Source of the DNA: Candidatus Gastranaerophilales bacterium
GTDB lineage: Bacteria; Cyanobacteriota; Vampirovibrionia; Gastranaerophilales; Gastranaerophilaceae
Assembly: GCA_944323335.1 (NCBI GenBank)
Contig: CALUSB010000014.1
Span: forward strand, 1 to 48,183
DNA: 48,183 bases
Direction of reading: 5' to 3'
Shown: positions 1 through 48,183 of the stretch, piece after piece
How positions within the stretch are numbered: position 1 is the first letter of the stretch
Layout: each line of letters starts with the position of its first letter
Notes under the pieces: model-generated
The model's input: the letters and a program-made list of their open reading frames with translations, nothing else
What the model was told of the DNA's origin: nothing
Database searches by the model: none
Position numbers and translations under genes: made by a program

Positions 1-123
1 GAATTTGGAGGAAGCGGAGGCGGAGGCGGAGGAGTAGTAGGTGACTCCTTTGAACAAGGCTCAGGTGGTAACGGCTCCAGTGGTTATTTGAGGATAAGGT
101 GGGATGCAAGTGAGCAGGAGTAG
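1..123 (+). CDS. C-terminal end of a glycine-rich protein (partial, 5' end outside window)
   Basis: Frame 1 is open from the first base to a TAG at 121-123 and gives 40 residues. It starts with a run of Gly/Ser (GGSGGGGGG), continues with a second Gly/Asn/Ser patch and ends in GYLRIRWDASEQE. A glycine-rich stretch followed by a short beta-strand with alternating hydrophobic and basic residues is typical of the C-terminal glycine-rich domain of large secreted, surface or tail-fibre-like proteins, where it usually reads GGSGIVIIRY. The rest of the gene lies left of the window, so the function cannot be named. A terminator follows at 189-233. Confidence 0.6.
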   Translation, partial: EFGGSGGGGGGVVGDSFEQGSGGNGSSGYLRIRWDASEQE

Positions 124-127
124 CTAT

Positions 128-166
128 AAATTTTCTACTGGGCTTGTGCCGCCCCGTAGAAAATTT
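128..166. other. Long hairpin after the glycine-rich gene
   Basis: The arms 128-142 and 152-166 pair over 15 bases with one mismatch around a 9-base loop. No T-run follows on either strand, so it is not a classic intrinsic terminator. It could be an mRNA 3'-end stabiliser or processing site, since a true terminator follows 20 bases later. Confidence 0.5.
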
Positions 167-188
167 ACTACGTAGGTTTCGTATCTTT

Positions 189-233
189 CGGACACACTCC
201 AGGTTAAAATTAACTAAGCGTGTCCGTTTTTTT
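189..233 (+). terminator. Intrinsic terminator of the glycine-rich gene
   Basis: CGGACAC (189-195) pairs with GTGTCCG (220-226) and is followed directly by seven T residues. The T-run is on the plus strand, so it ends the rightward glycine-rich gene just before the stop codon of the leftward corA. Confidence 0.75.
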
Positions 234-237
234 ATAC

Positions 238-1188
238 TTAAAACATTCCTTTTTTAGCAAACAAAGCTGCAGCAAGCATTGCTCCAATTGCAGAAATTAA
301 AACAACAATTACAAACCCAAACTGGTGCAGCGCAAAAGGTACATGAACATTCATACCCCAGAAACTTGCAAACATGGTAGGAATTGCAAGAATAATTGTA
401 ATAGATGTCAAAAATTTCATCACGATATTAAGGTTGTTAGAGATAATTGAAGCAAAGGCGTCCATCATATTTTCCAAGATGTTTCTATGCATTTCAACCA
501 TCTCAAGCGCCTGTTTATTTTCAATGATTACATCTTCCAACAAGTCTATATCATCTTCGCTAAATTTAAGCGGAGTATTATAAGCCGACTTTGTAAGACG
601 CATAATCTTTTGCAGCACAATATAGTTGTCTTTTAGTGCAGTTGTGAAGTAAACAAGTGACTTCTGTGCCTCAAACAACTGAAAAAGTGCTTTGTTTTTC
701 ATTGTACGGCGCAAATCATCTTCAATTTTATCCGTTTGCTTGTTAATAAAATTCAAATATCTTAAGTAATATTTTGTAGAACGGAACAAAATATTTAGCA
801 AAAACCTTGTTTTATTTCTTGTATCAAAAAAGCTTGCAGTTTCTTTATTAAACGAGCTTATAATACGGTTTTCTTTAGAACAGACAGTAATAAAACTTGT
901 CGGGGTAAAAATTATACCAAGAGGCAAAGTATCAAAAGCGCCCTCATCCTCCATTACAGGAATATTTGTAATTATTAAAAGATGTCCGTCTTCATACTCC
1001 ATACGCGAGCGCTCGTCAACGTCAAGAGAATTCCTTAAAAAGCTTTCATCCAAATTTAAAACAAGAGAAACTTTTTGAATTTCTTCATAAGTAGGGTCAA
1101 TAAGGTTAAACCAAGAGCCACATTGAGCTTCAGAAATGCTGACCTCAACAAGTTCGTTATTATCTTGTGTTTTTAAAATCTCAATCAT
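238..1188 (-). CDS. corA: CorA-type magnesium/divalent cation transporter
   Basis: 316 residues, the usual CorA length. The long N-terminal part is the cytoplasmic domain with acidic and helical segments. Two hydrophobic helices close the protein, and the first ends in the family signature GMN (FWGMNVHVPF), which forms the ion selectivity loop. The tail KKGMF is basic, as in CorA. The protein is expected to be a homopentameric inner-membrane channel importing Mg2+ (or Co2+/Ni2+). It follows maf on the same strand after 67 bases and may be co-transcribed with it. No clear Shine-Dalgarno precedes the ATG. The ion specificity cannot be told from the sequence. Confidence 0.9.
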   Translation of the reverse strand: MIEILKTQDNNELVEVSISEAQCGSWFNLIDPTYEEIQKVSLVLNLDESFLRNSLDVDERSRMEYEDGHLLIITNIPVMEDEGAFDTLPLGIIFTPTSFITVCSKENRIISSFNKETASFFDTRNKTRFLLNILFRSTKYYLRYLNFINKQTDKIEDDLRRTMKNKALFQLFEAQKSLVYFTTALKDNYIVLQKIMRLTKSAYNTPLKFSEDDIDLLEDVIIENKQALEMVEMHRNILENMMDAFASIISNNLNIVMKFLTSITIILAIPTMFASFWGMNVHVPFALHQFGFVIVVLISAIGAMLAAALFAKKGMF

Positions 1189-1255
1189 ACGAACCCATCT
1201 TGATTATGCTCCTACAAACCTATTAAACTACACATAAAAGCGAAAGTAAACCCCA

Positions 1256-1861
1256 TTAAAACTCTTTTAGCATTTGCGCTAAAAGCCCAACATCAAGGCC
1301 AACAACATTATAATAATCGCCTTCAATTTTTTCTATAAAACTCTCTTTTGGAGGGTTTTTTGACTGTTCAAAAGAAATAAAATCCTGAATACCGTAACTT
1401 CCTGCTTTATCAAGAGGGTTTTTTAAATTTATATAGTTTATAATTTCATCGTCCAGAAGTTCTCTAAAATAGACTTTTGTCTTAGAAAATCTCGTCAATT
1501 GCTCTTTTGAAACACTGTCAACAAGGGTAATTGAGGTTACAACATCGTGAGATTTACCGCTAAGTCTTTTTAACATAAAAATAGCCTCGGAAATATCCTG
1601 AGGCTTATTTAATAAACACACACTATCGAGGATTACCATGGTATCAGCACCAATTACTATTGCAGGAAAATCTATAACATCTGCGACAGCAAGTGCCTTA
1701 CCTGATGAATTCTTTTTTATATTTTTATATGAAAATTTTTCAAATTTTTCTTCCCTATAATCAGATGTAATAACGTCAAAATTGTATCCGTTTCGCTCAA
1801 GCAGCTCTTTTCTGCGTGGCGAGTTTGAGGCAAGCATTAATCTTTTTGCAAAATCTTTCAT
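1256..1861 (-). CDS. maf: Maf-family nucleotide pyrophosphatase
   Basis: 201 residues from the ATG at 1861. The N-terminus LMLASNSPRRKELL carries the Maf substrate-binding SxxR(R) motif, and the segment VIGADTMV carries the conserved acidic residue. Maf proteins hydrolyse non-canonical or modified nucleoside triphosphates (dTTP/UTP or m7GTP type) to monophosphates and limit septation in some bacteria. A GTG at 1879 would add six residues, but Maf proteins normally begin close to LxLAS. A perfect extended -10 box (TGTTATAAT) ends six bases before the ATG, so a leaderless start at 1861 is preferred. It overlaps no gene and lies 18 bases after the stop of the small upstream gene. Confidence 0.9.
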   Translation of the reverse strand: MKDFAKRLMLASNSPRRKELLERNGYNFDVITSDYREEKFEKFSYKNIKKNSSGKALAVADVIDFPAIVIGADTMVILDSVCLLNKPQDISEAIFMLKRLSGKSHDVVTSITLVDSVSKEQLTRFSKTKVYFRELLDDEIINYINLKNPLDKAGSYGIQDFISFEQSKNPPKESFIEKIEGDYYNVVGLDVGLLAQMLKEF

Positions 1862-1867
1862 TTTGCA

Positions 1868-1876
1868 ATTATAACA
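1868..1876 (-). promoter_or_regulatory. Extended -10 box of maf, leaderless arrangement
   Basis: Read on the minus strand this is TG-T-TATAAT, then six bases (TGCAAA), then the maf ATG. There is no Shine-Dalgarno between the box and the start. Transcription normally begins about seven bases after the -10, which would be the A of the ATG. Confidence 0.6.
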
Positions 1877-1879
1877 CAC

Positions 1880-2149
1880 TTACCTTGCAGCTTGCGCTTG
1901 TTTTTGAACAGGTTTTAAGTTTCTTGATTTACGATATTGAATGTTTAAAGAAATGGCTTTAATGCAAGTTGATTTAAGCTGTTGTTGAAGATTTAGAGCG
2001 TTCATATGAACCATTGCAAAATCATTCATTGCATCAAGCATTTTTGAAGGGTCAACCATTGATGTTTGAATAACAGGGTTATCAACTTTTAGACCTTGAT
2101 ATTTTTTCACTAAAAGTGCATCAATTTTGTCCTTAGCTCCGATAGCCAT
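1880..2149 (-). CDS. Small conserved-looking protein of unknown function
   Basis: 89 residues with a good Shine-Dalgarno (AGGGAG) seven bases before the ATG, which supports it as a real gene. The sequence has no signal peptide or membrane helix. It is mostly predicted helix, with a Met/Asn-rich middle (MLDAMNDFAMVHMNALN) and a basic Gln/Lys/Arg tail (KPVQKQAQAAR). I do not recognise a family. It lies directly upstream of maf on the same strand. On the other side it is divergent from the subtilase-like gene, with 157 bases to that gene's preferred start, and the shared promoters probably lie there. Confidence 0.6.
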   Translation of the reverse strand: MAIGAKDKIDALLVKKYQGLKVDNPVIQTSMVDPSKMLDAMNDFAMVHMNALNLQQQLKSTCIKAISLNIQYRKSRNLKPVQKQAQAAR

Positions 2150-2306
2150 ATCTTTCTCCCTTTAAATTTTAAATCCCGTTTCCTATGCTTTAATAAAGTA
2201 TTTTTATTTAAAAAAATTGCCGTTTGTTTATATAAATGTTAAGATTTTGTAATATTTTTTTTAAAATACTGCAAAAATGCGGGTTTACAAGTTTAAAAAT
2301 AGTGTT

Positions 2307-3719
2307 ATGAAAGTTAATTCAATAATAAGCACTCCTTATTGCCGCAGACAATACTCTATGTCTTTCCTGGGCAAAAGAAATAATATAGATACACAGGATA
2401 AATCGCAACAAGGACAGCTCGAGCGACTATATACTCTTAGAACAAATGTTTTTGCACTTAACAGTATAAAAAGAAATGCGCAAAACTGCTATCCCGATGC
2501 TACTGATAGCGACATGGAAATACTTACGGATACAAGCTTTGAGGCGCCGTCAAAAAGAGTAACTTGGTTTAATCCAAAAAATTGCAAAGTTTATAACCTC
2601 ATAAAAGTTGGCATAAATAGCGACGGAAGCATTAGAATAAAAATCCTTGATGAGAAAGGAAAGTTTATAAAAACCGCCGATATAGAGCCCAAAACAGTTT
2701 TAATTATAGATAAATTTAAAGAACCCGCATACTACATTAGTGACGGAAACTTTAGAATTCAACAAATACCACACATACCGCATGGACAAATGGTTGCAAG
2801 ATACGCGTTTGTAAATAATCCCTTTGCAAATTATATTTATGCAGATATACAGGAAGAGTATGATAACGAAGGCAACATAAACCATGCATTAAAAAAACTT
2901 GTCACGAAGTATCAAAATGCCGATGAAATAAATTTTTCTTGGGCAGACATTTATCCTAATGAATTTTACGAATACTTTGCTGATAAAAACTTTAGCAGCT
3001 ACAACGAAATTGCTTCAAAAATTGCAAAAAGCTTTGAGGACAACGACGAAGTAAAAAGTGTTTTTGCAGACATTGAAGACACAGCAGAAATAGTAGATTT
3101 AGTAAACACATTGGCAAATCAAGGCACAAAGATTTTTGTATCCGCAGGAAACGGAGGAAAAGAAAGTTTTAACATTGTTTTGCTTGCAAAAAATGTCGAA
3201 GGAGTAGGCTCATTAGACGAGAACGGACAAATATCAGAATTTTGCTCCTCAAGAAAAGATGGGCTAACCAGACATTTTGAACAAGGCGAATACATAATGA
3301 AAGCGGTAAAAGATGGCATAAACTACACCGGCGGAAACCATTGCGATTTCAAATGCAATTTGTCTGAAATATTTCCGCTTACAGGAAAAAAACTAAGCTC
3401 TTGCCGTATTAGCGAAAAAGAATTCAAAGACCTTATAGAGTACAAAAAAAGAGGTGAGAGAAAATTTTATGAACTTTTTGGAGAATTAGCAGATAAAGAA
3501 AAAGTAATGAGCGTCAAACAAGCCTATACACTTTTTAATACAGAATATGAAGATAATTATAAACAAATATACTTAGCAATTGGAGATTGGACACCTTACA
3601 AAGTAAATTCGGCCGAAGAGCTTACACCTTGTCTTACAAAAATCACGGGTACATCTTTTACATCTCCCATAAGAGCAGCAAGATATGCACTTAACATGTC
3701 AATGGATGGGATAATTTAA
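2307..3719 (+). CDS. Divergent subtilisin-like (S8) serine protease
   Basis: 470 residues from the ATG at 2307, or 480 from an in-frame ATG at 2277. Neither start has a Shine-Dalgarno; 2307 is chosen because MKVNSI matches the N-termini of two other proteins here. Numbered from 2277, the S8 catalytic landmarks appear in order and spacing: Asp145 in VLIIDKF, His169 in PHGQMVARYAF, the oxyanion Asn292 in SAGNGG, and Ser460 in GTSFTSP. Between them the sequence is unlike textbook subtilases. There is no signal peptide or membrane helix. A short SFLG motif lies near the N-terminus. The protein probably cleaves peptide bonds, but its substrate and location are unknown. It is convergent with the MFS gene, one base between stops. 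Confidence 0.7.
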   Translation: MKVNSIISTPYCRRQYSMSFLGKRNNIDTQDKSQQGQLERLYTLRTNVFALNSIKRNAQNCYPDATDSDMEILTDTSFEAPSKRVTWFNPKNCKVYNLIKVGINSDGSIRIKILDEKGKFIKTADIEPKTVLIIDKFKEPAYYISDGNFRIQQIPHIPHGQMVARYAFVNNPFANYIYADIQEEYDNEGNINHALKKLVTKYQNADEINFSWADIYPNEFYEYFADKNFSSYNEIASKIAKSFEDNDEVKSVFADIEDTAEIVDLVNTLANQGTKIFVSAGNGGKESFNIVLLAKNVEGVGSLDENGQISEFCSSRKDGLTRHFEQGEYIMKAVKDGINYTGGNHCDFKCNLSEIFPLTGKKLSSCRISEKEFKDLIEYKKRGERKFYELFGELADKEKVMSVKQAYTLFNTEYEDNYKQIYLAIGDWTPYKVNSAEELTPCLTKITGTSFTSPIRAARYALNMSMDGII

Positions 3720-3720
3720 C

Positions 3721-4905
3721 TTAAGAAAATTTACTTTCAAATATATTTTTTAACTCTTTTGAAATACCAAAAGCGCCTGTTAAAAATGCAATTATACTCA
3801 TTATGATTAAAATCTTTTCAACGCCAAAGTGCTGACCGATTAAACCCATTGGAGCTAAAAACAAAGCGCCCAAGCCCCAGCTAAATCCTTGCATAACGCC
3901 TGATATCACGCCTTTGTGTCTGCTCATTATTTTCTGTGCACTCACAAGCGTAACAGAAACCGACAAAAGGATAAAGAACCCAGTTAAAATGAACAATATT
4001 GCAGATAAAACCGGTAAAAACTTCATTACATATAAAAATAGTAAAGTTAGGGGTAAAATTGAGAAGAATGAAAGTCTGATGACGTTTGCTCCGCCGATTT
4101 TTTCTTCGATTTTTGAGCTAATCATTGTAGCAAAACCGCTAATGGTAAAGAAAAGCGTTACAATAAGCCCGATTTGACTTAGCGTAAAGCCGTTTTTCTC
4201 CAAAATAAACGGCATATAAGTGCCAAAGCTTATACTAACACCTGATTTAACCACAGAGATTAATATAAGCCCCAAAATTGCTTTTGAACTAAGGATTTCT
4301 TTCATTATGGGCAGAAATTTCTCATGCGCGGAGCATAATGATTCCTGAGGGATTTTTGGCACAACAAAGTATATAAATAAAGCAGTTAAAACCCCGGGGA
4401 CAGTGAAGAAAAGCAAAGAACTTTCTCCAAAGTTTTGCACCATGCCTGAAGAGCACACAGGGCCAATGGCGTAGCCGATTGTCCCTAAACCCAGAAATAC
4501 TCCCATATATTTTGTTAGTTTAGGATTGTTATAGCTAAATGTATTTACAAGACAAGTGACCTGAGGGTGATAAAAAGCGTTACCGCACATACCAAAAATT
4601 AAAAATAAGGTTAAAAGTTCAGGGGTGTGAGATACAACAGTTAGAGGTATAAAAACAGATGACATCACAAGTCCCCAGAACATAAATGTCCTGTGCCTTA
4701 GTTTATCTGACACATAGCCAAAAACAGGCTGCAGCATTGATGAGAACATATGTCCAAAGGCAATAATTGCACTAATAAATGAAAGCGATATACCAAGTTT
4801 AGCAGTAATTACAGGATACAAAGGCACAAGGACTGAGGCATACCAGTCGACCATAAAATGCCCCGTACACAAACCAAAAAGCGCTTTTTTATCTGCATTT
4901 TTCAT
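3721..4905 (-). CDS. Major facilitator transporter, fosmidomycin-resistance (Fsr)-like
   Basis: 394 residues with about twelve hydrophobic helices, the standard MFS size. The N-terminal segment HFMVDWYASVLVPLYP and the following DKLRHR loop (the MFS motif A position) resemble the Fsr/fosmidomycin resistance branch of sugar- or drug-type MFS exporters. The protein should be an inner-membrane, proton-driven efflux carrier; its natural substrate is unknown. It begins 13 bases after purH on the same strand, so it is probably the last gene of surE-thiS-purH-fsr. Its stop is one base from the stop of the convergent subtilase-like gene. Confidence 0.8.
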   Translation of the reverse strand: MKNADKKALFGLCTGHFMVDWYASVLVPLYPVITAKLGISLSFISAIIAFGHMFSSMLQPVFGYVSDKLRHRTFMFWGLVMSSVFIPLTVVSHTPELLTLFLIFGMCGNAFYHPQVTCLVNTFSYNNPKLTKYMGVFLGLGTIGYAIGPVCSSGMVQNFGESSLLFFTVPGVLTALFIYFVVPKIPQESLCSAHEKFLPIMKEILSSKAILGLILISVVKSGVSISFGTYMPFILEKNGFTLSQIGLIVTLFFTISGFATMISSKIEEKIGGANVIRLSFFSILPLTLLFLYVMKFLPVLSAILFILTGFFILLSVSVTLVSAQKIMSRHKGVISGVMQGFSWGLGALFLAPMGLIGQHFGVEKILIIMSIIAFLTGAFGISKELKNIFESKFS

Positions 4906-4918
4906 AAAATTTGTTCCG

Positions 4919-6424
4919 TTAATGTCTAAAGTGTCTAATACCTGTGGCCGCCATAATCAAGCCCATTTTATCAGCAGTTTCGATAACTTCTTTATCTTTT
5001 ATGGAACCTGCAGGTTGAATAATTGCCGCAATTCTGTTTTGAGCCGCAAGGTGAATATTATCTATAGCAGGGAAAAATCCGTCGCTTGCCAAAATTGCCC
5101 CTTTAGGCGAATCGCAGACACGGTTTATTGCTATTTCTACCGCACCTACTCTTGAAGTCTGTCCGCCGCATATACCAAGAGTCCTTAAATCTTTTGCAAC
5201 AACTATACCGTTAGATTTAACATGTTTTGCTATTTTAAAAGCAAATACCATATCTTCAATTTGCTCTTGAGTAGGTTTTAGTTTGCTTACTATCTTAAAC
5301 TTATCAGGGTCAAGCTCAAGTGTGTCTTTTTCCTGCACCAAAACACCAAAGGGGGTAAGCTTAACCTCCTGAGGTACAAAGTTTTGATATTGTTTTAAGT
5401 CAGTATTGATTTTTATTACTCTTAAATTTTTCTTTGTTTTTAAAATCTCAAGAGCATTATCCGTGTAATATGGTGCAATTACTATCTCTAAAAACATTGA
5501 AGTCAGGCATTTTGCAACTTCTTCATCAACTTCTTTAGTGAACGCTACAATACCTCCAAAAGCACTTAGCGGGTCACAGTCAAGCGCCTTTTGCCATGCA
5601 TCCAGCGTACTTTTGCCAAGTGCCACACCGCATGGGTTTGTATGCTTTACTATTACACAGGCAGATACATCATAAAACTCGCTTGCAATATTCACAGCAG
5701 CTGTCGCATCAAGGATATTATTATATGACATCTCTTTACCGTTTAGTATCTCATAATCAATCTGCGTATCATAAGAGTATAAAGCGGCCTTTTGGTGAGG
5801 GTTTTCACCATATCTTAAATCACTGACTTTATTTAAGTATATCGCCTTAAGCTCGGGTAATGACTCTTTATTACTAGCACCAAAGTTATAAGATAATTCT
5901 TCAAGGATTGTATAGTCGTATTTTGAAGTAAGCTCATATACTTTTAGCGCAAGGGCTTCCCTTGATTTCTCATCAATGTTATCAAAATCAAGCTCGTAGT
6001 CATTTGCATCGCAAATAACGGTCACATTTTTATAGTTTTTAGCAGCAGCTCTAAGAAGTGCCACACCGCCTATGTCTATATTTTTTAACAAAGTGTCGAT
6101 ATCTGCATTAACACCTTTATATTTTTCAAAAGGATAAAGATTTACTACAACAAGAGAAAAAGGAGGACATTTTAGCTCTTTTTGCTCATTTTCATTAGCT
6201 AAAATAGGAGCAAAAATATCGGGGTGAAGTGATTTTACTTTACCCCCCAACAATTCGCTAAATCCTGTAATTGTAGAACTTTCAATGGCTTTGATGCCAT
6301 TATCATTTAGAAGTTTACAGGTATTACCTGTTGATACTATCTCCCAGCCGGATTGTGTCAATCTTTTTGCAAGCTCTACAATATTTGTCTTGTCATAAAC
6401 ACTAATATAAGCGCGTTTTTTCAT
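4919..6424 (-). CDS. purH: Bifunctional AICAR formyltransferase / IMP cyclohydrolase
   Basis: 501 residues, normal for PurH. The N-terminal IMP cyclohydrolase domain begins RAYISVYDKTNIVELAKRL and contains GGRVKSLHP-like GGKVKSLHPDIFA. The C-terminal AICAR transformylase domain has the conserved KHTNPCG (Lys-His pair) and ends in ATGIRHFRH. It carries out the last two steps of purine synthesis, AICAR to FAICAR to IMP, in the cytoplasm. A GGGGA Shine-Dalgarno lies before the ATG. It is 60 bases downstream of thiS, with no obvious terminator between, so it is probably read with surE-thiS. No purine riboswitch is visible upstream. Confidence 0.97.
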   Translation of the reverse strand: MKKRAYISVYDKTNIVELAKRLTQSGWEIVSTGNTCKLLNDNGIKAIESSTITGFSELLGGKVKSLHPDIFAPILANENEQKELKCPPFSLVVVNLYPFEKYKGVNADIDTLLKNIDIGGVALLRAAAKNYKNVTVICDANDYELDFDNIDEKSREALALKVYELTSKYDYTILEELSYNFGASNKESLPELKAIYLNKVSDLRYGENPHQKAALYSYDTQIDYEILNGKEMSYNNILDATAAVNIASEFYDVSACVIVKHTNPCGVALGKSTLDAWQKALDCDPLSAFGGIVAFTKEVDEEVAKCLTSMFLEIVIAPYYTDNALEILKTKKNLRVIKINTDLKQYQNFVPQEVKLTPFGVLVQEKDTLELDPDKFKIVSKLKPTQEQIEDMVFAFKIAKHVKSNGIVVAKDLRTLGICGGQTSRVGAVEIAINRVCDSPKGAILASDGFFPAIDNIHLAAQNRIAAIIQPAGSIKDKEVIETADKMGLIMAATGIRHFRH

Positions 6425-6484
6425 ATTTTCCCCATAAAATCTACAGGAAAAATTTTAGCACAATAAAATCATAATATCAAAAAG

Positions 6485-6685
6485 CTAACCTCCGCCACAA
6501 AATGATGCAATCTCAAGCGTATCACCATCTTTAAGCACATGATTTTTATAATCTTCCTTATAAATTATTTTGAGATTTTTCTCCACAACAAAAAACTTTG
6601 GCAGCTCCATTGCAGAAATCAGCGCATCAAGAGTAGTATTATCGGGCACATCTTTTTTTGTACCATTAAGAATTATTTGAGCCAT
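6485..6685 (-). CDS. thiS: Sulfur carrier protein ThiS
   Basis: 66 residues with a beta-grasp pattern, starting MAQIILNGTKKDVPDNTTL and ending FCGGG. The terminal Gly-Gly is the site that is adenylylated and thiocarboxylated by ThiF/ThiI-type enzymes to give sulfur for the thiazole of thiamine. The start overlaps the end of surE by 20 bases, so the two are translationally coupled. No other thiamine genes (thiG, thiF, thiH) and no TPP riboswitch are seen in the window. Its placement between surE and purH is unusual for thiS, but the small size and GG end make the identification good. Confidence 0.88.
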   Translation of the reverse strand: MAQIILNGTKKDVPDNTTLDALISAMELPKFFVVEKNLKIIYKEDYKNHVLKDGDTLEIASFCGGG

Positions 6686-7478
6686 ATCCGTACCAGTCGC
6701 AAATTCCGTCTTTGCAGAATTCTTTTTCCAAATCAGCCATAATGCTCTTATGGGTCATCTCAAAAGTAACGGGGGTAATTGATATCCTGTTTGCCCTTAC
6801 AGCGCTTATGTCCGTGCCGTCTTCTTCATGTTTTGTAGTGAGTTCACCGGCCATCCAATAGTAAACTTTGCCTCTGGGGTCAATACGTTTTTCATAGTTG
6901 TCGGTGAACATTTTTGTGCCGAGTTTAGTTATTTCTACCCCTGCAATATCTTCTTCCTCAAGCGCAGGAGTATTGATATTCAATATTGTTTTTTTCGGGA
7001 AATTTATTTTTTGAATTTTAGGCAAAAATTTAGCAATAAAATCTGCAGTTACATCAAAATACATAGGGTCTGATGTCATACTTGCAAGAGATACCGCAAT
7101 GCTGGGGTAATCAAGCATAGCGCCTTCCATAGCACAACTTACCGTACCTGAGTATAAAATATCCGTACCTAAGTTTGGGCCGTGGTTAATACCTGATATT
7201 ACAATGTTTGGTAATTCACCTTGCTCCAGCACCGCGCAAATTCCAAGTTTAATACAATCTCCCGGTGTACCAGATGTCACCCAGACTCTTTTTGCGCCAA
7301 ACTGCGATTCAAGCTCTTCAACCCTAAGTGGAGTATGCAAGGTAAGCGAGTGACCTGCAGCACTTCTTTCCCTATCTGGCGCTACTACATATACATCATG
7401 TTCTTTTGACAGACGGGTAATTAAAGCTTTTATACCTGTTGCAGCTATACCGTCATCATTAGAAATTAAAATTCTCAT
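6666..7478 (-). CDS. surE: 5'/3'-nucleotidase SurE
   Basis: 270 residues, the usual SurE length. The N-terminus MRILISNDDGIAATGI has the metal-binding Asp8-Asp9 pair. Ser39 in RERSAAGHS and the Asn in SGINHGPNLGTDILYSGTV complete the metal site. The enzyme removes phosphate from nucleoside 5'- and 3'-monophosphates and polyphosphate. A Shine-Dalgarno (AGGTGG) precedes the ATG, and an extended -10 (TGTTATAAT) lies about 30 bases upstream. It is the first gene of surE-thiS-purH-fsr and is divergent from the radical SAM gene. Confidence 0.96.
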   Translation of the reverse strand: MRILISNDDGIAATGIKALITRLSKEHDVYVVAPDRERSAAGHSLTLHTPLRVEELESQFGAKRVWVTSGTPGDCIKLGICAVLEQGELPNIVISGINHGPNLGTDILYSGTVSCAMEGAMLDYPSIAVSLASMTSDPMYFDVTADFIAKFLPKIQKINFPKKTILNINTPALEEEDIAGVEITKLGTKMFTDNYEKRIDPRGKVYYWMAGELTTKHEEDGTDISAVRANRISITPVTFEMTHKSIMADLEKEFCKDGICDWYGYGSNNS

Positions 7479-7509
7479 AAATCCACCTAAATAAACTGTC
7501 TTTTTATTA

Positions 7510-7518
7510 ATTATAACA
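7510..7518 (-). promoter_or_regulatory. Extended -10 promoter of the surE operon
   Basis: On the minus strand this reads TG-T-TATAAT, 31 bases before the surE ATG, with an AGGTGG ribosome site in between. It shows what an ordinary leader looks like in this genome, in contrast to maf, which has the same box six bases from its ATG. Confidence 0.6.
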
Positions 7519-7533
7519 TAATTCTTAATTAAT

Positions 7534-7562
7534 TTGCCAAATCTTTAAACAGATAATAAAAT
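7534..7562 (+). promoter_or_regulatory. Promoter of the radical SAM gene
   Basis: TTGCCA (7534-7539) and TAAAAT (7557-7562) are 17 bases apart, and each differs from consensus at one position. The start codon follows 24 bases later with a GGTGG ribosome site in between. Confidence 0.5.
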
Positions 7563-7586
7563 TTTATTGTGAAAAGTGGTGGATGA

Positions 7587-8504
7587 ATGCAAAAAGCATA
7601 TTATGCCTTTAGTGAATATTTAAAAGAAAAATTCGGAGAGAAAATATATAAAATCACACTGGATGCAGGTTTTTCCTGCCCTAACCGTGACGGCACAATA
7701 TCAAAGGGCGGCTGCATATTTTGCGATGAGTCGGGGAGTTTTTCTAAAGCTCATTCAAATAAGCTGGATATAAAAAATCAGGTGTATACAGGCATAAAAA
7801 CACTATCAGAGCGTTTTGGAGCAAAAAAATTTCTTGCATATTTTCAGGCATTTTCTAACACTTACGCACCTGTAGAAAAACTCAAAAATATATACGATGA
7901 GGCTTTCTGTGATGATAAGATAGTCGGTATTTCAATAGGCACAAGACCTGATTGCCTTGATGAAGAAAAACTCGACTTAATTGCAACATACAAAAACCCT
8001 TGGCTTGAGCTAGGTTTGCAGAGTACACATAACCCTACTCTTAAAAAAATCAACCGAGGACACGATTATGAATGTTTTTTAAAAACATATAATCTTGCTA
8101 AAGAAAGAGATATAAATGTCTGTGTGCATATGATTTTAGGCTTGATTGATGAAGATGATGAAATGATAAAACAAAGCGCAAAAAGACTTGCAGCGCTAAA
8201 AGTCGACGGGGTGAAACTTCATATGCTTACGGTTTTAGAGGATGCACCGCTTGCCAAAATATATAAGGATGAAAAAATAAAACTCCTTGATATGGAAAAA
8301 TACTGCAATTTGGTCTGCGATTTTTTGGAACTGTTACCGCCAAGCACAACAATTCACAGGCTTGCAGGCAGCGGATACTCAAAAACTCTTATTGCACCAA
8401 AATGGGTAAATAACAAATTTGAAACACTAAATTTGATAGATAAAATTTTTGAACAAAGAGGTACAAAACAAGGCTCAAGTTTTTATCTGGAGTGCGCCGA
8501 TTAA
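7587..8504 (+). CDS. Radical SAM protein, YhcC / TIGR01212 family
   Basis: 305 residues. The iron-sulfur cysteines are Cys31, Cys43 and Cys46 in CPNRDG...GGCIFC. This long first spacing (instead of CxxxCxxC) is the hallmark of the YhcC/TIGR01212 radical SAM family. Downstream segments YFQAFSNTYAP, GTRPDCLD and ELGLQSTHN also match it. It should bind a 4Fe-4S cluster and S-adenosylmethionine in the cytoplasm; the physiological reaction of the family is not settled. It is transcribed from its own promoter and ends at a strong hairpin shared with secA. Confidence 0.9.
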   Translation: MQKAYYAFSEYLKEKFGEKIYKITLDAGFSCPNRDGTISKGGCIFCDESGSFSKAHSNKLDIKNQVYTGIKTLSERFGAKKFLAYFQAFSNTYAPVEKLKNIYDEAFCDDKIVGISIGTRPDCLDEEKLDLIATYKNPWLELGLQSTHNPTLKKINRGHDYECFLKTYNLAKERDINVCVHMILGLIDEDDEMIKQSAKRLAALKVDGVKLHMLTVLEDAPLAKIYKDEKIKLLDMEKYCNLVCDFLELLPPSTTIHRLAGSGYSKTLIAPKWVNNKFETLNLIDKIFEQRGTKQGSSFYLECAD

Positions 8505-8516
8505 GATACGAAAATC

Positions 8517-8545
8517 AAAAAGAGCCTCGCGCACGGGCTCTTTTT
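8517..8545. terminator. Bidirectional terminator between the radical SAM gene and secA
   Basis: AAAAAGAGCC (8517-8526) pairs perfectly with GGCTCTTTTT (8536-8545) around a 9-base loop. The arms give a T-run on both strands, so it serves both convergent genes. Confidence 0.85.
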
Positions 8546-8549
8546 CATT

Positions 8550-11378
8550 CTAAACTTTATCTTTTCCACAACATTTTTTATACTTCAAACCGCTTCCGCA
8601 AGGACAAGGGTCATTTCTGCCGACTTTTGGCATATCATCCTTTGGCTCTTCATCCACATAGTTAGAAGTTGAATTTTTAAGAGCACGAGTAAGCTCGGTT
8701 TCTGTTTCTGCATCAGTGCCCATAAAGGGAACGTCTTCAAGCGGATTTTCGTTTTCATCTATAATTTGTATTCCAAAACGCGCTCTAAACAAGTGTCTTA
8801 CAGTTTCTGACTGAATATCTGACATCATGGAGTTAAAGAGGTTAAACGCCTCTTTTTTATACTCAATAAGCGGGTCTTTTTGCCCGTAAGCAACAAGACC
8901 GATAGAGTCTTTTAGGGCGTCAATGTTGTTCAAATGGTCAATCCACTTAGAGTCAATTACTTGCAAAAGTACATCTCTCTCAAGAGTTCTCATGACATTA
9001 TCATCAGAAAAAGGTTCTTGTTTTTTAACGTCAGCGTTGCCGTATCGAGACATAACATCGTTAAAACCTGCAACCGATGTCTCTTCCATCTCTTTATACG
9101 CGCTGTTTACAAGCACTTTTAGGTAATCAGACATCTCCTGATATCTTTTTTCCATAAGGTCATTGACCGTAACATCAACAAGTTGCGGAAATACCGAGTG
9201 AATTTCATTTGTGAGCATTTTTATGTCGTCTTTAACATACTCGGCAGGAGGCATATCAGGAGAAATATACTGCCTTAGAATTTTATCAACTTCAAGGTTT
9301 ATCATATAGTTAATATCAGAGCTTAAATTCTTTGAAGCAAGAACTTTTCGCCTTTGAATGTAGAATTTTTCCCTTTGAATATTAATGACATCGTCATATT
9401 CAAGAACGCTTTTTCTTATGTCAAAGTGATAAGTTTCGACTTTTTTCTGCGCAGATTCGATTTGACGTGTTATAAGAGGATTTTCTATAGCCATATCTTC
9501 TTCAATATTTAACATACTCATAAGGGCAGAAATTTTATCCCCGCCAAAAATTCTCATCAAATCATCTTCCAAAGATAAGAAAAACCTTGTAGACCCGGGG
9601 TCGCCCTGACGCGCTGCACGACCGCGAAGCTGGTTATCTATACGTCTTGACTCATGGCGCTCAGTACCTATAACGTGCAAACCGCCAAGCGCTACAACTT
9701 TTGCGTGTTCTTCTTCGGTAATTTTCCTTGCGCGCTCAAGAGCGGCCTCTTTTTGCGCTTCATAATCAGGAGCATCGGGGGTTATTCCTTTTGAATCCAA
9801 ATCCTCTTTTGCAAGGTATTCAGGGTTACCGCCAAGTAAAATATCAGTACCGCGACCTGCCATATTTGTTGCAATAGTAACGGCGTTAACACGTCCTGCC
9901 TGAGCGATAATATAAGCTTCTCTTTCATGTGCCTTAGCGTTTAAGACATTATGCTTAATACCTCGTTTTTTAAGCAGTGCAGAGAGATACTCGGATTTTT
10001 CAATACTAATAGTACCTACAAGAGTCGGTCTGCCCATTTTTGCCATTTTTTCAATTTCATCGGCAACTTTTAGATATTTCATCTCGCGGGTTTTATAAAT
10101 TACATCAGGGTAATTAATCCTGATATCAGGCTTATTTGTAGGAATTTCCGTACAAGGAAGATTGTAAATCTTTCCAAACTCTGCTTCTTCGGTCATTGCC
10201 GTACCTGTCATGCCTGATAGTTTCGGGTACAGTCTAAATAAGTTTTGAAAAGTAATGCTGGCAAGTGTTTGAGTCTCATCTTGAATTGCAACACCCTCTT
10301 TAGCTTCAATTGCCTGATGCAGACCCTCAGACCAGCGTCTGCCCTCCATTATACGACCTGTGAACTCGTCCACTATCATAACTTCGTTGTCTTTAACTAC
10401 ATAGTCGGTATCTTTTATGAATAATTCTTTTGCCTTTAGCGCCTGAAGCAGATGATGAGCATATTGAGTGTGAATATCAAATAAATCATCTACCCCTAAA
10501 AGCTCGCATGCCTTATCGATACCATCTTCGGTTAAGATAATATTTTTATTTTTTTCATCAACTTCATAGTGCTCTACTTTATTTAAAAGAGGAGCAATTC
10601 TAGCCATAGTCTTGTATGTTTCAGCCGATTTTTCAAGTCTGCCTGAGATGATAAGAGGGGTTCTTGCTTCATCAATTAAAATACTGTCCACTTCATCGAT
10701 AATTGCATAGTTATAAGGTCTTTGAACAAGAGCCTCGAGGGATGAGGACATGTTATCGCGAAGATAATCAAAACCAAATTCATTATTTGTACCGTAAGTA
10801 ATATCGCAAGCATAGGCTTGTTTTTTTGATTCAAAGTCATTGTGCCCTGAGCCTTGAGATAAAATAACCCCGACACTTAGCCCCAAGAACTTATAAATTT
10901 TGCCCATCCAGTCAGAGTCACGTTTTGCAAGATAATCATTAACCGTAATTACATGCACACCCTTGCCCGTTAGAGCGTTAAGGTAAGCAGGAAGAGTTGC
11001 AACAAGGGTTTTACCCTCCCCTGTTCTCATCTGGGCAATGTGACCATTGTGAAGAAATATTCCGCCTATCAACTGCACGTCAAAGTGGCGCATGTTAAGC
11101 ACCCTTTTGCCCGCTTCCCTAACGGTTGCAAAAGCCTCGGGCAAAATGGCATCCAGTGCAGCTTTTTCAAGTTCTCTATCTTTTTTAAAATCAGTTGATG
11201 TTTCTCTTTTGGATAAAATTTCTCTGAATTCGTCAGTTTTAGCTCTCAACTGTTCGTCTGTGAGCTTAGAGAATTCCTCTTCAAGAGCGTTTATATGCTC
11301 AACAATTGGCATAATTTTATTTATTTTTCTCTCGTTTGGGTCTTTAAATATTTTTAAAAGTATATCGACTAGGCTCAT
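8550..11378 (-). CDS. secA: Protein translocase ATPase SecA
   Basis: 942 residues from the ATG at 11378, which has a strong AGGAG seven bases upstream. The longer open frame to 11723 adds residues unlike SecA and is rejected. Motifs in order: MRTGEGKT (Walker A, 117-124), IIDEVDSILIDEARTPLIISG (DEAD-like Walker B), GRGTDI and the QxxGRxxRQGD helicase motif, and a C-terminal SEC-C zinc motif CPCGSGLKYKKCC. SecA drives preproteins through SecYEG. The gene stands alone, divergent from the NhaD-like gene. Confidence 0.98.
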   Translation of the reverse strand: MSLVDILLKIFKDPNERKINKIMPIVEHINALEEEFSKLTDEQLRAKTDEFREILSKRETSTDFKKDRELEKAALDAILPEAFATVREAGKRVLNMRHFDVQLIGGIFLHNGHIAQMRTGEGKTLVATLPAYLNALTGKGVHVITVNDYLAKRDSDWMGKIYKFLGLSVGVILSQGSGHNDFESKKQAYACDITYGTNNEFGFDYLRDNMSSSLEALVQRPYNYAIIDEVDSILIDEARTPLIISGRLEKSAETYKTMARIAPLLNKVEHYEVDEKNKNIILTEDGIDKACELLGVDDLFDIHTQYAHHLLQALKAKELFIKDTDYVVKDNEVMIVDEFTGRIMEGRRWSEGLHQAIEAKEGVAIQDETQTLASITFQNLFRLYPKLSGMTGTAMTEEAEFGKIYNLPCTEIPTNKPDIRINYPDVIYKTREMKYLKVADEIEKMAKMGRPTLVGTISIEKSEYLSALLKKRGIKHNVLNAKAHEREAYIIAQAGRVNAVTIATNMAGRGTDILLGGNPEYLAKEDLDSKGITPDAPDYEAQKEAALERARKITEEEHAKVVALGGLHVIGTERHESRRIDNQLRGRAARQGDPGSTRFFLSLEDDLMRIFGGDKISALMSMLNIEEDMAIENPLITRQIESAQKKVETYHFDIRKSVLEYDDVINIQREKFYIQRRKVLASKNLSSDINYMINLEVDKILRQYISPDMPPAEYVKDDIKMLTNEIHSVFPQLVDVTVNDLMEKRYQEMSDYLKVLVNSAYKEMEETSVAGFNDVMSRYGNADVKKQEPFSDDNVMRTLERDVLLQVIDSKWIDHLNNIDALKDSIGLVAYGQKDPLIEYKKEAFNLFNSMMSDIQSETVRHLFRARFGIQIIDENENPLEDVPFMGTDAETETELTRALKNSTSNYVDEEPKDDMPKVGRNDPCPCGSGLKYKKCCGKDKV

Positions 11379-11447
11379 AAACTCTCCTGAATTTTCTCCC
11401 TTTAAACTAATACTATCACAAAAACATAAAAAAAATTTATTACTGTT

Positions 11448-11475
11448 TTGACTAATATTTTTTAGCAGATAGAAT
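11448..11475 (+). promoter_or_regulatory. Promoter of the NhaD-like transporter and ruvB
   Basis: TTGACT (11448-11453) and TAGAAT (11470-11475) are 16 bases apart, each one base off consensus. AGGAG at 11501-11505 lies six bases before a TTG at 11512 and fixes this unusual start codon. Confidence 0.55.
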
Positions 11476-11511
11476 AAGACGTAGTTATATTTTTTTTGAG
11501 AGGAGAAAATT

Positions 11512-12831
11512 TTGGAACACTTACACACGCTGGCGAGCCAAAATGCTGTGATTGTATCTGCTTCGATTCTTATTGTTGCATACATTTTTATAGCCTGGGA
11601 AAAAATTTCCAAAGTTACAATTGCACTTTTGGGCGCATGCTTAACATTATTCTTAGGTCTTTTGCAAACCGAAAAAACAGCAGAAGGTCTTGCTGAATAC
11701 TTTACAAATTTTATTGATTTCAATGTAATATTCCTGCTTGTCTCAATGATGATAATCGTTCACATTGCAGCAAAATCAGGTATGTTCACTTGGATGGCAA
11801 ATGAAATCTTAAAACATACAAAAGGCAAGCCGAAACTTGTACTTTTTTCACTTGCTTTCTTCACTGCTTTTGCAAGCGCATTTTTAGATAACGTAACAAC
11901 GGTAATCCTTGTTATGCCTATTACTTTTGCAGCCTGCAAGAAACTGGACTTAAATCCTGTTCCTTTTTTAATCAGTGAAATTATATGTTCTAACATCGGC
12001 GGAACGGCAACACTTATCGGTGACCCGCCGAACATCATCATAGGTTCGGCTGCAGGCTTTAGCTTTATGGACTTTATAAAAGAACTTACCGACATAGTAT
12101 TTTATATTTTCCTTGTTTGCGTGGGCTTACTTATCTTTATGTTCAGAAAACAACTTAAAAGCACGCCTGAAAAAATGGCCTCAGTTGCTGAAATTGACAA
12201 CTCAAACACAATAACTGATAAACTTCTTGCTATAAGAAGCGGTATAGTACTGTTGCTTGTAATACTTGGTTTTATGGCACATGACATAACTCACATTCCG
12301 ACATTCCTGATTGCAATGATTGGTGCGAGCGTACTTTTAATATTTGAAAAACCTGCAAAAATCTTGGTTGAAGTTGAATGGAATACAATATTCTTCTTCA
12401 TTGGTTTATTCATTATTATAGGCGGTCTTGAAGCGTCAGGCGGTATCAGGCTTATGGCAAACTGGCTGCTTGAAGTGACAAACGGTTCTCAAAGTGCAAC
12501 CGCTATGATTATCCTTTGGGCTTCGGGTATCTTATCCGGTATTATTGATAACATCCCATATACAGCAACTATGGCACCTATGCTTGCTACAATTTCTCAG
12601 ACTATGGGAACAGAGTATACTCACCCTCTATGGTGGTGCTTGTCACTTGGCGCATGTTTGGGTGGAAACCTAACAATAATCGGTGCTGCAGCAAATGTTA
12701 TCGTTAGCGAAAACTCTGCAAAGCACGGACGCCCGATATCATTTATGTACTACTTAAAATACGGTGCAATTACAACATTTGTAGCTCTATTTATGAGTAC
12801 AGTTTATATTTACTTAAGATTCTTAAGATAA
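11512..12831 (+). CDS. ArsB/NhaD-family ion transporter
   Basis: 439 residues with about eleven to twelve hydrophobic helices. The segment [22 protein letters not shown] is the conserved signature of the ArsB/NhaD/P-protein (ion transporter superfamily) group, and the second half contains the matching [15 protein letters not shown] re-entrant repeat. Members are Na+/H+ antiporters, arsenite exporters or anion carriers; nothing here decides the substrate, but no arsenic genes are nearby, so an NhaD-like Na+/H+ role is the better guess. The start is TTG, supported by AGGAG. ruvB begins one base after its stop, so the two are co-translated. Confidence 0.88.
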
Positions 12832-12832
12832 G

Positions 12833-13930
12833 ATGATAATCTCAGACGACGATAAAAACAGAAAAAATAACAAGTCACAAGGCGCATCCTCTGATGCGCC
12901 TATGTGCAAATCTCAAGATTTAGACGCTAAAGAGTCAGATTTTGACAAGACATATGAAAAAAATATTCGTCCAAAAACATTTAATGAGTACATCGGTCAA
13001 AGCGCACTGAAAGAAACTCTTAAAATAACTATTGAAGCAAGCAAAAAAAGAAACATACCGCTTGACCACCTGCTTTTCTACGGGCCACCCGGACTTGGAA
13101 AAACCACTCTTGCGGGAGTTATTGCAAATGAAATAGGAGTAAACATTAAAATAACTTCAGCACCTGCGCTTGAGCGCCCAAGGGATATTATAGGTATTTT
13201 AATGTCACTAAAAGGCGGCGAGATTTTATTTATTGATGAAATTCACAGACTGAATAAAATCGCGGAAGAAATTTTATACCCTGCAATGGAGGATTTTTTC
13301 ATTGACCTTACAACAGGTAAAAGTCAAAGCGTTAAAACAATGCGCGTGCCTGTGCCAAAGTTCACCCTTATTGGAGCAACAACAAAAGCAGGCGCATTAT
13401 CAGGGCCATTAAGAGACAGGTTCGGAATTATACACAGGTTGGAATTCTACACTGTTGAAGAACTCGCGCAAGTTATAAAAAGAAGTGCAAAAATTCTCAA
13501 CATAGAAATTGATGACGATGGAGCAATTGAAATTGCCTCGCGCTCAAGAGCAACCCCGAGAATTGCAAACAGATTAATCAAGAGAAGCGCTGATTATGCT
13601 CTTGTTAAATATGACGGAAAAATTACAAAACAAATTGCCAAAGAAGCACTCGATTCGCTATGTATCGATAATTTAGGGCTCGATAACACAGACAGAGCCT
13701 TGCTTGAGCTGATTATAAACAGCTATGACGGCGGCCCGGTGGGAGTTGAGACACTATCTGTCGCACTTGGCGAAGATGTCAGAACGATTGAAGATGTGTA
13801 TGAACCTTATTTACTGCAAAAAGGCTTGCTTGCACGTACAAACAGAGGACGTTGCGCCACAAAAGCAGCATACAGTCACCTTGGGATAAAATACATCGGT
13901 CAAAACGGCCAAATGGGGCTTTTTGACTAA
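12833..13930 (+). CDS. ruvB: Holliday junction branch migration helicase RuvB
   Basis: 365 residues: a polar N-terminal extension of about 40 residues, then the RuvB core [11 protein letters not shown], Walker A GPPGLGKT (84-91), Walker B DEIHRL and sensor ATTKAG, and a winged-helix end with [16 protein letters not shown]. RuvB hexamers drive branch migration with RuvA and RuvC. The extension (Asp/Lys/Ser-rich) is longer than in E. coli, as is common in cyanobacterial-type RuvB. Its ATG follows the transporter stop by one base. It meets the HDOD gene tail to tail with one base between stops. ruvA and ruvC are not in the window. Confidence 0.96.
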
Positions 13931-13931
13931 T

Positions 13932-14753
13932 TTAAGCAGGGCTTTGCATTTCTTTTAGGAATATTGAAGCTCTTGCAAGTATGCTTTCCCTAAGTGCAAT
14001 AGGGTCATTTATTTGAATATCAAGTCTATCCATAATTTTAGGGTCTAAAATCGGTGTTGGGATTTTGGGCTGCACAAGCCTGTCTGCAATGTAAACTATG
14101 CCACATGCAACAGGCAAGGATGATTGCACAGGATTATGATGATACCTGATACAGTTGGTTAAAATCACGGGCAGTTGCCATTTTTTTGAAACCAGTGCCC
14201 CTAGTACACAGTGATTTGTACCAAAGAAAGAATCTTCGATTTCCACTAAATCAGCTTGATTTTGCTGCGCAATATATCTTACTTTTGAATATTTTATAGG
14301 GTTTTTAGCGTTTAAAAGAATTTTGCCTATGTCATGTAAAAAACCAATAACAAAAGCGTCATCAGGGTTTATTACCTTGTATTCCTCAGCAAGCATTTCA
14401 GATGCTATAGCACACTTTGTAGAGTGTTCCCAAAGTTCGCGCGAACCTTGAGTAGTCATCATTTGTTTTAAAGCAAGGCTCATAATAATATTTTTTGCTT
14501 TCATCATGCCAAGGATAACAAGAGCTTTGTTAATGGATGTAATTTGTTGATGAAAACCGTAATACGCAGAGTTGACCAAGCTCAAAGTTTTTGTTGAAAT
14601 TGATTGGTCGATAGACATAATATTAGCCAGCTCCCTGATGCCTGTTTGAGGATTTTTTATAACCTCCAGTGCACGCACCATAACATTAGGCATAGGCGGT
14701 ATGTCTTTAAATTCATCTACATATTGTTGTGCGTTTATTCTATTATTGTCCAT
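13932..14753 (-). CDS. HDOD-domain signalling protein
   Basis: 273 residues. The HDOD pattern is clear: an N-terminal helical segment (DIPPMPNVMVRALEVIKNPQTGIRELANIMSIDQSIS), then SLVNSAYYGF, AFVIGFLHDIGKILL and a later RYHHNP. HDOD proteins are degenerate HD-type hydrolases that usually act in signal transduction or regulation by protein binding. Here an intact HD pair is present in LHDIGK, so residual phosphodiesterase activity is not excluded. It starts nine bases after ftsX. A TATAAT overlapping the ftsX stop lies eight bases before its ATG, so it may also have a private, near-leaderless promoter. Confidence 0.88.
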   Translation of the reverse strand: MDNNRINAQQYVDEFKDIPPMPNVMVRALEVIKNPQTGIRELANIMSIDQSISTKTLSLVNSAYYGFHQQITSINKALVILGMMKAKNIIMSLALKQMMTTQGSRELWEHSTKCAIASEMLAEEYKVINPDDAFVIGFLHDIGKILLNAKNPIKYSKVRYIAQQNQADLVEIEDSFFGTNHCVLGALVSKKWQLPVILTNCIRYHHNPVQSSLPVACGIVYIADRLVQPKIPTPILDPKIMDRLDIQINDPIALRESILARASIFLKEMQSPA

Positions 14754-14761
14754 ACTATATT

Positions 14762-14767
14762 ATTATA
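14762..14767 (-). promoter_or_regulatory. Possible -10 of the HDOD gene
   Basis: TATAAT on the minus strand includes the TAA stop of ftsX. Eight bases separate it from the HDOD ATG and there is no Shine-Dalgarno in between. AT-rich chance is possible here. Confidence 0.35.
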
Positions 14768-15677
14768 CCTGAAGATGTTTTTTTATGCTCATAAAACTAC
14801 CGCCTGCCGAGAATAGCACTCCTACGAGCAATACAGAAAATACAACCAGTCCTTGGGAATATGAATACGCCGGCATCATAAAAAACTCATGCATCTTTTG
14901 CAAATACCCCTGCACAATGTTTATCGGCAATATCGCAACAAGAGCTCCTGCAAAACCGTATATTGCACCTTGCAATACTAGCGGAGACTTTATATACCAG
15001 TTTGACACGCCCATAAGGCGCATAATTTCTATCTCCTCTTTTCTTGATTGTATAACCAATTCAATTGTATTATTTATGATTGTTATTGTCAAAATACAAG
15101 CAATAATTACTACAACAAGTGTAATTGTGTGACTGATTTTATTAATCATCTGAAACTTTGCCACCAGGTCTTTTGCATAACTCAAATCAGCAATACCTGA
15201 GAGTTTTTTTACATTTGCCATAACATATTCAATATTTTTTGGGTCATCTACCTTTATATGAAGTGTATCGGGCAAGGGATTAGAAACGTCAGGGACATCA
15301 ATTTCTCTTTTTAATTCAGCCCATGAGGCCTCTTTTGAGATATATTTTACGCCCTTTACATGTTCTATATCTCGTATTCTTGTTACAGTGGCATTTATAT
15401 CCGCATTTGGCTTTAAATATGCAGAAATTTCAAGTACATTACCCATGGCGGAAACCATACTTGAGACACTGAGCGTAGTTCTGAATATTGCACCAAAAAT
15501 AGTCAAAATTGCAGCCATGGTGGTAATGATAGCAATATTAATTAAACCTGCCTGAGCAATACCTTTTATTGTCTCTATACCTATACGGTAGGCTATACGA
15601 AGCTCCGTAAGCCAGTCTTTTGGCAAATGAGATTTTACTTTTTGTTTTAATCTGTTTCTTCTTGCTCCGTTAGTCAT
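14763..15677 (-). CDS. ftsX: Cell-division ABC transporter permease FtsX
   Basis: 304 residues with the FtsX layout: a basic cytoplasmic N-terminus, a first helix (about 40-65), a large extracytoplasmic domain containing ISAYLKPNADINATV and DPKNIEYV, then three helices near the C-terminus with the conserved EEIEIMRLMGVSNWYIKSP loop. With FtsE it links the divisome to activation of cell-wall hydrolases outside the inner membrane. It overlaps ftsE by eight bases. The CHAP hydrolase at 34984-36687 is a conceivable client, by analogy with FtsEX partners elsewhere, but nothing in the sequence proves it. Confidence 0.95.
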   Translation of the reverse strand: MTNGARRNRLKQKVKSHLPKDWLTELRIAYRIGIETIKGIAQAGLINIAIITTMAAILTIFGAIFRTTLSVSSMVSAMGNVLEISAYLKPNADINATVTRIRDIEHVKGVKYISKEASWAELKREIDVPDVSNPLPDTLHIKVDDPKNIEYVMANVKKLSGIADLSYAKDLVAKFQMINKISHTITLVVVIIACILTITIINNTIELVIQSRKEEIEIMRLMGVSNWYIKSPLVLQGAIYGFAGALVAILPINIVQGYLQKMHEFFMMPAYSYSQGLVVFSVLLVGVLFSAGGSFMSIKKHLQV

Positions 15678-16344
15678 ATGTACCTGCCTGAACGTCTCTT
15701 ATTATCTGACCTTTTTCAAGAGTGATTACCCTTTTTCTAAAGTGATTTACAATAGCATGGTCATGGGTTGATACTAAAATTGTAATACCTCTTTGATTAA
15801 CTTGCTCCAATATTTGCATAACTTCCATGGAGTTTTTTGGGTCAAGATTACCTGTAGGCTCATCCGCAATCAAAAGCGGAGGCCCGTTAACAATAGCGCG
15901 CGCTATACTTACACGCTGCTGCTCACCGCCTGATAGCTCGCAGGGTTTTGATTTATACTTATCTTCCAAACCAACAACCTTAAGAGCGCCATAAACTCTT
16001 GCTTCTATTTCTTTTGAAGAAACACCCATAGTCCTTATGACATAAGCAATATTATCATATACAGTATGATTTTGAAGCAGTTTGTAATCCTGAAAAACAA
16101 TACCCATGCAGCGCCTCAGGTTAGGAATTTTGTTTGGCGCTAAATTACCGATATTTATACCGCCGACAAGGACACTACCTCTCGTCGGGCGTTCCTCAAG
16201 ATAGAGCATTTTCATCAATGTAGATTTACCAGCACCTGATGAACCTACAAGAAAAACAAACTCACCCGGTCTGATGTGCAGATTCACATTATAGAGGGCA
16301 AATTTATTTCTATACTGCTTTATTAAGTCACGAACTACTATCAT
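15670..16344 (-). CDS. ftsE: Cell-division ABC transporter ATPase FtsE
   Basis: 224 residues, an ABC ATPase without extra domains. Walker [10 protein letters not shown] (34-42), signature LSGGEQQR and Walker [13 protein letters not shown] are all intact. Its position directly before ftsX, with an eight-base overlap, identifies it. It hydrolyses ATP at the inner membrane to gate FtsX. The start ATG overlaps the stop of the transketolase C-terminal subunit (ATGA), so all are one transcription and translation unit. Confidence 0.95.
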
Positions 16345-17297
16345 TTTTTACCTAAATATCCGCTTATAGTTTTGTATAATTTTTCATCTGTTAAACCGTA
16401 AAAGTTCATTAACTCACGCTGTTCGCCACTTTGACCGAAACAATCCGGAGTGCCTATTCTAAGCACACGAGATGGAAGATTTTCACTTAACACCTCGCAA
16501 ACTGCACTGCCTAAACCGCCAATTATACTGTGGTTTTCGATAGTTATTGCAATCCCTGTTTTCTTTACACTTTCAATAATATCACCCGCAGCAAAAAACG
16601 GTTTTATAACGGGAACATGGAGTACTTCAGCACTAATGCCGTCATTTTGTAACATATTAGCGCAACTTATTACCTCAGTCAGCGTCTCACCGTTTGTAAT
16701 AAGTGTAACATCAGAGCCCTCTTTTACTTTGACCGCTTTTTCAGGATTAAAGACATATTCAGACTCATCAAATACAGTTTTCAGATTAGTTCTTGCAAGG
16801 CGAACATAAACAGGGCCGTGTATTTCAGACACATACTTAATAACCTGTTTTACTTCATTATAGTCAGCAGGGACAATCACAGTCATATCAGGCAAAGAGC
16901 GCATGTAAGAAACATCCTCCAGTGCTTGGTGCGATGCACCGTCCTCGCCAACGGTTATACCGCCGTGTGTTGCTACAATTTTAACATTAAGCTTTGGATA
17001 GCAAATAGAGTTTCTTATCTGGTCAAGACATCTTGCAGTTGCAAACATTGCAAATGTGCTGACAAATGGGATTTTGCCCTCTGTTGCAAGACCTGCGGCA
17101 GTACACATCATATCCTGTTCGGCTATTCCTGAGTTAAAAAACCTTTCAGGAAAAGCTTTTTGGAATTTACATGTCTGTGTTGAGCAGGATAAATCCGCAT
17201 CAAGAACAACTATATCTTTATTTTGAGCACCAAGTTCAACAAGTGTTTCACCGTATGCAGCCCTTGGAGATTTAACTTCCAATTCTTTTTTAAGCAT
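16341..17297 (-). CDS. Transketolase, C-terminal subunit
   Basis: 318 residues covering the pyrimidine-binding and C-terminal domains of transketolase. Landmarks: the catalytic Glu in FFNSGIAEQDMM, the segment THGGITVGEDGASHQALED, and a final GTPDCFGQSGEQRELM. It should pair with the N-terminal subunit encoded just upstream (eight-base overlap) to give a two-subunit enzyme moving two-carbon ketol units in the non-oxidative pentose phosphate pathway. Split transketolases are common in anaerobes and archaea. A DXS-like activity is less likely because the N-terminal part is of the transketolase type. Confidence 0.92.
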   Translation of the reverse strand: MLKKELEVKSPRAAYGETLVELGAQNKDIVVLDADLSCSTQTCKFQKAFPERFFNSGIAEQDMMCTAAGLATEGKIPFVSTFAMFATARCLDQIRNSICYPKLNVKIVATHGGITVGEDGASHQALEDVSYMRSLPDMTVIVPADYNEVKQVIKYVSEIHGPVYVRLARTNLKTVFDESEYVFNPEKAVKVKEGSDVTLITNGETLTEVISCANMLQNDGISAEVLHVPVIKPFFAAGDIIESVKKTGIAITIENHSIIGGLGSAVCEVLSENLPSRVLRIGTPDCFGQSGEQRELMNFYGLTDEKLYKTISGYLGKK

Positions 17298-18096
17298 TTA
17301 ATTCCTCCAGCGCTCTTTTTAGTTCATCATCATTTGGCGCTTTTCCATGCCAGCCTGCGTTATCTTCCATAAAGGATATACCCTTGCCTTTTATGGTATT
17401 TGCAATAATTGCACAGAGTTTGCCGGATTTAACGGCATTTTTTATAGCCTTTTCAATCTCGTCTTCGTTATGTCCATCAATCTCGCTTACCTGCCAGCCA
17501 AAAGCCTCAAGCTTTTTATCAAGCGGCTCAAGTGTCTTAACGTCATCCACATCACCGTCTATTTGAAGATTATTCTTATCGATAATTATTGTCAAATTAT
17601 CAAGTCCTTTGTGACTTGCACTCATAAGCGCTTCCCAGACACTGCCCTCTTGCATCTCGCCATCACCCAAAAGAGCATAAACTCTCGCAGGGTTGTTATT
17701 TAATTTAAGCGCAAGTGCAACACCTACCGCCATTGATAAACCTTGGCCCAAAGAGCCCGTTGATACTTCAATACCCTCTAACTTAGTTCTTGTCGAAGGG
17801 TGCCCTTGGAGTCTTGTACCGAGTTTTCTAAAGGTCATTAGCTCCTCCGGCGCAAAGAAACCTTTTCTGGCTAAAACACTGTAAAGCGCAGCGCTTGCAT
17901 GGCCCTTTGAGAGAATAAATCTGTCTCTTTTTTCAAAATCAGGGGATTTTTTCCACTCAGGCGAAATGTTTAAAATTTTATTGTAAAGCACACTTAAAAT
18001 TTCTACACAAGACAACGAACCTCCGGGGTGGCCGGACTTAGCGTTGTGTATCATTTTTAAAATGTCGCTCCTTACCGTGGCGTTAAATTTATTCAA
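17290..18096 (-). CDS. Transketolase, N-terminal subunit (TPP-binding)
   Basis: 268 residues. The thiamine diphosphate site is seen as GDGEMQEGSVWEA followed by the NN of IIDKNNLQ, and the N-terminal segment MIHNAKSGHPGGSLS holds the conserved substrate-binding His. The start is a TTG at 18096: it gives the normal N-terminal length before SGHPGG, while the next ATG would remove conserved residues. It lies 28 bases after wecG. It forms the catalytic pair with the following gene. Confidence 0.92.
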   Translation of the reverse strand: MNKFNATVRSDILKMIHNAKSGHPGGSLSCVEILSVLYNKILNISPEWKKSPDFEKRDRFILSKGHASAALYSVLARKGFFAPEELMTFRKLGTRLQGHPSTRTKLEGIEVSTGSLGQGLSMAVGVALALKLNNNPARVYALLGDGEMQEGSVWEALMSASHKGLDNLTIIIDKNNLQIDGDVDDVKTLEPLDKKLEAFGWQVSEIDGHNEDEIEKAIKNAVKSGKLCAIIANTIKGKGISFMEDNAGWHGKAPNDDELKRALEELNA

Positions 18097-18124
18097 TACT
18101 CTCTAAGCCTCAACAAACTGATAA

Positions 18125-18850
18125 TTACTTTTTTACACTATCTATTATACTCTTAAACAGAAATATTGGCAAAGTCGGAAATATTCGCTTAAACCTTTGC
18201 GGCTGTTTTAGAGTTCTATATAACCACTCAAGTCCGAGTTTTTGCCAAATAACAGGGGCTCTTTGTACATATCCCGCAAAAACGTCAAAACTTCCGCCCA
18301 CACCAACCATAACGCAACCTTGTAACATTTCTTTTAATCTAAAGTTTATAATCTCTTGCTTTGGCGCGCCTAACGCACATAAAAGAACCTGAGGACGGGC
18401 GTCTTTAATTTCCTGTAGTATTAAATTTTCGTCATCAAAATAGCCGTTATGCGAGTATACGATGTTTAAATCCTTAAACTCGGCAAGCAATTTTTCTCTA
18501 AGCGTAGAAATAACTTCTTCTTTTGCACCTAAAAGCGCAAGCCTGTAGTTATCTTTCGCACACATTTCAATTAATGCCCTTGAATAGTCCACACCACCAA
18601 TTCGCTCTTGATTTACACCTTTTAACTTAAGTGCAATTTTAATACCGACTCCGTCAGCCACAACAAGCTCAGAGTGCTTTAGTATCCTTGCAAAATCCTT
18701 ATCTTTATTTGCAAGCTCAACCATTTCAGGGTTTATTGTAACCACTTGCAGGTTTTCACCGTTATCTATAGCGCTTTTTGCACAATTTAGCGCCTGATTA
18801 AAACTTAAAATATCAACAGGGTAGCCCTGAATGTAAACTCTCTTTGTCAT
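18125..18850 (-). CDS. WecG/TagA/CpsF-family glycosyltransferase
   Basis: 241 residues from the ATG at 18850; an upstream TTG would add six residues. The family core is present: TINPEMVELA, the catalytic Asp in VVADGVGIKIA, GAKEEV and GAPKQE, and the C-terminal RAPVIWQKLGLEWLYR. These enzymes add N-acetylmannosamine or a related sugar to a lipid-linked GlcNAc at the cytoplasmic face of the inner membrane, for cell-surface polysaccharide. Its acceptor and sugar are not readable here. It may lead the transketolase-ftsEX run. An extended -10 lies six bases before the ATG and no ribosome site is visible. Confidence 0.9.
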   Translation of the reverse strand: MTKRVYIQGYPVDILSFNQALNCAKSAIDNGENLQVVTINPEMVELANKDKDFARILKHSELVVADGVGIKIALKLKGVNQERIGGVDYSRALIEMCAKDNYRLALLGAKEEVISTLREKLLAEFKDLNIVYSHNGYFDDENLILQEIKDARPQVLLCALGAPKQEIINFRLKEMLQGCVMVGVGGSFDVFAGYVQRAPVIWQKLGLEWLYRTLKQPQRFKRIFPTLPIFLFKSIIDSVKK

Positions 18851-18856
18851 GAGTTT

Positions 18857-18865
18857 ATAATAACA
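18857..18865 (-). promoter_or_regulatory. Extended -10 box of wecG-type gene, leaderless arrangement
   Basis: On the minus strand: TG-T-TATTAT, then AAACTC, then ATG. It has the same TGTGTTAT start and the same six-base gap as maf. Confidence 0.55.
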
Positions 18866-18889
18866 CAAAAAGATTAATATAATTTTAAC

Positions 18890-18918
18890 TTGAATAATTA
18901 AATCGTTTTAAATAGAAT
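18890..18918 (+). promoter_or_regulatory. Promoter of the Gfo/Idh/MocA gene
   Basis: TTGAAT (18890-18895) and TAGAAT (18913-18918) are 17 bases apart; an AGGTGG ribosome site then precedes the ATG at 18949. Confidence 0.5.
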
Positions 18919-18948
18919 GAAATTAAATACAAAACACAGGTGGAATAA

Positions 18949-19962
18949 ATGCAAAATAAGGATTTCAGGGAAAAATTCGTTGCCGTTACGGGTTGTGGAT
19001 TATGGGGCAGAAATATTGTAAGAAATTTTTACAATTTAGGTGCACTGCACACCGTGTGCGATATTGATGAAGAAAACCTCAAAATGGTTGAGGCTCAATA
19101 TGACGGAACGCACACCACAAAAGATTTTAACGAGTTATTAACAAATCCCGAAATTAAAGCAATTTGCGTTGTAACACCAAGTCATACACACTTTAACCTT
19201 GTTAGAAAAGCGCTTGAGGCAGGAAAACATGTGTATGTTGAAAAACCTATCTCAACGGTAGCTCAGGAAGCAAAAAAATTAAAAGAGCTTGCTGACCAAA
19301 AAGGCTTGGTTCTAATGGTAGGTCACCTGCTTTTATATCACCCTGCCGTTAACAGATTGAAAATGCTTATTTCAGATGGCATTTTGGGTAACATCAAATA
19401 CGTACAAAGTGACAGACTTAATATTAACTACTTTAAAAACGACAGAAGTGTTATGTGGGACTTAGCTCCTCATGATGTGTCAATGATAGCCCATGTCCTT
19501 GGTCTTGACCCCATAAAAGTACTTAACGCAACGGGCTGCTGCGCCGAGTATGAAAATATTTTTGACATAACTCACCTTACAATAGAATTTGAAAAAGGAA
19601 TAATAGCTCACGTAAGCGACAGCTGGATTCACCCGCAAAAACGTGTAACACTTCTTGTTCGAGGTGATAAAGCCACTGCAATTTTGGATGACACTTTGCT
19701 TGAAAATAAATTACAGATTTTTGACAACAAAACACCTGCTCAGCAAAGTATAGAAATTTTTGACTATCTTGAAATTGAGCCTCTAAAACTTGAGTGCCAG
19801 CACTTTATTAAATGTATTGAAACAGGAAAAACTCCACGCTCAGACGGCGAAAACGGTTTTATGATTACAAAAATCCTTGAGCAAGCTGAAGACATGATGC
19901 TTGGCAATAAAAAAGTCGAGCTTGATAAAGTCGACTTCCTTGTTTCACGTTCAAAAAGATAA
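18949..19962 (+). CDS. Gfo/Idh/MocA-family sugar dehydrogenase
   Basis: 337 residues. The N-terminal Rossmann fold starts FVAVTGCGLWGRNIVRNF (GxGxxGRN) with CDID binding the cofactor ribose. VTPSHTHF and the conserved VEKP (97-100), whose Lys is catalytic in this family, follow. The sequence around GHLLLYHPAVNRL and the later Asp-His (APHDVSMIAHVLG) fit the WlbA-like UDP-N-acetylglucosamine 3-dehydrogenase branch, so a role in making a modified amino sugar for surface polysaccharide is likely but not proven. It has its own promoter and is divergent from the WecG-type gene, which fits a polysaccharide role. It converges on proC with six bases between stops. Confidence 0.85.
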   Translation: MQNKDFREKFVAVTGCGLWGRNIVRNFYNLGALHTVCDIDEENLKMVEAQYDGTHTTKDFNELLTNPEIKAICVVTPSHTHFNLVRKALEAGKHVYVEKPISTVAQEAKKLKELADQKGLVLMVGHLLLYHPAVNRLKMLISDGILGNIKYVQSDRLNINYFKNDRSVMWDLAPHDVSMIAHVLGLDPIKVLNATGCCAEYENIFDITHLTIEFEKGIIAHVSDSWIHPQKRVTLLVRGDKATAILDDTLLENKLQIFDNKTPAQQSIEIFDYLEIEPLKLECQHFIKCIETGKTPRSDGENGFMITKILEQAEDMMLGNKKVELDKVDFLVSRSKR

Positions 19963-19968
19963 TTCCTT

Positions 19969-20787
19969 TTAACCAAGAGCTTTGGCTTTTTCCATAGTAT
20001 CTTTTATGGTTTTATCAAGAATTGCTTCTATGTCAGAGTTCCTAAGAACATCATTGCCAACAGCCGTGCACCCGCCCGGTGTTGTAACGGCAGTTATAAG
20101 CTCATCAGGGCTTTGGCCGTTTTCAAGCATCATCTTAGCCGAGCCAAGTGCAGTTTGAGCAGAAAGCATAAGGCAGGTTTCATAATCCAAACCGAGCTTT
20201 TCTCCTGCACAAGCCATTAAATCAATAATATAGTAATAAAAAGCAGGGCCGGAGCCTGAAATTGCAGTTACTATATCTATTTTTGATTCATCTACTCTTA
20301 CGGTTTTTCCTATATTTTTTAGCATTGATTCGACAAAATCAACATCCTCGCTTTGTGCTTTTGAACCCTTGCATATAGCACACATTCCCTCTTTAACAAA
20401 AGCAGGAGTGTTTGGCATAACCCTTACAACCCTTGCTTCATTTAAGACAGATTCAATTTTTTTTGTTAAAACGCCCGCCAAAATTGATATAACAAGCTTA
20501 GAACCTGTTATATCTTTAAGTTCAGCCAATACATCATCAATAACAAAAGGCTTTGTAGCAATTAAAACTACATCAACACTTTTTACCAAATCGTTAATTG
20601 AAGTTAGTGTATTTATATTAAAATTAGTTTTTGCAATATCCAAGGCTTTTTGATTAACATCAAATGCAAAAATATTTTGACTTGAAGCAAATCCGCTTTT
20701 AATTACTCCGCCCATAATGGCGCTTGCCATTTTTCCTGCGCCGATAAACCCGATTTTTTTGTTTGTATTACAAATGTTAACACCCAT
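19969..20787 (-). CDS. proC: Pyrroline-5-carboxylate reductase
   Basis: 272 residues from the ATG at 20787, which has AGGAG nine bases upstream. The longer open frame to 20955 runs antisense through rpmH and is rejected. The Rossmann motif GFIGAGKMASAIMGG, then RVMPNTPAFVKEG, and the C-terminal signature SGSGPAFYYYIIDLM and TTPGGCTA identify ProC. It reduces pyrroline-5-carboxylate to proline with NADPH in the cytoplasm. Its start region and the rpmH promoter share the 73-base divergent gap. Confidence 0.97.
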   Translation of the reverse strand: MGVNICNTNKKIGFIGAGKMASAIMGGVIKSGFASSQNIFAFDVNQKALDIAKTNFNINTLTSINDLVKSVDVVLIATKPFVIDDVLAELKDITGSKLVISILAGVLTKKIESVLNEARVVRVMPNTPAFVKEGMCAICKGSKAQSEDVDFVESMLKNIGKTVRVDESKIDIVTAISGSGPAFYYYIIDLMACAGEKLGLDYETCLMLSAQTALGSAKMMLENGQSPDELITAVTTPGGCTAVGNDVLRNSDIEAILDKTIKDTMEKAKALG

Positions 20788-20790
20788 AAG

Positions 20791-20819
20791 TTGACACTCC
20801 TGTTTGTTTTGCTTAGTAT
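20791..20819 (+). promoter_or_regulatory. Promoter of rpmH-rnpA
   Basis: A perfect TTGACA at 20791-20796 is followed after 17 bases by TAGTAT (20814-20819), a weak -10; TATAGT at 20817 is the alternative. An AAGGAG ribosome site precedes the rpmH ATG. The -35 box overlaps the proC leader on the other strand. Confidence 0.5.
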
Positions 20820-20860
20820 AGTTAATACTGATAACAAAATTAAATGTCAAGGAGAAATAT

Positions 20861-21013
20861 ATGCGCCGAACATTAGAAGGTACAAAGAGAAAAAGACAAA
20901 ATGTCAGCGGTTTTCGCGCAAGAATGGCAACACCCGGCGGCAGAGGCGTAATCAACAGACGTCGTGCTAAAGGTCGTCACAAACTTGCAATCACAGCTAA
21001 AAACCGTGCTTAG
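20861..21013 (+). CDS. rpmH: 50S ribosomal protein L34
   Basis: 50 residues: [18 protein letters not shown], then [21 protein letters not shown] and a basic tail. The [16 protein letters not shown] and RR--GR pattern is L34, and the T-L-x-G-T form resembles cyanobacterial L34 more than the KRTYQPS form of proteobacteria. AAGGAG lies six bases upstream of the ATG. rnpA follows with an eight-base overlap, the classic order. Confidence 0.96.
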
Positions 21014-21374
21014 TAAAAACCAAAGGCTAACAAGCCACAGGGCTTTTATTGCCACATATCGCCAAAAAAGAATAGTCTCGGATGATAATATTATCTTATA
21101 TGGCGGAAAAAATAAGGAAGAACAAAACTACCCCACAAGGGTAGGTTTTGTTGTGAGTAAAAAAATTCACAAAAGAGCAGTCAAGAGAAACAGAATAAAA
21201 AGGCTTTTAAGAGAAAGTTACGCCAATCTTTTAAAAAACGGGGAAATACCCGCCTCACAAGAACTAACAAGTCTTATTTTTGTAGCCAAAGATGGTTCAC
21301 TGGACAAAAATTACAATGAAATGTGTTCAAGTGTTAAGAATTTAGTTACACTTTTAGCAACAAATTATTTTTAG
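21006..21374 (+). CDS. rnpA: Ribonuclease P protein component
   Basis: 122 residues from a GTG at 21006 that overlaps the end of rpmH by eight bases. The open frame extends further left, but only inside rpmH; the protein from GTG begins (M)[13 protein letters not shown], as RnpA normally does. The RNR motif is present as [15 protein letters not shown], with GFVVSKKI before it. It binds the RNase P RNA for tRNA 5' maturation. Starting inside rpmH implies translational coupling. yidD and yidC, the usual next genes, are absent. Confidence 0.95.
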
Positions 21375-21380
21375 AGTTAT

Positions 21381-21386
21381 TATTAT
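21381..21386 (+). promoter_or_regulatory. Possible -10 of the uridine-kinase-like gene, leaderless arrangement
   Basis: TATTAT is followed by six bases (ATTCAC) and the ATG at 21393. There is no Shine-Dalgarno. The TG extension is absent here, and AT-rich chance must be allowed for. Confidence 0.4.
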
Positions 21387-21392
21387 ATTCAC

Positions 21393-22259
21393 ATGAACGC
21401 ACTGATTAGAGATTTAGTTGAAAATAAAGAAACAGAAAAAATTCAAAAGCCGAATTTTGACACAAAAATCGGCAGAGAGTTTCTTGCGTTTTATTTAAAA
21501 ACCAAATTCAGACAAATAATAAACTACGACAAAAAGGCGCAAAAACGCCTTCTTTTAAGTGTAAAAACAGATTTTATGGAGAATTTTCTGGATAGATTAA
21601 TTAATCAGCCAAAAAGAAAAATCCTTATTTCAATTACAGGAGAATCAGCAAGCGGCAAATCCACTATTTGTTCAAATATTAAAAAATGCGTTGAAAAAAA
21701 TAATCTCCCAATATCCATAGTTAATACAGATAACTATTTTAATGATATATCAGACTTAATCAAACAATACGGTACGTTTGACGCACTGAGAGACGCAGGA
21801 TATGACGTTGATTCGCCTCATAATTTCCAGCTTGAACTTTTAAGAGACGATATAGAAAAACTTGCTTCAGGTTACGATGTAAAAATCCCCCAATACCTTG
21901 TAAACGGCACAGGCATAAGTGTTCCTAATGCTATAGATGTTAAAAGCGAAAAAATAATAATAGTTGAGGGCATGGCTGCAACTTACAAAGAAGTCCACGA
22001 TATGTTTGATATTAAAATCTATATCGATTTAGATAATAAAACAAGGAAAAAACGCTTTATGGATAGGGCAAAAGTGAGAAACCAAGACCACGAAAACGCC
22101 CTAAAACACTGGGATTACGTCTGCAAGGCAGGCAGAAAATATGTAATGCCTGCAAAGGACAACTGTGATATCATTGCAAACGGCGAATGTGACCTTGAAT
22201 ATTTTACTCAAATTCTTGAATACATTAACCTTATCACCAACAACTTTTGCGATGTTTAA
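21393..22259 (+). CDS. Uridine kinase / phosphoribulokinase-family kinase
   Basis: 288 residues. About 75 N-terminal residues of unknown role precede a P-loop kinase domain: Walker A GESASGKST (83-91), the NTDNYFND segment with the base-binding DxYY-like motif, PHNFQLELLRDDI, and IIIVEGMAA (Walker B). This is the uridine kinase/phosphoribulokinase fold. The substrate is probably a nucleoside or a sugar; the extra N-terminus is unlike standard Udk (about 210 residues). It starts 18 bases after rnpA without a ribosome site. Its stop overlaps that of the convergent kinase gene by four bases. Confidence 0.8.
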   Translation: MNALIRDLVENKETEKIQKPNFDTKIGREFLAFYLKTKFRQIINYDKKAQKRLLLSVKTDFMENFLDRLINQPKRKILISITGESASGKSTICSNIKKCVEKNNLPISIVNTDNYFNDISDLIKQYGTFDALRDAGYDVDSPHNFQLELLRDDIEKLASGYDVKIPQYLVNGTGISVPNAIDVKSEKIIIVEGMAATYKEVHDMFDIKIYIDLDNKTRKKRFMDRAKVRNQDHENALKHWDYVCKAGRKYVMPAKDNCDIIANGECDLEYFTQILEYINLITNNFCDV

Positions 22260-22777
22260 GAAAAGAATTTTTTAATTTTAATTAATAAATCTTTTTCCTG
22301 CTTTTCTAAATTAGAAAAGTCAGAATTGTTGTCGACAACTGCATCCCAGCCGTCAAAACTATCAAGAGCTGTTTCTGTCGGGTCGTCAGCGTTTGTTATA
22401 ACCGCCCTTTTTGAGCGATTTTCATAGCTGGCTTCAACCCTTATAGAGTAAGCACCATATGACTTAAACAACTCCACTTCATGTTCAACTCTGACATCGG
22501 GAACAATGACATTTTCTTTCATTTCTACAATACTTTTTAGCCAATAATCAGGGTCAATACTTCTGCCGTAGTTGCCAAGTTCAATAAGTCCCGAGCGGTA
22601 GAGGTGCTTATTTTTAACTATTTCATCAAATGTTACACCGTTTTTTTTGGCGTATTCGTATTTAATTGCATCACCTATGCCTACTCGCACAAAATCAGTT
22701 AAGTCACTTAGCAAAAGTGCAGCTAGAGTGTCTTTTCCACTGTATTGCTTGCCCGATATAACAATAATTTTTTTCAT
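22256..22777 (-). CDS. P-loop kinase of the dNMP kinase / phosphomevalonate kinase-like type
   Basis: 173 residues. Walker A is GKQYSGKDT (9-17), the unusual SGKD form. Further along, RSGLIELGNYGRSIDPDYWLK, IVPDVRVEHEVELF with AYSIRV, and ADDPTETALDSFDGWDAVVDN line up by eye with the order of motifs in animal-type phosphomevalonate kinases (KxxSGKD, ADPGFF, SDTRR, DDAESECGLD) and with the related phage deoxynucleotide monophosphate kinases. A cytoplasmic nucleotide-type kinase is the safe call; mevalonate metabolism is not suggested by any neighbour. An extended -10 lies six bases before the ATG. Confidence 0.7.
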   Translation of the reverse strand: MKKIIVISGKQYSGKDTLAALLLSDLTDFVRVGIGDAIKYEYAKKNGVTFDEIVKNKHLYRSGLIELGNYGRSIDPDYWLKSIVEMKENVIVPDVRVEHEVELFKSYGAYSIRVEASYENRSKRAVITNADDPTETALDSFDGWDAVVDNNSDFSNLEKQEKDLLIKIKKFFS

Positions 22778-22783
22778 AAAAAA

Positions 22784-22792
22784 ATTATATCA
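22784..22792 (-). promoter_or_regulatory. Extended -10 box of the P-loop kinase gene, leaderless arrangement
   Basis: On the minus strand: TG-A-TATAAT, then TTTTTT, then ATG. No ribosome site is present. A minus-strand terminator (22801-22827) lies directly upstream, so this promoter is insulated from upstream transcription. Confidence 0.6.
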
Positions 22793-22800
22793 TTATATGC

Positions 22801-22827
22801 AAAAATTCCGCAACCATAGCTGCGGAA
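22801..22827 (-). terminator. Minus-strand intrinsic terminator in the intergenic gap
   Basis: TTCCGCA (22806-22812) pairs with TGCGGAA (22821-22827). Read on the minus strand the hairpin is followed by TTTTT. No minus-strand gene lies upstream of it inside the gap, so it may end a small RNA. Confidence 0.6.
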
Positions 22828-22900
22828 CTGCACTCATCCTCTATTAAGCCTGTAGCCTTCTTGGGCTTTTATATTTCATTTAGCTTTTATCATATCAATT

Positions 22901-22914
22901 AGAGTATATACTCT
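22901..22914. promoter_or_regulatory. Palindromic AGTATATACT element, copy 1
   Basis: AGAGTATATACTCT is a perfect 14-base palindrome. The same core recurs at 22955 and 34944, always between genes. Confidence 0.5.
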
Positions 22915-22952
22915 ATATATAATACAAAACATTTTGCGGGCTAAAATTTCAG

Positions 22953-22978
22953 AGAGTATATACTTTTGTTACAAAAGT
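22953..22978. promoter_or_regulatory. AGTATATACT element, copy 2, fused to a second palindrome
   Basis: AGTATATACT at 22955-22964 is followed, with a three-base overlap, by the perfect inverted repeat ACTTTTGT-T-ACAAAAGT at 22962-22978. This looks like two adjoining operator sites upstream of the coiled-coil gene. Confidence 0.5.
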
Positions 22979-23084
22979 TAATAATTAAGCATAAAAAAGG
23001 CAATTATGAAATTAAATATTTTTTTATTTAAGAGTAAAGAGAGCAAAAAACATTCACGAGGAATTAACTTAAGGAGAGACAGTC

Positions 23085-23570
23085 ATGGGCTGGGTAACTA
23101 TTTCACTCAGAAAAATGGCATTAAAACAAAGAGAGTCAAATCTGCAATACAGATTGATGCAGATTTCACAAGAAAGACAATCTTTGGCCAATCAATCGCA
23201 ATATACACAGCGATACATTAATGCTATGAAAAATCAACAATATAGCGGTATAACAAACAGCTATATGGATGCAGTACAGCAACTTCAAAACGAAAGTGCC
23301 AACCTTGACCCAACGTCCAAAGAGTGGACCGCTTATCAAACTGCTCTCGACCAAGCCTCGTTAGTACAGTCAAGACAACAAATGGCTGCAGATTCAATAT
23401 TCCAAGGCTACGAAGATTCACTAATGGGAGATGTTAACAGGCGTGACCAGCAACTTGAGGCAGAGCAAACACAAATTGAAACACAATTAAAAGCCGCTCA
23501 AGCCGAACTTGAATCACTTGATCAGGCAATGGATGACAGCATCAAAAACAGTGCAATTAAATTATCATAA
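23085..23570 (+). CDS. Coiled-coil protein of unknown function
   Basis: 161 residues, with an AAGGAG ribosome site nine bases before the ATG. No signal peptide is seen. The N-terminal 45 residues are amphipathic and Gln/Arg-rich (LKQRESNLQYRLMQISQERQ), the centre holds a Tyr/Gln-rich stretch (YSGITNSYMDAVQQLQ), and 110-155 forms a clear heptad region (QLEAEQTQIETQLKAAQAELESLDQAM). I do not recognise a family. It stands alone between the regulatory gap and a strong terminator, so it is a single-gene unit. The AGTATATACT elements upstream connect it to the CHAP hydrolase gene at 34984. Confidence 0.75.
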   Translation: MGWVTISLRKMALKQRESNLQYRLMQISQERQSLANQSQYTQRYINAMKNQQYSGITNSYMDAVQQLQNESANLDPTSKEWTAYQTALDQASLVQSRQQMAADSIFQGYEDSLMGDVNRRDQQLEAEQTQIETQLKAAQAELESLDQAMDDSIKNSAIKLS

Positions 23571-23603
23571 AAGATAAAATATAAATAAGGATAGGGAAGT
23601 TTA

Positions 23604-23636
23604 AAAAGTCCGCATTGATTAAAAATGCGGACTTTT
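23604..23636 (+). terminator. Terminator of the coiled-coil gene
   Basis: A 13-base perfect stem (23604-23616 with 23624-23636) and a 7-base loop, ending in TTTT. Its last bases overlap the -35 box of the rfb promoter. The A-run on the left arm could also stop minus-strand transcription. Confidence 0.85.
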
Positions 23637-23661
23637 GACATTTGAATTTTTAAGGTATAAT
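23635..23661 (+). promoter_or_regulatory. Promoter of rfbCBDA
   Basis: TTGACA (23635-23640) and TATAAT (23656-23661) are both perfect; the 15-base spacer is shorter than usual. A GGAG ribosome site follows, seven bases before the ATG at 23685. Confidence 0.65.
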
Positions 23662-23684
23662 TTATTTACACATTGGAGTTGATT

Positions 23685-24251
23685 ATGCCTTTTGAGTTTA
23701 AAAATACAGACATTGATGATGTAAAGCTTGTTATACCTAAAGTTTTTGAAGACAAAAGAGGATTTTTTCTTGAAGGTTACAAAAAATCCGACTTTATAAA
23801 AGCCGGCATTTGTGATGATTTTAACCAAGACAACCATTCAAAATCTTCTTATGGAGTCTTAAGAGGGCTTCATTACCAAACAAAACCAAAAATGCAGGCT
23901 AAGCTTGTGCGCTGCATAAGAGGAAAAATCTTTGATGTCGCAGTAGATATCAGAAAAGGCTCTAAAACTTTTGGCAAATGGACAGGAGCAATTTTAAGCG
24001 AAGAAAATAAACATATGCTCTATATACCGGAAGGCTTTGCACATGGCTTTGTAACACTAAGCGAAACTGCCGAATTGCTTTATAAGGCAAGCGGTGAATA
24101 CTCACCGCAAAACGACAGGGGTATTTTGTGGTGCGACAAGGACATTAATATTAACTGGCATGAATATATCAAGGACTTTGAGCCGATTTTAAGTGACAAA
24201 GACAAAGTTCAACCAAAACTAAGTGAAATAAACGAGGATGATTTATTATGA
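23685..24251 (+). CDS. rfbC: dTDP-4-dehydrorhamnose 3,5-epimerase
   Basis: 188 residues from the ATG at 23685 (GGAG upstream); an in-frame TTG four codons earlier would overlap the ribosome site and is rejected. PKVFEDKRGFFLEGY, FNQDNHSKSSYGVLRGLHYQ (catalytic His in RGLHYQ), GKIFDVAVDIRKGS and IPEGFAHGF identify the epimerase. It acts in the third step of dTDP-L-rhamnose synthesis. It leads a tight operon: rfbB overlaps by four bases. Confidence 0.96.
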   Translation: MPFEFKNTDIDDVKLVIPKVFEDKRGFFLEGYKKSDFIKAGICDDFNQDNHSKSSYGVLRGLHYQTKPKMQAKLVRCIRGKIFDVAVDIRKGSKTFGKWTGAILSEENKHMLYIPEGFAHGFVTLSETAELLYKASGEYSPQNDRGILWCDKDININWHEYIKDFEPILSDKDKVQPKLSEINEDDLL

Positions 24252-25228
24252 GAATACTTGTAACAGGCGGTGCAGGCTTTATAGGGAGCTGTTTTGTAAG
24301 ACATATGCTAAAAAAACATCCCGATTACAAGATAGTCAACCTTGACTGTCTAACTTATGCAGGTAATATTGAAAATCTTGACGATGTTAAAAACAACCCT
24401 AACTATACTTTTATCAAAGCAAATATCTGTGACAAACAAAAGGTCGATGAAATAGTATCAGATGTTGACTGTATAGTTAACTTTGCCGCAGAAAGCCATG
24501 TTGACAGGTCGATTTTAAATCCTGAAATATTTATAGAAACAAATGTCCTTGGAACGCTAAATCTTCTTGAAGCAGCAAAAAAACACAAAATCAAAAGATA
24601 CTTACAGATTTCAACAGATGAGGTTTACGGCTCATTGGGTAAAGACGGCTATTTTTATGAAACAACGCCGCTATCACCCAACTCCCCTTACAGTGCCTCT
24701 AAGGCAAGTGCCGATATGCTAGTGAAAGCTTATTTTGAAACATACAAAACACCGGTTCTTATAACAAGGTGTTCAAATAACTACGGCCCATATCAATACC
24801 CCGAAAAGCTTATCCCGTTTTTCATTTCAAAACTTTTAAAAGGAGAAAAAGTACCGCTCTACGGCGACGGGCTAAATGTAAGAGATTGGCTCTATGTTTA
24901 TGACCATTGCAGTGCAATTGATACAGTGCTGCATAAAGGCAACATTGGTGAAGTATACAATGTCGGCGGACACAATGAAAAATCAAACATAGAGATAACA
25001 AAAATCATTCTAAAAGAAATGAATAAAGATGAAAGCTCTATTGAATACGTTCAAGACAGACTTGGTCATGACAGAAGATATGCCATAGATAACAATAAAA
25101 TAACCACAACTCTTGGCTGGAAACCCTCTGTTACATTTGAAGAAGGCATAAAACTTACAATCGATTGGTACTTAAATAACACTCAATGGATTAAATCAAT
25201 AGAAGATAAAAAGGCGGCGCTTGTATGA
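24248..25228 (+). CDS. rfbB: dTDP-glucose 4,6-dehydratase
   Basis: 326 residues, short-chain dehydrogenase fold: TGGAGFIGSCFVRHM (NAD site), AAESHVDRSI, ISTDEVYGSL (catalytic Thr-Asp-Glu) and YSASKASADML (Tyr-xxx-Lys). It converts dTDP-glucose to dTDP-4-keto-6-deoxyglucose, the second step of the rhamnose pathway. It overlaps both neighbours by four bases, so the operon is translationally coupled. Confidence 0.97.
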   Translation: MRILVTGGAGFIGSCFVRHMLKKHPDYKIVNLDCLTYAGNIENLDDVKNNPNYTFIKANICDKQKVDEIVSDVDCIVNFAAESHVDRSILNPEIFIETNVLGTLNLLEAAKKHKIKRYLQISTDEVYGSLGKDGYFYETTPLSPNSPYSASKASADMLVKAYFETYKTPVLITRCSNNYGPYQYPEKLIPFFISKLLKGEKVPLYGDGLNVRDWLYVYDHCSAIDTVLHKGNIGEVYNVGGHNEKSNIEITKIILKEMNKDESSIEYVQDRLGHDRRYAIDNNKITTTLGWKPSVTFEEGIKLTIDWYLNNTQWIKSIEDKKAALV

Positions 25229-26046
25229 AAGTAATGGTAACAGGTGCAAATGGGATGCTCGGGCAAGATTTGTGCCCGATACTTGAAAACTCGGGCGCTT
25301 TTGTAATCCCTGCCGATATTGATACATTAGATATTACAGATAAAAAATCGGTTGACGCTTTTGTAAAAAACACACATCCGGACGTTATTATCCATTGTGC
25401 AGCCTATACAAATGTCGATAAGGCAGAAAATGACAAAGAAAATACCAATAGGGTTAATGTTCTTGGAACACAAAATATTGCTCAAGCTGCAGCAGACACC
25501 GGCGCGCTTTTAGTTTATATTTCAACAGATTATGTTTTTGACGGCACTAAAGATACACCCTATAAGCCTGATGACAAGGCAAACCCGATAAACATATACG
25601 GCGAAACAAAGTTTTTGGGCGAAGAGGCGGTTAGAAATATTTGCAAAAAATACTACATTACACGCACAAGCTGGCTATATGGACACTTTGGGAAAAATTT
25701 TGTTGAAACAATGATTTCACTTAAAGACAAGCCCGAACTAAAGGTTGTAGACGACCAAAAAGGCTGTCCTACTTGGAGTGTTGAACTGTGCAGAGGCATC
25801 TTAAAGCTCATAATGCAGCAAAAAACATACGGCACATACCATATCTGCGGCAGCAACAGTACCACTTGGTATGGTTTTGCAAAAGAGGTGTTTAAAATAA
25901 TGGGTTTTGATGTAAATTTAAAACCCTGTACAACGGATGAATTCCCGCGCGACGCCAAACGCCCTAAATACAGCGTTATGGATAATGACAACATTTGCCC
26001 TGATTGGAAAGACTCACTTAAAGAATATATCAGATTAAGAGGTTAA
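25225..26046 (+). CDS. rfbD: dTDP-4-dehydrorhamnose reductase
   Basis: 273 residues. [11 protein letters not shown] binds [24 protein letters not shown] and [11 protein letters not shown] (Tyr-xxx-Lys) are family marks. It makes dTDP-L-rhamnose, the final step of the pathway. The start overlaps rfbB by four bases and has AAGG upstream. Confidence 0.97.
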
Positions 26047-26047
26047 A

Positions 26048-26938
26048 ATGAGCGATAATCTTGTTAAAAAAGGTATAGTACTTGCAGGCGGCTCAGGCAC
26101 AAGACTCTACCCCTCAACAATAGCGGTATCTAAACAACTTTTACCCGTTTATGATAAACCAATGGTGTATCATCCAATCTCAGCGCTCATGCTTGCAGGA
26201 ATAAAAGATATTTTAATTATCACAACACCTCATGATATGGATAATTTTAAAAAACTTCTTGGTGACGGTTCACAATTTGGTGTTAAGTTTTCATACAAAG
26301 AACAGCCCTCGCCCGACGGACTGGCGCAAGCTTTTATATTGGGCGAAGAATTTATAAACAACGAGCCTGTAGCACTCATCCTTGGTGATAATATATTTTA
26401 CGGTCAATCATTCTCAGGCATGCTAAAAGATGCATCACAAAAAATCGCAACTCAAGGCGGCGCTACGGTCTTTGCCTACAAAGTAAAAGATGCCCACAGG
26501 TTTGGTATAGTTGAATTTGATAAAAACAACAAAGTAAAATCTATAGAAGAAAAGCCAAGATTTCCAAAGTCAGACTATGCCGTAACGGGCTTATACTTTT
26601 ATGACGGCAATGTCGTAAAATATGCAAAATCCCTTAAACCCTCTAAAAGAGGAGAGCTTGAAATAACTGACCTTAACAATATTTATCTTAAAAACAATTC
26701 TCTTGATGTTAAAGTCTTTGGAAGAGGCTTTAGCTGGCTGGATACAGGAACTCACGAGTCACTTTTATCAGCGGGAGCATATATTAAAACAATTGAAGAT
26801 AACCAAGGTATAAAAATTGCCTGCCTTGAAGAAATAGCCTACAATATGGGATTTTTAACAAAAAAAGAAATCAAAGACAAAATAGGTCACTTTAAAAATA
26901 ATGATTATTATAATTACATTTTAAATCTGCTTAAATAA
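26048..26938 (+). CDS. rfbA: Glucose-1-phosphate thymidylyltransferase
   Basis: 296 residues, full length. [25 protein letters not shown] is the nucleotidyltransferase signature with Gly-x-Gly-Thr-Arg and the catalytic Lys; ILGDNIFYG and [13 protein letters not shown] are specific for RmlA. It makes dTDP-glucose, the first step. With rfbC, rfbB and rfbD it completes the set that supplies rhamnose for surface polysaccharide, so the cell almost certainly makes a rhamnose-bearing glycan. It begins one base after rfbD, with AGAGG before the ATG. Confidence 0.97.
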
Positions 26939-26988
26939 AAAAAGGCTCAAAGTATTTTATAAACTTACCTATAACCTTCCTTTGAGCC
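26937..26988 (-). terminator. Hairpin with a minus-strand T-run after rfbA
   Basis: GGCTCAAAG (26944-26952) pairs with CTTTGAGCC (26980-26988). On the minus strand it is followed by TTTTTTT. Nothing T-rich follows on the plus strand, so it does not look like a terminator for rfbA itself. Confidence 0.55.
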
Positions 26989-27047
26989 TAGTAGCAAATA
27001 CGGCATTGATTTATTAGACGCGATATTTATTTTTAAGTTCCCCGATG

Positions 27048-27053
27048 TATAAT
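27048..27053 (+). promoter_or_regulatory. -10 box of the GlcD-like gene, leaderless arrangement
   Basis: A perfect TATAAT (preceded directly by TG) is followed by TAACAT and the ATG at 27060. There is no ribosome site. Confidence 0.55.
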
Positions 27054-27059
27054 TAACAT

Positions 27060-28436
27060 ATGGATAAAGCACTTTTTGAGGAATTAAAAAAAATCTATAA
27101 AGACGATATTCTCTACAAAAAAGAGGACATCTACCCTTATGCATACGATACCTCGCCAAATCCGGATGAGATTATTCTGCCTGAATTTGTAGTATATCCG
27201 ACAAACTCTAAGCAAGTATCGCAAACGGTTTTGCTATGCAAAAAATTCAATGTTTCACTAATACCTCGCGGAGCGGGAACTTGCCATTGCGGCGGATGCA
27301 GAGTAAAAAACAGAGCCATTGTTTTGCATTTTTCAAAAATGGATAAAATTCTTGAAATTAACAAAGAAGACCTGACTATGAAAGTACAGCCAAATGCGGT
27401 TATTAAAAAGATAAACGAAGAAGCTGAAAAACTGAATTTATTTTTTCCGCCCGACCCGTCAAACCTTGCAGTGTCAACTATAGGCGGAGCAGCAGCACTA
27501 AGCTCGGGCGGCCCGAGAACATTTAAGTACGGCTCAACCAAAGATTATATAATAAATCTTGAAGTGGTGCTTGCTGACGGCAAAATTATAAAAACTTCAA
27601 CCGATGTTGCAAAAAATGTCACAGGTTATAATTTAACATCTCTTTTTGTAGGTTCTGAAGGCACTTTGGGCATAATTACGGAACTTACTTTAAGACTGAT
27701 ACCAAAGCCCCAAACAAGACTTGTGACGCTTGCTTACTTTGATGATTTGGTTGAGGCAACAAGTGCGGTAAATAACATCATAAACTCGGGTTTTACCCCT
27801 GCCACGCTTGATTTACTTGATAAAAATACAATAAACACAATAGAAAAATTCAACCCATGTGGGCTTTTGTGCGACAAAGAGGCAGTACTTTTAATTGAAC
27901 TGGATGGTTTTAGAGAAAGTCTTGATATAGAGTGCAAAAAGGTACTAAAAATACTTAAATCGTCAAATGCGGCACAAATTATTCAGGCGCAAAATGAAGA
28001 AGAAAACGAAAAAATCTGGCGTGCAAGGAGAAGCTCATTTGCCGCAGTTACCAAACTAAGACCGAATGTAATAACAGAAGATGTTGTCGTGCCTCGCTCA
28101 AAAATAGTTCCTCTTGTGCGCGGAATACAAGATATTTGCACCAAGTACAATATTTTAGTCTGCATTATGGGCCATGCGGGAGATGGCAATATTCACCCCA
28201 ACTTTGCACTAGACCTGTCAAATGAAAAAGAAAAAGAAAATTTCAATAAGGTAAAGGACGAACTTTTTGCACTTGCAATAAACCTTGGCGGGTGCTTGTC
28301 GGGCGAACATGGCATAGGATATGAAAAGAAAAAATACCTAAAAGATGCGCTCGACAGTGGTGCTCTTGAATACATGGAAAAAATTAAACAACTTTTTGAC
28401 CCGCAGAATATAGTTAACCCGAATAAAATGTTTTAA
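27060..28436 (+). CDS. FAD-linked oxidase, GlcD / D-lactate dehydrogenase type
   Basis: 458 residues, the length of GlcD-like flavoproteins. The N-terminal FAD-binding half carries PRGAGTCHCGGC (with extra cysteines where GlcD usually has GSGTGLSGG), PPDPSNLAVSTIGGAAALSSGGPRTFKYG and VTGYNLTSLFVGSEGTLGIIT. The C-terminal half ends with MGHAGDGNIHPNF, GGCLSGEHGIGYEKKKYL and NPNKMF, the metal/substrate motifs. The likely reaction is oxidation of glycolate, D-lactate or another 2-hydroxyacid. No GlcE/GlcF partner is adjacent. It has its own promoter; the MATE gene starts 26 bases after it. Confidence 0.9.
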   Translation: MDKALFEELKKIYKDDILYKKEDIYPYAYDTSPNPDEIILPEFVVYPTNSKQVSQTVLLCKKFNVSLIPRGAGTCHCGGCRVKNRAIVLHFSKMDKILEINKEDLTMKVQPNAVIKKINEEAEKLNLFFPPDPSNLAVSTIGGAAALSSGGPRTFKYGSTKDYIINLEVVLADGKIIKTSTDVAKNVTGYNLTSLFVGSEGTLGIITELTLRLIPKPQTRLVTLAYFDDLVEATSAVNNIINSGFTPATLDLLDKNTINTIEKFNPCGLLCDKEAVLLIELDGFRESLDIECKKVLKILKSSNAAQIIQAQNEEENEKIWRARRSSFAAVTKLRPNVITEDVVVPRSKIVPLVRGIQDICTKYNILVCIMGHAGDGNIHPNFALDLSNEKEKENFNKVKDELFALAINLGGCLSGEHGIGYEKKKYLKDALDSGALEYMEKIKQLFDPQNIVNPNKMF

Positions 28437-28462
28437 TTTTTGTTTATGATATTGTATCTCTT

Positions 28463-29794
28463 ATGGAAACTTTTAGTGCAAAATTCAATATATATAAAAA
28501 CTACACCAAAGACCTGATAACCCTTTCTATACCCATTATGGCGGGCAACCTTGCAAACATGCTGATTAACGTAGGGGATGTTATCGTCGCAGGCCGCCAC
28601 TCAACACTTACACTTGGTGCAATAAGCGTAGCTTCAGCTATTTTTATGACCTTTATGATAGCAGCCGTCGGGCTTATGGCAAGCATTTCACCTGTTGTAT
28701 CAAATTTAAGGGGGGAGAGAAAAACCACAAAAAACCTTTTTAGGGCAACCGTTAAATACTCCCTTATAATAGGGCTTTTGTTTTTTCTGTTGGTACTGTT
28801 AATAACTCAACATATTGACAAAGTCGGACTTACACCTGACTTGTACCCTCTTGTTGTAGAGTACCTTAAAATAAGCAGCTGGGGCATGTTTGGCGGTTTG
28901 CTTTTTATAGCATTAAAAGAATTCCTGCAAGCCTATGAAATAGTAGTATTTCCAAATATTGTAACGGTTGTGCAGATATTTTTAAACCTGTTTTTAAATG
29001 TAGCACTTGTCTTTGGCATGTGGGGTTTTCCCGAGCTTGGAGTAAAAGGGCTTGCAATAGCAAGTGTAGCAGTCAGGACAATGGGAGGTTTAGCCGTATT
29101 TTTCTATTGCTTGCCGTTTTTAAAAGGCAGGTCAAAAAGGGTAAAGACCTACATAAAAGAACTCTTAAAAACAGGCTGGCCGATATCTTTTGCACTGTTT
29201 TTTGAATTTCTAGGTTTCAATATCACTGCCGTTCTTGTGGGAAAATTTTCCGCCATGCTTGCAGCGGCACACAATATAATAATAACCATGACAAGCGTTA
29301 CATATATGTTCCCTATGTCAATTTCAAACGCCATAGCAATAAAAGTAGGCTTTGCAAACGGGGAGGGAAATATTTTAAATGTCAAAAGATACTCTCTTGC
29401 AGGAATATATTTGACCTTATTATTTATGGGCGCAACAGCGCTTTTGTATTACTTTTTACCGGAATTTTTACTGTCACTCTTTAGCAATGACAATACGGTA
29501 ATTAGTGCAGCACTTCCTGTTATGAACATTGTACTTTGCTTTTTGTTTTTTGATGGCATTCAATGCGCCTGCGTCGGCTCACTAAAGGGTCTTAAAGATA
29601 CAAAGCCCATAATGATAACAATGGCAATTGCATATCTGATGATAGGCATACCAATCGGCTGTTTACTTGCTTTCAGATACAATATCGTACTTGTAGGCTT
29701 CTGGACAGGGCTTGCTTTTGCACTTTTTGTAGCTTGTATAATTTCATCAAGTATTCTTATAAGAAAAATCAAGAAAATTCAAAAAGCAAAGTAG
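28463..29794 (+). CDS. MATE-family multidrug/metabolite exporter
   Basis: 443 residues with twelve hydrophobic helices in two similar halves, starting with LITLSIPIMAGNLANMLINVGDVIVAGR, the NorM/DinF-type opening. It should export cationic compounds across the inner membrane using Na+ or H+. No ribosome site precedes the ATG; TATGAT 12 bases upstream could give a very short leader, or the gene may be read through from the GlcD-like gene. It meets the parvulin gene with one base between stops. Confidence 0.9.
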   Translation: METFSAKFNIYKNYTKDLITLSIPIMAGNLANMLINVGDVIVAGRHSTLTLGAISVASAIFMTFMIAAVGLMASISPVVSNLRGERKTTKNLFRATVKYSLIIGLLFFLLVLLITQHIDKVGLTPDLYPLVVEYLKISSWGMFGGLLFIALKEFLQAYEIVVFPNIVTVVQIFLNLFLNVALVFGMWGFPELGVKGLAIASVAVRTMGGLAVFFYCLPFLKGRSKRVKTYIKELLKTGWPISFALFFEFLGFNITAVLVGKFSAMLAAAHNIIITMTSVTYMFPMSISNAIAIKVGFANGEGNILNVKRYSLAGIYLTLLFMGATALLYYFLPEFLLSLFSNDNTVISAALPVMNIVLCFLFFDGIQCACVGSLKGLKDTKPIMITMAIAYLMIGIPIGCLLAFRYNIVLVGFWTGLAFALFVACIISSSILIRKIKKIQKAK

Positions 29795-29795
29795 T

Positions 29796-30164
29796 CTACT
29801 GCTTGTCATAAACTTTTATTAAATGCCAGCCAAAATCAGTCTGCACAGGGTCGGATACAACTCCAACCGGCAGTGAAAAGGCAGCATCTTCAAATTCTTT
29901 TACCATTTGACCACGTCCAAAGTATCCAAGATTTCCACCATACTCACCAGATGGGCAAGAGGAATACTTCCTTGCAACCGAGGCAAAACTCTCGCCATTT
30001 TCTATCCTGTTTTTAAGTGCTTTGGCCTTAGACTCGCTTGCAACAAGAATGTGTGCTGCACGTACTTTTGTATACTTGGCAGCATCAGGGTCAACGGGCG
30101 CTTTAGCGTCTGTGATAATCGTAAGCGCAAATAATGTGGCAATAAGAGTAAAAAGTTTTTTCAT
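29796..30164 (-). CDS. Parvulin-type peptidyl-prolyl isomerase, exported
   Basis: 122 residues. The N-terminus MKKLFTLIATLFALTIITDAKA is a signal peptide, so the protein is periplasmic. The single parvulin domain is complete: RAAHILVAS, ARKYSSCPSGEYGGNLGYFGRGQMVKEFEDAAF and TDFGWHLIKV. It lacks the long chaperone arms of SurA or PrsA and is therefore a minimal PpiC/Pin-type isomerase helping exported proteins fold. AGGGAG precedes the ATG. It is divergent from the tolC-macAB operon. Confidence 0.93.
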   Translation of the reverse strand: MKKLFTLIATLFALTIITDAKAPVDPDAAKYTKVRAAHILVASESKAKALKNRIENGESFASVARKYSSCPSGEYGGNLGYFGRGQMVKEFEDAAFSLPVGVVSDPVQTDFGWHLIKVYDKQ

Positions 30165-30236
30165 ATCAACTCCCTAACATTTTACCTAAGTAAGTTTACC
30201 AATAAAAATATCAACCTAAATCATCTATAAGCATGG

Positions 30237-30264
30237 TTGACACAGTATAATCAAAAATTAAAAT
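30237..30264 (+). promoter_or_regulatory. Promoter of the tolC-macAB operon
   Basis: TTGACA (30237-30242) and TAAAAT (30259-30264) are 16 bases apart. AAGGGG at 30272-30277 is the ribosome site for the ATG at 30290. Confidence 0.6.
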
Positions 30265-30289
30265 TAATATAAAGGGGTATTTTTAATAA

Positions 30290-31813
30290 ATGTATTGCGC
30301 GATGACAAAAAAAATTTTTATACTTTTTCTCGTGATTGCTATATCCGCTCAGGCAAGTTTTGCGCTTAGCTTAAACCCCTTTAAGAAAAAACAAAAACCA
30401 AAGCAAGAGCAGGAAATAACAACAAAAGAAGAAACAAGCAGTGCAAAAAAGGTATTTTCTGTTGACGAATGCGTTGAATACGCCATAAATAATGACCCAA
30501 ACATTAGAATTTCTGCCAATAATCTTCAAATACAAAAAAGCCGAGTGGGACAAGCAAAATCGGATTATTTTCCTACGCTTGGGATTGGAACGGGCTATGA
30601 TTACCAATACAGCAACTCCGCAGGATACACATCAAGCAGCATGTGGAGAAATTCATCTCGAGGAAATTCTAACGGCTACTACCAGCTTAATGCAAGCGTC
30701 AACCAACTAATCTGGAACTTTGGCAAAACAACCGCAGGCATTAATATGCAAAAGTTCAACCGAGAATCAGCAGGCTACGACCTGGACTACAGTATTTTAG
30801 AAACAGTCTACAATGTCAGAGTAGCATACTTTGGCGTGCTTGCAGCACTTGCAAATGTTGATATATATGAGCGCTCAGTAAGGATAAACTCGCTTAACTA
30901 CGAGCGCACAAAGGCAATGTTTGAAGAGGGTTTAAAATCAAGAATTGACGTAGTAAACGCCGAAGTTTATCTGACCGATGCCAAAACTCAACTTATAGAT
31001 GCACAATATAAGTACGATACCGCTATGGTAAATCTTAAAAACTCTATGTTTTATATGGAAGATAGAGATTTTAGTGTAGAAAATACCGAAAACTTTGACT
31101 TTTTAAGAAATAACTACAAAATGCAGACAATAGAAATAGGTACTATAAAGAAAAACGGCGAAACAGATGACGGCGAACATTCCGTGGTTCTTTTAACATC
31201 AGGTATTCAAAAACAAGACATACTGCAAGATTATAAATTTAACCCTTATATCATTGAATTAAAAGAAGCCATACAAAGCGCTTACGAAAACAGACCTGAT
31301 CTAAAATCCCTTAAAATGATAGTTAGAGCTCAAGAAGAATCACTTAAACAGGTCAAAAGAACATGGGCACCTGAAATAACTGCAGGCGCAGGATACAACC
31401 TAAGAAGAATGGACGGACAATCCAACACAGGCTTTACTGCAAGCGCAGGGCTTGATTTTCCCATGATTAACATAATGGATATTAAATACAGAATCGACGA
31501 GGGTAAATCTTATCTTGATATTGCAAAAGATAATGTTGACCTGTCAGAAAAAAATATTAACTTTGAAGTTCAAAAATACTATCTTGCTATGAGAAGGTTG
31601 GAAAAAACCATCCCGCTCATGGCGGATAAAGTTCGCCAAACACTGGAGAATTTTGAACTTGCAGACGGCAGATACGCAGTAGGTTTAAATAACTTTATTG
31701 AACTGCAAGATGCTCAAACAAACTACAACAATGCTCAACTTGCCTTCGTGCAGTCAGTCTTTGACTACAACGTAGCAAGAGAAGAATTTAAAAAATCCAT
31801 GGGGGTCAGATGA
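30290..31813 (+). CDS. TolC-family outer membrane efflux channel (first copy)
   Basis: 507 residues. A signal peptide (TKKIFILFLVIAISAQASFA) is followed by a short basic linker (FKKKQKPKQEQ) and two outer-membrane efflux (OEP) repeats: SVDECVEYAINNDPNIRISANN and, in the second half, QSAYENRPDLKSLK; the end LNNFIELQDAQTNYNNAQ is typical. It should form a trimeric channel across outer membrane and periplasm. A second ATG at 30302 would remove four residues; 30290 fits the AAGGGG better. macA overlaps its end by four bases, so it serves the MacAB pump. Confidence 0.9.
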   Translation: MYCAMTKKIFILFLVIAISAQASFALSLNPFKKKQKPKQEQEITTKEETSSAKKVFSVDECVEYAINNDPNIRISANNLQIQKSRVGQAKSDYFPTLGIGTGYDYQYSNSAGYTSSSMWRNSSRGNSNGYYQLNASVNQLIWNFGKTTAGINMQKFNRESAGYDLDYSILETVYNVRVAYFGVLAALANVDIYERSVRINSLNYERTKAMFEEGLKSRIDVVNAEVYLTDAKTQLIDAQYKYDTAMVNLKNSMFYMEDRDFSVENTENFDFLRNNYKMQTIEIGTIKKNGETDDGEHSVVLLTSGIQKQDILQDYKFNPYIIELKEAIQSAYENRPDLKSLKMIVRAQEESLKQVKRTWAPEITAGAGYNLRRMDGQSNTGFTASAGLDFPMINIMDIKYRIDEGKSYLDIAKDNVDLSEKNINFEVQKYYLAMRRLEKTIPLMADKVRQTLENFELADGRYAVGLNNFIELQDAQTNYNNAQLAFVQSVFDYNVAREEFKKSMGVR

Positions 31814-32973
31814 AAAAACGTATAATCATAATAATATCAGCGGTTTTGGTAGCAATTTTACTGCTGTTAGGCATAAAACAAGCAGTGTCAAAAAAAATCA
31901 CCACATACAAAAGCGTTCCGGTCAAAAAAAGAACAATTATAGAATGCGTTGAAGCCTCAGGAACAATAAACCCTGTTCAGACTGTTGATATCGGTACTCA
32001 GGTATCAGGAACTATAAAAGATATTTATGTGGATTACAATTCAAAAGTTAAAAAAGGACAGCTGCTAGCGCAAATTGACCCTGCGTTGTTTCAAGCTCAA
32101 GTAGATAAAGCCAGAAGCGACTTAAATGCCGCAAGGGCAAATTATGAAAAAACAAAAACAATGCTTAACTACGAAAAGAAAAACTATGAGCGCTATGCCA
32201 GATTGTACACAAAAAACTACGTCTCAAAAAATGACCTTGATTTGGCCGAAGCAAATTACAAGTCAAATTTAGCAGAGCTCAACGCACAAAGGGCACAGAT
32301 AAGCCAAGCAAGCGCAACACTTGAGAATAACCTCACAAATTTAAGATACACAAAAATAATCTCGCCTGTTGACGGTGTAGTTGTATCAAGAAGTGTTGAT
32401 GTGGGTCAAACCGTAGCGGCAAGCTTTCAAACTCCTACGTTATTTATGGTAGCGCAAGATTTAACTCAAATGCAGATTGAAGTTAATGTCTCTGAAGCCG
32501 ACATTGGCAGAATAAAAGTCGGACAGGAAGTTAAATATACTCTTGATGGCTACGCAAATGAAGATTTTTACGGCAAAGTATCTCAGGTCAGGATTTCTCC
32601 CACAACAGTATCAAATGTTGTAACATATACGGTTGTGGTTGATGTAACAAACACTGACAACAAGCTTATCCCGGGTATGACAGCTAATGTCTCAATCATT
32701 ACAAACAGAAGTGAAAATGTTGTAGCGGTACCTGTTGCAGCATTTAGGTTTACACCAAAAGAAATAACGGGCGGGAAGAAATTTGAAAAACAAGGTGTAT
32801 GGATAATGGGTAAAAACAGGCGTCCGCAAAGGATAGAGGTGACATCCGGCGCATCTGACGGTGATTATACAGAAATTAAAACAGGTGATATTAAAGAGGG
32901 TGACAGAGTTATTACGGATAGCTCTACAGGCAAAAAGACAACTGCTCAAAGACGCCCAATGAGGATGTTTTAG
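31810..32973 (+). CDS. MacA-type periplasmic adaptor (membrane fusion protein)
   Basis: 387 residues. One N-terminal membrane helix (RIIIIISAVLVAILLLLG), a lipoyl-like half-motif (VSGTIKDIYVDYNSKVKKGQLLAQIDP), a long alpha-hairpin (about 95-165) and a second lipoyl half (ISPVDGVVVSRSVDVGQTV), then beta-barrel. It connects the inner-membrane MacB transporter to TolC. The stop overlaps the GTG of the ATPase gene by one base. Confidence 0.92.
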   Translation: MKKRIIIIISAVLVAILLLLGIKQAVSKKITTYKSVPVKKRTIIECVEASGTINPVQTVDIGTQVSGTIKDIYVDYNSKVKKGQLLAQIDPALFQAQVDKARSDLNAARANYEKTKTMLNYEKKNYERYARLYTKNYVSKNDLDLAEANYKSNLAELNAQRAQISQASATLENNLTNLRYTKIISPVDGVVVSRSVDVGQTVAASFQTPTLFMVAQDLTQMQIEVNVSEADIGRIKVGQEVKYTLDGYANEDFYGKVSQVRISPTTVSNVVTYTVVVDVTNTDNKLIPGMTANVSIITNRSENVVAVPVAAFRFTPKEITGGKKFEKQGVWIMGKNRRPQRIEVTSGASDGDYTEIKTGDIKEGDRVITDSSTGKKTTAQRRPMRMF

Positions 32974-33671
32974 TGAGTTTAATAGAAATAAAAAATCTTA
33001 TAAAAACATATCAAACGGGCGATAGCTCGTTTAATGCACTGGATGACGTTTCTCTCACTGTTGAAGAGGGCGAGTTTGTAGCAATTATGGGAACGTCAGG
33101 CTCGGGCAAGTCAACTTTTATGAATACTCTCGGTTGTCTTGATAAACCAACCTCTGGCAGCTACCACCTTGACGGGATTGACGTTTTAAGCCTTAATGCC
33201 GATAAACTCTCTGAAATTCGAAACCTAAAACTTGGCTTTGTGTTTCAAGGTTTTAACCTAATTCCAAGGACAACAGCACTTGAAAATGTTGAAATGCCAA
33301 TGATTTATAAAGGTATCCCGCCACATGAGAGAATAGAAAAAGCCAGATACGCGCTTGAAATAGTGGGTCTAAAACAAAGAGAAAATCACTTGCCTAACCA
33401 AATGTCAGGCGGTCAGCAGCAAAGGGTCGCTATTGCCCGTGCCATTGTAAATGATGCGCCCATAATTCTGGCTGACGAGCCCACGGGTAACCTTGACACT
33501 AAAACAAGTATTGAGGTTATGGAATTTTTTGTAAATCTAAATGAAAAAGCCGGTAAGACAATTATCCTTGTTACACATGAACCCGATATTGCAGAGTATT
33601 CAAAAAGAGTGGTCAGATTTAAAGACGGCAAAATAATAAGCGATAAACCAAGGGCGGAGGCATTTGTATGA
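32973..33671 (+). CDS. MacB-type ABC transporter, ATPase subunit
   Basis: 232 residues, start GTG at 32973 which shares a base with the macA stop. Walker A GTSGSGKST, signature MSGGQQQR and Walker [13 protein letters not shown] are intact. It is of the LolD/MacB subgroup that powers mechanotransmission rather than classical substrate passage. The permease gene overlaps by four bases, so MacB is split here into separate ATPase and permease chains. Confidence 0.93.
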   Translation: MSLIEIKNLIKTYQTGDSSFNALDDVSLTVEEGEFVAIMGTSGSGKSTFMNTLGCLDKPTSGSYHLDGIDVLSLNADKLSEIRNLKLGFVFQGFNLIPRTTALENVEMPMIYKGIPPHERIEKARYALEIVGLKQRENHLPNQMSGGQQQRVAIARAIVNDAPIILADEPTGNLDTKTSIEVMEFFVNLNEKAGKTIILVTHEPDIAEYSKRVVRFKDGKIISDKPRAEAFV

Positions 33672-34897
33672 TAGATTTTTCTTCAACCTTGAAAATATCT
33701 CTTCGCTCGCTAAAAGTTAATAAAATGCGCTCCGTTCTTACCAGTTTAGGTATAATAATCGGCGTTGCTGCAGTCATTATAATGCTTTCAATCGGGGAAG
33801 GCGCAAAACAAAGAATTACAAAAGATATTGAATCTATGGGTTCTAACATCCTTATGGTTATGTCAGGCTCAACCACCTCAGGCGGCGTCAGAATGGGCTC
33901 TGGCTCACAACCCACCTTGACTCTAAAGGACGCTGAAGCAATAGTTAAAAACTGCCCCTCCGTAAAATTTGCCGCACCAACGGTAAATGGGGTGCAGCAG
34001 ATTATATACTCTAATCAGAACTGGTCAACATCGGTTTACGGTGTAACTCCTGAGTATATGGAAGTACAACTGTGGGAAATTGAAAGCGGCAGAGGGCTAA
34101 ATCGAGATGACATTAAAAACAATACAAAATCAGCACTCATTGGTGCAACGGTGGCACAAAACCTCTTTGGAGATGTTAATCCCGTAAATAAAGTTATAAG
34201 AATCGGCGGTATGCCCTTTAAGGTGGTGGGTTTGCTTAAAGAAAAAGGGCAAAACGGCATGGGACAAGATAAAGACGACACAGTGCTTGTACCCGTTACA
34301 ACAGCACAAAAGAAACTCTTTGGTACATCTTTCCCCGGTACCGTTAAATTTATAAATATTCAGGCAAAAGACGCAGACTCTTTAACTTCAGCGGAAGAAG
34401 AGATAAAAGAACTGCTTCGTGAGCGCCACAGAATAGGCAAAAACGATGATGATGATTTTACGATAAGAAACTTCACCCAAATGCTTGAAACAGTAAAACA
34501 AGCCTCAAACACAATGGCAATATTGCTTGGCGCGATAGCTTCAGTGTCACTGCTTGTAGGCGGCATAGGTATTATGAATATTATGCTGGTATCAGTAACC
34601 GAACGTACAAAAGAAATCGGTATACGTATGGCAATAGGCGCAAAATCTCTGGACATTCAAATTCAATTTCTTATGGAAGCACTTGTTTTATCAATGATTG
34701 GCGGGATAATAGGAATAATTAGCGGTGTGATAATTGCACAGCTAATAGGAACTTTTAGCGAAATGAAAGTTGCAATTACACTTATGCCGATACTCTTGTC
34801 TTTTGGTTTCTCGGGACTTGTCGGAGTTGCTTTTGGATATTACCCGGCTTATAAAGCATCAATACTAAACCCCATAGATGCACTAAGATACGAATAA
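33668..34897 (+). CDS. MacB-type ABC transporter, permease subunit
   Basis: 409 residues with the MacB/FtsX pattern: helix 1 (about 20-42, SLGIIIGVAAVIIMLSIGEGAK), a 220-residue periplasmic domain starting GSNILMVMSGSTTSGG, and three C-terminal helices with MNIMLVSVTERTKEIGIRMAIGAK. With MacA, TolC and the ATPase it makes a tripartite pump that exports periplasmic substrates such as toxins, lipopeptides or macrolides. The substrate cannot be inferred. Last gene of the operon. Confidence 0.93.
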   Translation: MIDFSSTLKISLRSLKVNKMRSVLTSLGIIIGVAAVIIMLSIGEGAKQRITKDIESMGSNILMVMSGSTTSGGVRMGSGSQPTLTLKDAEAIVKNCPSVKFAAPTVNGVQQIIYSNQNWSTSVYGVTPEYMEVQLWEIESGRGLNRDDIKNNTKSALIGATVAQNLFGDVNPVNKVIRIGGMPFKVVGLLKEKGQNGMGQDKDDTVLVPVTTAQKKLFGTSFPGTVKFINIQAKDADSLTSAEEEIKELLRERHRIGKNDDDDFTIRNFTQMLETVKQASNTMAILLGAIASVSLLVGGIGIMNIMLVSVTERTKEIGIRMAIGAKSLDIQIQFLMEALVLSMIGGIIGIISGVIIAQLIGTFSEMKVAITLMPILLSFGFSGLVGVAFGYYPAYKASILNPIDALRYE

Positions 34898-34942
34898 TGT
34901 AAAGTTTTGTAAATACAAATCTTAAAAAATGGCACATATATT

Positions 34943-34973
34943 AAGTATATACTTTTTATATAAATATATACTT
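34943..34973 (+). promoter_or_regulatory. Paired AGTATATACT elements before the CHAP hydrolase
   Basis: The palindrome AAGTATATACTT (34943-34954) and a second, partial copy AATATATACTT (34963-34973) lie 20 bases apart on the same face of the helix. The second copy touches the GGAG ribosome site (34974-34977). The spacing suits either a dimer-binding operator or a promoter whose -10 is TATACT. Confidence 0.5.
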
Positions 34974-34983
34974 GGAGAAAACT

Positions 34984-36687
34984 ATGTCGCTAAATTCATT
35001 TTTAACAAAACTTGGCAGCTTAATTAAAACACAATTTCAAGACACACAAATTGATACAACTTCTCAGGTCTCAAATCCTTTTAAGGGTTCAATTGACGCA
35101 AGCATATTTGCGGGAGCTGATATTGATTCTTTTAAAGAAACAATTGCAAAAGGTATTAAACTTGACGGCGATGATAGTATATTTTATCAAAATATTAACG
35201 AAGCAGGTGTAGAGGATGTTTTTGACTATTTTGACAAAAACTCTGATGGTGTAATTGATGAAGAAGAGTTAAATAATGTAGCCTCAGTTGACGGAAAAGA
35301 TAGTGATATTTCAGGCTATGACCTTAATTATGCGCTAAATTCCATGGCATATGAAAACCTGCTTGATACTTTTGATGAACAGGTAAAAGCCGGTAAAATA
35401 GACCCACAAGAAGTAAACAGCCAAGCGTTCAATAACTACACATCAAATATTGGCGGCAGTAACTACAAAAACTATGGTTCACAAACGCAAAACGGCTCTA
35501 CAATTTCAAGCGAACAACAATATTCAACAAAAGAAAAACTCGACAAAATAGAAAACGAAGAAATTCCTGAACTTGAAGAGAAAAAACAGGAAATAATTGA
35601 CAAAGCACAATCCGATATTGATGCAAAAAATGAAGAATTAGACCAACTTTTAAAAGATAATGAAGAAAAACTTGGTAAACTTGGTGAAGATTACAGCAAA
35701 AAACAAGATGAAATTCAAGAATCAGATAAAAAAATCAACGAATATGATTCGCAAATTTCACAAAAACAATCAGAAATAGGTAAAAACGAAGGAACGCTTG
35801 CAAATCTGGAAGCAGAACTCGGTGCAATTAAAACAGATACAAATGACGAAGAAGTAAACAAGACTAACACCGAGAGAAAAACCGAGCTTGAAAGTGAAAT
35901 CCAAAAACTTAAAGACGCCAATTCAAAACTTGAAAAAGAAATAGCCGAACTTGAAGAAAAGAAAGAAGAAGAAAATAAACTCAAATCCCAAAATCAACAA
36001 GAACTAAACACAATACAAGAGCAAATCGCACAAAAAAATCCTGAAATAGCCGAAAAAATGAGCAAAATTCAGGAAGAAATTCAAACTATAGAAGAAACAA
36101 AAGAAAAAGATGTCACTGAAATTGACTCGCAAATTCAAGCAAAAAGAGAAGAGGCAAATAAATACCAAAAAGAAATAGGCCAAAAAACAGGTGAAGCTGA
36201 ATCTTTAACGGGCGCAAAAATGGTACAGGATGCACTTAAGCTTGCAGAAGAAGAGTTAGCAAAAGGAGTATACGAGTTAACGGGCAATAACGACAATCCT
36301 GAAATTGATAAATACAGAAACGGTGCAGCTAACGGACAACCATGGTGCGCAAGCTTTGTTTCTTGGATATACGGCGCAGGACAAAATTCGGATAACGCAG
36401 CAACATTTGGCTACGATGCAAGTGTTTCAGGCATCAAAAGCAAAGCCGAAAGCGCAGGCTACTACGCACAAAAAGGCAACTACACGCCTCAAGCAGGCGA
36501 CCTTATGATACAAAAAAATAACGCATCGCACGTTGGCGTTGTTACGGGTGTTGACGCTGACGGCACGATACATACAATTGAGGGCAACTCATCAGATAAA
36601 GTTCAAAGATGTTCATACGCGCCCGGTAGCAGCGGATACAACAAAATATCAGGCTGGGTTAAAATGAATGAATGGCTTAGCAACTAA
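34984..36687 (+). CDS. EF-hand, coiled-coil and CHAP-domain cell-wall hydrolase
   Basis: 567 residues from the ATG at 34984 (GGAG six bases upstream); an in-frame TTG at 34972 lies on the ribosome site and is rejected. Layout: 1-60, no signal peptide, with NPFKG at 31-35; 84-95, a canonical EF-hand loop DKNSDGVIDEEE, then a weaker one (DGKDSDISGYDL); about 181-400, long Lys/Glu-rich coiled coil; about 420-565, CHAP amidase/endopeptidase domain with Cys455 in WCASFVSW, His516 in SHVGVV and Glu533 in IEGNS. CHAP domains cut peptidoglycan peptides. Calcium may regulate it. The coil resembles those holding FtsEX-controlled hydrolases, which is only an analogy. Its stop is one base from that of tolC. 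Confidence 0.88.
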   Translation: MSLNSFLTKLGSLIKTQFQDTQIDTTSQVSNPFKGSIDASIFAGADIDSFKETIAKGIKLDGDDSIFYQNINEAGVEDVFDYFDKNSDGVIDEEELNNVASVDGKDSDISGYDLNYALNSMAYENLLDTFDEQVKAGKIDPQEVNSQAFNNYTSNIGGSNYKNYGSQTQNGSTISSEQQYSTKEKLDKIENEEIPELEEKKQEIIDKAQSDIDAKNEELDQLLKDNEEKLGKLGEDYSKKQDEIQESDKKINEYDSQISQKQSEIGKNEGTLANLEAELGAIKTDTNDEEVNKTNTERKTELESEIQKLKDANSKLEKEIAELEEKKEEENKLKSQNQQELNTIQEQIAQKNPEIAEKMSKIQEEIQTIEETKEKDVTEIDSQIQAKREEANKYQKEIGQKTGEAESLTGAKMVQDALKLAEEELAKGVYELTGNNDNPEIDKYRNGAANGQPWCASFVSWIYGAGQNSDNAATFGYDASVSGIKSKAESAGYYAQKGNYTPQAGDLMIQKNNASHVGVVTGVDADGTIHTIEGNSSDKVQRCSYAPGSSGYNKISGWVKMNEWLSN

Positions 36688-36688
36688 A

Positions 36689-38356
36689 CTATAGGTCAAT
36701 ATCGGACTCTTTAATAGGCGCACCAATAACTCTTTCAAGCTCGGCAGCATTTACGTTATAATCAAGCAAGTTTGAATAATAGCTTAATTGTGCATTTAAA
36801 TATGTGTTTTCAGCATCTTTAAATTCAATAGCATTACCAAGTCCGACTTGATATCTTCTAAATGCTTGATACTGTTGTTCTTTTGCTTGTTGCAGGGCAA
36901 GTTTAGCAACCCCTAAGCTATCATGGGAGTTTAGCAAACTGATATAAGCGCTTTTTACCTCAAGGTACACATTTTGTTTAGCTTGCTCGTAATCTGCTGC
37001 GTATTTTTTATACGTTGCATTAGCCTCATCAAGTTGTTTTTTAAGCGACATAAGGTTTAGAGAGGTATAGTTAAATTGTACCCCTACCTGATAACCGTAA
37101 TCACTTGATATTTGCCTGCCGCCATGGTCATATGAGCCAAAAGCGCTTAAGTCGGGCGTAAAAGCTCTTTTTGCGCTTCTTATATTAAGCTCGGCCGCAT
37201 CGAGTTTCTTCTTGGCAGACAAAAGTGAAGGGCGAGAATCTTCTGCCGTTTTTATTAAATCAGGAAAATTCACATCATACATTTTTGTGTTCATGCCATC
37301 TTTCAGGACAACATTTTCCATTTCTGGAATACCAACAGCATTGGCAAGTTCAACAGAGGCAAGTTCAAGCGTGTTTTTTGCTTTAATTAAATTAACTTTT
37401 GCGTTACCAAGGTTATATTGAGCAGTTGTTACGTCAATTTTTGCCTTTTTTCCGATTTTATAATACGCTTCAGCCTGTTTTAGCTGCAGCTCATAATCCT
37501 TTACCGTATCTTCATACACTATTTTTTGTGCTTGGGCAAAAACCATATTATAATATGCAACTTTTACATTATAAATAACGCTTTCTATACTTGTTTCAGC
37601 GTCATAGCGGGATGATTCATAGTTTTTTCTTGCCAAATCCGCATTAGCCTTTGTTTTACCAAAATCAAAAAGCAACATGTTAGCTGAAATTGTAGGTACA
37701 TAGAACATATTATACCTTTGCACCATCATACGCATATATGCGTTATTTCCCATAGTATTTAGCATGTCATTTCTTGAATAACTTAAGCCTGCGCTAATTG
37801 TCGGGAAATAGCTCGACCAAGCCTGACCTATTCGAGACTCGTAAATTTCAGCATTGCTTATAGCGGAGACTATTGCAGGGTGGTTAGAAATTGCAAGTTT
37901 AATGCAGTCTGCAAGAGTCACTTCGCCATTTAGCGTACTGTATTCAATTTTTGAAGTCAGCTCGGGGAATTTTGTCTCATACATTCCTTGCGCTTCTTTT
38001 GATGAATCAAGCTTTGTTTTTTCATTTTGCGCTTTTTTCTTTGCGTCTTTTTTTATCTCGCCTTTTGAACGGGCCTTATTTTTTTTCTTTTTATCAGACT
38101 CAACAATGTAGACTTCGTCTTCTTTTTGAACTTTTTCTTTCTTTTTGCCAAAATTAAAAAGCTTTTTCTTGCCCTCTTCTTTAGTAACCACAGGCTCTTG
38201 CTGGGGCAGTTCCCTAAATTTTGCTTCTTGAATTTGTTCTTGAATAACTTGCCCTGAGTCTTTTGGCTCTTTCTTTTTAAATAAACTAAAAGCAAAAGCA
38301 GAGTTTGAAATCAGAGAATATATTAAAAATAAACTTATAATTTTTTTCATATACAC
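36689..38356 (-). CDS. TolC-family outer membrane efflux channel (second copy) with a lysine-rich linker
   Basis: 555 residues from a GTG at 38356, chosen because GGAG lies six bases before it and 12 before the ATG at 38350. Signal peptide 1-22 (ending NSAFAFA-like SAFA). Residues 24 to about 125 form a very basic low-complexity linker with repeats of FKKK/FGKKK and KKKKNKARSKGEIKKDAKKK. The OEP repeats follow (TLADCIKLAISNHPAIVSA; second half ARP-like SRPSLLSAKKKLDAAE). It should be the outer-membrane exit of AcrAB encoded just upstream: acrB ends one base before it. The long basic linker is not usual in TolC. Confidence 0.9.
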   Translation of the reverse strand: MYMKKIISLFLIYSLISNSAFAFSLFKKKEPKDSGQVIQEQIQEAKFRELPQQEPVVTKEEGKKKLFNFGKKKEKVQKEDEVYIVESDKKKKNKARSKGEIKKDAKKKAQNEKTKLDSSKEAQGMYETKFPELTSKIEYSTLNGEVTLADCIKLAISNHPAIVSAISNAEIYESRIGQAWSSYFPTISAGLSYSRNDMLNTMGNNAYMRMMVQRYNMFYVPTISANMLLFDFGKTKANADLARKNYESSRYDAETSIESVIYNVKVAYYNMVFAQAQKIVYEDTVKDYELQLKQAEAYYKIGKKAKIDVTTAQYNLGNAKVNLIKAKNTLELASVELANAVGIPEMENVVLKDGMNTKMYDVNFPDLIKTAEDSRPSLLSAKKKLDAAELNIRSAKRAFTPDLSAFGSYDHGGRQISSDYGYQVGVQFNYTSLNLMSLKKQLDEANATYKKYAADYEQAKQNVYLEVKSAYISLLNSHDSLGVAKLALQQAKEQQYQAFRRYQVGLGNAIEFKDAENTYLNAQLSYYSNLLDYNVNAAELERVIGAPIKESDIDL

Positions 38357-41300
38357 TTAGTACTCCAAATCCTTTTGAGTAATTTCTCTTTTCGGGAATT
38401 TGTCAACAAATTCTTGAACCAGAACGTAAAAAGCAGGTGTTAAGACAGCACCTATAGTGCATGCTGCTATCATACCGCCAAATACGGTAGAACCTACCGA
38501 TATTCTTGAGTTTGCACCCGCGCCTTGAGCAAAAATCATAGGCAAAACACCAATGATAAATGCAAGTTCGGTCATCATAATTGCCCTAAACCTTAATTTT
38601 GCAGCCTTAATTGCCGCCTCTTGGACACTGAGCCCGTTTTTCTCATGCTCTTCTTTTGCAAATTCGACGATAAGAATTGACTGTTTTGCAGCAAGACCGA
38701 TAAGTGTTATCATACCCACTTGAGAATAAATATCAAAGGACTGATTAATCATCATCTGGAATATCAAAGCACCAAGGGCGGCAATAGGTGAAATCAAAAG
38801 TACGGCAACAGGAATTGTGTAACTTTCATACAGTGCAACCAAGAAAAGATATACAAATACAAGCGCCATACCGACTACCATAGCCGTTTGACCCGATGCT
38901 TCACGCTCTTGAGCAGATGTACCCGACCAGTCAAATGTCATATCAGAAGGAAGCGTTGTTTTTGCAACATTTTCCATAGCATTCATAGCATCCCCCGAGC
39001 TTTTGCCCGCAGCCTGCTGACCTTGAATTTGAACAGATTCATACTGATTGTATCTTGTAATAGTTGCAGTCCCCACTGTTTGTCTTAGTTTTACAACAGA
39101 TAAAATAGGCACCATAACGCCGTTTTTATTTTTCACATAAATTCCGGATAAATCAGACGCCTTGTCTCTAAACTTGCTTTCCGCCTGCATTTGAACCTTG
39201 AATACGCGACCGTACTTGTTAAAGTCATTGACATATCTTGTACCCAAAGTAGAAGAAAGTGTTGTATAAAGCTCTTGCAGGTCGATGTTCTGAGCCATTG
39301 CCTTTTCATAATCTATTTCAACTATATACTGAGGCACATTTGCCTGAAATGAGGTATATACACTTGATAATGACGGGTCTTGATTGGCAGCTGCAATAAG
39401 CCTTGTAGCCCAGCTTTCAAGCTCTTGAGGAGTATATTCGCCCTGAGAGAGCATTTGAAATTCAAAACCGCCCATCATACTCATACCGCTGATAGCCGGA
39501 GGAGAAAACGCAACAATAGAGGCTTCTTTGGTATTTGCTGCGACCTGCCTTATTTGATTTAAAATTGCAACATGCGACATATCTGTCGATTTGCCCTGAA
39601 TTTTTCTTACCACCCAGCTTATAGGGTTCACTCTTCTGTCTTTATATTCGTGCAACTGAATAATAACGGTAGACTGGTTTGTAGCACCGTCACCGCCAAA
39701 AACGGTAAGTTTTTCAGGGTTAATACCTTCGATATCCCTTATCTGCTCGGTAAATTTCCTTGAAACATCCTCTGTTCTTTGCAATGACGCACCATCGGGC
39801 AGGGTTATACTTGCAAGCAAAATACCTTGGTCTTCATCAGGAATAAAACCTGTTGAAATAAACTTAAAGCCTGCAAGAGTAAGAATAACAATAGAGATGT
39901 AACAGATAATTACAAGTTTTTTATTATAAACAAACTTTTTAACGTATTCAATGTAGAAATCCTCAACTTTTGAGAAAAATTCATTGAATTTTTTAACAAC
40001 AAGTGCAGCTTCAGCTGCGATTTTTTCTTTTAAAAGTTTAAATTGAGGGTGCTTTGTAATACCAAAGCCTTTTGTATCTTCTTGAGTTCTGCCCAAGAAA
40101 TGAGAGCACATGGCAGGCGAAAGAGAAAGCGCGCAAATTGCAGATATCGCAATAGATACAGCAATACAAACCGCAAATTGTTTATACATTACACCTGTCA
40201 TACCGCCCATAAAAATAATAGGCACAAATACTGCCATTAAAACCATTGCCATGGCAACAAGGGAAGAGCCGACTTCTTGCATGGTAAGCTGCGTAGCAAT
40301 AATGGCGGATTTACCCTCTTCAATGTGTCTGTTTACGTTTTCAATAACAACAATAGCGTCATCCACAACAACACCTACCGCAAGAACAAGCGCAAACAAG
40401 GACAAGAGATTTATTGACATACCAAAAGCCTTAAGCGCAAAAAATGTACCAATAAGCGAAACAGGTATTGTAACACAAGGCACAAGGGTTGCCATAGCAT
40501 CTCCCAAAAATAAGAAAATAATTATGACAACAATAATTGCCGTTAAGAATATGGTGAATTCAACCTCTTTCATTGACTCATGGATAAAGTCAGCATCATC
40601 TTTTACATAAAGTATCTTAATGCCGTTTGTAAGCCTTGAATTCAACTCGTCAACCTTTGCCTTAACTGCTTTTGAAAGGTTAATAATATTTGCATCGGGC
40701 AATTGAGATATGACAACAACGGCAGAGGGTTTACCGTTTACAAGACCAAGATTGGAATATGACTCCGCACCAAGCTCAACACGAGCTATATCTTTTATTT
40801 TTACATTTGAGCCGTCAGAGTTTGAGCGAATAATTATATTTTTGAACTCTTCTACATCACTTAATCTGCCCTCGGTTTTTAGAGTTATTTGCAATGCACG
40901 CTTTGAATCAGTCGGCAATTGCCCCAGAGCGCCTGCGGTTACTTGAGTATTTTGCGAAGTAATTGCGTTTTGAACATCGCTTGCCGAGATATTCAGCCCT
41001 GCCATTTTTTGAGGGTCAAGCCAAATACGCATAGAGTAGTTTCCGCCACCAAAAACGCTAACATCAGCTACGCCGTCAACACGCTTCAATTCGTCTTTTA
41101 TATAAATTGAACCGTAGTTGGTAAGGTCAAGTTGAGTCCAATCGCCTGATTCGGGGTACAATGTCAAAATAACCGCACCTGAGCCCGATGAGCGGCTTAT
41201 AGCAGTAACGCCCGTTCTTTGGACATCCTCAGGCAGTTGAGATTGCACCTGCTGAATTCTATTTTGAACATTCATAAGGTTAATGTTTTTATCGGAACCC

Positions 41301-41608
41301 ACCTTAAAATATAAAGTAAGAGAATAACTTCCGTCATTAGAGGTTGAAGTCATATAGGTTAAGTCTTCAACACCGTTTAATTTATTTTCAAGAACGGTAG
41401 CAACAGATGACTCAATAACCTCGGCACTTGCACCCTGATAAGAAGCACTAACGCGAACTTGAGGCGGAGTAACATCAGGATAGCTTTCCTGCTTTAAGCT
41501 GAGTATGGAAATAAGACCCAGAATAACTATACAAACAGATATTACAAGGGCAAATCTCGGTTTTCTAATAAAGAAGAAAAGTTTGTCTTTATCAAATATC
41601 TGTTTCAT
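38357..41608 (-). CDS. acrB: RND multidrug efflux pump, AcrB/MexB type
   Basis: 1083 residues, full length, with twelve membrane helices and two large periplasmic loops. [45 protein letters not shown], the proton-relay pair [12 protein letters not shown] and the later [16 protein letters not shown], and PALSP-like [11 protein letters not shown] are HAE1-type RND marks. It exports hydrophobic compounds with the proton gradient in complex with AcrA and TolC. acrA overlaps its start by 17 bases. The pump also carries a cytoplasmic loop around 500-540 longer than in E. coli AcrB. Confidence 0.96.
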
Positions 41609-42767
41609 CTTTTTTTCCTGTTTGTTTAGTGTCTTCTTTTGTTATAATTTTTAGCTTTTGCCCTTCTGCTGCAATGTTTTGTGTACCGGATACAACAACA
41701 GTATCAGAAAGCTCAAGACCGCTGTCTACTACCCAGTTATTGTTAATATCATCAGATACCTTGATATTTGTTTTAACCGCTTTGTTATCTTTAACAGTCC
41801 AGACATAATAACCGCTCATAGCGTCACCTTTTGTACATGCCTGAGGAACAGTGACAAATTTTACTTTCTTTGGCGCAACAAGTTCAACTTTCATATAATC
41901 TCCCGGCATAAGCCAGCTTTTTGGATTTTCAAAACTTGCCCTCATAGTTACAGAACCCGAGTCTTTATCGATTTTATTGTCAACAAAGTTAATTTTTCCG
42001 TTATAAGGATACCAGCTGCCGTCATTAAATTGAACACGCACAATAACATCTTTAAATCTGTCACTTGCCTTTAGCAGTTTTACAAAATCATCACTCTTGA
42101 GGCTAAAAGTTACGTACACAGGGCTTATACTTGCAATATTTACAAGCGAACCTGATGTAGGTGTTACATAGTTACCCTCTGTAATGTTAACTTTACCAAT
42201 CCTGCCGTCAATAGGGGATTTTATAGAGGTATAACCCAAATTAACTTTTGCAAGCTCTAACTGTTGACGCGCGGCGTCATATAGAGCCTTATTTTGGTTT
42301 CTTGTAGCAAGACTCTGGTCAACATCAGAGCGGCTTATTAAGTCCTCTTTTATAAGAGCATTGGCCCTGTTTAGCTCCTGTTGAGCATTTTTTAGAAGTG
42401 CAGCATATTGATTAACGGTAGCTCTTGCGTTATTAACTTCGATTTGAAACTCTCTCGGGTCAATTTGAAAAAGCATCTGGCCTTTTTTAACAAAATCGCC
42501 CTCTTTAAAGTATTTCTTTAACAAGAACCCAGAAACACGCGCTATAACATCAACAGAATACTGCGCCTCAACACGTCCCGTGGATTCAGCCGAAACATTA
42601 ACTTCTTCAATATGAGGATTATCCACCTCAACTTCTTTTGGCATTTTCATAGCTTGCTTTTGAATCATGCCGCCGATAAAACCTGCCGTCTTATTGTATA
42701 AAATAGGAACAATAATAATAAGTAATACTACTATCCCCCACTGCTTGCGCGTTAAATTTAACTTCAT
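41592..42767 (-). CDS. acrA: RND efflux periplasmic adaptor, AcrA/MexA type
   Basis: 391 residues. An N-terminal hydrophobic anchor ([16 protein letters not shown]) without lipobox Cys suggests a single membrane helix rather than a lipoprotein. Then comes the lipoyl half [27 protein letters not shown], an alpha-hairpin, the second half [20 protein letters not shown], and beta-barrel. It bridges AcrB and TolC. GGGAGAG lies before the ATG. First gene of acrA-acrB-tolC. Confidence 0.94.
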
Positions 42768-42790
42768 CAGTATTCTCTCCCAAGTAACAA

Positions 42791-42806
42791 TGTTGCAACT
42801 GCAACA
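42791..42806. promoter_or_regulatory. Inverted-repeat operator at the acrAB-tolC promoter
   Basis: TGTTGCA-AC-TGCAACA, a perfect 7-base inverted repeat, lies just after the expected transcription start of acrA and before its ribosome site. A repressor bound there would block the pump genes. No regulator gene is adjacent. Confidence 0.6.
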
Positions 42807-42819
42807 GAGTATATATAAT

Positions 42820-42849
42820 ATTTTAAGATATTCTGCGCCGCGGTGTCAA
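42820..42849 (-). promoter_or_regulatory. Promoter of acrA-acrB-tolC
   Basis: On the minus strand TTGACA (42849-42844) and TAAAAT (42825-42820) are 18 bases apart. The spacer contains a GC-rich CCGCGGCGC patch that stands out in this AT-rich gap. Confidence 0.6.
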
Positions 42850-42886
42850 TTTGTTTTTAAAGGATTTACACTATTTGGAGCACTCT

Positions 42887-44569
42887 TTACTTTTCACCAA
42901 GAAATTCCATAAGTTCATTTTGTGCCTTTTGGCATTTTCCTTGTCTTACAATCTTATAAGCCTGATTAATCTTACTTTCTAAATAAGCAGGAAATTCTTT
43001 CTGGTTGTGTAAAGCAGCGACCTGAATTATAAAATCAATTTTTTGTGTTACTTCCTCATAAGAAACTAATCTGGGCACTTCTGCTCCTTGAGATAACTTA
43101 TTATAGACAGTGCTGTCCGGATAAAATAAATCCTCAATATTTAGTGCTACAGCATCAAGAAAATCATTATTGTCAGAAACTTTAGACGAAAATCTGCCGT
43201 CTCTGATTTCATTTCTAACAGACATTAGAGCACCTGCAATTGCACTTGTTATAACATCTGCGGTATTTTCATTTTTTTCTTTATAGATATCGGCAAGAGT
43301 GGTAAACTTCTCTAATGCATCACCATCACATTCAAGGTTTTTAATTTTTTCAAAGTCAATATTTTTAACAGGGATATTAAGAGATATCGCCCAATTTTTA
43401 ACATCATCGATAAAATCTGACGGAAGAAAATTAAAGGGTCTTTTTATGGAGTCAACAAAGTTGTCTATATTTGCCTTTGCGCTTTTTACATGAGCCCAGC
43501 CTTTTGTTAGTGCTTTTGAAAACTGCACGCCCGCCCATTTATTTTTCTTCCAGAAATTTTTTAGAGCTTCTTGCTGTGATTTTGACATTTTATCAAAATC
43601 AGCGATAAATACATTCTCATCCAGTTCAACTCTTTGTTTTTTAAAGAATTTAACCATATGTTTTCTAAGACTTTTTCCTTCCTGAGTCTTATTCCAGGCA
43701 TATGTTACCGCTTGCCTGAAAAGCATTACCTGCTCAGGGTTGTCCTCGAAATATTTTTTCTGCCTTTCAGACATCATGGCAAGTTTTTCCGGATGCTCGG
43801 CATAGTGCTTTATTAAGCCTTCTGAAATATGTTTTCTGTGAGATTCGCTTAAAGGCCCGCGCGGGATATAAACAGGTTCGCCGTCTCTTTCTTGAACACG
43901 TCTGTCCATTGATTCCATGCGCTTTTGAGCCATTTGATTTGTCAAGCGCTCGTTATACTCTTTATCCGAGAACTTCAGCACATGTGCATAATCCCTGTCC
44001 ATAAGCGGGATATTTAACTTATTTAACGTATGATAAAGATTAACACCTGAGTATTCCTTTAGGTCATTTAGTGAAAAACCTTCCGCCCAATATAACTTTA
44101 AAAGCTGAAAAGCTAAATCCTCGTCCTTGTTAAAGTTTTCTATCTCACCGTTTTTTACCTTACCAATAAAAGAATCCGGCATGTAGTCAATTTGCGCGTC
44201 TGAGAGAACACCCTCAAACTCGTCAAACAAAGCCTTTGCATCATCTAAGTCATAGCAGTCATTCAGAAGTGAATATCTGTTTTTGTGAATGTCTATAAGA
44301 GTTTTGCCCTCAGGATTTCCGTTTTTTATTGTTTCTAGTGCTTCAGAGTGCACCTCTGGCGGAAATTTTTCTCCTTTGATATCAGAGAGTGCATCAAGAT
44401 TTGCTACACTTTCTTTTAAGTTCAAGCTTGAACCGCCCGTAAAACTCAGATAATGAGCATAATTAGGCAGTTTATAGTCTTTTTTTATATTATTATCATT
44501 CGATTTTTGTTGTGCTTGGCTTTTAGAAAAATTATAAAAAGAGTTTGTTAATATCGGATTAATGCGCAT
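42887..44569 (-). CDS. Large unknown protein with N-terminal SFTG motif and NUMOD3-like repeats
   Basis: 560 residues with AGGGAAG before the ATG. No signal peptide or membrane helix. MRINPI opens the protein and LSFTGG is at 41-46. In the middle, RGPLSESHRKHISEGLIKHYAEHPE (237-261; split here: key residues Ser241, His244, Arg245, Ile248, Ser249) resembles the NUMOD3 module of homing-endonuclease-type DNA-binding proteins, and similar helix units follow at 262-292 and 333-358 (pattern Q..YF..N...F..A.T..W). No HNH or GIY-YIG catalytic motif is seen. The C-terminal 200 residues are helical and unassigned. Function unknown; nucleic-acid binding is possible. It lies 56 bases after bioA on the same strand. 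Confidence 0.75.
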   Translation of the reverse strand: MRINPILTNSFYNFSKSQAQQKSNDNNIKKDYKLPNYAHYLSFTGGSSLNLKESVANLDALSDIKGEKFPPEVHSEALETIKNGNPEGKTLIDIHKNRYSLLNDCYDLDDAKALFDEFEGVLSDAQIDYMPDSFIGKVKNGEIENFNKDEDLAFQLLKLYWAEGFSLNDLKEYSGVNLYHTLNKLNIPLMDRDYAHVLKFSDKEYNERLTNQMAQKRMESMDRRVQERDGEPVYIPRGPLSESHRKHISEGLIKHYAEHPEKLAMMSERQKKYFEDNPEQVMLFRQAVTYAWNKTQEGKSLRKHMVKFFKKQRVELDENVFIADFDKMSKSQQEALKNFWKKNKWAGVQFSKALTKGWAHVKSAKANIDNFVDSIKRPFNFLPSDFIDDVKNWAISLNIPVKNIDFEKIKNLECDGDALEKFTTLADIYKEKNENTADVITSAIAGALMSVRNEIRDGRFSSKVSDNNDFLDAVALNIEDLFYPDSTVYNKLSQGAEVPRLVSYEEVTQKIDFIIQVAALHNQKEFPAYLESKINQAYKIVRQGKCQKAQNELMEFLGEK

Positions 44570-44625
44570 AAAACTTCCCTGCTAAATGTGACGGTACATA
44601 AAAAACGCGTAAATGAAATATTTTG

Positions 44626-45981
44626 CTAACCAAGGACTTCCTTAAGGGACTCGTAAGCTGCGTTAATTACATAATCCATGTCTTCTTTTTGGATAATTAA
44701 AGGCGGATTAAAGTATATGATATCCCCTAACGGCCTTAGGAGCACGCCTTTTTCAAGAGCTTTTTTATAAATTTGATATCCTGTTCTTTTCTTGCAATCC
44801 AAAGGTGCTTTTGTATTTTTATCCGCTACAAGTTCAATTGCATTAATTAAACCTATTGAGCGAATATCGCCCACGTTTTTATGATTTGAAAATTTTTCCT
44901 CAATTACATTTTTAAAATAAATTGCATTTTCTGCAGCGTTTTCAAGGATATTTTCTTCCCTTAAAATCTTTAAAACTTCGCAAGCCGCAGAACAAGCCAG
45001 AGGGTTGCCGCTATAAGTATGAGAGTGCATAAAAGCCTTGCCCTCAAGATACGGAGCATAAAAAGCGTTGTAAATTTTATTTGTCGTAACAGCTAGAGCC
45101 ATTGGCATATAGCCTCCTGTCAGACCTTTTGATAAACACATAATATCAGGGGAAATTTCAGCATGGTCACAGGCAAACATTTTACCCGTTCTGCCGTAAC
45201 CCGTTGCTATTTCATCTGCTATAAGATGTACGTTATACTTATCGCACAACTCTCTTAACTTCTTAAGATAAATCGGAGGATAAATCTTCATACCTGCTGC
45301 AGCCTGTACAAGCGGCTCAATTACAAGGGCACAAGTAACATTACCGTATTTTTCAAAATCTTTTTTTGCAAACTCTATACATTTAGCCTCACAGTTTTTG
45401 CAGTTTAGCCCATAGCGACATCTGTAGCAATCGGGGGCTTGTATTCTTATAATATCTAAAAGCACGGGCTTATAAATTTGAGAGTATAAATCTACCCCGC
45501 CAATAGATAAAGCCCCTATGGTTTCACCATGATAAGCATCAGACAGTGCCATAAAACGGGTTTTTTGCGGATTGCCTGTTTGATGATGATATTGAAAACT
45601 CATTTTCATCGCAGCCTCAATGGCTGATGAACCGTTATCCGTAAAACAAAATTTCTCAAGGCCTTTTGGTAAAACTTTAACAAGCTCATCGCAAAGCTCT
45701 ATTGCTTTTATATGAGAAAAATTAGCAAAAATCACATGCTCAAGCGTATCCAGCTGCTCTTTTATTGCATTATTAATTCTTTTGTTACAATGCCCCAAAA
45801 GGTTGCACCACCAAGAACTCACAACATCAATGTATTTTTTGCCGTCGTAGGAATAAAGGTTAACCCCATCGCCTCTTTTTATCATAATCGGTTTTAATTC
45901 TTCATAATCCATCATCTGAGAGCATGGGTGCCAGATATGATTTAAGTCTCTTTTAATAAGTTCTTCGGTAAAAGTTTGCAT
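44626..45981 (-). CDS. bioA: Adenosylmethionine-8-amino-7-oxononanoate aminotransferase
   Basis: 451 residues, class III PLP aminotransferase. HIWHPCSQM and SSWWCNLLGH near the N-terminus, TDNGSSAIEAAMKMS, DAYHGETIGALSIGG, and the PLP lysine Lys285 in CLSKGLTGGYMPMA all fit BioA. It makes 7,8-diaminopelargonate in biotin synthesis, normally with SAM as amino donor. A cysteine group Cys185, 188, 194, 197, 201 (CYRC...C..C...C) forms a likely metal-binding insert found in a subset of BioA proteins. GAGGAGG lies before the ATG. No other biotin gene is present in the window. Confidence 0.94.
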   Translation of the reverse strand: MQTFTEELIKRDLNHIWHPCSQMMDYEELKPIMIKRGDGVNLYSYDGKKYIDVVSSWWCNLLGHCNKRINNAIKEQLDTLEHVIFANFSHIKAIELCDELVKVLPKGLEKFCFTDNGSSAIEAAMKMSFQYHHQTGNPQKTRFMALSDAYHGETIGALSIGGVDLYSQIYKPVLLDIIRIQAPDCYRCRYGLNCKNCEAKCIEFAKKDFEKYGNVTCALVIEPLVQAAAGMKIYPPIYLKKLRELCDKYNVHLIADEIATGYGRTGKMFACDHAEISPDIMCLSKGLTGGYMPMALAVTTNKIYNAFYAPYLEGKAFMHSHTYSGNPLACSAACEVLKILREENILENAAENAIYFKNVIEEKFSNHKNVGDIRSIGLINAIELVADKNTKAPLDCKKRTGYQIYKKALEKGVLLRPLGDIIYFNPPLIIQKEDMDYVINAAYESLKEVLG

Positions 45982-46001
45982 AATTCCTCCTCAACGATTT
46001 A

Positions 46002-46032
46002 ATTATACTCCTTAAAAAAAATGTAGTATTAT
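46002..46032. promoter_or_regulatory. Divergent -10 boxes of bioA and the nitrilase gene
   Basis: TATAAT on the minus strand (46002-46007), 20 bases before the bioA ATG, and TATTAT on the plus strand (46027-46032), 24 bases before the nitrilase ATG. Each is followed by a ribosome site. No clear -35 boxes; the two promoters share about 30 bases. Confidence 0.5.
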
Positions 46033-46056
46033 AGTTTTAAATACAATGAGGTGACG

Positions 46057-46881
46057 ATGGATATAAATACGCACGCAAAGATTTTAAACATACAATATAG
46101 CCCAAAATTAGGGGACAAGTTTTATAATTGCAATAAAATAGGAGAAATTATCTCCGATAATTCAAAAGAGGGGTTGGACCTTGTTATAATGCCTGAATTT
46201 TTTACAACGGGAATAGACGACTCAGCTTTTGTAAATTCGCCCGAAATAGAAAAGAGTTCATCAACATTACTTTATTTTAGTGAACTTGCAAGACAATTCG
46301 GCACAAATATAATCTGCGGAACGATTATCGAAAAGGATATTGACGGAAAGCTCTATAACACAAGCTACGCGCTTGACAGAAAAGGGGCAATAGTAGGTAA
46401 ATACAGAAAAATCCACCTTTATAACTACTTTGGAGGGAATGAGGGTAAAAAAATTACGGCAGGCAGCACTCCTGCGGTAGTAAATTTTGACTTTGCAAAA
46501 GTGGGCATGAGCGTGTGTTTTGACATAAGGTACCCTCTTTTATACAAAAATTTAATCAAAATGGGTGCAGAGATTATCATCTCGCCCTCCGCTTGGTGCA
46601 CGCTGACATCAACAAATAAAGAAGATATGAATGATTTTATAAACTGCTGGAGAGCGCTGAATGTAGCAAGAGCATCAGAGAGCCTTGTTTATTTTATAAC
46701 CTCAAATCTTGTCGGCAAAAGCAACCCTTATTTATATTCAATAGGCAACTCCATGATTGTAAATCCGCTCGGCAAAATCCTTCAAAACGGACAAAACAGT
46801 GAGTGCGCCATTTTTGAAAAGCTTGATATGTCGCTTGTAAGAATTTTAAAAAGAGAATACCCGATTTATAACATTGACTGA
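46057..46881 (+). CDS. Nitrilase-superfamily carbon-nitrogen hydrolase
   Basis: 274 residues from the ATG at 46057; GAGGTG just upstream is its ribosome site, so the GTG at 46051 (part of that site) is rejected. The catalytic triad is Glu47 in MPEFFTTG, Lys118 in YRKIHLY and Cys154 in SVCFDIRYP. The enzyme hydrolyses an amide or nitrile in the cytoplasm; omega-amidase or N-carbamoyl hydrolase types are possible but not decided. It is divergent from bioA; its 3' end overlaps that of the DUF475 gene by 16 bases. Confidence 0.92.
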   Translation: MDINTHAKILNIQYSPKLGDKFYNCNKIGEIISDNSKEGLDLVIMPEFFTTGIDDSAFVNSPEIEKSSSTLLYFSELARQFGTNIICGTIIEKDIDGKLYNTSYALDRKGAIVGKYRKIHLYNYFGGNEGKKITAGSTPAVVNFDFAKVGMSVCFDIRYPLLYKNLIKMGAEIIISPSAWCTLTSTNKEDMNDFINCWRALNVARASESLVYFITSNLVGKSNPYLYSIGNSMIVNPLGKILQNGQNSECAIFEKLDMSLVRILKREYPIYNID

Positions 46882-47912
46882 CGTTTATTGTGTATTAAAG
46901 AAGAAATAAATGCAGCAATAATAAACGCAAGTCCCAAAACTCCTGTTACAACCTCAGGCACTTCTTTTATTGCAGAAAAAAGCATTATGACAGATAACGC
47001 ACCTATTGCCCAATGCGCGCCATGCTCAAGGTAAATATACTGCGCTAGAGTCTTTTTCTCAACAAGCATAATAGTAAGTGAGCGGACAAACATTGCACCT
47101 ATTGAAAGCCCGATTGTTATAATTAAAATGTCTTTACTTAGTGCAAAAGCGCCCAAAACACCATCAAGAGAAAATGATGCATCAATTAACTCTAAGTATA
47201 AAAACCCTGCAAAGCAGCTGCTTTTAAGTCCAAGACCGCTACTACAGTGTGCTTGAGGGAGATTTTGTCCTCTTTTTTCAAGCATATGAGTTAAACCATC
47301 TATCAAAAGATAAATAACAACACCCCAAAGACCGGCTATAACAACATCAAGTCTGATTTCAGACGGCAAAAAGTTTTGCATAGTGTACAAAGAAATTAAA
47401 GTTAAAATTATTCCAATACCTTTAAAGTCGCCAAAATCCGCTATTTTTTCCTCTATAAATTTTATCCAGTGAATATCTTTTTCCTTGTTAAAAAAGTACG
47501 AAAAGAATAGCATCATAAGGAATGTACCGCCAAAAGTAATAATTGGCGGGTGGGAAATATGCAGATAATGAGCATACTTATCGGCGTCATTTAAAGCCAT
47601 TTTGGCAACTTCTACTAACCCTACATTAGCAAATATTGAAACCACAAGTATCGGGAATAAAAACCTCATACCAAAAACTGCAATTAATATACCCCAGGTT
47701 AAAAATCTGTGCTGCCATTTTGGCGACATTTTCTCCAGCCTTGCGGCGTTTACTACGGCGTTATCAAAAGATAAGCTAACCTCCAGCACACTTAAAACAA
47801 AAGCTATAAAAATACATTCAAAACCCGTGCCGCTATGGACATGCTCACCCCAAAGATAAGCTAGAATCAAACCGATTGCAGTAACTATATAAGAACCTGT
47901 AAAGTATTTCAT
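46866..47912 (-). CDS. DUF475 / TerC-family integral membrane protein
   Basis: 348 residues with nine or ten hydrophobic helices. Two related motifs with buried acidic residues, SVLEVSLSFDNAVVNAA near the N-terminus and ELIDASFSLDGVLGAFALS in the second half, are the TerC/DUF475 signature. TerC-like proteins are proposed to export or handle metal ions (Mn2+) or to take part in tellurite resistance; the DUF475 branch is not characterised. A GAGG ribosome site lies before the ATG. It is alone on its strand and followed only by the convergent nitrilase gene. Confidence 0.85.
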   Translation of the reverse strand: MKYFTGSYIVTAIGLILAYLWGEHVHSGTGFECIFIAFVLSVLEVSLSFDNAVVNAARLEKMSPKWQHRFLTWGILIAVFGMRFLFPILVVSIFANVGLVEVAKMALNDADKYAHYLHISHPPIITFGGTFLMMLFFSYFFNKEKDIHWIKFIEEKIADFGDFKGIGIILTLISLYTMQNFLPSEIRLDVVIAGLWGVVIYLLIDGLTHMLEKRGQNLPQAHCSSGLGLKSSCFAGFLYLELIDASFSLDGVLGAFALSKDILIITIGLSIGAMFVRSLTIMLVEKKTLAQYIYLEHGAHWAIGALSVIMLFSAIKEVPEVVTGVLGLAFIIAAFISSLIHNKRQSML

Positions 47913-47976
47913 AATATCCTCATTGAACTCAGAGAAATTGTAGCAGTTTTAGACACTATTAACAAGATAAATACTT

Positions 47977-48045
47977 TAAGAGGCGTAGCCGAGTTGAGAG
48001 CAAAATAAAAGACACTCGATTAAGAGTGTCTTTTATGGAGCGGGA
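47977..48045. repeat. 69-bp direct repeat, copy 1
   Basis: Identical to 48115-48183, offset 138 bases. Each copy includes AAAAGACACTC/GAGTGTCTTTT arms (48007-48017, 48024-48034) with a 6-base loop. The stretch begins TAAGAGGCGTAGCCGAG. It lies 65 bases upstream of the DUF475 gene start. Confidence 0.9.
48007..48034. terminator. Terminator-like hairpin in repeat copy 1
   Basis: An 11-base perfect stem around GATTAA. The T-run is longer on the minus strand (TTTTATTTT), so it would best end leftward transcripts that enter from beyond the right edge. Confidence 0.6.
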
Positions 48046-48114
48046 TAGCTTAGTCCTTGGCGAATTTATGAGCCATAGGAATAAGTATACAGCGAGGCAC
48101 TGCGTGCCGAGTCG

Positions 48115-48183
48115 TAAGAGGCGTAGCCGAGTTGAGAGCAAAATAAAAGACACTCGATTAAGAGTGTCTTTTATGGAGCGGGA
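48115..48183. repeat. 69-bp direct repeat, copy 2 (cut by window end)
   Basis: Every base matches copy 1 up to the last base of the window, so the repeat probably continues. Between the copies (48046-48114) lies a unique 69-base segment with the small hairpin GGCAC-TGC-GTGCC at 48096-48108. Confidence 0.9.
48145..48172. terminator. Terminator-like hairpin in repeat copy 2
   Basis: Same stem and loop as in copy 1 (arms 48145-48155 and 48162-48172). Confidence 0.6.

Follow-up and report, generated by a model that had tools for sequence, protein, structure and literature searches.

To our knowledge, few subtilases remain intracellular, and little is understood about them. The described systems closest to the protein studied here are the intracellular subtilisins (ISPs; 7xr8, 6f9m), the secreted subtilisins (BPN', Carlsberg; PF00082) and the cyanobactin proteases PatA/PagA and the PatG domain. 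ISPs bear a short inhibitory N-terminal extension, and a LIPY/F motif is described for their pro-peptide (both from an excerpt of PMC6220982).

We studied a 48,183-nucleotide stretch of DNA, referred to here as the window, from a Candidatus Gastranaerophilales genome (G000; 1.67 Mb in 49 contigs). The Gastranaerophilales are a little-cultured, gut-type non-photosynthetic lineage beside the Cyanobacteria. The window encodes a 470-residue S8-like protein that shares with ISPs the subtilisin catalytic residues, the lack of an export signal and a short N-terminal extension. Unlike ISPs, it has about 100 extra residues before the catalytic Asp, carries a variable insert before the Ser and ends 20 residues after it; inspection of its translated leader revealed no LIPY/F motif. 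With secreted subtilisins it has in common the core fold (about 177 residues aligned at a Z of about 16), but the hydrophobicity scan indicates no signal peptide, Pfam finds no inhibitor I9 and the score lies under the PF00082 cut-off. The subtilisin fold also links it to PatA/PagA and PatG (Foldseek matches 4h6w, 3zxy and 4akt), from which it differs in that no precursor-peptide operon is seen here and identity in structural alignment is about 12-15%.

Further signal-less subtilases are found in the same order at loci L013-L028. They have similar IDxF...HG...AGN...GTSF-type motifs and, in most cases, a short C-terminus, whereas the N-terminal domain of the window family was not seen in those loci as read. 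Two of these proteins (L022 765-1634 and L023 985-1848) belong to another family; in them Ser replaces the oxyanion Asn (AGGSKG) and the catalytic Ser motif is kept. In L028, two signal-less subtilase genes stand in tandem (937-1875 and 1897-2631).

Results and Discussion

Fold and catalytic residues

The window protein matched Peptidase_S8 (PF00082) with an E-value of 7.9e-4 and 19.3 bits, below the gathering cut-off of 21.8, and the same model matched 21 of 34 homologues at E<=0.1 (best E 1.4e-6). No match was returned by an NCBIfam search with the window protein, and no subtilase by a PDB search with the single sequence at E<=1. When the PDB was searched with the family profile, intracellular subtilisins came top (7xr8, E 2.6e-4). 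An AlphaFold2 model, for which the input was a 34-row homologue alignment, reached a pLDDT of 87.7 and a pTM of 0.86, with residues 1-30 as the sole segment under 50. Subtilisins ranked first in a Foldseek search with this model (best E 1.9e-5), and the top VIA match was the engineered subtilisin BPN' 3bgo (Z 16.3, rmsd 3.1, 177 aligned).

In the model, D135 is placed at the end of a strand, H159 at the start of a helix, N282 after a strand and S450 before a helix, which is the layout of subtilisins. The His, Asn and Ser are kept in all 34 aligned sequences and the Asp in 33; the lone exception, L055, has Glu in that column, which an alignment shift may explain. Given the PF00082 matches, the AlphaFold2 model, the VIA match and the conservation of the tetrad, the resemblance is not due to chance, and the protein almost certainly adopts a subtilisin fold. 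We would classify it as a subtilisin-fold (S8-like) protease, and neither as an ISP nor as a PF00082 member by the cut-off of that model. It is the sole S8-like match in its genome (PF00082, 13.6 bits, under the cut-off).

An earlier note, made from the sequence alone, had described a diverged subtilase with a recognisable tetrad and proposed structure prediction and a homologue search as checks. This observation proved real: the model contains the subtilisin core, the homologues retain Ser, His and Asp save for the one Asp-to-Glu change, and the hydrophobicity scan given below agrees. The numbering in that note needs adjustment, as its residues 145, 169, 292 and 460 count from an in-frame ATG at 2277 and its coordinates from the ATG at 2307, from which they become 135, 159, 282 and 450. 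The upstream ATG would give a 480-residue product; we picked the start at 2307 from the homologues, which begin at the second Met, as M[KIFY][VI][NS]. Coordinates are collected in Table 1.

Table 1. Coordinates of the subtilase gene, its parts and flanking genes in the window, and of export-related loci in this and related genomes (G, genome; L, locus).
Feature	Position	Strand	Evidence
Subtilase gene	2307..3719	+	ORF, AlphaFold2 model, structural matches, homologue-based start
Disordered N-terminal leader, residues 1-30, pLDDT 25-40	2307..2396	+	AlphaFold2
S-F-L-G motif, residues 19-22	2361..2372	+	Translation, leaders of genus members
N-terminal domain, residues 31-129	2397..2693	+	AlphaFold2, family conservation
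Asp/His/Asn-bearing core, residues 130-300, fast-diverging between some close relatives	2694..3206	+	Pairwise comparisons
Catalytic Asp135, end of strand 130-135	2709..2711	+	AlphaFold2 and alignment
Catalytic His159, start of helix 159-170	2781..2783	+	AlphaFold2 and alignment
Oxyanion Asn282, after strand 275-279	3150..3152	+	AlphaFold2 and alignment
Length-variable Asn-Ser insert, residues 346-440	3342..3626	+	Family alignment
Nucleophile Ser450, just before helix 452-465	3654..3656	+	AlphaFold2, structural match, alignment
Conserved 89-aa ORF flanking the insertion site	1880..2149	-	ORF list, genus comparison
Conserved transporter flanking the insertion site	3721..4905	-	ORF list, 15/15 genus genomes
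Loci of the second export set	G000:C1 104001-116236 (L133); G000:C24 (L144); G000:C18 (L156); L135 (G020); L136 (G027)		
ORFs matching the FlhA C-terminal half	G000:C1 115124-116143; G020:C6 10760-11788; G024:C8 13904-14914; others		

Domain organisation

A hydrophobicity scan of the first 60 residues detected no run resembling a signal peptide or membrane helix; the 12-residue KD maximum was 0.60, as against 2.38-3.18 in four window proteins used as controls. The statement of the earlier note that both features are missing therefore holds. Its further statement that there is no propeptide stands only in part: Pfam finds no inhibitor I9 in the window protein or its homologues, but about 100 extra residues precede the Asp.

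These residues form an N-terminal domain, predicted by AlphaFold2 to consist of helices and a four-strand beta meander. With a mean pairwise identity of 0.50, it is the best-conserved long part of the protein, above most of the catalytic core. The corresponding values are 0.56 for the 30-residue Ser segment, 0.45 for residues 275-345, 0.41 for residues 130-174, 0.20 for residues 175-274, 0.21 for the insert and 0.26 for the leader. Folded alone, the domain reaches a pLDDT of 85.2. Comparison with the PDB gave nothing convincing (lowest Foldseek E 0.11, highest VIA Z 3.8); such weak matches prove neither a new fold nor the absence of a prodomain role. We consider the domain a candidate for a new module with a regulatory or docking role.

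The Asn and Ser are separated by 168 residues in the window protein, compared with 66 in subtilisin BPN'. The insert of 100-plus residues that had been singled out as unusual is thus real, but the spacing ranges from 81 to 238 across the family, and the insert is hence variable rather than defining. In 34/34 sequences the chain ends 20 or 21 residues beyond the Ser (20 in the window protein), and the top VIA alignments to subtilisin BPN' end near residue 240 of 275; the last segment of ordinary subtilisins is therefore missing here.

Occurrence and gene neighbourhood

Searches with the single sequence (E<=0.001) gave matches in 18 of 58 relatives, and profile searches (E<=1e-5) in 45 of 240 class genomes, the weaker rows of which may be other subtilases, as in L013-L028. 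The family is clade-restricted and patchy. Within the genus, the protease occurs in 8 of 15 genomes and the neighbouring transporter, which we take to be of the major-facilitator type, in all 15. In six genus genomes without the protease (G004, G006, G008, G010, G011 and G013) the site could be read, and the transporter leads straight to the 89-aa ORF and/or Maf, the 89-aa ORF being unlisted in G004. A further genome without it, G012, has the site cut by a contig end. Because the gene comes and goes singly between conserved neighbours, we conclude that it has no obligate partner in the genus.

In other genera the protease lies in different gene contexts. As many as seven matches were counted in a single genome, some being fragments of the same gene, and some relatives are interrupted (one internal TGA in G105). 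We rejected the idea of mobile-element cargo: searches of 50,697 phage records and 72,556 plasmid records were both negative, and no transposase was noticed adjoining. No description of this subtilase family was seen in the Gastranaerophilales and Melainabacteria literature surveyed on proteases, subtilisin and type III secretion.

Peptide maturation, one of the roles suggested by the earlier note, finds no footing in the genus, where the gene is a lone insertion with no adjoining small gene of its own. In other genera, small genes do precede the protease at a distance of a few bp. They form two unrelated clusters of about 170 aa, c2 at eight loci (L034 5342-5848 and seven others) and c39 at three (L044, L049 and L052); one member of each was searched against Pfam and had no match. 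A c2 profile built from seven of the eight members detected c2 in 6 of 58 genomes, none in the genus, and among these only G024 had the protease in the single-sequence search, the other five being without. A peptide-maturation operon or an obligate pairing with c2 was accordingly rejected, as c2 is mostly found in genomes without a protease match and is absent from the genus. A further cluster, c6 (174-196 aa), occurs near the protease in seven loci (L034 8961-9485, L036, L040, L041, L042, L060 and L062); several c6 proteins have a two-part N-terminus, SNPFA ... VSFTGN, and the L034 copy has no Pfam match.

Sequence divergence

We compared eight pairs of sequences, picked by eye, using a simple Nei-Gojobori count in which some values were saturated. 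Between the window gene and its nearest relative, L029, the whole-gene dN is 0.176 and dS 1.70 (dN/dS about 0.1), and by this count the gene is overall under apparent purifying selection. The dS of six neighbour genes in the same comparison is 0.08-0.68. Nucleotide identity is 0.94-1.00 upstream (1350-2250), 0.57-0.89 in the gene and 0.88-0.95 downstream, in the transporter (3750-4950).

In some pairs the divergence is concentrated in the core. Between L041 and L060, dS is 0.38 in the N-terminal domain, 1.78-2.19 in residues 130-300 and 0.36 at the Ser end, with amino acid identity of 0.36-0.60 in residues 130-300; between L031 and L032 it is 0.14 in the N-terminal domain, 0.65 to saturated in the core and 0.75 at the Ser end. 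This three-part pattern is clear in these two pairs, whereas the window and L029 display a gradient instead; it is partial in L056/L058 and L054/L056, and absent in L046/L051, L044/L052 and L036/L042. Amino-acid selection alone does not account for the excess, because synonymous sites also exceed those of the neighbours. The simplest reading, judged from these sequence comparisons, is suggested to be recombinational replacement of the substrate-binding region by a diverged allele. Alternatively, relaxed constraint could cause the fast divergence. A segment-specific donor allele was sought and rejected, as the nearest relative was the same in all four segments for L041, L060, L031, L032, the window gene and L029.

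Proposed function

We tentatively favour, at something short of an even chance, an active intracellular serine endoprotease of subtilisin fold, with a fixed N-terminal domain and a core of diversifying specificity. Folding of its chain would take place in the cytosol, with no removable I9-type prodomain. The conserved N-terminal domain would dock the enzyme to a constant partner, or answer to one, and the diversifying core would select the proteins to be cleaved, with alleles that differ in target being exchanged by recombination. Both catalytic activity and a cytoplasmic site are predicted. Since the diversification affects the substrate-binding stretch but spares the chassis, limited and specific cleavage seems to us more likely than bulk degradation. 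One point against an intracellular site is that the leader resembles those of other proteins, described below, some of which carry Sec-type or lipobox-like stretches; this resemblance might indicate sorting to a place outside the cytosol.

Alternatively, the protein may be the counterpart of the Bacillus intracellular subtilisin, acting in stationary-phase cytoplasmic protein turnover with the leader as an inhibitory pro-peptide. The intracellular subtilisins at the top of the PDB profile search, the short inhibitory extension of ISPs and the lack of a detected export signal are consistent with this reading. We nevertheless consider it unlikely: the leader lacks LIPY/F, the short family members are leaderless, only 8 of 15 genus genomes have the gene, and neither the extra N-terminal domain nor the diversifying core fits such a role.

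N-terminal leader and possible flagellar-type export

Another possibility is that the protease leaves the cell through a flagellar-type apparatus, either that of the flagellum or a second, filament-independent set, with an F-x-G motif in the leader as signal and targets outside. The leader is predicted to be disordered, and F-(x)-G is present in that of all seven full-length genus members. Across the wider family, F.?G occurs in 19 of 34 leaders, and the short members, including those beside fliPQR, are nearly leaderless, which speaks against such a signal. Unrelated proteins of these genomes bear look-alike leaders, as in the window at 42887-44569 (-), which encodes a 560-aa protein with a leader ending LSFTGG and no Pfam match. 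The same leader type was seen on proteins in L077, L081, L083, L086, L071, L072 and L176.

Motif enrichment was assessed in crude gene sets, the longest ORFs from part of each genome. SF.G at residues 9-60 was found in 10 of 396 genes in G000 (p 0.027), 5/179 in G020 (p 0.013), 4/87 in G027 (p 0.034), 4/190 in G045 (p 0.053) and 3/155 in G057 (p 0.54), the sole FliP-negative genome sampled, a single case that weakens the comparison. The class [SN]F[KRTSGAN]G at N-termini, chosen after examples had been seen, was enriched in G000 (12/396, p 0.00039) and G020 (7/179, p 0.00046), but not significantly in G027 (2/87, p 0.28) or G045 (4/190, p 0.17), nor in G057 (1/155, p 0.76). In an unbiased 4-mer scan of G000, SFxG was outside the top 20. 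As the enrichment depends on how the motif is defined and the unbiased scan was negative, we do not accept the F-x-G leader as a proven genome-wide signal; on present sequence comparisons it is a lead, not proven, towards a sorting signal. In the products of two adjoining genes of L176 in G045 (9848-12346 and 12472-13659), the F-x-G leader precedes a Sec-like or lipobox-like stretch, which argues against the leader as a pure type III signal.

The protease adjoins fliPQR in five loci and rod-type genes in G027, gene names that we presume from the sequences. This favours export, although those five loci carry FliP of the flagellar type, long and with a signal peptide. FliP-like genes occur in 57 of 58 relatives, often as a long and a short form. 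Beside the flagellar set we identified a second export set of short FliP, FliQ, FliR, FlhA, FlhB and FliF. In 14 of the 58 genomes FliP is present and a flagellin match absent, and these keep the second set only, a point in favour of a filament-independent route. The lone full-length FlhA of five flagellin-less genomes shares 79-83% identity with the second FlhA of G000 and G007 and 38-40% with their flagellar FlhA; FlhB behaves likewise (68-69% vs 34-36%), and FliF is also of two kinds. Extra ORFs, mostly of about 480-500 aa, match FlhA over its C-terminal half alone (PF00771 positions ~308-656).

Partial flagellar sets are treated as loss or reduction in excerpts of Di Rienzi et al. (PMC3787301) and Soo et al. 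(PMC4040986), and no second export set was seen described in the Melainabacteria and Gastranaerophilales type III secretion literature surveyed. Judging from the pattern of paralogues, we suggest instead a conserved flagellar-type apparatus for export that is distinct from the flagellum and not a decayed form of it; it appears only loosely tied to the protease. Taken together, we regard export of the protease by this kind of route as rather unlikely.

Distinctly unlikely, in our judgement, is a conflict gene diversified by an arms race, such as an anti-phage protease, a cell-death trigger or an inter-strain factor. The patchy distribution, the multiple matches in some genomes and the fast divergence of the core between conserved flanks would suit this reading, and the earlier note had raised immunity and cell death. 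That suggestion was not borne out: the window protein had no match in PADLOC (E<=0.01) or PHROG, the phage and plasmid records yielded none, and no linked defence gene was recognised, nor a partner gene in the genus. PADLOC run on four proteins gave one weak match (HEC-07, E 4.3e-4) to residues 345-448 of the L034 homologue. A decaying pseudoenzyme, to which the divergent motifs, the PF00082 score under cut-off and the interrupted relatives might point, is very improbable given the intact frame, the conserved tetrad and the low dN/dS.

Significance

The family joins near-invariant catalytic residues and a fast-changing substrate-binding stretch with a better conserved accessory domain. A wider reading, which we think rather improbable, is that these are clade-wide intracellular or non-classically exported subtilases with a conserved N-terminal domain and a recombining core. 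Their F-x-G leader, which other proteins also bear, would then be a sorting signal not described before, perhaps serving the second export apparatus of non-flagellated Gastranaerophilales. If that were true, the host lineage would repeatedly redirect a single protease as the targets changed. Should the diversification be adaptive, the family would make it tractable to study which targets gut Gastranaerophilales direct their proteolysis against.
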